Shown in pieces: positions 1 through 34,535 of a DNA stretch of 34,535 nucleotides. Position 1 is the stretch's first letter. Each line of letters begins with the position of its first letter. Source of the DNA: Acidobacteriota bacterium (GTDB lineage: Bacteria; Acidobacteriota; Terriglobia; Bryobacterales; Bryobacteraceae); assembly GCA_016871015.1 (NCBI GenBank), contig VFZX01000035.1, forward strand, positions 1 through 34,535, read 5' to 3'. The notes under the pieces are model-generated. The model was not told where the DNA came from. It searched no databases and worked only from the letters and a program-made list of their open reading frames with translations. The position numbers were made by a program, and so were the translations under genes.

Positions 1-861
1 ACCCAGTTACGGGTATTCGACGGCCGCGATGTCGATCCATCGATCCCGGTGATCAATATCGACAAGGAGATTCTCCGCGATCCCCTCAAGGTGGACGGGC
101 TCATTCAGATCGGAATCGATCCTGTGATCGAGATCCGGCACTTCGAGGCGGTTACCCGGTGGAAGGGGGACGAGCCGGAGCGCATCATCGACTACGGCTA
201 CCGCTTGGCCCGCGCGATGAAAACGCGGGTCCGCTCCACGCTGATTCCATTGGTCGAGCAGTACGCGCCCAAGGTAGTCCCGTGCCGGGCTGTGATTCCC
301 TACGGTGGCGGCGCGCTTCGGGGTGGCTACCGTGTCCAGCCGTTCTGGATGGTCGACGTGGCGAGGGCGCTGGCCGAACACCCGGATTTCGTTGTACTCG
401 CGCCGTTGATGCGCCACGACGCGGCACAGCGCGCGGAGTTTATCCGCCTTGCCCAACGAAGCCGCAATCCGAATTACGTGGTTGGCGTCTTGATGACCGG
501 TGCACTTCGATATGGTATGAGTGGTTGGAGAGAGATTCTCTTGCGGGAGGGACTGCGGATGTTGACCGACGATATTGAAGCGATGCTCCTCGACTCGGAG
601 TTGGGGCGTGAGATCCTGGCCCGGTCCCATGCACGGGGCGCCGATCAGGGGTGGACTAAAGGCAGGCTTGAAGGGGAGGAGAACGGCGTTCGCAATTCAC
701 TTTTGGAGATCCTGTCACAGCGCTTCCCGGGGATCGACGGCCGGCCCTACATCGAGCGGATTCATAGCATCGATGTGCTCAACTCGCTGCTCGGCCCCGT
801 CATGCGCGCCGCAACTGCTGGGGAAGCCCTCGGAATTCTCCGGTCCGCCGCGGGATTGTAA
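1..861 (+). CDS. Rpn-like PD-(D/E)XK nuclease family protein, 5' end outside window
   Basis: The reading frame is open from base 1 to a TAA stop, so the start lies upstream; 286 residues are visible. The core resembles the Rpn/transposase-like PD-(D/E)XK nuclease family often found in acidobacteria. An acidic strand VDGLIQIG is followed by PVIEIRHFEA, where relatives carry an E-x-Q/K strand, then an RAMKTRVRSTLIPLV segment and a VLAPLM segment before the tail. The last ~90 residues hold a charged Gly-rich stretch (GADQGWTKGRLEGEENG) and an ILSQRFPG motif, typical of this family's C-terminal arm. Family members are linked to recombination or DNA cleavage, but no catalytic residue can be assigned confidently and the E-x-K position looks changed. 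A decayed relative lies at 30210-30881. Family call moderate, activity uncertain. Confidence 0.6.
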   Translation, partial: TQLRVFDGRDVDPSIPVINIDKEILRDPLKVDGLIQIGIDPVIEIRHFEAVTRWKGDEPERIIDYGYRLARAMKTRVRSTLIPLVEQYAPKVVPCRAVIPYGGGALRGGYRVQPFWMVDVARALAEHPDFVVLAPLMRHDAAQRAEFIRLAQRSRNPNYVVGVLMTGALRYGMSGWREILLREGLRMLTDDIEAMLLDSELGREILARSHARGADQGWTKGRLEGEENGVRNSLLEILSQRFPGIDGRPYIERIHSIDVLNSLLGPVMRAATAGEALGILRSAAGL

Positions 862-874
862 CGCCTCCCCGAGG

Positions 875-880
875 TATACT
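875..880 (+). promoter_or_regulatory. -10-like hexamer TATACT upstream of the first enolase-superfamily gene
   Basis: TATACT lies 41 nt before the ATG at 922, just after the stop of the preceding gene. Transcription would start near 887 and give a leader of about 35 nt that contains the Shine-Dalgarno site at 910-915. No convincing -35 element is visible. Confidence 0.45.
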
Positions 881-909
881 AGCCTGGACCGGCAAACCCC
901 GCGCCGGTG

Positions 910-915
910 AGGAGG
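910..915 (+). promoter_or_regulatory. Shine-Dalgarno AGGAGG deciding the ATG at 922
   Basis: A perfect AGGAGG ends 6 nt before ATG 922. It overlaps the in-frame GTG at 907, which rules that codon out as the start. It is one of the few canonical ribosome-binding sites in this window outside operon interiors. Confidence 0.85.
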
Positions 916-921
916 CTACTC

Positions 922-2214
922 ATGAACCGCAGAAATTTCCTCGCCCGGTCCGCCGCCGCGGCGGCCCTTCCGCTGGCGATGGCGCAGCAGCCGCAACCCC
1001 GGCGCAGGATGGGCGGCGACACCGGCCGCGGCCTCCAGCCGCTCGATGGCGGCAAGATCGGCAACACCCCAGCCATGAAGATCTCCGACATCAAGACCTT
1101 CCTGGTCGGCGCCGGAGGCCGCAACTGGGTCTACGTGAAGATCCTCACCGACAAGGGCATCTACGGAATCGGCGAAGCCTACTCCGCGGGACCGGATGAA
1201 GCCACCGTCAAAGTCATCGAAGACTTCAAGCGCTGGCTCGTGGGCCAGGACCCGCGCAACGTTCAGTACCTGTTCGACCTGATGTACAACACCACCCGGT
1301 TCCCCGGCGGACTGGTGATCAACTCGGCCATCAGCGGCATCGAGCACGCGCTTTGGGACATCGCGGGGAAGTCGGCGGGAGTGCCTGTCTGGGCGCTTCT
1401 TGGCGGACGCACGCGCAACAAGATCCGGGTTTATCAGAGTATTGGCGGCACGAGTCCTCAGGAAGCGGCCGAGTCCGCCAGCAAGATGGTCGAGACCTAC
1501 GGGTATACCGCTCTCAAGATGGGTGTCACCGCCCCGGGCGACATGCCCTACAACCGGGCGCTACGGCTGAGCACCGAGCGGGTGCGCGCCGTCCGCGAAG
1601 CCGTCGGCCCCGACGTCGATATCGGCGTCGACATCCACACCAAGTTCGTCGAAGTGGAACGTGCGGTACGGCTGGCAAAGGCGATCGAGCCGTTCCATCC
1701 GATGTGGCTCGAAGAACCAATCCGGCCGGAGAACTACACGGCGATGAAGAAGCTCGCCGACCATGTGGACATCCCGCTCGCCAGCGGGGAATCCAACTAC
1801 ATGAAGTACGAGTTCAAGCAGCTCATTGACATGCAGGCGCTCGACTTTGTCCAGCCCGACATTTGCTGCTGCGGTGGCGTGCTCGAGATGAAGAAGATCG
1901 CCGCCATGGCCGAAGCGCAGTACATCAAGGTGGCGCCTCACAATCCGATGAGCCCGTTGGCGACGGTGGTCAACGTGCACTTCGCCGCCTCCACGCCGAA
2001 CTTCTACATCCTCGAGTACCATGCGCCGGATTCGGGCGCGAGCAAAGTGGTGCTAAAGGAGCCGTTGATGGTCAACAAGGACGGCTACGTCGACATCCCG
2101 AACAAGCCGGGATGGGGCGTCGAGCTCAATGAAGAGGCCTTCAAGAGCATGCCTCCCCAGCCCTGGCGACGGGGCACAAACTTCCGCGCCGACGGATCGC
2201 CGTACTTCCAGTAG
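922..2214 (+). CDS. Exported mandelate racemase/galactonate dehydratase-like enolase-superfamily protein
   Basis: A 430-residue protein of the MR/MLE branch of the enolase superfamily, which removes the proton alpha to a carboxylate on a Mg-bound enolate intermediate. The N-terminus MNRRNFLARSAAAAALP is a twin-arginine type signal, so export in folded form is likely. The barrel shows the D-x-H signature GVDIH (D237, H239), WLEEP (E264/E265), ASGES (E290) and VAPHNP (H340). That Asp/Glu/Glu plus paired-His pattern is as in D-galactonate dehydratase (DgoD) and relatives. A sugar-acid dehydratase role is therefore reasonable, but the exact substrate cannot be read from sequence. The ATG at 922 was chosen over GTG 907 because of the Shine-Dalgarno site. 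The receptor gene follows 49 nt downstream with its own -10-like element. Confidence 0.85.
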   Translation: MNRRNFLARSAAAAALPLAMAQQPQPRRRMGGDTGRGLQPLDGGKIGNTPAMKISDIKTFLVGAGGRNWVYVKILTDKGIYGIGEAYSAGPDEATVKVIEDFKRWLVGQDPRNVQYLFDLMYNTTRFPGGLVINSAISGIEHALWDIAGKSAGVPVWALLGGRTRNKIRVYQSIGGTSPQEAAESASKMVETYGYTALKMGVTAPGDMPYNRALRLSTERVRAVREAVGPDVDIGVDIHTKFVEVERAVRLAKAIEPFHPMWLEEPIRPENYTAMKKLADHVDIPLASGESNYMKYEFKQLIDMQALDFVQPDICCCGGVLEMKKIAAMAEAQYIKVAPHNPMSPLATVVNVHFAASTPNFYILEYHAPDSGASKVVLKEPLMVNKDGYVDIPNKPGWGVELNEEAFKSMPPQPWRRGTNFRADGSPYFQ

Positions 2215-2242
2215 TCCCGATCTGGACGCCGGTTTGGGATGA

Positions 2243-2248
2243 TATACT
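2243..2248 (+). promoter_or_regulatory. -10-like hexamer TATACT before the receptor gene
   Basis: TATACT ends 15 nt before ATG 2264. A start about 7 nt downstream would leave a leader of only ~9 nt without a Shine-Dalgarno sequence. The intervening ATG at 2253 opens a four-codon frame only. Confidence 0.5.
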
Positions 2249-2263
2249 CCCGATGGGCGTTTC

Positions 2264-5200
2264 ATGAGGCATCTTCTGTTGTTCGCGGCGGCTGCGGCAG
2301 CAGCCCTGGCACAAAACGCGGAACTCAGCGGACGGATCACGGACAGCTCGGGAGCGCTGATTCCCGGAGCGCGTGTCCGCCTCACACAGGAAAGGACGGG
2401 GTTGGAGCGCGGCGCCACGGCCAACCCGGACGGCTACTACAGCTTCCTTGCGCTTGGACCCGGGTCTTATCGGCTCGCTGTTGAGCATCCCGGATTCCGG
2501 CCAGTCGCGCGAACTGGCATCACACTTGAGGTCCGCCAAACCGCCCGTGTCGACGTCACGCTCGAAGTGGGATCCACCAGCGACGCCGTCACGGTCTCGG
2601 GCGAACTCCCCCGTGTTCAGACGCAGGATGCAACCCTCGGAACCGTGGTGGAGAGGCAGCGGATCGAGGAGCTTCCGCTGAATGGCCGGCACGTCTTCAA
2701 CCTCGTCAAGATCGTCGCGGGCGTGCAGCCGCGCTTCAACGACACCGACGGATTCGCCGAGATCCGCAATCAGAACTTCTCGCAGATCCGCTTCAACGGC
2801 GGCCCCTGGGGCGGCAATCAGTTCTTCCTCGACGGCGCGATGAACACGCTGCCGGTGGCCAACGAGATTGCCGTGGTCCCGATGGTAGACGCCATCGAAG
2901 AGTTCAAGGTTGAGACCAACTCCTTGAAAGCCGAGTACGGGCAGACCTCGGGCGGAGTGGTAACCGCCGCGACCAAGTCCGGAACGAACGCCTTCCATGG
3001 GTCGCTCTACGAGTTCCTGCGCAATGACTCGCTGAACGCGCGCAACGCCTTCGCGGTGCAGCGCGACCGTTTCACGGGCCGCATCAAGCCCATCCTGCGC
3101 TACAACCAGTTCGGTGGCACCGCCGGCGGACCGGTCCGTATCCCGCGTCTTTACGACGGGCGCAACCGCACATTCTTTTTCGCCGGTTACGAGCAGTGGC
3201 GTCACTGCGCATCACAGTTCAACCGGGGGACGGTGCCCGTCACCGCGCAGCGCAACGGCGACTTTTCAGATACGCGCGACGGGCGTGGCGCTGCGATCCC
3301 GCTGTTTGACCCGGCTACCACGCGCGCGAATCCCGCGGGGAGCGGATTCATTCGCGACCGTCTGCCCAACAGCATCGTGCCGCGGTCACGCATCGATCCG
3401 CTGGCGATCCGGGTGCTCGAGTTCATGCCGCGGCCCAACGCGATTCCCGACGACGCATTCACGAACTCGAACAACTTCCTGTCGCTGGTGAGCTCTCCCA
3501 CGGACCAGGGTGTGACCAACCTCCGCTTTGACCACGTGCTTTCGAGCAAGGACAACCTGACGTTCCGATACACCGGCACGCGGAACACGTTCAACGACCG
3601 GGGTTTCGGGCTCGGCCCCGCCGACCCGCTGGCGCGCATCGACCAGCGCGACAATCACAACTGGCTCGCCGGATACACACGAATCGCGAGTCCTTCGGTG
3701 TTGAACGAATTCCGGGGCGGCGCGACGCGGCAGTTCCTGGATTTCCGGCATCCGAGCGTTGGCGAAGACTGGCCGCGCAAGCTTGGATATCCGGCCATCA
3801 TCCCGCCAGACCAGTTCCCCATCGTTGCCATCACCGGAATGCTTAGCCTTTCCCGCGCCGGATTCGCGGGAGGATTCCGCGCGCAACACACGGTCCAGTT
3901 TGCCGACACCGTGTCCATCACGAGGGGCAAGCACCAATTGAAGGCAGGCGTCGACTTCCGGATCACCCGGCAGAACTGGCTCAATAAGGGTGATCCGTCC
4001 GGCCGCTTCAGCTTCGGTACCGATCTCACCGGAAATCCGCAAGCGCCGCAAGGAACCGGCTTCGGCATGGCCACCTACCTGCTCGGCGAGGTTTCCGGAG
4101 GCCAGTTGCGGATCCTCCCGCACTCCTCATTCCACTCTTCAAACGTCGCCGGATTCGTGCAGGAGGACCTCAAGCTGACTCCCCGGCTGACGCTGAACCT
4201 CGGTGTCCGCTACGACTTTACGACCGCGCCTGTCGAGCGGTATAACCGGTTCTCCTCTTTCGATCCCTTCCTGGTCAATCCACAGACGTCCCTTGCCGGC
4301 ATGATGCGGTATGCGGGCGTTGACACCCCGCGGAACTTCGTCAACCGTGACTTCAACAATATTGGTCCGCGCTTTGGATTCGCGTGGGATGTGTCCGGCA
4401 ACGGCCGGACAGCTGTGCGCGGGGGCTACGGTATCGTCTATCTGACGACCGATGCCACGGACTCGAGTGGCGCCAATCCGAGCGCTCTCGGTTTCTCCGC
4501 CGACACGCCTTTTGTCGCGCCCTCGCTCGGACCCTTCAAGGCGTTCCAGTTCTCCCAAGGTCCGCCGGCGCTGGTCATTCCGCGGGGCGCCGCTGGCGGA
4601 CCCTCAGCCTTCCGCGGCCTCAATGTGCAGTATCAGGACCGGAACGCGCCAGCGCCCTACCTGCAGCAGTGGAACTTCACCATTCAGCGCCAACTGCCGG
4701 CCGGGTTCACGGGCTCGGCGAGCTATGCCGGCAACCGGGGCGTGAAGCTGTTCGGCGCCGACTACGAAATCAATCAGCTTGACCCCGCGAACTTCACCCT
4801 CGGACTCGCCCTCCAGGATCAGGTGAACAATCCCTTCTTCGGCCAGATCCTGACCGGCGCCCTGTCAGGACGCACGGTCCAGCGCTCGCAACTGTTGCGG
4901 CCGCTGCCCGACTATTTGAACGTCCCGCTGTGGCGGAACCGCGGAGCTTCCTCTGTGTACCACTCGCTGCAGTTGACCGTGGAGCGCCGGTACTCGAAGG
5001 GACTCAGCCTTCTGTTTTCCTATACCAACGGGAAGTTGATCAACGACGCTACGTCCACCGCAACCGACACCGGGGGCGGCGGCGATTTCCGGATCGGGCG
5101 ATTCAACCGGTTCCTCGACCGCTCGCTTGATGAAGGCGACATATCGCAACGTGTGGTTGCCAGCGCGGTTTGGGAGATCCCCGCCGGAAAGCAGCGAATG

Positions 5201-5680
5201 GCTGTGACCCGCGCGTTGCTGTCGGGATGGCAGCTCAACACCGTCACGACGGCGCAAACCGGAGTTCCGCTGCGCGTTCGGGGCGCGTCGAACTTTACCG
5301 GGATTGCCTGGCCCGATGTGACGCGCGATCCGACGCTTGATTCCGCGGACCGGTCCGTTATCCGCTGGTTCGACACCGACGCCTTCCGCAATCCGCGCAA
5401 CTTCACGATCGGCAACGTAGCGCGGACTCTACCCCGCACACGCGCCCCTGGACTGTTCGACATGGCGCTCTCGTTGTTCAAAGTGTTCCGCGTGGCTGAG
5501 AACATGCGGCTCGAATTCCGCGCGGAAGCCTTCAACGCACTGAACCACGTTAACTACGCGGTCCCCAACACCACGTTCACACCGAACGCGCAGGGCGTGA
5601 ACAACAACGCCAACTTTGGCCGGAGCCTGTCGGCGCTGAACGCCCGTGCGTTGCAGTTCGGCTTGCGCCTCGTATTTTGA
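2264..5680 (+). CDS. Oar-like TonB-dependent outer-membrane receptor with N-terminal carboxypeptidase-regulatory domain
   Basis: A 1138-residue outer-membrane protein. Residues 1-16 (MRHLLLFAAAAAAALA) are a Sec signal peptide. Residues ~19-95 form a CarboxypepD_reg-like beta-sandwich (SGRITDSSGALIPGARV, then PDGYYSFLALGPGSYRL). A plug-like region follows (ELPLNGRHVFNLV, FFLDGAMN, EFKVETNSLKAEYGQTSGG), and the rest is an Oar-type 22-strand-like barrel rich in aromatic/Asn turns. The chain ends in FGLRLVF, with the terminal Phe expected for BAM-dependent insertion. Acidobacteria carry many paralogues of this type, thought to import oligosaccharides or peptides or to act in adhesion. Ligand unknown. 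Its neighbours, a sugar-acid dehydratase-like enzyme and a pectin-lyase-like propeller, suggest carbohydrate uptake (inference). Full length, no lesions seen. Confidence 0.92.
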   Translation: MRHLLLFAAAAAAALAQNAELSGRITDSSGALIPGARVRLTQERTGLERGATANPDGYYSFLALGPGSYRLAVEHPGFRPVARTGITLEVRQTARVDVTLEVGSTSDAVTVSGELPRVQTQDATLGTVVERQRIEELPLNGRHVFNLVKIVAGVQPRFNDTDGFAEIRNQNFSQIRFNGGPWGGNQFFLDGAMNTLPVANEIAVVPMVDAIEEFKVETNSLKAEYGQTSGGVVTAATKSGTNAFHGSLYEFLRNDSLNARNAFAVQRDRFTGRIKPILRYNQFGGTAGGPVRIPRLYDGRNRTFFFAGYEQWRHCASQFNRGTVPVTAQRNGDFSDTRDGRGAAIPLFDPATTRANPAGSGFIRDRLPNSIVPRSRIDPLAIRVLEFMPRPNAIPDDAFTNSNNFLSLVSSPTDQGVTNLRFDHVLSSKDNLTFRYTGTRNTFNDRGFGLGPADPLARIDQRDNHNWLAGYTRIASPSVLNEFRGGATRQFLDFRHPSVGEDWPRKLGYPAIIPPDQFPIVAITGMLSLSRAGFAGGFRAQHTVQFADTVSITRGKHQLKAGVDFRITRQNWLNKGDPSGRFSFGTDLTGNPQAPQGTGFGMATYLLGEVSGGQLRILPHSSFHSSNVAGFVQEDLKLTPRLTLNLGVRYDFTTAPVERYNRFSSFDPFLVNPQTSLAGMMRYAGVDTPRNFVNRDFNNIGPRFGFAWDVSGNGRTAVRGGYGIVYLTTDATDSSGANPSALGFSADTPFVAPSLGPFKAFQFSQGPPALVIPRGAAGGPSAFRGLNVQYQDRNAPAPYLQQWNFTIQRQLPAGFTGSASYAGNRGVKLFGADYEINQLDPANFTLGLALQDQVNNPFFGQILTGALSGRTVQRSQLLRPLPDYLNVPLWRNRGASSVYHSLQLTVERRYSKGLSLLFSYTNGKLINDATSTATDTGGGGDFRIGRFNRFLDRSLDEGDISQRVVASAVWEIPAGKQRMAVTRALLSGWQLNTVTTAQTGVPLRVRGASNFTGIAWPDVTRDPTLDSADRSVIRWFDTDAFRNPRNFTIGNVARTLPRTRAPGLFDMALSLFKVFRVAENMRLEFRAEAFNALNHVNYAVPNTTFTPNAQGVNNNANFGRSLSALNARALQFGLRLVF

Positions 5681-5984
5681 GACGTCCAGACGCAAAATCT
5701 CGGTCCAAACTCCGCTTCTGAACAGGTCACACCGGCGAACTACATCATGTCGTCAAGCAACGTCACTTCCCACGCCTCGGTGATCCACCGCGCCACCATT
5801 CAAGGTGCGGGCGTGGGCAATGGAAGAACGATCTACGAAGGGCACTACGAAGTGACGGAGACTTGCTGTCCGCAGCCCATCCGCGACGGCGCGGAACTCG
5901 GACGATTGCTGAGGAGCTGGGTCGACGCCGTCGTTTCCAGGTTGTAGCGCTTGGGACCCGTCAGAATTGGGCGCGGTCCCACGA
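5681..5984. other. Intergenic stretch of about 300 bp with one weak small frame
   Basis: Between the receptor stop and the promoter of the propeller gene I see no clear terminator, repeat or RNA motif. The only coding possibility is the 66-codon frame listed separately. Confidence 0.5.
5747..5947 (+). CDS. Possible small protein of 66 aa, doubtful
   Basis: ATG to TAG, 66 residues (begins MSSSNVTSHASVIHRA, ends LLRSWVDAVVSRL). By my count about three quarters of third codon positions are G or C, slightly below what the surrounding genes appear to show, which is compatible with coding but not proof. There is no Shine-Dalgarno sequence and no -10 hexamer at the leaderless distance. I recognise no family, signal peptide or membrane segment. 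It may be a remnant of a larger gene or a chance frame. Confidence 0.3.
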   Translation: MSSSNVTSHASVIHRATIQGAGVGNGRTIYEGHYEVTETCCPQPIRDGAELGRLLRSWVDAVVSRL

Positions 5985-5990
5985 TACAAT
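5985..5990 (+). promoter_or_regulatory. Leaderless-type -10 hexamer TACAAT for the propeller gene
   Basis: TACAAT is followed by 7 nt and then ATG 5998. Transcription would begin at or within a base or two of the start codon, and no Shine-Dalgarno sequence fits in the gap. No good -35 hexamer stands at 16-18 nt spacing. Confidence 0.6.
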
Positions 5991-5997
5991 GGCTGCC

Positions 5998-7218
5998 ATG
6001 TCCTCCCCAGCGCGGCCTGCCTTCGCCCTGTTCCTCGCACTCGCTGCCTTTGCGGAAAGTACCAGCGATCCGCTCGACGCCTGGACCCGGGCGAAGGTGC
6101 GGCCGCTCACGTCCACTCCCGGACGCCACTCCATCCACGCCTACATCAACACGACCCCGGAGAGTCCGGACGGCAAGTTCGTCCTGTTCTACACGTCCAC
6201 GGAGCGTGAAGGCTACAGTGGCGAGATCCGGATCGCCGACCGCGCCACGGGCAAGGAAGAGATCCTGGTGCGCAACGTAACCGTCGAGGACGCGCACCGC
6301 GCCGCCTGCCAGCAGTGGGTGTCGGGAGGCAAGCGGATTGTGTTCCACGACTATCGCGGCGGTGAGTGGATGGTGCTCACCGTCGACATCGCGACGAAAA
6401 AGGAACGCATTCTCGCCAAGGGCCGGATGGTCTCCTGGGGACAGCCGGCCCACGACCTCGTCCCAATCTACGGACCCCACTGGGCGCCCGGCGAACACCG
6501 TGACCTCGAACTCGTCAATGCGGCGACCGGCGAAATCCGTAAGGTGGTCCGCGCGGATGAGGTGCGGGCCCGGTATTCCGAAATGGTCGCCAAGGAGTTC
6601 GGCAGCCGGCCCATCAGCATCTTCTTCCCGGTGCTCAGCCCGGACCTCAAGCGCGTCTTCTTCAAGCTGGCGACTCCCAAAGGAACCGATTTCCGGTCCA
6701 AGGACGCAAGCCACCGCGAGCAGTTGATCGCCTACCACCTCGATGAGAAGCGGTTCCTGTTTGGACGCGCCCGCTGGGGCCATCCAGCCTGGCTTCCGGA
6801 CTCGCGCACGATCATGAACATGAACAATGTCCTGATCGACTCCGATGACGGCGCCGAGCGCACGATCCCGGGTCTGCCCGTGTTCCGCGGATCGCACCCA
6901 AGCGTCAGTCCCCTGGGCGATCTCTGGGTCACTGACTCCCTGATGGAGAGCTTCGGCGGCAAACCGGGCGAGTGGGGTGTCGCGCTGGCCGGTATGCGCG
7001 GCGGCCGGCACGAGTTTCTGCACCGGTTCGACAACGGACGCGGCGCGGCGTCGTGGCGCGTGTCGCACCCGCACCCGGCCTTCTCGAGTGACGGCCAGCG
7101 TGTCTACTTCAACGTCAACGACACGTCGTGGACTCAGTTGTACGTGGCTGAGCTTCCGCCCCCTGAGCGATCTCCTTCAGTCCGCGCGCCAACCGCTCCA
7201 AGCCGCGCGACAAGGTAG
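5998..7218 (+). CDS. Secreted beta-propeller protein, oligogalacturonate-lyase-like
   Basis: 406 residues. The N-terminus MSSPARPAFALFLALAAFAES is a short signal peptide. The body is a WD40/TolB-like propeller with repeated SPDGK/LSPDLKRVFF/SDGQRVYF strand motifs (for example ESPDGKFVLFYTST and HPAFSSDGQRVYFNVND) and several conserved His. Overall pattern and length recall oligogalacturonate lyase (PL22) and related proteins, so pectin-fragment degradation is possible, but I cannot assign the catalytic His/Arg set. The start at ATG 5998 is supported by the leaderless promoter. The recognisable domain ends at about LYVAEL; the last ~25 residues are low-complexity and run 104 bp into the 3' end of the convergent aminotransferase gene. 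Confidence 0.75.
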   Translation: MSSPARPAFALFLALAAFAESTSDPLDAWTRAKVRPLTSTPGRHSIHAYINTTPESPDGKFVLFYTSTEREGYSGEIRIADRATGKEEILVRNVTVEDAHRAACQQWVSGGKRIVFHDYRGGEWMVLTVDIATKKERILAKGRMVSWGQPAHDLVPIYGPHWAPGEHRDLELVNAATGEIRKVVRADEVRARYSEMVAKEFGSRPISIFFPVLSPDLKRVFFKLATPKGTDFRSKDASHREQLIAYHLDEKRFLFGRARWGHPAWLPDSRTIMNMNNVLIDSDDGAERTIPGLPVFRGSHPSVSPLGDLWVTDSLMESFGGKPGEWGVALAGMRGGRHEFLHRFDNGRGAASWRVSHPHPAFSSDGQRVYFNVNDTSWTQLYVAELPPPERSPSVRAPTAPSRATR

Positions 7219-8341
7219 CGCCGCCCGAGGCGAACGACACCCGGAGCGTCCCTTCACCCGCGGGTCCGTAGGCCGACCCGTGGACCGTCACGACGCCATG
7301 CTGACGCAGCAGGCGCTGCCGGATGTCATTCGACGCCAACCCCAAACCCCGGCAGTCCGCCATCGCGAAGAACCCTCCTTCGGGCGCTAAGACCTGGCAC
7401 CCCGGGATCCCGCTCAGCCCCTCCAACACCCGCGTCCTGCGCGCCGCGTACTCCGCGCGCATCTCCGCCACGCATTCCTGCGGACCCGCCAGCGCCGCAG
7501 CCGCCGCATCCTGAACGAACGTCGCCGGACCGCGGCTGGACTGCTGCAGCACCAGGAACATCGCGCGAATCGCATCAGCGGGCGCCGCGCAGTAGCCCAC
7601 GCGCCAGCCCGTCATCGAGTAGGTCTTCGACAGCGCGTTGACCAGGATCGTACGCCCGCGCATCGCCGGAACCGCCGCCGCCGGACTCACGTGGCGCGCC
7701 TCACCGTACACGATCGCCTCGTAGATCTCGTCGGCGATCACCCACAGGTCCCGCTCGGCGGCGAACTCCGCAATCGATTCGATCTCCGCCCGCGTGAACA
7801 CCGTCCCCGTGGGATTCCAAGGAGTGTTCAGGACCAACGCCCGCGACCTGGGCGTCCAGGCCGCCTCCAGCGCCTCGCGCGACAGCGTGAAGCGGCCATT
7901 TACGATAGCCGATGCTGCCGCTACGGGGACTCCGCCTGCCAGCCTGACCGGCGACAGGTAGGCGTCGTAGACCGGATCTGGAAGGATCACTTCATCGCCC
8001 GCATCGAGAATCGCGGCCAGCGCTGCGTAGATCCCGAAAGTCGCGCCGGTGGTCACCAGGATTTCGGTCCCCGGATCGTAGGAGAGTCCGTTCTCGCGCA
8101 CGAGCTTGGCGGCCACCGCCTCGCGGAGTTTCGGTTCTCCGCGATTGTCCGGGTACGCCGTGCGGCCAGCGCTCAGCGCCCGCCCGGCTGCTTCGACGAT
8201 GTGCGGAGGCGTCGGAAGATCCGGCTCGCCGCGCATGAGCGAAACGAGATCCGCTCCTCCGGCCTGCAATTCACGGACTTCGGCGAGGATCGAGTTGACC
8301 GCCGTGGGTTTGAGATTCTGAATCCGGCCGGAAAGGCGCAT
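7115..8341 (-). CDS. PLP-dependent class I/II aminotransferase (aspartate-aminotransferase-like)
   Basis: 408 residues, fold-type I aminotransferase of the AspC/Iγ kind. Visible are the TAYPDNRGEPKLREAVA segment, the TTGATFG phosphate-pocket loop (~97-103), NTPWNPTGT with NPTG at 176-179, DEIYE (204-208, Asp204 contacts the PLP nitrogen), the Schiff-base lysine K239 in NALSKTYSMTGWRVGY and the carboxylate-binding arginine R367 in LRVSF. It transfers an amino group between an amino acid and a 2-oxo acid in the cytosol; the exact pair is not predictable. It is last in a four-gene minus-strand operon, starting 5 nt after the preceding stop. The final ~18 residues extend beyond the usual fold and overlap the convergent propeller gene. 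Confidence 0.9.
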   Translation of the reverse strand: MRLSGRIQNLKPTAVNSILAEVRELQAGGADLVSLMRGEPDLPTPPHIVEAAGRALSAGRTAYPDNRGEPKLREAVAAKLVRENGLSYDPGTEILVTTGATFGIYAALAAILDAGDEVILPDPVYDAYLSPVRLAGGVPVAAASAIVNGRFTLSREALEAAWTPRSRALVLNTPWNPTGTVFTRAEIESIAEFAAERDLWVIADEIYEAIVYGEARHVSPAAAVPAMRGRTILVNALSKTYSMTGWRVGYCAAPADAIRAMFLVLQQSSRGPATFVQDAAAAALAGPQECVAEMRAEYAARRTRVLEGLSGIPGCQVLAPEGGFFAMADCRGLGLASNDIRQRLLRQHGVVTVHGSAYGPAGEGTLRVSFASGGATLSRGLERLARGLKEIAQGAEAQPRTTESTTCR

Positions 8342-8346
8342 CAGAT

Positions 8347-9462
8347 TCAGGATAAGCGGTATTTGTCGAGCGCCGCCTCGTCGAGCGAAACACCCAGGCC
8401 CGGCTTGGATCCGATCGCGTACTTGCCGTTCCGTACTGTGAACGGCTCCTTCATGCAGTCGTCCTCGAGGACATTGGTGACGCTGATGCAGTATTCAAGC
8501 GCGGGCCAGGCAGCCGCCTGGTGGGCCTGGAACACTTGTGAGATTCCGTTATCGATTGAATGTTCGATCCAAATCGGCTTCCGCGACTGCCGCGACAACG
8601 CTGCCAGCCGCTCAAGCGTCTTGCCCAGCCGCTGCCCGGCCACGATCCAGGCGTCGATCAACCCTTCGCGGGTCCAGGGTTCGAGGTCCATATTGTCGAT
8701 GTGCTCGGCGATGGGCAGCGCCATCTTGCCTTTGAGCGCGCGATAGCCGTCCAGGTTGGTGCGTGCGATCGGCGACTCGACCGCGAAGTAGTTCTTGAAC
8801 CGCGCCAGTTGCCGCGTCATCTCCACCGCTCTTTCCGGCGTTTCCCAGGTGCTGTTGGCGTCGGCCCAAACTTTGTAGTCCTTCGGGACTACGGCGCAGA
8901 TGGCCTCGGCCTGCTTGACGGCGTCGATCCAGGGGCGCGCTTTCACCTTGTGGATCCGGTAGCCGAGCGAGGCGCCGAGCTTTGCCTCCGAAGCCATCGT
9001 TTCTGATGGGAAACACTGGCTCCACCAGACGGGCGTGATCCGGGCGAGCGGCTTGTCAGCGAACAGACGCGCGACAGGTTTGTTGGACGCCTTGCCCAAC
9101 AGGTCGTACACGGCGATCAGAATGCCGCGCAGGGAATCATCCAGCAGATAATCCCACGGCGAAGCGCCCACCAGCTTGTCGAGGATCGCCTTCGCTTGCG
9201 CGGGTGGCATCTTGGTCTCCCCGATCCCGGTGACGCCTTCATCGGTATGAAGCTTCACAAAGTGGACCACGAAATCCGTCTGGTCCCGCTTCTGATTCTT
9301 CCAACTCGATAACCACGCCTCGCGGACCCGCTCGGAGAACGGAATCCGCACACTGCGAATCTCGTACCGGCTGATCCGCAATTTCGGAGCGGCGGCCGCC
9401 GCGCTCGCAAGCGGGGCCAATCCCGCCGAGACCAGGCGCGCCAACAAGTCACGCCGCAGCAT
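8347..9462 (-). CDS. Exported enolase-superfamily (MR/MLE) protein
   Basis: 371 residues. MLRRDLLARLVSAGLAPLASAAAA is a signal with a paired arginine, possibly Tat. The capping domain (~27-135) is followed by a barrel with the K-x-K pair HKVKA (K172, K174), the first metal ligand in WADANSTW (D201), AVESP (E229) and IAEHID (E253). A possible general acid/base region is GQRLGKT (K281). This is the muconate-lactonizing/enolase-like reaction scaffold. The IAEH and WIEHSIDN segments are unusual relative to characterised members, so the substrate is unknown. ATG 9462 follows the upstream stop by 3 nt with AGAGG just before it, indicating translational coupling in the xer-cca operon, an odd home for an exported enzyme. 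Confidence 0.8.
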   Translation of the reverse strand: MLRRDLLARLVSAGLAPLASAAAAAPKLRISRYEIRSVRIPFSERVREAWLSSWKNQKRDQTDFVVHFVKLHTDEGVTGIGETKMPPAQAKAILDKLVGASPWDYLLDDSLRGILIAVYDLLGKASNKPVARLFADKPLARITPVWWSQCFPSETMASEAKLGASLGYRIHKVKARPWIDAVKQAEAICAVVPKDYKVWADANSTWETPERAVEMTRQLARFKNYFAVESPIARTNLDGYRALKGKMALPIAEHIDNMDLEPWTREGLIDAWIVAGQRLGKTLERLAALSRQSRKPIWIEHSIDNGISQVFQAHQAAAWPALEYCISVTNVLEDDCMKEPFTVRNGKYAIGSKPGLGVSLDEAALDKYRLS

Positions 9463-9465
9463 GGA

Positions 9466-10776
9466 TCAGCCTCTGCGCGCCCACGCGTTCATTGGCGTTG
9501 GTGGCGCCGGCGGAGGTGGCGGCGGTGGAGCGGGCTTGCGGATCCGGCCATCAAGCGTGGCGTAGACGCGTTCGAGCTTCGCCTTGGCGAACTCCTTCGA
9601 GCCCGGATCCAGGCTGAGCGGAGCCAGGTCCTTGTCCGTCACTTCGTTCGCCGTTTCGAGATATTTCGTGAGGTAGTTCTTCACCCGGTCGTGAACGATG
9701 CGTTTTTCCGAGTGCGCCATGAGGAAAAGCACTTCCTCGCCCGGTGCGCTGCGAAGCGCCTTATAGACCAGCGAAGCGCGATTCAGCTTCGGGGATCCGA
9801 CCACCCGCTCGAGTTTCTTCGCCCGCTGGGCGAGCTCCTTCGGCGCGGAGGCTTCCTTGGCCGTGAGTTTCAACCGCTTGATCAGATCCTTGCGTTCGCG
9901 ATCGGTGAACTTCTCGAACAAGGTATGCAGGAACAGGCCCAAATTGCTCGCGTGGAAGTCCACTCCGAACGGAACCATCTGCCGGATCTTGAGGAGCTTT
10001 GCGAAACCCTGCGCATTCAGCTTCACTCCGCTGAGAGCCGGCGAAAACAGGCCGATGAGGCGCTCCCGCTCAAGCGTCTCGAGCAGGCCCGCCGGATTGG
10101 GCTCCTCCGCCATCTCGCGCAGTTCAGCGCGCAGGGCCTCGGCTGGAATCTTTGATTCCAGCCCCGCTTCGCGCACATTGTGATACTGGCTCTGCGTTTT
10201 TTCGTTGAGATCAAAACCCAGCCGCGCCCGCAGACGGAACATCCGCAGGATCCGCGATGGATCATCGTACAACGTGTAGTTGCTGTTGGTCCGCAGTTCC
10301 CGCCGCTCGAGGTCGCCGAGCCCGTTCTCGGGATCGAGCAGCAGCCCGCGCGACGCCGGGTTCAGCGAGATCGCAATCGAATTGATCGTGAAATCGCGCC
10401 GCTTCAAATCCTCGTGGATGGTGGCCGGGCGGATGCGCGGACGCGCGCCGGGCTTGAGGTATTGCGCCTCGTGCGCGATGGAGATCTCGGCTTTGACGCC
10501 GTCGGCAAACACGAGCGAATAGGCCTTTCGTGGCGGATCCACCAGGTCTGTCCTAACCCCGTCCCGCTTCTCCAGCAGCCGGACGATCTTCTGCGTGGGT
10601 CCCTCGATGGTGAAATCGAGGTCCCGGATCGGGAATCCGCCCAACATGTCGCGCAACGCGCCGCCGGTGAGAAACGCCCGGACCCCGGATTCCCGCGCGG
10701 CCGCTTCCACCAGCGCCACCGCACGGTTCTGCCCAGGGCTCAAGTGATTCTCGAGCATGAACATGTAGTCGCTCAT
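9466..10776 (-). CDS. CCA-adding/poly(A) polymerase-family tRNA nucleotidyltransferase
   Basis: 436 residues, class II nucleotidyltransferase. The head domain has LTGGALRDMLGG (G38-G39, R42-D43) and IRDLDFTIEG with the metal-binding carboxylates D52 and D54, then RRDFTINSIA (D128) and the nucleotide-reading helix DDPSRILRMFRLRARLGF (D171-R181). It is likely to add or repair the 3' CCA of tRNAs, or only part of it (CC- or A-adding), which sequence alone does not settle. The C-terminus ends in a proline tract (PAPPPPPPPAPPTP) that is not part of the enzyme fold and would demand EF-P. It starts 3 nt after the xer stop and is translationally linked to the genes on both sides. Confidence 0.88.
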   Translation of the reverse strand: MSDYMFMLENHLSPGQNRAVALVEAAARESGVRAFLTGGALRDMLGGFPIRDLDFTIEGPTQKIVRLLEKRDGVRTDLVDPPRKAYSLVFADGVKAEISIAHEAQYLKPGARPRIRPATIHEDLKRRDFTINSIAISLNPASRGLLLDPENGLGDLERRELRTNSNYTLYDDPSRILRMFRLRARLGFDLNEKTQSQYHNVREAGLESKIPAEALRAELREMAEEPNPAGLLETLERERLIGLFSPALSGVKLNAQGFAKLLKIRQMVPFGVDFHASNLGLFLHTLFEKFTDRERKDLIKRLKLTAKEASAPKELAQRAKKLERVVGSPKLNRASLVYKALRSAPGEEVLFLMAHSEKRIVHDRVKNYLTKYLETANEVTDKDLAPLSLDPGSKEFAKAKLERVYATLDGRIRKPAPPPPPPPAPPTPMNAWARRG

Positions 10777-10779
10777 TCT

Positions 10780-11679
10780 TTAAGCCCTCGGGTGATGCGT
10801 GTCGACGGTTTCACGGAGCCGCGACCGCATAACGTGTGTGTAGACTTGCGTTGTTGAAATATCGGCGTGTCCCAGCATGGCCTGGACACTTCGCAGATCC
10901 GCGCCACCTTCCAACAGGTGCGTCGCGAAGCTGTGCCGCAAAAGGTGCGGGGTCAACCGCTGCCGGATCCCAGCCTTCAGGCCGTAGATCCGGATGAGCC
11001 GCCAGAAAGCCTGCCTCGTCATTGGACCCCCGCGGTTGGTGATAAACAGGTACCGGCTGGTGCGCCCCTTCAGCAATCCGCCACGGGCCGATTCGAGGTA
11101 CGCCCGGATGGCAGCCACCGCCTCTTTGCCCACCGGAATCAGCCGCTGCTTGTTCCCTTTCCCCGTCACGCGGAGCACGCCCGATTCAAGGTTGATGTCG
11201 CCAATCCCGGCCAGGCACAGCTCCGACACGCGCGGTCCGGAGGCGTACAGAAGCTGCAGCATCGCGCGGTCCCTCAGCCCGGCGGCGGTATCGGTCGGCG
11301 GCGCCGACACGAGCTGGTCCACCTCATCGCGGCTCAGGTGGCGGGGGATCTTCTTCCATTGCCGGGGCAGGGCGAGGTTCGCCGTTGGGTCGGCGGGCAG
11401 CCGGCCCTCGCGCACGAGGAATCCACAGAAGTTCCGCAACGTCACGATGTGGCGGGCGATGGAGCTCGGTGAGAGGGGCTTGGCGTACATCGAATCGACA
11501 TAGGCGTTCATGCATTCCGGCGTGTCGGCGCGCGGCGCCTCCGGCTGTCTGGCGAAGGCCGTAAACGCGGCCAGGTCGCGCGCATACGCAGAGATCGAGT
11601 TGGTTGACAGTCCCTTCTCGACACGGCAGAAATCAAGGAAGGATTGCACTTGTGCTTCGAAAGCTCCTGCCTCCACCAT
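10780..11679 (-). CDS. xerD: XerC/XerD-type tyrosine recombinase
   Basis: 299 residues with an N-terminal SAM-like core-binding domain (~5-95) and a C-terminal catalytic domain. The full active-site set is visible: R150 (ASGPRVSEL), K174 (TGKGNKQRL), H245 and R248 (TPHLLRHSFATH), H271 (LGHADI) and nucleophile Y280 (TQVYTHV). Length and motifs fit the chromosome-dimer-resolving Xer proteins better than phage integrases; choosing between XerC and XerD is not secure. First gene of a four-gene operon with cca-like, enolase-superfamily and aminotransferase genes. ATG 11679 sits 7 nt after a TATCAT -10-like element, so the mRNA is probably leaderless. No mobile-element boundaries are seen nearby. 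Confidence 0.9.
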   Translation of the reverse strand: MVEAGAFEAQVQSFLDFCRVEKGLSTNSISAYARDLAAFTAFARQPEAPRADTPECMNAYVDSMYAKPLSPSSIARHIVTLRNFCGFLVREGRLPADPTANLALPRQWKKIPRHLSRDEVDQLVSAPPTDTAAGLRDRAMLQLLYASGPRVSELCLAGIGDINLESGVLRVTGKGNKQRLIPVGKEAVAAIRAYLESARGGLLKGRTSRYLFITNRGGPMTRQAFWRLIRIYGLKAGIRQRLTPHLLRHSFATHLLEGGADLRSVQAMLGHADISTTQVYTHVMRSRLRETVDTHHPRA

Positions 11680-11686
11680 TGAGCCA

Positions 11687-11692
11687 ATGATA
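11687..11692 (-). promoter_or_regulatory. Leaderless-type -10 hexamer TATCAT for the xer operon
   Basis: On the minus strand TATCAT is followed by 7 nt (TGGCTCA) and ATG 11679. A TTTAAA lies about 17 nt upstream as a weak -35. On the plus strand the same bases form part of ATGATACAAT, which carries another -10-like TACAAT (11691-11696) pointing the other way. Confidence 0.6.
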
Positions 11693-11759
11693 CAATACTT
11701 GGGGATTTGTTTAAAACATTTTCCGGGGTTCTGGGTGTTTCGGGTCCCTCGATTGGGGG

Positions 11760-11765
11760 TATAGG
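11760..11765 (+). promoter_or_regulatory. Leaderless-type -10 hexamer TATAGG deciding the GTG start at 11773
   Basis: TATAGG, 7 nt, then GTG 11773. The spacing matches the other leaderless promoters in this window and supports GTG 11773 over the upstream in-frame TTG 11707, which lacks a ribosome-binding site. Confidence 0.5.
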
Positions 11766-11772
11766 TCTGTCG

Positions 11773-12258
11773 GTGTCCACAAACAAACGTGTCGTCATCT
11801 ACCGGTTCGATCGTGAGCCTGTGCGGGGTTTTGCAACAACAGCCGCCTGGGCCGATGGCCAGGAACTCGAGCTGATGACGCCTTCAGGAACCATCGCCCG
11901 CCTCGCACAGAGTGAAGTCAAGGTCATCTGTTTCGTTCGCGAGTTCGACGTAAACGGCTGGGCTGGCGAGCAACGGGTGTTCAAGAGCCGGCCGAAGAAC
12001 GAAGGACTCTGGGTCCGCGCCCATTTCCTGGACAACGACTACCTGGAGGGACTTCTCACCAATGACCTGGCGAAGGTGGACGCGGCGGGGTTTCTCATGA
12101 CGCCCCCTGATGCTACATCCAACACCCAGCGTGTCTTCATTCCCAAGTCCGCGCTGAAAGAACTCAAGGTCCTGGGAGTTGTGGGAAGCCCGGTCCACAA
12201 GAAGAACCCCAAGGGCCCGCCGGAAGGCCAGATCGGGCTCTTCGACCAGCCGGCTTAA
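11773..12258 (+). CDS. Conserved protein of unknown function, 161 aa
   Basis: GTG start to TAA. The N-terminal half is a compact beta-rich unit (RVVIYRFDREPVRGF, then a GQELELMTPSG turn, then VKVICFVREF). The second half has FKSRPKNEGLWVRAHFLD and LEGLLTNDL, repeating the pattern 'modify this value / move the reading', and ends with FIPKSALKELKVLGVVG and a basic, Pro-rich tail. It has no signal peptide or membrane segment, so it is cytosolic. The pattern reminds me of acidobacterial regulatory-type DUF proteins with PilZ-like strands, but I do not recognise it firmly. It is divergent from the xer operon. Its stop overlaps the stop of the convergent 2H phosphoesterase gene in the palindrome TTAA. 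Confidence 0.75.
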   Translation: MSTNKRVVIYRFDREPVRGFATTAAWADGQELELMTPSGTIARLAQSEVKVICFVREFDVNGWAGEQRVFKSRPKNEGLWVRAHFLDNDYLEGLLTNDLAKVDAAGFLMTPPDATSNTQRVFIPKSALKELKVLGVVGSPVHKKNPKGPPEGQIGLFDQPA

Positions 12259-12836
12259 CAGCCGCACCCGTCCCGGCCACAAGCCAGCTTGATCTCGTAC
12301 AAGTCCACCCAATGACCCTCGGCAGTGGCCCGGACGAACGTGAACGTATTGGCACAGAAGCGCTTGGAATGCGGAAACCGGCTCCATTGCCCGGAAGCCT
12401 CTTCGAGAACTTCCGCCGACTTCTCCTTGGTCAACTTTTGCGCGATCGTGACGTGCGGGTGGTAGTTGAACTTCTCGCAACAACGCAGCGGACCGTCGTT
12501 CAACTCCTGGTGCATCCGCTCGAGCGTTTCCCGCACCCCGTCTTCCACCGCCACGTACACCACGTAGGTGCCCTCAAACGCCTCGACCTCTTCAAGGATG
12601 ACCTCCGGCGCGGGTACCTTCGGAAGGCGCGCGGCCAGGAACAACCACGCCTGATCCGGGGTCACTCCCTCAGGCAGCTCACGCGGCGGGAGCAACGTCA
12701 GGTGAGCACGGGGCGACAGGGAATCCGGCTCCAACTCAGTGCGCAAGCGGTTCAGGAAAGCTCCCAGGGGGTCCGGCAGGTAGGAGACCAGCGCGTAGCT
12801 GTTCACCAGTTGGGCCCCTGGGCCAGGGTCCAGCAT
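12255..12836 (-). CDS. 2H phosphoesterase / LigT-like RNA ligase family protein
   Basis: 193 residues with two H-x-T motifs at the spacing expected for the 2H phosphoesterase superfamily: HLT (H45-T47, in RAHLTLLPP) and HVT (H128-T130, in NYHPHVTIAQ). Such enzymes (LigT/ThpR, 2'-5' RNA ligase, cyclic phosphodiesterases) act on 2',3'-cyclic or 2'-5' phosphodiester bonds in the cytosol. The C-terminus is short and Cys-rich (ACGRDGCGC), which is unusual. It is the last gene of the exporter directon, starting 7 nt after the stop of the 103-aa protein gene. AGGGG before the ATG could be a Shine-Dalgarno sequence, and TATCAT 9 nt before the ATG could be a promoter of its own. Confidence 0.8.
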   Translation of the reverse strand: MLDPGPGAQLVNSYALVSYLPDPLGAFLNRLRTELEPDSLSPRAHLTLLPPRELPEGVTPDQAWLFLAARLPKVPAPEVILEEVEAFEGTYVVYVAVEDGVRETLERMHQELNDGPLRCCEKFNYHPHVTIAQKLTKEKSAEVLEEASGQWSRFPHSKRFCANTFTFVRATAEGHWVDLYEIKLACGRDGCGC

Positions 12837-12843
12837 TACCCCT

Positions 12844-13155
12844 CTATGATAGCGATTGGAGCGGCCCGGCGGCAGCCAGCGGACGGGGTTCGGGGACGAA
12901 CCAGCGCGCCTCCTCGAATCCCACGTACTTGAAAATCCGCAGCGACCCGGACTCATCCTCCAGCAGGTCGCCCACCGCCAGCGCTTCTCCGGTGCCTTGC
13001 AACTGGATCCAGGCGGAATAGGCGCTGCGCGCATCCACCTCACCCGCGGGATCGTAGTCCTTGGGCTTGACCGACGCCGCTCCGGCGGTGTGGGCGGCCC
13101 AACGGAAGTTCTGCCGGGCGGGATCTTTCATGCGATGGATTTTGAACGATGGCAT
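12844..13155 (-). CDS. Small conserved-type protein of unknown function, 103 aa
   Basis: ATG to TAG. It is mostly hydrophilic, with a basic start (MPSFKIHRMKDPARQNFRW) and an aromatic/acidic second half (AVGDLLEDESGSLRIFKYVGFEEARWFVPEP). No signal peptide, membrane segment, Cys or Gly-Gly leader is present, so it does not look like a cargo peptide for the adjacent exporter. It lies 48 nt downstream of the truncated ABC protein gene and 7 nt upstream of the 2H phosphoesterase gene, hence probably co-transcribed. Function unknown. Confidence 0.7.
   Translation of the reverse strand: MPSFKIHRMKDPARQNFRWAAHTAGAASVKPKDYDPAGEVDARSAYSAWIQLQGTGEALAVGDLLEDESGSLRIFKYVGFEEARWFVPEPRPLAAAGPLQSLS
12846..12851 (-). 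promoter_or_regulatory. Possible internal -10 hexamer TATCAT before the 2H phosphoesterase gene
   Basis: TATCAT overlaps the stop of the 103-aa gene and ends 9 nt before ATG 12836. The gap AGAGGGGTA also contains a possible Shine-Dalgarno sequence, so an independent promoter and simple operon read-through are both possible. Confidence 0.35.
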
Positions 13156-13203
13156 AGGCTCTCAGCCAAAACATAACACGCCGGAAACGTTTTGCGCAAC
13201 GTG

Positions 13204-15288
13204 TCAGCGGTGCGCGATCACCAACAGCGACTTCGCCCGCTTCACCGTGCACTCGACAGCCATCTTGCGCGTCTCCGGATCCAGCGCGCCGAAGCTTTCG
13301 TCGAGGATCACCAGGTCGGCGCCTTGCAACAGGGCCCGCGCCAGGAACACCCGGCTCCGTTCTCCCTGCGACATCTGCCAGCCGCTCTCGCCCACCATCT
13401 GGTTCATTCCGCCGGGCATCCGGCCGAGCAACGGACCCAGGCCCAACTCCTCGCACACCGCCTGCGCTTCATCCAAGTCATTCTTGACGTGCGGCTCCGG
13501 CCGGCCCATCAACAGATTGAACTGCAGCGGACCGGTGATCATGTGGTTCTGATGGAATTGCGGAGCCAGCGCCACGCGCCGCCTCCAGCCCCCCGCCCCC
13601 AACGTCTGGCGGTCGAGTCCGCCTGAGGTCAACAGCCCGGACTGCGGCGTCCGCAGGCCCGCCAGAACCGCGGCGAGCGTGGACTTGCCGCCGCCGGATG
13701 GACCCTCGAGCACCACACGGGCGCCGGGCTCCAGCCGCACCGAGCATTCCTGAAGAACCCGCCGCTCTGTTCCCGGATAGTAGTAGACCAGATCCTTGCC
13801 CTCCACCGACGATCCAGCGTTGGCGCGCGTGGCGTAGGACGGTGACCCTGTGGGCTCGGCCAGCTCCGCGGCGGCGGACAGCTCGCGGATCTGCTCGCTC
13901 GCAATCCAGGCGTCCATCAACTGCCACGACGCCGCGGCCAGTTTCCGGAAGGCGCCGTTGGCCAGCATCACCGCACCCAGTCCCGCCGCGAGAACTCCCT
14001 GCACCGGATCTCCGAGGAAAGCGCCGCTCAGCGAGCCGATCCCCGCCACGAGCCAGGCGCCCGGCAGTCCGGCGGTGAGCATCGCCTCGGCGCGGTCGCG
14101 TCCGCGGGACGCTTCGAGGAAGTGGCTGACTTCCTGGTCCTCGGCCGCGTGCCATCGTTCAGGCGGCTCCTGTGCGAGCCGCGTCCGGTGGCCCACCATG
14201 CGCTCGACGAGGCCGTTGGTCAAATCCATTCGGATCTGGGTCCATACCCGTGCCCGGTGCAGATAATTTCTTGCCAGCAATGCCCCGGCGGCTACCCACA
14301 CTAGCAGGATCACCATCGACACCGGAAGTCCGGCGGTGGCGAATACGGTGGCCGCGGCGGCCAGCTCCAGGGCTGCCACAAGTCCCGCGAACCCACCGGC
14401 GAGCGACAGATTCTCCACCGCCGCGGATTCGTAGGTCTTGGCCAGCAGTTGCCCGGCGCCGAGCGCGAGCACCCTTTCCGGATTCATGCGCAGCGCCCCG
14501 GCCAGCAGCCGCTGCTTCAGCAAGGCGCCGAGCGCAATCGAGAATCGCGCCTGGATCCAGTTGCCCAGCATCTGCAGCGGAACCAGCGTGATCAGCAGCA
14601 GCGCCCAAGCGATCAGCCAGCCCTGTTCCAGGCGCCCGGTCAAAACTGCATCGCCGATCACGCGCCAGGCAAGCAGGAATACGGCCAGCCGTGCCACGTG
14701 GGCGGCTCCGAGCTTGATCACGGTCCGGATCCACGGACCTTGCCGGAACAGCTTTCGCCACGGCGCCGTTACGGGCACCCGGAACGTGTGAGCGAACCTC
14801 CGCTCCTGGCTCAATTGCTCGTCGAGCAAAGCTCGCTCCGCCAGCTTCCGCTCCGCCGGTGCAAGCCCGGTCTGATCGAGCACCGCCGCGAGCGGCTGCA
14901 GCGCCTTCTCCTCCATCTCCTCGCACATGGCCCGCCGCACCTCGGCGGGCCGGGCGCGATACCGCTTCAGATCGGGACCAAGCAGCACCCCAGGTTTGAG
15001 TTGGATCAAGAAGTCGAGATCCGTGCCACGTCCCCGCGGCACGGCCACCAGCCGTGCGCTGCCGAACCATTTCTCCATGTCGCTGTACCGCACGAGGACT
15101 GCCTCGGCCTCAATTCCGAGCGAGGCGGCGGCCCCTTCGATCCAGGTAGTCCGGTTGGTCTGGTCCAAGCTCAGAGGAGGGGGAGGCACGCGGACGGGCG
15201 CCGGATCGAGACCGCCTTCGCGGCACAGAGCCGTGATGGCGTCGCCCAGTTGGGCTGCCTTCCAGACGGCGCGATCGAGACCGCTCAC
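13204..15288 (-). CDS. ABC exporter permease-ATPase, second ABC of an NHLM-like cassette, C-terminus cut after the H-loop
   Basis: 694 residues. The N-terminal ~140 residues contain VAVPRGRG and KPGVLLGPDLKRY and look like the degenerate, non-proteolytic front domain of second-ABC proteins of peptide exporters. A transmembrane domain (~150-440) and an ATPase domain follow: Walker A GPSGGGKST (K535), an atypical signature MSQGE (639-643, in place of LSGGQ), Walker B ILDESF (E664) and H-loop AHR (H693). The protein stops one residue after this His, so the last two core strands of a normal ABC domain are missing. GTG 15288 was chosen because it overlaps the upstream stop (GTGA) and is preceded by GGAGG; the ATG 60 nt upstream would lie deep inside the preceding gene. 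It probably pairs with the C39 ABC protein. Confidence 0.82.
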   Translation of the reverse strand: MSGLDRAVWKAAQLGDAITALCREGGLDPAPVRVPPPPLSLDQTNRTTWIEGAAASLGIEAEAVLVRYSDMEKWFGSARLVAVPRGRGTDLDFLIQLKPGVLLGPDLKRYRARPAEVRRAMCEEMEEKALQPLAAVLDQTGLAPAERKLAERALLDEQLSQERRFAHTFRVPVTAPWRKLFRQGPWIRTVIKLGAAHVARLAVFLLAWRVIGDAVLTGRLEQGWLIAWALLLITLVPLQMLGNWIQARFSIALGALLKQRLLAGALRMNPERVLALGAGQLLAKTYESAAVENLSLAGGFAGLVAALELAAAATVFATAGLPVSMVILLVWVAAGALLARNYLHRARVWTQIRMDLTNGLVERMVGHRTRLAQEPPERWHAAEDQEVSHFLEASRGRDRAEAMLTAGLPGAWLVAGIGSLSGAFLGDPVQGVLAAGLGAVMLANGAFRKLAAASWQLMDAWIASEQIRELSAAAELAEPTGSPSYATRANAGSSVEGKDLVYYYPGTERRVLQECSVRLEPGARVVLEGPSGGGKSTLAAVLAGLRTPQSGLLTSGGLDRQTLGAGGWRRRVALAPQFHQNHMITGPLQFNLLMGRPEPHVKNDLDEAQAVCEELGLGPLLGRMPGGMNQMVGESGWQMSQGERSRVFLARALLQGADLVILDESFGALDPETRKMAVECTVKRAKSLLVIAHR

Positions 15289-17885
15289 GCGCCCGCCTCC
15301 AAGCGGCCGGACGCCACCCGTAATCGCCGCCACGAACTGCCTTCCCAAAGACCTTCAGAGACCTCATGCTCGGCGGCCAGCAAAGCCGCATACCTTGAAC
15401 CGGGACGCGACCGAAGCTCCTCGGGCGAGCCGTCTTCCACCACCTGTCCACCTTCGATCACCAGGACGCGATCGAAGACCCCGGTTGACTTCGCGTCGTG
15501 CGTGATGCACAGCATGGTCGCCTGGCGCCAGATTGCGCGGACCCGCCGGGTCAGCGTCATCCGATTGTCGTGATCCAGCCCCCGGAACGCCTCGTCCAGG
15601 ATCGCCAGCCGGACACCCGAACGCAGCATCGCCCGGCCCAAACGGACGCGCTGGCCCTGGCCTCCGGAAAGCGCGGCGCCGCCTTCGCCGAGGTTGGTCT
15701 GCAGGCCATCCGGCAGCTTGCCGAGCACATCCAGCAGCTCCGACTGTTCGACCACCTCGCCGATCCGCGCGTGATCCTCCGGCGCCGACCCGTAGGTCAG
15801 GTTGTCGGCGCAGCTTGCGTTCCACAGGTGGACCTCCGGGTCCACCCAGGCGATCTGCCTTCGCAGCTCCGCCGCGGCTCCTCCTTTGAGCTCCTGTCCG
15901 TCCACGATCACGCGGCCCTCCGAGGGCCGGTGCCAGCCCAACAGCAGTCCCACGAAGCTTGACTTTCCCGCCCCCGACGGACCGACGATCGCCACGTGGG
16001 TGCCGGGCTGGATGTCCAGATCGAACCCCCTCAGGATCTCGTGCCCGCCCGCCCGCACGGCGACTCCTTCGAGCCGCACCGCCATCCCGGGCGCGCGCCC
16101 ATCCAGCCGGACCGGCTCCGGGACCGGCTCCTCGATTGCACCCAGTGGCTCAATCAGCCGGAGCGTCGTATTCCGGAACGCCGGATACTGCGCCGCGCCT
16201 TGGACCAGTGTCTGCGCCAGCGTTGGCAGTCCCAGGACCCAGTAAACCAGCAGCAATCCGGTGCTCGCCTCTCCTTGCCGCTGGAAGTGGTCGAGGACGA
16301 CCCATGCGCCGAGTCCATAACCCACGGTCATTTGCAGCCCGTCGAGGAGCACGGTGCTCCGCTGCAGACTCAGCGCCGCGCCCGCCCATTCTCCCAGCAG
16401 ATCCTGATGGGCGCGGCGGATCGAGTGCGCCGCCCCGTGCGAACGGATTGCGAACAGCCCGAGGAGCGAATCCAGGTAGAACCGGCCCAGTGCGCCGAAG
16501 TGAGTCCGAAGGCGGAGATCCTTCTCCATGAGGTGCTGGCGGGCAAGCCACGGACCGGCGAATGCCACCGTCAGATAGACACACAGGGGCAGAGCCGCGC
16601 CCGGATCGAGCCAGAGAATTCCGGCCGAGGTGAACAGCATCTCGAAAGTGCTGCGCAGCATTCGTCCGGCGAATTCCGGCAGGTGCCGGATGTTGTGCAG
16701 GCTGTGGCTGCGCTCGGCCATGTCGGACTTCGGGCGGCTTTGAAAGTACCGGTCGCCGAGCCGCGGAAGCTTTGACAGAAACCGGACCCGCATGCGGATT
16801 TCGAGTTGCCTGCCCATGCGCAGGATTCCGGTGACATACGGGATCTCCACCAGCAGCAGCACCATCAGCAAGATCAAAAGCGCGGCGAAAGCTCCGAGCC
16901 GTTGTCCGGAAAATCCCAGTTCGCGCGCCACGTCGAACAGGCCGCGGAACAAGACGCCTTCGAGCAGGGTCCCGGCGGCGGCCATAGCCATCGCGGACAC
17001 GAGAGCGGCCGGCGCCAGCAGCCCGTCCTCGCGCAGCATGGACCAAATCGCACGCCACGCGGGCGGGGGCTTTTCTTTGAGGGCGAGCGCCAATTCGGGC
17101 GAGAGATCGTGTCCCGGGCCCTCTTTCTTCTTGCCGGCGGCTTGAAGGTACACCGCGCCTTCGAGGGTCACGTTGCCATCAGCCGCCTCGCGAACCATCC
17201 GCATCGATTCGGGGATCCGATCCGGACTCCTGAGGAACGCATCAAGCGTGGAGGCAGCCGCGCGGCGGCTGATAGCTCCGGAATCGAGCAGCGTCCGCGT
17301 GACCCGGATCGCGGAATCGAGGTTGGCGAATCCGCGCCAACCGGGGTCAGCCGCGGCGTTCGCGATCAACTCCAGCGCCCGCTTGGATCCGATCCCGATG
17401 CCCGAGAGCCGCTCGGCCTGCATCTTGGTGTTCAGGTCGTTGCCCGCGAACTCGCGCCAGGCCTCCGCCGGGATCACCTGGGAATGACGGTAGACAGTGT
17501 CCAGGAACTGGCGCACCCGGCACCAGTACCTCCCCACGCCCGGATCCATCACCTGGAGCCAGCCTCCGGCCCGCCGCCAGATGATGACGAAGTGAGTCAT
17601 CCCATTGCTGGTGTGAATGACGATGAGGGCCGGGAACACCTGGGCGCTCGACAGCATCAGGTGGTCCAGCGGCAGCATCGTTTGCGAAGCCTCGAGACCA
17701 AGCTGATTCGCGACCACCTCCAGTGTGTCGATCGAGGTCCCGTCGACGTCGGTCTGGCAGGCCTCGCGAAGCCGCCCGTAGCTCGCCCGGACTCCAAAGC
17801 CCTCGAGCAGCGACTTCAGGGCCGCGGGGCCGCAGTCCATCGCCGAGGTCTGCACGACTTCGGGAACGAACCAGCGCCGGCTCAC
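15285..17885 (-). CDS. C39-peptidase ABC exporter, first ABC of an NHLM-like peptide export cassette
   Basis: 866 residues. Residues 1-120 are a complete C39 peptidase domain: Q12 and C18 in QTSAMDCGPAAL, H98 (MTHFVIIW) and D114 (VMDPG). These domains cut leader peptides after double glycine while the transporter exports the core. Residues ~125-280 form an extra, helix-rich segment not found in 700-residue relatives. The membrane domain (~285-580) follows, then the ATPase with Walker A GPSGAGKSS (K641), signature LSGGQ (739-743), Walker B LAILDEAF and a full H-loop plus C-terminal strands. Starts at GTG 17885, overlapping the HlyD stop (GTGA), and ends overlapping the next GTG start. Cargo unknown. 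Confidence 0.92.
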   Translation of the reverse strand: MSRRWFVPEVVQTSAMDCGPAALKSLLEGFGVRASYGRLREACQTDVDGTSIDTLEVVANQLGLEASQTMLPLDHLMLSSAQVFPALIVIHTSNGMTHFVIIWRRAGGWLQVMDPGVGRYWCRVRQFLDTVYRHSQVIPAEAWREFAGNDLNTKMQAERLSGIGIGSKRALELIANAAADPGWRGFANLDSAIRVTRTLLDSGAISRRAAASTLDAFLRSPDRIPESMRMVREAADGNVTLEGAVYLQAAGKKKEGPGHDLSPELALALKEKPPPAWRAIWSMLREDGLLAPAALVSAMAMAAAGTLLEGVLFRGLFDVARELGFSGQRLGAFAALLILLMVLLLVEIPYVTGILRMGRQLEIRMRVRFLSKLPRLGDRYFQSRPKSDMAERSHSLHNIRHLPEFAGRMLRSTFEMLFTSAGILWLDPGAALPLCVYLTVAFAGPWLARQHLMEKDLRLRTHFGALGRFYLDSLLGLFAIRSHGAAHSIRRAHQDLLGEWAGAALSLQRSTVLLDGLQMTVGYGLGAWVVLDHFQRQGEASTGLLLVYWVLGLPTLAQTLVQGAAQYPAFRNTTLRLIEPLGAIEEPVPEPVRLDGRAPGMAVRLEGVAVRAGGHEILRGFDLDIQPGTHVAIVGPSGAGKSSFVGLLLGWHRPSEGRVIVDGQELKGGAAAELRRQIAWVDPEVHLWNASCADNLTYGSAPEDHARIGEVVEQSELLDVLGKLPDGLQTNLGEGGAALSGGQGQRVRLGRAMLRSGVRLAILDEAFRGLDHDNRMTLTRRVRAIWRQATMLCITHDAKSTGVFDRVLVIEGGQVVEDGSPEELRSRPGSRYAALLAAEHEVSEGLWEGSSWRRLRVASGRLEAGA

Positions 17886-19054
17886 TTTCTCCCCTGTCTC
17901 GGTGCGCCCACCCAGTTTCCGGCCAGGCGGAGTGCCAGCTCGGCCGGGGAAACCCGGTCCACTACGATCTCGACGGACCCGGGAAGTCCGTGGTCAAGCT
18001 GGACTGCTGCCGGCTTTGGGTTCACAATCGCAAGGTCTACCTGGACCGTGCCCGCGCGCGCCTCCTTGGCGACGTTGATGACCTCGCCGTGCACGAAACC
18101 ATACTGTGCCCAGGGATACCCGTTGAGCCGCATTCGCGCCTTTTGCTCTTGCCCGATGCGTCCGAAGGCGGCTGCCGGCTCATATTGCGCGACGATGATC
18201 ACTTGTCCACCGGCCGGCAGGATTGTCGCCAATTCGGTGCCCGCGGGGACGAACGCGCCAGGCTGAAGAGTGGGCGCCGCTCCGATGATGCCCGCCACAG
18301 GCGCGCGAATCACGCGGCGGCCGATTTCATGACCCGCCCGCGGCAGGGTAGAAGTCACGTTTGCCACGTCGGCGCGATCCCGCTCGATCTGCGTTTGAAT
18401 TTCCTGCTCGCGGATCTTCCGCTCACTGTCCTTACGCCCCTTCTCCTCTTTCTTCTGCTCGATTAACCGGTGCAGCCGCTCGATCGTGGCTCTCTGCTCC
18501 GCCAGCGCCGTTTCGGCTCGCGGGAGCTCGGCGGCAGCAATCAGTCCTTCTTTTTTCAATGCCCGGATCCGCGCCAGTTCGGTCTCCAGGTGCGCTCTCT
18601 TCAGGTTCGCGCCCCGCAACTCTTCCTCCGTCACACGGATCTCCGCCTCGGTGGTCCTGTGGTCTGACTCCACGCCTCTGCGCACCGCGTCCAACTCCTC
18701 CTGCCGGGCGCGGATGTTCTGCTGCAAGCCGGCGATCCGTGTCTGCGCTTCGGACCGCTCCATTTGCTGGACCTCACTGGCCAGCACCGCCAGCTCGTCG
18801 CCCTGTTTCACTTCGCGCTGAATCCGGAGATTGGCGGATATCAGGCGCCCCGAAATCTCCGCCTCTACTTTGTAAGGCGCGTCGCTCGACTCCAGCCGCG
18901 CGGTCTCCGTCACTTCATACAGCGGCACCTTGGTCTGCGTGAACCACCAGATCCAGGCGCCGCTCAGCATAGCGGCGAGAAGCAGTTTGAGCCCTGCTCC
19001 CCGGAAGCTATCTGCTTCCAGCAGCGAACCGGTCCGTGCGAATCCCTGGGGCAA
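17882..19054 (-). CDS. HlyD-family membrane-fusion protein (periplasmic adaptor)
   Basis: 390 residues: cytosolic tail (1-20), one transmembrane helix (~21-40), a first lipoyl-like half (~62-93, VEAEISGRLISANLRIQREV), a long coiled coil (~95-240, rich in Glu/Arg/Gln heptads), the second lipoyl half (RRVIRAPVAGIIG, ~243-275) and beta-barrel/membrane-proximal domains. Such adaptors link an inner-membrane ABC exporter to an outer-membrane channel. TTG 19054 is the likely start, 3 nt after the alanine dehydrogenase stop; no better ATG or GTG is close. Its stop overlaps the C39-ABC start. No TolC-like gene is in the window, so the outer-membrane partner must lie elsewhere. Confidence 0.88.
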   Translation of the reverse strand: MPQGFARTGSLLEADSFRGAGLKLLLAAMLSGAWIWWFTQTKVPLYEVTETARLESSDAPYKVEAEISGRLISANLRIQREVKQGDELAVLASEVQQMERSEAQTRIAGLQQNIRARQEELDAVRRGVESDHRTTEAEIRVTEEELRGANLKRAHLETELARIRALKKEGLIAAAELPRAETALAEQRATIERLHRLIEQKKEEKGRKDSERKIREQEIQTQIERDRADVANVTSTLPRAGHEIGRRVIRAPVAGIIGAAPTLQPGAFVPAGTELATILPAGGQVIIVAQYEPAAAFGRIGQEQKARMRLNGYPWAQYGFVHGEVINVAKEARAGTVQVDLAIVNPKPAAVQLDHGLPGSVEIVVDRVSPAELALRLAGNWVGAPRQGRK

Positions 19055-19057
19055 GGG

Positions 19058-20169
19058 TCAAATCACTTCTCGCAGCTCTCGATACGTACGGTTCTGCGAT
19101 TCCGCCACCGCCGCGTACGTAATGTGCCCGTTGCACGTGTTGACACCCTGGCGGATCGCGTCGCTGCGCTCGCACGCGGCGCCCACGCCCTGGTTGGCGA
19201 GCTGCATCAGATAGGGGAACGTCGCGTTGGTGAGTCCGAGTGTCGAGGTGTTGGGGACCGCGGCGGGCATGTTCGACACACAGTAGTGGATCACCCGCTC
19301 CTCGACGTACACCGGATCGGTGTGGGTGGTCGCGCGCGAAGTCTCGAAGCACCCGCCCTGGTCGATTGCCACGTCGACGACCACGGATCCCGCGCGCATG
19401 TCGCGCAGCATCGAGCGCCGCACCAGCCTGGGCGCCGAGGCGCCTGGAATCAGCACTCCGCCCACCACCAGGTCTGCGAGCTTCACCGACTCGTGAATCG
19501 TCCAAACGTTCGACGCCAGCGTGACGATCGAATTGTTGAAGATGTCGTCCAGGTCGCGCAGCCGCTCGAGATTCTTGTCGATGATGGTCACGTGGGCGCC
19601 GAGGCCTACTCCCATCTTGGCCGCGTTGATCCCCACGACGCCGCCGCCGATAATGACAATGTTGGCGGGCGCACACCCGGGATTCCGCCGAGCAGGATCC
19701 CGCGGCCGCCGTTCGGCTTCTCCAAATACTGCGCGCCCACCTGGATCGCCATGCGTCCCGCGACTTCGCTCATCGGTGTGAGCAGCGGCAGCGAGCCATC
19801 CTTTTCGCGGATCGTCTCGTAGGCGACCGACGTCGTGCCGCCTTCCACGAGCTTTTCCGTCAGCTCCGGCAGCGGCGCCAGATGCAGGTAGGTGAACAGC
19901 ACCAGGTCCTTGCGCAGGAACTCATACTCGGAGGTCTGCGGCTCCTTCACCTTGACCACCATGTCGGCGGAGTTCCACACCTCAGCGGCGGAATCCACCA
20001 CTGTGGCGCCTGCGCGGGCGTAAATGTGATCGGGGATCGAACTCAGCACACCGGCGCCGGATTGCACGATGACCTCGTGCCCGGCCTCGGTCAGCGCGGC
20101 CACGCCGCTCGGAACGACACCGACGCGGGATTCGTGATCTTTGATTTCCTTCGGAACGCCAATAATCAC
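19058..20169 (-). pseudogene. ald: Alanine dehydrogenase with a single-base frameshift
   Basis: Two overlapping frames together make an alanine dehydrogenase (NAD-linked, L-alanine to pyruvate plus ammonia). The first (from GTG 20169) has R15, K75 (VVKVKEP) and H96 ([11 protein letters not shown]), then loses frame after GGIPGV. The second resumes with [20 protein letters not shown], the NAD-binding GxGxxG loop, and contains VDVAIDQGG and [12 protein letters not shown]. Restoring one G on the minus strand at about 19672-19674 gives V-A-P-A-N and puts the catalytic Asp at residue 270, exactly as in known Ald proteins, with a total of 370 residues. The gene is therefore intact except for one deleted base: a true mutation or a sequencing/assembly error. 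As written, translation would stop at 19606. It overlaps the upstream stop in GTGA. Confidence 0.9.
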
Positions 20170-20720
20170 TTCGGACTCTCCAGGTTTGCAGGCTTCGGCG
20201 CTTGGAGCTGCGGGGCGATGGGAGCTACCGCGGCCGGAGCGGTCCGCTTGGGGCCGAGTCCGAGTGCGATCAGCGACATCGCGCCCAGCTTGCCGTCGGC
20301 GCGGAGGTTCTGCTCTCCCTGGAACTTCTTGAGTGCATCAGCGGAACGCTGATCCCATTTACCGTCGGGTTCTTTTTGCAGATAGCCGCGGTCGGCCAGC
20401 GCGCGCTCGATCTCGGCGTAGCGGTCCTGTGTGGGCGCCTGCTGCCCTGGATTGTAGAACACCCGGCGTGGCGCGGGACCCTTCGCCTTCCACTTCGTGG
20501 CGACCCGTTTGTTGCTGTTCTTCTTGGTGGCGGAGGTCGCCGTTCCATACGTACGCCGGATCGAAGTGGAACGCTTGTACACGGGCGCTTTTTTCGGTGC
20601 TGTGGCGGCTTTCGCCGGCGTTTTGGCAGGCGCTTGCCGAACCGGCGGAGCCGAGCTTCCGCGCACGGTCCAGAAGAGCAGGATGGCTACCACCATCCAG
20701 GAAACCTTGATCCAGGGCAC
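20166..20720 (-). CDS. Membrane-anchored or secreted peptidoglycan-binding domain protein
   Basis: 184 residues. An N-terminal hydrophobic segment (~6-19, a signal or anchor) is followed by a Lys/Ala/Pro-rich basic linker (~25-95) and a PG_binding_1-like three-helix domain (101-156: [48 protein letters not shown]). A short Ala/Pro tail ends the chain. It probably holds something to, or senses, the cell wall in the periplasm; there is no catalytic domain. GTG 20720 is supported by the TACACT element 7 nt upstream. It is the first gene of the exporter directon and overlaps ald by 4 nt, so ald translation is coupled to it. Confidence 0.82.
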
Positions 20721-20727
20721 GAATTAG

Positions 20728-20733
20728 AGTGTA
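20728..20733 (-). promoter_or_regulatory. Leaderless-type -10 hexamer TACACT heading the exporter directon
   Basis: TACACT, 7 nt (CTAATTC), then GTG 20720. This is the only promoter-like element I see in front of the seven-gene minus-strand directon. It faces the MFS promoter 20 bp away. Confidence 0.6.
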
Positions 20734-20752
20734 ACGCAATCCCGAGATCCAG

Positions 20753-20758
20753 TATGCT
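20753..20758 (+). promoter_or_regulatory. Leaderless-type -10 hexamer TATGCT for the MFS gene
   Basis: TATGCT, 8 nt, then ATG 20767, without a Shine-Dalgarno sequence in between (ATCCCCTT). Confidence 0.55.
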
Positions 20759-20766
20759 ATCCCCTT

Positions 20767-21990
20767 ATGGCGTCTTCCGGGATCCAATGGCCTCTCATCA
20801 TCGTCCTGTTCGGGACCGCGGCATTGAACTACGGCGACCGGACCGCGGTGTCCGCCGTCCTGCCGCTGCTTCGCAAGGATCTCGGAATGTCGGACCTCGC
20901 GCTCGGCAGCATCGGCACTCTCTTCCTGTGGGCCTACGCCGCGGGCTCGCCGTTCGCCGGCCGGATCGCTGACCGGAAGTCGCGCAGCAAGCTCGTGGTC
21001 TATAGTCTTGCCGCCTGGAGCCTGGTGATGGTCCTCAGCGGATTCGTCAACACGTCCGGACAACTGCTGTTCACGCGCGTGCTGCTTGGTCTGGCCGAGT
21101 GCCTCTATCTCCCCGCCGCCCTCGCGCTCATCGCCGACCACCATCCGCCGCAAACCCGCGCCACCGCCATGGGGATCCACTTGGCGGGCCTCAATTCCGG
21201 CCTGATCTTCGGTGGACTGCTCGCGGGATGGCTCGGCGACAATTTCGGCTGGCGTCCGTCGTTCTTTATCCTCGGCGGCGCGGGACTCGTGCTGGCTGTG
21301 GCCGCGCTGCGGATCCTGCGCGACGGCCCGCATGCAGCGGCATCGGAGCCAGCTCCGCCGCTGGGCGAAGCGCTGTCGCGGCTGATGGGCACGCGGTCAT
21401 ACGTTGTGGTGATGCTGCAGGCGATGATCGTCGCCACCGGGACCTGGATGTTCTTTAACTGGCTGCCGCTCTACTACCAGGAAGCCTTCAAGATGAGCCT
21501 GGCAGGCGCCGGCTTCTCAGGGACGTTCATGCTGCAAGCTGCCGCGGTGACCGGTGTCCTCGCGGGTGGCTGGCTTTCGGACCGCGTGGCCCAAGGCGGA
21601 CTCCGCCGCCGGATGCTTTCGCAAGCCTCGTTCTACCTGTTCGCGGCGCCGTTCCTGCTGACCTTCGCGGGCAGCCCCAGCTACGCCCTGATCAGTGGAT
21701 CCATCTTCAGCTTCGCTCTCCTGCGCGCCGTGGGCCAAGCCAACGAGATCCCTACCACTTGCGACCTCCTGCCGGGCGGGCTCCGTTCAACCGCGATCGC
21801 GCTCATGAACACGGCCAACTGCTTCGCGGGTGGTATCGGCAGTCTGCTGGCCGGGATCCTGAAGCAGGATTACGGCCTGGGCGGAGTCTTCAGCGGCGTC
21901 TCGGTGATCATGGTCGTGGCGTCGCTGCTGCTGTTCGCCGGCTACCGGCTGTTCCTGCAGCGCGATCTGGCGCGGGCTACTGCTCGGTGA
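20767..21990 (+). CDS. MFS transporter, anion:cation symporter-like
   Basis: 407 residues with about twelve hydrophobic segments. The N-terminus has [21 protein letters not shown], which matches the ACS (hexuronate/glucarate/phosphate) branch of the major facilitator superfamily, where an Asn-Tyr-x-Asp-Arg pattern ends helix 1. Loop 2-3 has the family motif [13 protein letters not shown]. The likely substrate is an organic anion such as a sugar acid, fitting the nearby sugar-acid enzymes (inference). It is transcribed divergently from the exporter directon with a 46-bp gap, and its 3' end overlaps the convergent cyclophilin gene by 14 bp. Confidence 0.87.
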
Positions 21991-22456
21991 TGGTAATTCG
22001 AGTCAGCTCGTCGCCCTGCCGGACGGCGTTCACGATGTTCTGACCCGAGAGAACCTTTCCGAAGACGGTGTGTTTGCCATCGAGCCAGTCGCAGACGATG
22101 TGCGTGATGAAGAACTGGCTGCCGTTGGTGCCTGGCCCTGCGTTGGCCATCGACAGCGCGCCGGCACTATGGCGATGGGGATTCCCCTTGAACTCGTCGG
22201 CGAACCGGTAGCCAGGACCGCCGCGCCCCGTGCCCTCCGGGCATCCGCACTGAATCATGAAATTGTCAATCACGCGATGGAACTTGATGCCATCATAAAA
22301 TCCGTCCCGTGCCAGGAACACGAAGTTGTTCACCGTCACTGGTGCTTCTTTCGCGAATAGCTCACAGACAATGCTGCCCCGCGTGGTCTCAAACGTGGCG
22401 CTGTATTTCTTGTTGACGTCGATCGTCATCGGCGGCGGAGCCGCGTATTGTTTCAT
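21977..22456 (-). CDS. Cyclophilin-type peptidyl-prolyl isomerase
   Basis: 159 residues, the size of a single-domain bacterial cyclophilin. Visible are the catalytic-region motifs [16 protein letters not shown] (Arg in FHR, Gln in MIQ), [35 protein letters not shown] and HTVFGKV. It isomerises Xaa-Pro peptide bonds. There is no signal peptide, so it is cytosolic. GGAGAGG abuts the ATG directly, too close to serve as a normal Shine-Dalgarno sequence, while a TATCCT -10-like hexamer sits 7 nt upstream, favouring a leaderless message. Confidence 0.93.
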
Positions 22457-22463
22457 CCTCTCC

Positions 22464-22481
22464 AGGATAGCCTGCTATCCT
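22464..22481. promoter_or_regulatory. Perfect palindrome carrying back-to-back TATCCT -10 hexamers
   Basis: AGGATAGC-CT-GCTATCCT is an 8-bp perfect inverted repeat with a 2-bp centre. On the minus strand TATCCT (22464-22469) is 7 nt from the cyclophilin ATG. On the plus strand TATCCT (22476-22481) would start an RNA near 22488. It could equally be an operator for a dimeric regulator. Confidence 0.5.
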
Positions 22482-22485
22482 CTTG

Positions 22486-22606
22486 GCGGAGTGCGGTGAT
22501 CCCGCGGAGTGCGAACACAACTCCTGCGTGAGTACGAGGTGGCCCCATGCTCGAAGACAAACCCCGGGAGGCGGCTTGGTGCTTGAAGCCCAAGCAAGCT
22601 GAGAGG
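22486..22606 (+). ncRNA. Possible structured small RNA in the 150-bp gap after the cyclophilin gene
   Basis: The gap has no reading frame of note but shows several stems: GCGG/CCGC (22493-22505), GGAGT/ACTCC (22506-22524), CGAG/CTCG around 22535-22555 and GCTTGG/CCAAGC (22574-22595), plus a possible closing pairing of CCTCT (22479-22483) with AGAGG near the end. A 10-bp direct repeat GCGGAGTGCG occurs at 22486 and 22504. A -10-like TATCCT lies just upstream on the plus strand. I cannot match it to 6S, SRP or a riboswitch with confidence, and the strand is inferred from the promoter only. Confidence 0.35.
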
Positions 22607-23692
22607 CTAAAGCAGCGTGACCCCTAGCCCCGGACCCTCGGGGACCCACGCCACTCCATCCTCGATCCGGATCAGGGGATCCGTGATGCGCTCCAGGTAA
22701 TAGAACGGCCCGATGATATCGTGATTCACCCGTGCCGACAGGTTCGGGATGGACACGGCCACCTGCAACATCGCCGAGGTCGCCAGATCCAGTTCGAGGT
22801 TCGAGCCAATCACGCACTCGATCCCCGCCGCATGCGCCATTTCCGCGATCTGAACCGACTTCCGGATGCCGCCGTTCTTCCCCGGATAGATGCTGATAAT
22901 GTCGCAGGCGCCCGCGCGGATCGCCTCCATCGCCTGGTGCACCGTGAAGATCCCTTCGTCGATCATGACCGGAATCGGCGTCAGGTTGCGCAATCGTGCC
23001 GAGCCGCGGAAGTCCCAGCGCGCCAACGGCTGCTCAATCATGTTCACCCGCAGCCGTTCGAGTCCGGGGATTGCCTGGACGGCCTGTGATTCCGACCAGC
23101 CCCCGTTGGCATCGACACCGACCGGGAAGTCCGGACCCACGGCGTCGCGCACCGCGGCCACGCGCTCGAGATCACCGCGCACATCCAGGCCTACCTTCAC
23201 CTTGCAGGCCTTGAAGCCGCGGTCCTTGGCAACCATCACGCGCCGCGCGGCCTCGGCCGGGGGAAACGCGCCAATCGAGATCTTGAGCGGGATCGAAAGG
23301 TCGCGCCGCTGTCCGCCGAGCAACTTCCAGACCGGCGTGTTCAAGCTCTTGCCCCAGGCGTCCCACATCGCCATCTCGACTGCGGCCTTGGTGAATTCGT
23401 TGGCATGAATCTCGCGGTCCATGATGGCGAGCGCTTCGTTGATATCGCACACGTCCAGCCCGGTGAGAGGCGGAGCCAGGATCTCCTCGATTGCTGCCAC
23501 GGCGCTGTGTTGCGTTTCGCCGCTCCAGCGCGGCATCACCGTCGCTTCGCCGAATCCCGTGACGCCGCCGTGGGTCTCGAGGATCACCAGCACGTAGGGC
23601 GACTTCCGATGCTTGCCCAGTGAGCTCTGGATGAAGATGTCGGGGTTGACGTCGAGTGTGACCGGGCGCGCCGTGATGGCAGAAATCCGCAT
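22607..23692 (-). CDS. Enolase-superfamily protein of the muconate cycloisomerase/dipeptide epimerase group
   Basis: 361 residues with no signal peptide, so cytosolic, unlike the other two superfamily members here. The MLE-type active site is complete: K164 and K166 (CKVKVG), D194 (GVDANGGW), E220 (MIEQP), D245 (VMIDEG) and K272 (YPGKNGG). These two opposed lysines are used by muconate cycloisomerases, o-succinylbenzoate synthases and dipeptide/N-acylamino-acid epimerases; the substrate cannot be chosen from sequence alone. ATG 23692 was preferred over an in-frame ATG 90 nt upstream because a TACACT hexamer lies 7 nt before it, family proteins begin here, and the longer start would run into the divergent gene. 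Confidence 0.88.
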   Translation of the reverse strand: MRISAITARPVTLDVNPDIFIQSSLGKHRKSPYVLVILETHGGVTGFGEATVMPRWSGETQHSAVAAIEEILAPPLTGLDVCDINEALAIMDREIHANEFTKAAVEMAMWDAWGKSLNTPVWKLLGGQRRDLSIPLKISIGAFPPAEAARRVMVAKDRGFKACKVKVGLDVRGDLERVAAVRDAVGPDFPVGVDANGGWSESQAVQAIPGLERLRVNMIEQPLARWDFRGSARLRNLTPIPVMIDEGIFTVHQAMEAIRAGACDIISIYPGKNGGIRKSVQIAEMAHAAGIECVIGSNLELDLATSAMLQVAVSIPNLSARVNHDIIGPFYYLERITDPLIRIEDGVAWVPEGPGLGVTLL

Positions 23693-23699
23693 GAAGGGT

Positions 23700-23705
23700 A
23701 GTGTA
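23700..23705 (-). promoter_or_regulatory. Leaderless-type -10 hexamer TACACT for the MLE-group gene
   Basis: TACACT, 7 nt (ACCCTTC), ATG 23692. The hexamer and spacing are the same as those heading the exporter directon. Confidence 0.6.
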
Positions 23706-23716
23706 CCGATAGCTGA

Positions 23717-23722
23717 TAGCCT
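23717..23722 (+). promoter_or_regulatory. Leaderless-type -10 hexamer TAGCCT for the O-antigen-ligase-like gene
   Basis: TAGCCT, 7 nt (AGAGCTA), ATG 23730. Only 11 bp separate it from the opposite-facing -10 at 23700-23705. Confidence 0.5.
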
Positions 23723-23729
23723 AGAGCTA

Positions 23730-24908
23730 ATGCCCGGTTCGCGACAATGGCTGCTCCTGTTCGTATTGCTTTGTTTCGCCACATTGACTGTTTGGGTCCG
23801 CGAGCTGTGGGCCGTGTCACTTTTCTACGCGGGTGTCTTCGTCCTGTTCGCGTCGCGGGTCGGCGGGATGCACCCGTCTACGTGGCTGCTGTTTGTGCCG
23901 CTTCCGCTGACCGGTGTGATCCAGCTTGTGGCCGGGCGTACGGTGGTGCCGTCGGCGACGGTCGAAGCTGTGTTGCACTGGGGCGCGCTTGGGGCGGTGT
24001 TCGCGCTGGCGCGGCACGTTTGCGCGGAAGCGGAGGACCGCCACCGGTTTCTTTCCGCCACCGCCGGATTCGGTATTGGGATGGCCGCGCTTTGCTTGCT
24101 CCAAATGGAGACCTCCGGAGGCAAGTTCCTTTGGCACTTCGAGACTGGCTATCCAGAGCGCATCTTCGGTTCGTTCGGCTCCCGCAACAATTGGGCGCAC
24201 TTCATGGAGGTCATGATCGCGGTGTGCCTCTGGAAAACGGTCCAAGATCCGCCCCGCGCGGCGCTGTTCGTCATTTCGTCCGGACTCATGTACGGCTCCG
24301 TGATCGCTTCGGCCTCCCGGGCCGGATCCTTTGCCTGTACGGCGGTGATGGTCGCCGTGCTCGGCGTCCTTGCTGTCAAGCATGCGGCTCTGCGAAAGAC
24401 GGCGTTGTTGACGCTTGCGGGCGCACCTGTTGCCGCGGCTCTGTTCACCTACGCCGCGGGGTGGGAAACGGTGGCCCTGCGCCTGCAGGAACAGGAGATG
24501 TACAAGGAGCGCTGGAGCTTCGTCCTTTCAAGCCTCGAGTTGATCCGCGAACGGCCGCTACTCGGCTGGGGCCTGGGAACCTGGCCGATTGTTTATCCGC
24601 ACAAAGCGCTGCAGGACGATTCCACGTTCATCAACCGCGCGCACAACGACTGGGTCGAATACGGAAGCGATGCAGGACTGCTGTTCCTCGCGGCACTGGC
24701 AATTCCCTTCCTGCGCGCGCTGCCATGGATGGTGCGCCACCCCTGGTCACTCGGTCTCGCCGCTGTGCTCGCTCACGCCTGGGTCGACTATCCGTTTCCG
24801 AGGCCAGGCGTATCGGGCTGGATGTTCGCGATCCTCGGCATGCTCTATGCGGCCGAGAACAGCAAGTTCAAGGACGGGGATCGCCCTGCTTTACCCAATC
24901 TACCGTGA
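23730..24908 (+). CDS. O-antigen ligase / Wzy-like polytopic membrane protein
   Basis: 392 residues with about ten transmembrane helices and the Wzy_C/WaaL arrangement. A conserved SFGSRNNWAHFMEV loop starts the family core, an SRAGSF motif follows in a central helix, and a large periplasmic loop carries RWSFVLSSLELIRERPLLGWG and NRAHNDWVEYGSDAG, where the conserved Arg/His of O-antigen ligases and polymerases lie. Such proteins join or extend glycan chains on lipid carriers in the inner membrane. Its glycan is unknown and no other polysaccharide synthesis gene is adjacent. ATG 23730 is supported by the -10 element; a frame upstream is open but overlaps the divergent gene. The 3' end overlaps the sialidase-like gene by 41 bp. 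Confidence 0.85.
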   Translation: MPGSRQWLLLFVLLCFATLTVWVRELWAVSLFYAGVFVLFASRVGGMHPSTWLLFVPLPLTGVIQLVAGRTVVPSATVEAVLHWGALGAVFALARHVCAEAEDRHRFLSATAGFGIGMAALCLLQMETSGGKFLWHFETGYPERIFGSFGSRNNWAHFMEVMIAVCLWKTVQDPPRAALFVISSGLMYGSVIASASRAGSFACTAVMVAVLGVLAVKHAALRKTALLTLAGAPVAAALFTYAAGWETVALRLQEQEMYKERWSFVLSSLELIRERPLLGWGLGTWPIVYPHKALQDDSTFINRAHNDWVEYGSDAGLLFLAALAIPFLRALPWMVRHPWSLGLAAVLAHAWVDYPFPRPGVSGWMFAILGMLYAAENSKFKDGDRPALPNLP

Positions 24909-26016
24909 AGCGCGCGTGCTTGATGGACTTTCCCTCCGGCATGAAGTAGCTGTAGGAGGCGTGGAGTGATCCGTCCCGCGCCTGGATCAGCGATGGATAG
25001 TGGAACGATCCGCCGGGCTGTTGTTCGAGACGCCGCTTCCACTTCCAGGATAGGCCCTCGTCGTCTGAAATCGCCACGGCCAATGAATCGCGGCCCTTTT
25101 CGGTGTCGTTGTAGATCAGCGCCCACGATCCATCGCGCAGGTTGATCACCTCGGCTCCGGCTCCTGGATTCGGCAGATCGGAGTCGGCCGCCGGTGACCA
25201 GGTGATCCCGTCGTCAGTGGACTGGGATACTTGCAGGCGCTTGGGTGCGGGTCCGTTGTCGCGCATGTAGGCCACCAGCGTTCCGTCCTTCTTGCGGGCG
25301 ATCGACGGCTGGATCGCGCCGTAGCCCACCAACGGCTCGCTCGACGTCCACGTCTTGCCGCCGTCGTCCGTGATCGCCATGATCGAAAAGCTGTAGCCGT
25401 CGGAATACAGTGGCACGATGATCCGGCCCGAAGGAAGCTCGACCGGATGTGCGCGGGTCATCCAGCCCATACGCGAAAAATACTTGTCCTTTGATCTCTC
25501 GACGACGTTCTTCAGGTAGGAGGCCGCGCGGGATCCCGGCTCCGCCTTGGACACCGCGGGGCCCAGCACGTCCTGGACCTTGGCTGCGAAATTCCGCGGG
25601 ATGAACGTGATGATGCCGGAGTGCTCCCATCGCGGCGGCGCTGCTGGATTCTTGTAGTCGGAGGAAATGGAGTACCTCATCAGAGCGGTGTGCCACTCGT
25701 TGGCCATGATCACCGGCCACAGGAGCCACAGCTTGCGCGCCGAATCGACGAACACCGCGGGATTGCAATCCGGGAAGTGCGGCGTGTCGGCGATAACGCG
25801 TGGCGGGGTCCAACTCTTGCCGCCCTTGGCCAGGCGTGAAAACCGGACGTCGACATCGTCAGCGGTGCGCTCGCCGGATCCGCGATACCAAACGGTGAAC
25901 AAGTCGCCGTTGGGCAGCTCGACGACTGTGGATGCGTGGTTGTGGACCTTCTCGATCGGGAACAGGAGTTCACCGTCGATTGAAATCCCGGCGAATGCGA
26001 GGACCAGGGGTAGCAT
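24868..26016 (-). CDS. Sialidase/neuraminidase-like BNR-repeat protein
   Basis: 382 residues with a very short hydrophobic start (MLPLVLAFAGIS) that may act as a signal peptide. The body is a six-bladed-type propeller with Asp-box repeats: TDDGGKTW, STDDGITW and SDDEGLSW. Additional signatures are VVELPNGDLFTVWYRGSGER near the N-terminus and RAHPVELPSGRIIVPLYSD in the middle, matching the BNR_2 family of predicted exo-alpha-sialidases. The expected role is hydrolysis of terminal acidic sugars or recognition of a glycan outside the cytoplasm; the Arg triad and Tyr/Glu pair were not assigned. It is monocistronic, between a convergent membrane protein gene and the sigma-like gene. Confidence 0.82.
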   Translation of the reverse strand: MLPLVLAFAGISIDGELLFPIEKVHNHASTVVELPNGDLFTVWYRGSGERTADDVDVRFSRLAKGGKSWTPPRVIADTPHFPDCNPAVFVDSARKLWLLWPVIMANEWHTALMRYSISSDYKNPAAPPRWEHSGIITFIPRNFAAKVQDVLGPAVSKAEPGSRAASYLKNVVERSKDKYFSRMGWMTRAHPVELPSGRIIVPLYSDGYSFSIMAITDDGGKTWTSSEPLVGYGAIQPSIARKKDGTLVAYMRDNGPAPKRLQVSQSTDDGITWSPAADSDLPNPGAGAEVINLRDGSWALIYNDTEKGRDSLAVAISDDEGLSWKWKRRLEQQPGGSFHYPSLIQARDGSLHASYSYFMPEGKSIKHARFTVDWVKQGDPRP

Positions 26017-26022
26017 AGTTTC

Positions 26023-26028
26023 AGTATC
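26023..26028 (-). promoter_or_regulatory. Possible leaderless-type -10 hexamer GATACT for the sialidase-like gene
   Basis: GATACT, 6 nt (GAAACT), ATG 26016. It departs from the consensus at the first base and has slightly shorter spacing than the others. Confidence 0.4.
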
Positions 26029-26051
26029 CCCTAGTCCCGCTCAGCGCCGGT

Positions 26052-26600
26052 TCAAGCCCCTGCAGCCGCCGCCCGCCCCTTCGCCAACGGAGACCACGCC
26101 GGACTCACGCCGGAGGCGGCCCGCAGCCGCTGTCTCAGCCGCGAAAACTCTTCTGCCGGGACTCCGGTCTCGGACACTATCCGCGCAACATCCCAGCCGT
26201 CCGAGTAAAACCTCCGCAGGCACTCTTGCTCGGCGGGCGTGAACGCCGCCAGCGCCTGCTCGATTTCAAGTGCCCGCTGCCGCACGCGTGCCTGTGCGCT
26301 CGCACCCAGACAGGCTGCGGCGGGCGTGTGCCGCTCAATCACACTTCGGACGAAGGTGGCCAGATGCTTGGGCTCCCGGATCCAGCCGCGGCGCACCGCG
26401 TCCACGGCGCCCGCTACGGTCTCCTCGGCCAGCCTTTCCAGTCCGACGCTGCTCACGTTCAGTTGCAAGAGCAGCCGGATTCCCGGACGGCACAACTCGT
26501 CGAACGCAATTTCCGCGTCCGCATCCCCGCGGCGGATCTGTGCCACGATCGCCGCCCACTTGGACCCCACACGTGGGGCCTCCAGCTCTATACGGTACAT
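26052..26600 (-). CDS. Small ECF-like sigma-70 family factor
   Basis: 182 residues. The N-terminal half resembles sigma region 2 (IVAQIRRGDADAEIAFDELC, then EETVAGAVDAVRRG and REPKHLATFVRSVIERH), and the C-terminal half resembles region 4 (FTPAEQECLRRFYSDGWDVARIVSETGVPAEEFSRLRQRLRAA), with a helix-turn-helix around VARIVSETGVPAEEFSRL. It would direct RNA polymerase to a small set of promoters. No anti-sigma gene is adjacent. ATG 26600 is chosen because GGGAG lies 5 nt upstream; an in-frame ATG farther up lacks this. Region 2 is divergent, so a sigma-derived regulator without full activity is possible. Confidence 0.72.
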   Translation of the reverse strand: MYRIELEAPRVGSKWAAIVAQIRRGDADAEIAFDELCRPGIRLLLQLNVSSVGLERLAEETVAGAVDAVRRGWIREPKHLATFVRSVIERHTPAAACLGASAQARVRQRALEIEQALAAFTPAEQECLRRFYSDGWDVARIVSETGVPAEEFSRLRQRLRAASGVSPAWSPLAKGRAAAAGA

Positions 26601-26605
26601 GTTCA

Positions 26606-26610
26606 CTCCC
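26606..26610 (-). promoter_or_regulatory. Shine-Dalgarno GGGAG of the sigma-like gene
   Basis: GGGAG, 5 nt (TGAAC), then ATG 26600. It decides the start codon. Confidence 0.7.
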
Positions 26611-26665
26611 GCCCGCGCTTTTGCACGCGAGCCCGGCATCCCTCAGGGTGAGAAAAGGGCCGCCT

Positions 26666-26671
26666 ACTATA
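26666..26671 (-). promoter_or_regulatory. -10-like hexamer TATAGT upstream of the sigma-like gene
   Basis: TATAGT on the minus strand is 65 nt before the ATG, so this gene would have a leader of about 59 nt with a Shine-Dalgarno site, unlike its leaderless neighbours. A T-rich block lies about 17 nt upstream in place of a clear -35. Confidence 0.4.
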
Positions 26672-26709
26672 GAAGTGGGAAATTCCGGAAAAAATCGCAG
26701 GAGAAAGTG

Positions 26710-26753
26710 AAAAAAAGTTGTGATCTCCCCAAATCGGGAGGACTATTCTCCCG
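26710..26753 (-). terminator. Probable Rho-independent terminator after the GH5-like gene
   Basis: Reading on the minus strand just after the GH5-like stop: CGGGAG, 7 nt, CTCCCG (6-bp stem, 26753-26735), overlapping an alternative stem CTCCC/GGGAG (26740-26725), followed about 8 nt later by a run of seven T (26716-26710). The gap before the T run is longer than ideal, and the two stems are mutually exclusive. Confidence 0.5.
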
Positions 26754-26755
26754 GA

Positions 26756-27736
26756 CTACGAGTGGTTTAGTCTAGTGCGTACCAGATCTCCGAACCGGGT
26801 CGGCGCGTATCGCGTGACCAGATGGGGCTGGTCAGCCCAACTCCAGGCGCACCATCCGATGCCGGTCTGGTCGAAGTAGGCGGCCAGCCGCCTGCCCCAA
26901 TCCAGGTCCGCGTCGCCCCCGCCCCATTCAGCGGCGAATACAGGCTGGGTGCGCGCAAGGCGTCCGAATGCCTCCGTCCATTGGGATCTCGTCTCGCCCT
27001 TGTTCCGGTAAACGTGTGTGGCATAGACTATGTTGGCCACTCCGGATAAGGGCATACCCCGGAGGTCGTATCCCCAATTCGTGCCCGACACGAAGATCAG
27101 CGCCTGAGGATGAACGGCGCGGATCTCGTTGAGCAGCCGGCGCGCCCACGGCTGCCATTCCGCCATCGTCACGCGCCGGTGCGACGCTGGATAGAAGCCT
27201 CCATCGTGCCGGGGCAGCGGCCGCGCGTCACCTGGAACCGGATCGTGCGGCTCATTGAGGATGTCGAACAGAACCGCGGGTTCGCTCTCGTACCGCCGCG
27301 CGAGCGTGGCCCATAGCCGCGGCGTGTCTGAGTTCGGAAGCGGTGGCACGAATTGCCGGTCCGGTCCAAAGGGATTATCGGCGTCGAGCCACTGCAAGTC
27401 GAGCATGGCGTATGCGCCGTAGCTGGATGCCCAGGCGATGATCCGGTCGAGATCGGAGAGGTAGTCCTCTGCGGTCCACCCGCGCCGCCCGTTGAGTGCC
27501 CAATCCTGGTTGAAGGGGATCCAGATGATGTTGGCTCTCCACTGTTGCGTGATCCACCGGATCTCCGCCCGCGAAATGCCGGCTGCCGACACGAAGCCTT
27601 CTTCGTCGGGCTCGGAATACTCCATGCCGGACCGGTTCACTCCGCGCAGTACGATCGGCGCGCCCGTGGGACCCTGGATGATCGAGTTGCCTGAGACTGC
27701 CAGTGGAGCCAGTCCATGCGAAAGTTCTCCGTTCAT
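26756..27736 (-). CDS. GH5-like (cellulase superfamily) glycoside hydrolase
   Basis: 326 residues, a TIM-barrel of clan GH-A/GH5 type. APIVLRGVNRSGMEY is the typical first strand. The acid/base E162 is in LFDILNEPH and the nucleophile E270 in VFAAEWGG. YATHVYRNKG lies between, where GH5 enzymes have the conserved His-x-Tyr, and WCAWSWADQPH closes the barrel. It hydrolyses beta-1,4-type glycosidic bonds; the exact polysaccharide is unknown. No signal peptide is evident from ATG 27736, so it is either cytosolic (acting on imported oligosaccharides) or exported by an unusual route. It has a leaderless-type promoter and is divergent from the amidase operon. Confidence 0.85.
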   Translation of the reverse strand: MNGELSHGLAPLAVSGNSIIQGPTGAPIVLRGVNRSGMEYSEPDEEGFVSAAGISRAEIRWITQQWRANIIWIPFNQDWALNGRRGWTAEDYLSDLDRIIAWASSYGAYAMLDLQWLDADNPFGPDRQFVPPLPNSDTPRLWATLARRYESEPAVLFDILNEPHDPVPGDARPLPRHDGGFYPASHRRVTMAEWQPWARRLLNEIRAVHPQALIFVSGTNWGYDLRGMPLSGVANIVYATHVYRNKGETRSQWTEAFGRLARTQPVFAAEWGGGDADLDWGRRLAAYFDQTGIGWCAWSWADQPHLVTRYAPTRFGDLVRTRLNHS

Positions 27737-27743
27737 GTCGAGC

Positions 27744-27750
27744 TACAATA
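27744..27750. promoter_or_regulatory. Overlapping divergent leaderless-type promoters sharing TACAATA
   Basis: On the plus strand TACAAT (27744-27749), 7 nt, ATG 27757. On the minus strand TATTGT (27750-27745), 8 nt, ATG 27736. Five base pairs are shared, so the two promoters cannot be open at the same time. The whole gap between the two start codons is 20 bp. Confidence 0.6.
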
Positions 27751-27756
27751 GCGCGA

Positions 27757-27945
27757 ATGGCAAAGGATTGGAAATCAGTCGCCGCGGCCGTCGCGCCGGA
27801 CATGCCCGCGGAGGCCGTGGACCGTTGCGCCTCCGCCCTGACTAGCCTTGACGCCCTATTTCGGCCGCTCGCGAATCAACTCCCCTTCGATACCGAACCC
27901 GCCTACCTTCTGTTGGTGGGTCGCGGCCAGGAGGGTGGCGAATGA
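27757..27945 (+). CDS. AtzG/GatC-like small amidase subunit, 62 aa
   Basis: A 62-residue protein (MAKDWKSVAAAVAPDMP...) ending in FDTEPAYLLLV plus a Gly-rich tail. The pattern of a helical front and an LPFDTEPA motif resembles AtzG-type (DUF4089) or GatC-type partners that sit next to amidase-signature subunits and stabilise them. It overlaps the amidase start in ATGA, so the two are translated together, as in atzG-atzE pairs. A leaderless-type promoter lies 7 nt before the ATG. It is small, so the family call rests partly on context. Confidence 0.65.
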   Translation: MAKDWKSVAAAVAPDMPAEAVDRCASALTSLDALFRPLANQLPFDTEPAYLLLVGRGQEGGE

Positions 27946-29327
27946 CAATCCAGCAGGCGGCGAACCTCCTGGGAGCCCGCAAGATCTCGTCGGTGGAGCT
28001 GACCCGTCAGTCGCTCGACTCGATCCATCGGACGCAGCCTGTCCTCAACGCGTATCTCACCATCCTCGACGAACAGGCGATGGCGCGCGCGGGAGAGATG
28101 GATGCCGAACGGGCGGCGGGACGCGTGCGGGGTCCGCTGCATGGAATTCCGGTGGCCGTCAAGGACGTCTTCTGCACCAAAGGTGTGAGGACGACGCTCG
28201 GCACCAAGTTCTTCGCGGATCACGTTCCCGCCATTGATGCCGCGGTGGTCGAAAAGCTGGACGCGGCGGGCGCGATCAATTGCGGCAAGACTCACATGCA
28301 CGAGTTCGCCTACGGGGTGACTTCGAACAATCCCCACTACGGTCCGGTGCGGAATCCGTGGAACACGGACTGCATCCCGGGCGGGTCGAGCGGTGGGTCC
28401 GGCGCGACAACCGGGGCTCGCAGTGTCTTCATGGCCATGGGCTCGGATACCGGCGGCTCGATCCGGATTCCGGCCGCCTTTTGCGGATCGGTAGGGATCA
28501 AGCCCACTACCGGCAGGGTCAGCCGCTACGGTGTGATGCCGCTTGATTTCACGCTCGACCACATGGGACCGCTTGCCTGCTCGGTGCGCGATGCCGCAAT
28601 CTGCCTGCAGGCCATTGCGGGCCACGATGTCCGCGATGACTCAAGCGCCCGGGTGCCGGTCCCGGAGATGGTTCCTGGCCAGTCGGTGAGTCTGGCGGGA
28701 GTCCGTGTGGGCTTGCCCGAGAACTTCTATTTTGAGCGCGTGGATCCGGAGGTCGCCACCGCCGTGCGGGCGCTGGTTCCGGTTCTGGAGGCAGCGGGTG
28801 CGGCGGTGGTGCCGGTCCGCGTACCCGACATCGCCGCGGTGAACGCGATTGGACGGGTGATTCTGCTCTCAGAGGCGTCCGCCTGCCTGCAGCGGTTTCT
28901 CGGCGCGCGGGACAAGTTCGGCGCTGATGTCCTGGCGCTTCTCGACCAGGGCAGGCTCCTGCCGGCAACGGACTACGTCAACGCCCAGCGGTTGAGGCGT
29001 GTGTTTCAACAAGAGTGGGCACGCATCTGGCATCACGCGGACTGCGTCCTCACACCTTGCTCCCCGATCCCGGCGCCGCCCATTGGCGACAGTGAGGTCG
29101 ACATCGCGGGTGAGAAAGAGGACACGCGGCTGGCTTCAACGCGTTTCGTCCGCGGCATCAACGTGCTTGGGCTGCCCGCGTTGGCGATGCCGTGTGGGCT
29201 GACATCCGGCCGGATGCCCATTAGCGCGCAGATCATCGGGCCTCCGTTCCGCGAGCCACTCGTTTTCCAAGTGGGCGCCGCAATTGAGGACTCCACCAGC
29301 TTTCACCTCGCCAAGCCGCCACTCTGA
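27942..29327 (+). CDS. Amidase-signature enzyme, GatA/AtzE-like
   Basis: 461 residues with the complete Ser-cisSer-Lys triad: K74 (IPVAVKDVF), S149 (GGSSGGSGA) and nucleophile S173 (GSDTGGSIRIPA). Spacing between them equals that of GatA. GVKPTxGRVSxYG-like IKPTTGRVSRYG follows, then ADCVLTPCSP near the C-terminus. It hydrolyses an amide to acid and ammonia in the cytosol. With the small AtzG-like partner and without a gatB gene nearby, it is more likely a stand-alone amidase (for example of a carboxybiuret-, urea- or acyl-amide type) than the tRNA amidotransferase subunit. The next gene begins 15 nt downstream with its own -10-like element. Confidence 0.88.
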   Translation: MTIQQAANLLGARKISSVELTRQSLDSIHRTQPVLNAYLTILDEQAMARAGEMDAERAAGRVRGPLHGIPVAVKDVFCTKGVRTTLGTKFFADHVPAIDAAVVEKLDAAGAINCGKTHMHEFAYGVTSNNPHYGPVRNPWNTDCIPGGSSGGSGATTGARSVFMAMGSDTGGSIRIPAAFCGSVGIKPTTGRVSRYGVMPLDFTLDHMGPLACSVRDAAICLQAIAGHDVRDDSSARVPVPEMVPGQSVSLAGVRVGLPENFYFERVDPEVATAVRALVPVLEAAGAAVVPVRVPDIAAVNAIGRVILLSEASACLQRFLGARDKFGADVLALLDQGRLLPATDYVNAQRLRRVFQQEWARIWHHADCVLTPCSPIPAPPIGDSEVDIAGEKEDTRLASTRFVRGINVLGLPALAMPCGLTSGRMPISAQIIGPPFREPLVFQVGAAIEDSTSFHLAKPPL

Positions 29328-29333
29328 TACAGT
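29328..29333 (+). promoter_or_regulatory. -10-like hexamer TACAGT before the TIM-barrel gene
   Basis: TACAGT starts at the base after the amidase stop and ends 9 nt before ATG 29343. The spacing is slightly longer than in the 7-nt group. The gene may also be read from the amidase promoter. Confidence 0.4.
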
Positions 29334-29342
29334 AGGCACATT

Positions 29343-30164
29343 ATGATGCGCTTGTCCTGTCTCTCGCTGTCTTTTCAGAATGCGTTCCGCGCCGGCAAGA
29401 TGGACATCTACCAGTTCATCCGCCACTGCCGCGCGCTGAATCTCGATGGCGTCGACTTGCACATGGGCCATATCGGGACCATGGACCGTGCCAACCTGAA
29501 GCGGATCCGGCGTATGGCGCTCGACAACGGGCTCACGATCGCGTCGATGCCGGTCGCCACCGAGTTCGGGCGCGATGCGGCTGCGATTCCAGCCGAGATT
29601 GAAAAGGCCAAGCAGGCCATGGAAATCGGAGTCTTCCTCGGCGCTCCGGTGCTCCGCGTGTTCGTCGGCTCGGCGCCGTCACCGGACAAGACTGAGGAGG
29701 CGTTCAAACGCGGTGCGGACGCGTTACGCAAATGCGCCGAGATCGGCGCGGACCTGGGTATGCCGGTCGCCCTGCAGAATCACAGTGGACTCACGTCGAC
29801 AGGCGACGACATGCTGCGCTTCCACAAGGAAGTGAACCACCCCAACTTCACACTGCTTCTGGATACCGGCCACTTCACTGGGCGTGATGGTCCGCGGGGA
29901 CCCAAGATCGCGGGACATACGTACGAGCACTACTACCGTTCCTTGGAACAGGTCGCGCCGCTGACGCAGTTCGTCCGCACCAAGCTCTACCTGCTCGACG
30001 ACCGTGGGCGCGAGAAATACATTGACTACGCCCGGGTGTTCAATATCCTGCGCGGCGTCCACTACAACGGCTTTATCAGTCTGGTGTACGAGGGCACCGG
30101 CGACGAGATGGCCGATGTCGCCAAAGGGGCGCGGTTCCTGCGTTCGTACGTATCTGCCTGCTAG
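29343..30164 (+). CDS. Sugar phosphate isomerase/epimerase-like TIM-barrel protein (AP-endonuclease-2 superfamily)
   Basis: 273 residues. It has the xylose-isomerase-like barrel pattern: LNLDGVDLHM at strand 2, GAPVLRVFVGS at strand 4, MPVALQNHSG at strand 5, NFTLLLDTGHF (D174, H177) at strand 6 and GFISLVYEGTGDE at the end. The metal-site Glu usual in the strand-5 ALENH motif is Gln here (Q145), so the metal site or activity may be altered. The role is probably in carbohydrate metabolism, cytosolic. Two ATGs in a row (29343, 29346) are possible starts. Confidence 0.8.
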   Translation: MMRLSCLSLSFQNAFRAGKMDIYQFIRHCRALNLDGVDLHMGHIGTMDRANLKRIRRMALDNGLTIASMPVATEFGRDAAAIPAEIEKAKQAMEIGVFLGAPVLRVFVGSAPSPDKTEEAFKRGADALRKCAEIGADLGMPVALQNHSGLTSTGDDMLRFHKEVNHPNFTLLLDTGHFTGRDGPRGPKIAGHTYEHYYRSLEQVAPLTQFVRTKLYLLDDRGREKYIDYARVFNILRGVHYNGFISLVYEGTGDEMADVAKGARFLRSYVSAC

Positions 30165-30209
30165 ATCTTTGCGCAATTTTGGATTTCCGGTGAGATTGTT
30201 TGCCCCTGA

Positions 30210-30881
30210 AAAGCACTACTCTATATGGGCAGCGCAGAGCGGACCGCCTGTTCAAGCTGCGTCCTCTCGGCGGCGGCGGGTGGCGCATCGAGTACATCGA
30301 TGACATTATCGAAAGGGCGATGCTGATCTCGCTGGTGTCTGTCCAAGAAAGCTGCCGGTGCGCGCCTGGATCATCATCATGCGCAAGACCGACATGCCCA
30401 AGAAGTGGCCGCCGGATTTCGTCCGGGTCCGTGGCCGCCTGAAGGATAAACTCGAGCCGGAATACGTGTTCATTTGGAGAACGCCTGCCCGGCGCCTATT
30501 CGAGCTCGGGATGCCGCTGGCCGGTTCCTCATCCTAATGTATGCCCGGATGGTCTATTCTGAAAATGATCTACGGAGGTTGCACGTGCTATTCGACAACG
30601 AAGTCCTGGAATTGCTTTCCGAGACCAAGGAAGGCCGGAAGCTGAGGAAGAAGGCCCTGCTGGAAGGCCGCGAGCAGGGGGTAGAGAAAGGGATCGAGCA
30701 GGGGTTGGACCAGGCCCGAACCGGGATCATCGAAGCGATCCAACAGGTGATCGACAGCCGTTTCCCGACGCTCTCTGGCTCCATCGGCCTCGGCCATCTG
30801 GACTACCACAAAGCCCAGAAGGCCCTCTTGAAGGTGCTCAACGCGCGGACCGAGGACGAACTGCGCCAAGCGCTGAGCTAG
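30210..30881 (+). pseudogene. Decayed Rpn-like PD-(D/E)XK nuclease gene
   Basis: Pieces of one family appear in shifted frames. A fragment RADRLFKLRPLGGGGWRIEY (~30240) resembles the family's front, then around 30350-30535 a frame with LPVRAWIIIMRK and FIWRTPARRLFELGMPLAG matches the central part. Finally 30474-30881 gives the intact tail with LLEGREQGVEKGIEQGL and VIDSRFPTLSG, much like the tail of the gene at 1-861. At least two frame changes are needed to join them and no start signal is evident. The last segment could still be expressed as a ~110-residue tail protein. Its TAG stop overlaps the stop of the convergent TSUP gene in CTAG. Confidence 0.65.
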
Positions 30882-31645
30882 GCCCCGAACCGGCGGTAAA
30901 ACGAATACGCCGCCACCGAGAAGCCGATGCAGATGACGATCGTCCGGATCGTGCCGGGTTTCATCTTCCGCGCCACACGCGCCGCCAGATAGCCGCCCGC
31001 GATCGAAGCCAGCGCCATCGGCACCGCGAACTTCCAGTTGACCCGCCCGTCGAGCACGAACACGCCGATCGCCACTCCGTTCATCGCTGCTGCCAGAATC
31101 GCTTTCACGGCGTTCATCTGGTGGATGTCCGGGATCCCCATGAATCCCAGCGAACTCAGCATCAGGATGCCGATGCCAGCACCGAAGTAGCCCCCGTAAA
31201 TTCCGACGAGGAACTGGAAGAACACAATTATCGCGATCGTCGAACGCGATGGCGTGTCGTGAGGCTGCGCGCCGATCCAGCGCGCGACAGGCTTCTGCGC
31301 CAAAAGCAGGCACGAGGCTAGCAGTAGCAGCCACGGAACCAGGTTCTCGAACACACGGTCGGGAAATCGGATCACTGCCAGGGATCCCAGCACACCGCCA
31401 ATCAGGCTCGGCGGAAACAGGTACTTGAGCGGCTCGCGCGAGGCGGCGACTTCCGTCCGGTATCCCCAGGCGCTCGCCAGCGAACCGGGAAATAGCGCCA
31501 CCGTGCTGGTCGCGTTGGCGGCCACCGGGCTGATGAGTGCCAGCAGCGACGGAAACGTCAGCAGCGTTCCGCCGCCGGCCACCGCGTTGACCGCACCCCC
31601 CAGGAAGGCCGCCGCGGCGGTGAGCGGATAGCTGAGGTCCGCCAT
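30878..31645 (-). CDS. TSUP/TauE-SafE family permease
   Basis: 255 residues with about eight hydrophobic helices in two halves, each starting with a Gly-rich hairpin: GGAVNAVAGGGTLLTFPSL in the first and VGIYGGYFGAGIGILMLSSLG in the second, the hallmark repeats of the TSUP family. These inner-membrane proteins export or import sulfite, sulfonates or other organosulfur anions. Substrate unknown. It follows the single-TM protein gene by 7 nt and is the third gene of the ompH-led set. Confidence 0.88.
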   Translation of the reverse strand: MADLSYPLTAAAAFLGGAVNAVAGGGTLLTFPSLLALISPVAANATSTVALFPGSLASAWGYRTEVAASREPLKYLFPPSLIGGVLGSLAVIRFPDRVFENLVPWLLLLASCLLLAQKPVARWIGAQPHDTPSRSTIAIIVFFQFLVGIYGGYFGAGIGILMLSSLGFMGIPDIHQMNAVKAILAAAMNGVAIGVFVLDGRVNWKFAVPMALASIAGGYLAARVARKMKPGTIRTIVICIGFSVAAYSFYRRFGA

Positions 31646-31652
31646 CTCGAAG

Positions 31653-32102
31653 CTACTGCACCTTCATTCGCGGATTGCAGATCGGCCAGGGCGCATAGCT
31701 CAGCGTCAGGTCCGCGCGGTTGACCCACAGCCGGATCTCGTCGTTCCCCCAATTCACGAACTGGATGATCCCGCCGTCACACGACTTGAGCGCCGCGAGC
31801 TTGATCGTCCCGGGATCCGGATGATTGCTCTGCGGACCCCAATCCTGCAGGAACTTGTCGAACGGGTAGTCGCGGCACGGGCTTGCTTGTGTGCATCCGA
31901 ACAGCGCGTACGCCTGCTCGAACTGCTTGGCGCGGATGTGGTTCAGAAACGCGTCGACCTGTCCCTTCTCCCGGTGGTTGCGGAGAAGGAAGTAGCCCGC
32001 CAGTCCCACCACCAAGACCGCCCCCACAGCGACCGCAATCCGTTTAAGCGTCTTCTCACGCCGGGCGTCCGACTCGCCGTAGCCGTCGAGATATCCGGGC
32101 AT
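31653..32102 (-). CDS. Single-pass membrane protein of unknown function, 149 aa
   Basis: A short basic cytosolic segment (1-21), a transmembrane helix (~22-40, IAVAVGAVLVVGLAGYFLL) and an outside domain of ~105 residues with four Cys (FGCTQASPCRDY, LKSCDGG, WPICNP) that could form two disulfides. The domain pattern (DAFLNHIRAKQFEQAYALF) resembles DUF4878-type small periplasmic domains. A strong G-rich Shine-Dalgarno sequence (AGGGGGG) precedes ATG 32102. Function unknown. Confidence 0.75.
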   Translation of the reverse strand: MPGYLDGYGESDARREKTLKRIAVAVGAVLVVGLAGYFLLRNHREKGQVDAFLNHIRAKQFEQAYALFGCTQASPCRDYPFDKFLQDWGPQSNHPDPGTIKLAALKSCDGGIIQFVNWGNDEIRLWVNRADLTLSYAPWPICNPRMKVQ

Positions 32103-32110
32103 AGGCCCCC

Positions 32111-32635
32111 CTACTTTACAGGATGAGCTTTGTCGTATGCCGCGGTGGCTTCGACGGTGAGGTCCAGCGCCGGCTTGGAATAGATCACGTTGCTGACGTC
32201 CATGACAACATCGAGCCCCTTGGCTTCGGCCAGCTTCTGGATCACCGCTTGCATCCGTGACCCTGCAGCCTGCAGAATCTCCTCGCGTTCGCGGTTGACG
32301 TCTTCCTGGAGGTCCTGCTGTAACCGTTGCGCATCGCGTTGCTTGCGCTGCCCTTGCGCCACCATGTCCTGTTCGGCCTGCGGGGTGAGCTTGCCCTGCA
32401 TACTCTGCAATTGCTGTTGGAGCTGCTGGATCTCAGCGCTCAGCTTGTTCAGCGCGTCCTGGCGCGGCTTGAATTTGGCTTCCAGCCCGGCGGATGCCTT
32501 CTTGATGTCGGCGGTGTCGACCAACGCCTTCTGCGTGTTGATGATGCCCGCTTTGATTTGGGCGAATGCGGACCCCAGCGGCACCAAGGCGGTGGCACAC
32601 ACCAACATCCAGCACGAAACACGTCGACGGTACAT
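32111..32635 (-). CDS. OmpH/Skp-family periplasmic chaperone
   Basis: 174 residues: signal peptide (1-25, ending GSAFA before Q), a short beta strand (KAGIINTQKALVDT), a long coiled coil (~40-125 with QQLQQQLQSMQGK and REREEILQAAGSRM) and a terminal strand (LDVVMDVSNVIYSKPALDLT). This is the Skp layout; trimeric Skp holds unfolded outer-membrane proteins in the periplasm, relevant to the large receptor in this window. AAGGAG lies 10 nt before ATG 32635. The usual neighbours bamA and lpxD are absent. Confidence 0.87.
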   Translation of the reverse strand: MYRRRVSCWMLVCATALVPLGSAFAQIKAGIINTQKALVDTADIKKASAGLEAKFKPRQDALNKLSAEIQQLQQQLQSMQGKLTPQAEQDMVAQGQRKQRDAQRLQQDLQEDVNREREEILQAAGSRMQAVIQKLAEAKGLDVVMDVSNVIYSKPALDLTVEATAAYDKAHPVK

Positions 32636-32681
32636 TCCTGCAAACTCCTTTAGCGAAACCAGATGGTTGAAAATTGCGGCT

Positions 32682-32707
32682 CCAAACAGCGTAACACAAG
32701 CGTTTGG
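32682..32707. repeat. Inverted repeat CCAAAC/GTTTGG between the TPR gene and ompH
   Basis: Six-base arms with a 14-nt loop, part of an 82-bp gap. On the minus strand it stands just after the TPR stop and is followed by a weak TTTT tract, so it may be a weak terminator or attenuator before ompH. The evidence is thin. Confidence 0.3.
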
Positions 32708-32717
32708 ACGCCGCGCT

Positions 32718-33905
32718 TTACCGTTCGGTTCCACCGGTACCGGACGGAACCAGTCCCGCCGACACCAGGCGGACCGTCCCCTTGGGCTTGATTGAACCGG
32801 TTTCGCGGATCGCAACCAATTGCAGAGAGACCAGGCGTTCGCCCGGCTCGGCCCGGAATTCGAAACGCTGGTTAAACGTTCCTTGGGCGATACTGGGTCC
32901 GTTGACCTCGCGGCCCGCCGCAACCACGCGCCAGCGGAGCCCAGTGGCCCTGTTGAAATCGATTGCCTCCCCCACGCAAACCACTTCATACCGGGACAGC
33001 GGCTCCACCAGGACTTTCCGCTCCAAGAGCAGCAGGTTCTCACCGTGCGCGCCCCCCAGAATGATTTCGACTCCAGCCGGCCCAGGCGTTGGAAAGACGT
33101 CGTGGTTTTGGAACACGCGCCAGTCCAACGCGGTCTGGACCGTCTTTCTGCCGAGCTGCTGGAGCCCCTCGCCGGTGGCCACACGGCCTGCCTGGGCGGC
33201 GCGTTCCCAGAACTGGCTCAGATCATCGTACCGCCCCTGACCGAGCATCTGTTCGGCGGCATCCCAAAGCACGGAGTCCTCGCCGGCGCGCAGGAGAGGA
33301 ATCGCGCGCACGGCGAGTTCCAGAGGGACATCCTTCCTGACGCGCAGCAGGTAGTGGATGTAGCTCCCGACGGCGGCCTTCCTGTCCGGGACGAGATCCC
33401 TCGATACTGCGGCGGGGGCGGATTCCAGCCGGTGCGCCAGACTGAACAGAGCGCTCATGTCTTCGGAGCCAACCTCAGCCGCGCGCCGCGCCCATTTCCA
33501 GAAGTCATCCGGACGCTCCTGGCGGAAGTAGAAGTTGGCCAGGCTCCACTTGGGGAAGTATGTCCGGTCCACCTCGTTCGCACGGAGCAGCAGTCGTTCC
33601 GCGCCTGCCGGGTCTCCCCCGAGTTCGAGGCTCGTCGCCAAATCCACCATCGGACCAGCATTGTAAGGATTGAGTTCAATGGCCCGTTCCAACAGACGCC
33701 TGGAGTCCGGCGATGGGACCTGTCCGAGCTGCCAATGGTACAGATAATGGTTGGGCCGTACCTCAATCGCTGCCCGTAACGACTCTTCGGTCTGCTCCCG
33801 TCCCAACCGGTCGGCCAGCGCGATCCGGTAGCAATACCAGATTCCGGCGGCGCAAGCGATCCGCAGCGGCAGCGCGGCAAGGAATCCCTTGAGCCGCGGA
33901 CTCAA
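32718..33905 (-). CDS. TPR-repeat membrane protein
   Basis: 395 residues. A transmembrane helix near the start (~9-29) is followed by tetratricopeptide-like repeats (~38-165: AIEVRPNHYLYHWQLGQ, LLERAIELNPYNAGPMVDLA and LLLRANEVDRTYFPKWSLANFYFRQ) and a beta-rich C-terminal domain (~285-385) with Ile/Val/Leu strands and a VSLQLVAIRETG end, like a carbohydrate-binding-type sandwich. It probably acts as a scaffold on the periplasmic face; similar proteins accompany acidobacterial polysaccharide genes. TTG 33905 is the likely start, overlapping the upstream TGA stop (TTGA), with GGAG a few bases before. No ATG or GTG lies close by. Confidence 0.75.
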   Translation of the reverse strand: MSPRLKGFLAALPLRIACAAGIWYCYRIALADRLGREQTEESLRAAIEVRPNHYLYHWQLGQVPSPDSRRLLERAIELNPYNAGPMVDLATSLELGGDPAGAERLLLRANEVDRTYFPKWSLANFYFRQERPDDFWKWARRAAEVGSEDMSALFSLAHRLESAPAAVSRDLVPDRKAAVGSYIHYLLRVRKDVPLELAVRAIPLLRAGEDSVLWDAAEQMLGQGRYDDLSQFWERAAQAGRVATGEGLQQLGRKTVQTALDWRVFQNHDVFPTPGPAGVEIILGGAHGENLLLLERKVLVEPLSRYEVVCVGEAIDFNRATGLRWRVVAAGREVNGPSIAQGTFNQRFEFRAEPGERLVSLQLVAIRETGSIKPKGTVRLVSAGLVPSGTGGTER

Positions 33906-34535
33906 TCCAGTCTCCGGACTAACACTGCCGTTCCAGCCACGAGATCCAGCCCTGGACCTGTGTCCTCAGCTTTCCAATCGACCTGGATCGACCTGGGGCC
34001 AACCAGCTTCAGGATCACATCTCCATGCGCGCCTCCCGGTCCGACCCATTTCAGCGTCGTGGCAGTGCCTGTTGGCTTTCCTTTGAACGTGAAGTTCACG
34101 TTCGGCGAGATCGGCTGATCGTGGACATCATACTGGCCTCTGTAGCGTCCGAAGATCACCCCTTCCTCGACGTCGATCTTCAACTCGATGTATTTTGGAG
34201 CGTACAACTTCTCTTGAGTCACCCGCCGCGAAGGGGCAAACAGCCAGATCCCCTCATAGCGCGGCTCGGGCGCCGCCGGCTGGGCGACAGGCTTGGTCTC
34301 GGCCTGAACCGGCGGGTCGGGGGGCTTGGCTTGCGGCGGCGGGGACTGGGGCGCGTCTTGCTGTACAGTTGGCGGAAGCGTTACGGAGGGGACCGCCGGT
34401 TTGGACGTGGACGGGTCCGGCTCCGGCTTCTTGGGGGGGGCCACCGGCCGCGGAACCGTTGGCATTTCAAAGCGGGGCTCCGGTTCTTCGGTGCTTTTCC
34501 GGCCCTCTGAGGCGCGGGTCTTCCGTTCCGGGACG
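33902..34535 (-). CDS. Proline-rich protein with a C-terminal beta domain, 5' end outside window
   Basis: The frame is open to the right edge, so the start is upstream of the visible part. About 70 residues of Pro/Lys/Glu/Thr-rich linker (PVAPPKKPEPDPSTSKP, SPPPQAKPPDPPVQ) precede a compact beta domain (~YEGIWLFAPSRR, KYIELKIDVEEGVIFGRYRG, VNFTFKGKPTG, DVILKLVGPRSIQVDWKA) that ends in VLVRRL. Pro-rich periplasmic linkers of this kind span the cell wall. An in-frame ATG at 34465 exists but lies within the linker. Coupled to the TPR gene by TTGA. I do not recognise the domain. Confidence 0.7.
   Translation of the reverse strand, partial: VPERKTRASEGRKSTEEPEPRFEMPTVPRPVAPPKKPEPDPSTSKPAVPSVTLPPTVQQDAPQSPPPQAKPPDPPVQAETKPVAQPAAPEPRYEGIWLFAPSRRVTQEKLYAPKYIELKIDVEEGVIFGRYRGQYDVHDQPISPNVNFTFKGKPTGTATTLKWVGPGGAHGDVILKLVGPRSIQVDWKAEDTGPGLDLVAGTAVLVRRLD

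Follow-up and report, generated by a model that had tools for sequence, protein, structure and literature searches.

A two-subunit C39 peptidase exporter of an Acidobacteriota bacterium and its likely cargo of short peptides

What does a peptidase-containing exporter carry when no precursor gene lies beside it? This question is raised by a three-gene cassette in a window of 34,535 nucleotides, which is the entire contig C35 of the 8.66 Mb genome, in 720 contigs, of an Acidobacteriota soil bacterium. The cassette is flanked by 13 and 15 kb within the window. A previous sequence-only reading described it as an NHLM/NHLP-type peptide exporter without visible cargo.

Gene order and domain build of the cassette

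The cassette is encoded on the minus strand and includes a HlyD-family periplasmic adaptor (17882..19054, 390 aa, TTG start), the C39-peptidase ABC exporter subunit ABC1 (15285..17885, 866 aa, GTG start), and the second ABC exporter subunit ABC2 (13204..15288, 694 aa). The adaptor was recognized by PF13437 (HlyD_3, 48.1 bits, cut-off 22.2) and by neighbouring homologues in relatives, ABC1 by PF03412 and PF00005, both above cut-off, and ABC2 by PF00005 (72.1 bits). As the start of ABC2, GTG at 15288 is preferred over the listed TTG at 15348. The HlyD/ABC1 and ABC1/ABC2 junctions are both GTGA, in which stop and start overlap by 4 bases, and the single overlapping operon of the sequence-only reading is thus confirmed. 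The HlyD gene adjoins the C39 gene on the upstream side in 40 of 80 related loci; here and below, these loci are the best 80 of 327 matches. The adjoining adaptor and ABC exporter are a feature of type I secretion. No TolC-type outer membrane partner was found among the window ORFs scanned against families.

The C39 peptidase domain occupies residues 1-140 of ABC1 (17466..17885, minus strand; boundaries from the structure model), and PF03412 matches residues 10-128 with 72.7 bits (cut-off 22). The catalytic residues C18, H98, and D114, previously read as intact, are kept in all 42 aligned ABC1 relatives, as is the Walker-B Glu765. In the AlphaFold2 model of ABC1 (mean pLDDT 83.6), an extra domain is placed between the peptidase and the membrane domain (residues 141-260; 17106..17465, minus strand). 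It is composed of helices (150-219) followed by a beta pair (strands 231-252), with pLDDT mostly >80 in this block, and its length is 108-174 residues across the 42 aligned sequences. Residues 334-831 of ABC1 align with 216-717 of the solved PCAT1 chain (4ry2), which leaves ~118 additional residues ahead of the membrane domain.

ABC2 (model mean pLDDT 87.9) ends one residue past the H-loop His, and the terminus V-[IV]-A-H-x is seen in 16 of 16 aligned homologues. Structure comparison pairs its residues 180-694 with subunits of TmrAB, IrtAB, CydDC, and similar heterodimeric exporters. Compared as a profile, the N-terminal domain of ABC2 (residues 1-175; 14764..15288, minus strand) matches the C39 domain with 94.5% probability (E 7.6e-8 over 79 columns) and is probably a degenerate C39-like domain; in place of the C39 His and Asp, it has D and G. 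In both ABC1 and ABC2, the Foldseek/VIA matches lie outside the N-terminal parts.

The cassette belongs to a widespread type of peptidase exporter that has two subunits and is characterized by the extra post-peptidase domain and by an ABC2 ending at the H-loop. Like the PCATs (PCAT1, ComA, and LahT), it has an N-terminal C39 domain with Cys, His, and Asp and an ABC core. According to the accessible text of the PCAT source (PMC6959990), PCATs are typically homodimers, whereas the cassette has two different subunits and the extra domain.

Relationship to NHLM/NHLP exporters

The cassette looked like NHLM because the three-gene layout is common to both: the NHLM paper, in its accessible part, describes a cluster of genes for HlyD-like, peptidase-ABC, and ABC proteins (Haft et al. 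2010, PMC2887384), and in both systems the second ABC protein is without an active peptidase. The layout stands, but the assignment does not. With the NHLM models, all three proteins score far below cut-off: ABC1 189.4 bits against TIGR03796 (NHLM ABC1, cut-off 853.3), ABC2 95.3 bits against TIGR03797 (NHLM ABC2, cut-off 709.4), and the adaptor 26.8 bits against TIGR03794 (NHLM_micro_HlyD, cut-off 156.2). A reading of the cassette as a diverged NHLM/NHLP (or Nif11) exporter with its precursor located elsewhere is very improbable. In favour of such an origin are the identical layout and the NCBIfam results for the C39 subunit, whose top match is NHLM ABC1 (E 9e-56), but MsbA is matched equally well, the scores are 4 to 7 times below the curated cut-offs, and the sole match to the NHLP model (TIGR03793) in the genome is also below cut-off (37.1 of 50.9 bits). 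This sole precursor candidate was rejected, as it lies in what is apparently a genuine alpha gene of nitrile hydratase, followed by a beta-like gene.

Short leader peptides as candidate cargo

Neither leader-type nor NHN-type short ORFs were found in the window, and no RiPP maturase family matched any of 30 window ORFs in a Pfam scan or the ORF at 9466-10776, which was compared with NCBIfam only. The absence of a maturase and a leader peptide, as first read, therefore holds. A C39 peptidase exporter without a recognizable linked substrate is also known in Nostoc: HetC is suspected to export very short regulatory peptides (PatS/HetN), substrates unproven there, and the accessible text mentions no HlyD-type gene in the HetC cluster, unlike the cassette (PMC10986499).

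The neighbours of related exporters revealed candidate cargo. Short ORFs at sister loci share a leader of approximately M-K-x-K-[T/S]-x-[V/I/L]-K-A-G, designated here as the KAG leader, and the cores behind it are highly diverse (NHNQ, WGS, FPFVG, Cys-rich, and microviridin). NHN-type short ORFs lie directly upstream of HlyD in relatives. Among the best 80 of 327 matches, strict leader ORFs were found in 34 loci, and in 38 when longer ORFs were allowed, against 0-3 of 80 with shuffled sequences; 40 loci have no leader ORF by either pattern. The neighbour clusters listed for the same 80 loci contain no recurrent RiPP maturase; besides the cassette genes, they are mainly Ser/Thr kinases, ECF sigma factors, and regulators. 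A TPR gene is also seen near the cassette in six relatives.

At the loci of Sorangium (L153) and a planctomycete (L171), K-[T]-x-V-K-A-G stands immediately ahead of microviridin cores. These precursors match NF033738 with 61.4 and 51.6 bits, respectively (cut-off 26), and MvdC/MvdD-type ATP-grasp genes adjoin the planctomycete precursor. KAG stands there at a position where a leader cut is expected, in favour of the export route proposed below. C39 transporters occur in class II/III microviridin and other graspetide clusters, as far as the accessible texts describe them (PMC13039773, PMC8939145), and cassette-type exporters adjoin microviridin precursors with a KAG(G) motif at L153, L171, and a third locus, L159. 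Unlike graspetides, most KAG-leader peptides are without an ATP-grasp recognition motif and match no family; the non-microviridin leader peptides that were scanned fit nothing in Pfam or NCBIfam.

The KAG leader resembles PCAT leaders in being short, with a pair of small residues at its end and a hydrophobic residue at -4. It differs from the classical double-glycine leader, whose consensus is L(-12)xxxE(-8)L(-7)xxxxGG in the accessible text (PMC6959990), by [T/S] at -6, K at -3, and mostly AG at the end, without L-7, E-8, or L-12. Neither a nitrile-hydratase leader nor a Nif11 leader was seen here, and KAG leaders are ~10 residues long, in contrast to ~70-110 residues for NHLM/NHLP leaders as given in the accessible text (PMC2887384).

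In the genome of the window, seven short leader ORFs with ten NHNQ units were found on six other contigs. Model A1, built without any sequence from this genome, matches it nine times with E-values from 6e-9 to 1e-4, and the next best match is 0.4. The suggestion of cargo genes at a distance from the exporter is thereby supported, and so is the suggestion of something other than a classical bacteriocin, as both leader and cores are unlike those of classical double-glycine bacteriocins. One of the seven ORFs, encoding a 60-aa peptide, was scanned and matched neither NF033738 nor PF12559. The only gene family common to the flanks on the six contigs is an oxidoreductase-like pair, apart from other common ORFs. 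Structured RNA in the 5' flanks was considered, but the z-scores of six flanks (0.52 to -2.10) are not convincing, and no Rfam family was found in the six contig stretches. The TPR gene has eight matches in this genome; the top one adjoins a peptide gene (C331), another peptide contig (C424) has the fourth-ranked one, and this placement is suggestive.

Short ORFs of this kind could be chance peptide readings of repetitive DNA, whether mobile or intergenic. Three copies in the genome of the window have 5' flanks 92-100% identical, and several loci contain arrays of near-copies, as repeats would. This origin is nevertheless highly unlikely: the KAG leader is found again in different phyla, where its flanks and cores are unrelated, including microviridin precursors above curated cut-offs, the ORFs of the window's genome are preceded by good ribosome-binding sites, and in the tandem array of Microbulbifer all 28 of 28 leader DNA sequences are distinct. 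Leader sequences also show an excess of third-codon-position differences, which is in part a consequence of choosing the sequences by protein motif.

The pairing of exporter and peptides rests on relatives and on co-occurrence, since they are unlinked in the window's own genus. Precursors apart from the exporter, and the logic of co-occurrence, are likewise described for NHLM/NHLP in the accessible text (PMC2887384). In a class scan of 399 genomes, peptides (NHN peptides by model A2, E<=0.001, or leader by model A5, E<=0.02) were compared with ABC2 (E<=1e-60): 12 genomes have both, 2 the peptide only, 4 the exporter only, and 381 neither (p 5.6e-18). Without the 8 model-source genomes, the counts are 6/2/2/381 (p 1.6e-10), and with G228 and G322 removed as well, in which the leader is identical to a model row, 4/2/2/381 (p 2.4e-7). 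One of the peptide-only genomes (G415) has a C39 subunit on the peptide contig; in the other (G217), which has an NHN peptide, no C39 exporter of the cassette's kind was found. The four exporter-only genomes miss both peptide thresholds, and weaker leader-type ORFs are readable in them. The 10-residue motif is short and gives weak single-genome E-values; at E<=1, where chance matches are expected, leader-type matches are seen in 13 of 13 genomes, weakly in G002 (0.42). Among the exporter-negative genomes of the scan, model A5 finds a leader ORF in 1 of 383. Exporter genomes without a linked leader ORF were also searched (39 genomes, L133 left out): 9 have an unlinked one by model A5, against the 1 of 383 exporter-negative genomes, and 30 have none genome-wide.

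The exporter could instead carry something else, such as larger proteins or a second peptide type, with the NHNQ peptides served otherwise or not exported. The missing linkage in the window's genus and the half of the best 80 of 327 matches lacking leader peptides by both patterns would fit such cargo, but the co-occurrence across 399 genomes, the direct linkage at many sister loci, and the leader peptides encoded apart from the exporter in additional genomes make it unlikely. Of the other exporters in the window's genome, none of the five best has the size of a C39 exporter; these full-length proteins of 553-626 aa have their N-termini already within the membrane domain, so that a C39 domain would not fit.

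Proposed export route and its significance

It is likely, on this evidence, that the cassette is an exporter for short KAG-leader peptides, with C39 cutting after AG/GG and with cargo genes unlinked in the window's genome. The two-subunit exporter and the HlyD adaptor would recognize the very short leaders, with cleavage by the C39 domain of ABC1 behind AG (or GG) and release across the envelope of a C-terminal core that is often just 5-15 residues long. In this bacterium, the cargo would be the NHNQ-core ORFs on other contigs, apart from the exporter. We infer cleavage, the exact cut site, export, and the action outside the cell.

Our best guess is that the products are extracellular peptides serving as signals or weapons among neighbours. 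For the unmodified peptide types, signals are slightly favoured over weapons because the cores are conserved within lineages and no recurring immunity gene was noticed nearby. The shortest cores have 5-6 residues (SVNWG, NSSWGS, and GFPFVG), and polyprotein-type leader peptides include up to 16 repeats. Somewhat more tentatively than the cargo assignment, at slightly less than even chances, the single short export tag and the dedicated two-subunit C39 exporter may constitute a cross-phylum route for ultra-short peptides, whether unmodified, polyprotein, Cys-rich, or microviridin-type, used in signalling or competition by uncultured bacteria of soil, sediment, and groundwater. No publication describing a KAG leader with such an exporter was found in a literature search that left most subscription papers outside.

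An orphan exporter thus becomes an exporter-cargo pair that is testable by one in vitro cleavage assay. The leader offers a simple search key for peptides of 15-25 residues, which are below usual gene calling. If the proposed route is true, many poorly studied bacterial groups would secrete tiny peptides that are unnamed in current family libraries.

Organization and class of the exporter

The cassette lies on the minus strand of the window and consists of genes for an HlyD adaptor (19054-17882), a C39-peptidase ABC subunit (17885-15285) and a second ABC subunit, ABC2 (15288-13204), which are joined by two GTGA overlaps. An alanine dehydrogenase gene (ald, 19058-20169) ends four bases before HlyD, upstream. 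This ald is found in two overlapping frames, one holding the N-terminal Pfam domain and the other the C-terminal one, and the split may be an assembly error or a true frameshift; the homologue in G002 is a single intact frame. The order ald-HlyD-C39-ABC2 is shared by G001 and G002, both further genomes found from the genus.

The sequence-only reading regarded the cassette as an NHLM-like exporter, and this assignment was not borne out: the proteins score far below the NCBIfam cut-offs for NHLM ABC1 (189 bits, cut-off 853), ABC2 (95, cut-off 709) and HlyD (27, cut-off 156). None of the three proteins reached the cut-off of an NCBIfam model among the best 25 listed. The cassette encodes a peptidase exporter with two subunits. 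All 42 aligned relatives retain the C39 triad and the Walker-B Glu765, and also contain an extra domain of 108-174 residues between the peptidase and the membrane domain, predicted to fold as helices followed by strands. By profile comparison, the N-terminal part of ABC2 is similar to the C39 domain (94.5%, E 7.6e-8), with other residues at the C39 His and Asp positions. All 16 aligned ABC2 homologues end directly after the H-loop His.

Candidate cargo in relatives and in the window's genome

ABC2 relatives are present in 9 of 61 closely related genomes, counting the window's own, and in 16 of the 399 class genomes. Among 18 ABC2-bearing loci that were read, small tandem ORFs were seen immediately upstream of the cassette. 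They carry a leader of about M-K-x-K-[T/S]-x-[V/I/L]-K-A-G, and are the candidate cargo. G057 has ten-odd such genes, of the type MKKTTKPKLKVKTTVKGGGPNYGVSLNHNERML, and G197 encodes a polyprotein with 16 K-A-G repeats. Eighteen peptide units from relatives showed no family match in Pfam or NCBIfam.

A profile of these 18 units, containing no sequence of the window's genome, gave nine matches in that genome (8.66 Mb in 720 contigs, the window being contig C35) with E-values from 6e-9 to 1e-4, the next best being 0.4. On six contigs, none of them the window, seven short ORFs together encode ten NHNQ units: 60 aa with three units (C463), 41 aa with two (C443), 25 aa (C289), 22 aa (C331), 27 aa (C42), and two on C424, one of 22 aa and another with a Cys-rich core. 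The peptide genes on C463, C443 and C331 share a 71-74 base 5' flank (92-100% identity), in which an inverted repeat is seen just ahead of the ribosome-binding site; folding of the 5' flanks of the own-genome peptide genes was not significant overall. Two of the six contigs (C331 and C424) carry TPR genes of a single family, which also occurs close to the cassette in six relatives.

NHN peptides (model A2, E<=0.001) and the bare leader (model A5, E<=0.02) were each detected in nine of the 399 genomes, fourteen when combined. Peptides and ABC2 are both present in 12 genomes, peptides only in 2, the exporter only in 4 and neither in 381 (p 5.6e-18). After removal of the eight genomes supplying model sequences the counts are 6/2/2/381 (p 1.6e-10), and after removal of two further genomes with a leader identical to a model row, 4/2/2/381 (p 2.4e-7); because the genomes are related, the p-values do not describe independent events. 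In the peptide-only genome G415, a C39 subunit is 1.2 kb from the peptide. In G217, which has an NHN-type peptide (G217:C108:124413-124466), a C39 exporter of the cassette's kind was looked for and not found.

Leader and core diversity across named genomes

A C39 alignment scan of named genomes gave 327 matches, the best 80 of which were kept as loci. These 80 are from Acidobacteria, Gemmatimonadales, Planctomycetes, Chloroflexi, Proteobacteria, Desulfonema and Syntrophobacterales, myxobacteria, and Nitrospira. The C39 gene has HlyD as its immediate upstream neighbour in 40 of them and ABC2 as its immediate downstream neighbour in 44; an HlyD match is lacking from all 14 loci titled Chloroflexi, Chloroflexaceae or Anaerolineae/Anaerolineales/Anaerolinea. 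Leader ORFs of the strict pattern are present in 34 loci (0-3 in 10 shuffles), and in 38 when ORFs up to 600 aa are allowed (0-3 in 6 shuffles, 1 when reversed).

The cores are highly diverse, including NHNQ, xxWG, CGSGGCM, Cys-rich, and helical peptides ending in GCD-type motifs. Microbulbifer has several dozen small genes with P-E-L-x-[IV] cores; in Microbulbifer rhizosphaerae (L164, ~2974-8566), about thirty tiny tandem genes upstream of the exporter each encode the leader followed by such a core. In four Chloroflexi loci (L130, L152, L162, L168), the peptides that follow the leader are helical and end in a conserved motif of the type G-C-x-C-x-R; the one such peptide scanned had no family match. 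Microviridin cores (NF033738, over cut-off) immediately follow the tag in Sorangium (L153) and a planctomycete (L171), and MvdC/MvdD-like ATP-grasp genes, scoring slightly under cut-offs, flank L171 and L106. This serves to calibrate the tag as the end of a leader.

Among other neighbours, ECF sigma factors occur in 11 of the 80 loci (a representative matches TIGR02999 with 217 bits, cut-off 126), FHA-sigma54 regulators in 5, and Ser/Thr kinases in 18, the last a raw count for genes that are common in such genomes. Pairs of a TIGR02999-type sigma factor and a kinase adjoin the exporter in L100, L103, L125, L145 and others, the pair being in line with the exporter in three loci. A 628-aa protein (L172, 5203-7089), with no NCBIfam match, and its relatives in L113, L124, L135 and L156 are encoded beside Methylococcales and Burkholderiales exporters.

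Likely export steps and unlinked cargo

Judged from sequence, the C39 domain would likely bind the leader, perhaps aided by the extra domain or the degenerate ABC2 domain; the peptide would then be cut after AG or GG and the core exported. The consensus of PCAT1-type leaders, as given in PMC6959990, is L(-12)xxxE(-8)L(-7)xxxxGG. The cassette-type leader is without this L(-12), E(-8), L(-7) pattern, and instead has [T/S] at -6, V/I/L at -4 and K/R at -3.

Neither the strict nor the longer-ORF pattern revealed a leader ORF in 40 of the 80 named loci, and some exporters may therefore use other leaders. The leader model matched nine of the 39 genomes searched for these loci (E<=0.02) and 1 of the 383 exporter-negative genomes in the class scan (p 1.8e-9 for the nine, between sets that differ in taxonomy). 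In one of the nine, G426, the array is on the exporter locus itself and was missed by the pattern. WGD, GFPFVG, GPNHT and PVSRCAGI are core types new in this search. Unlinked cargo is recurrent.
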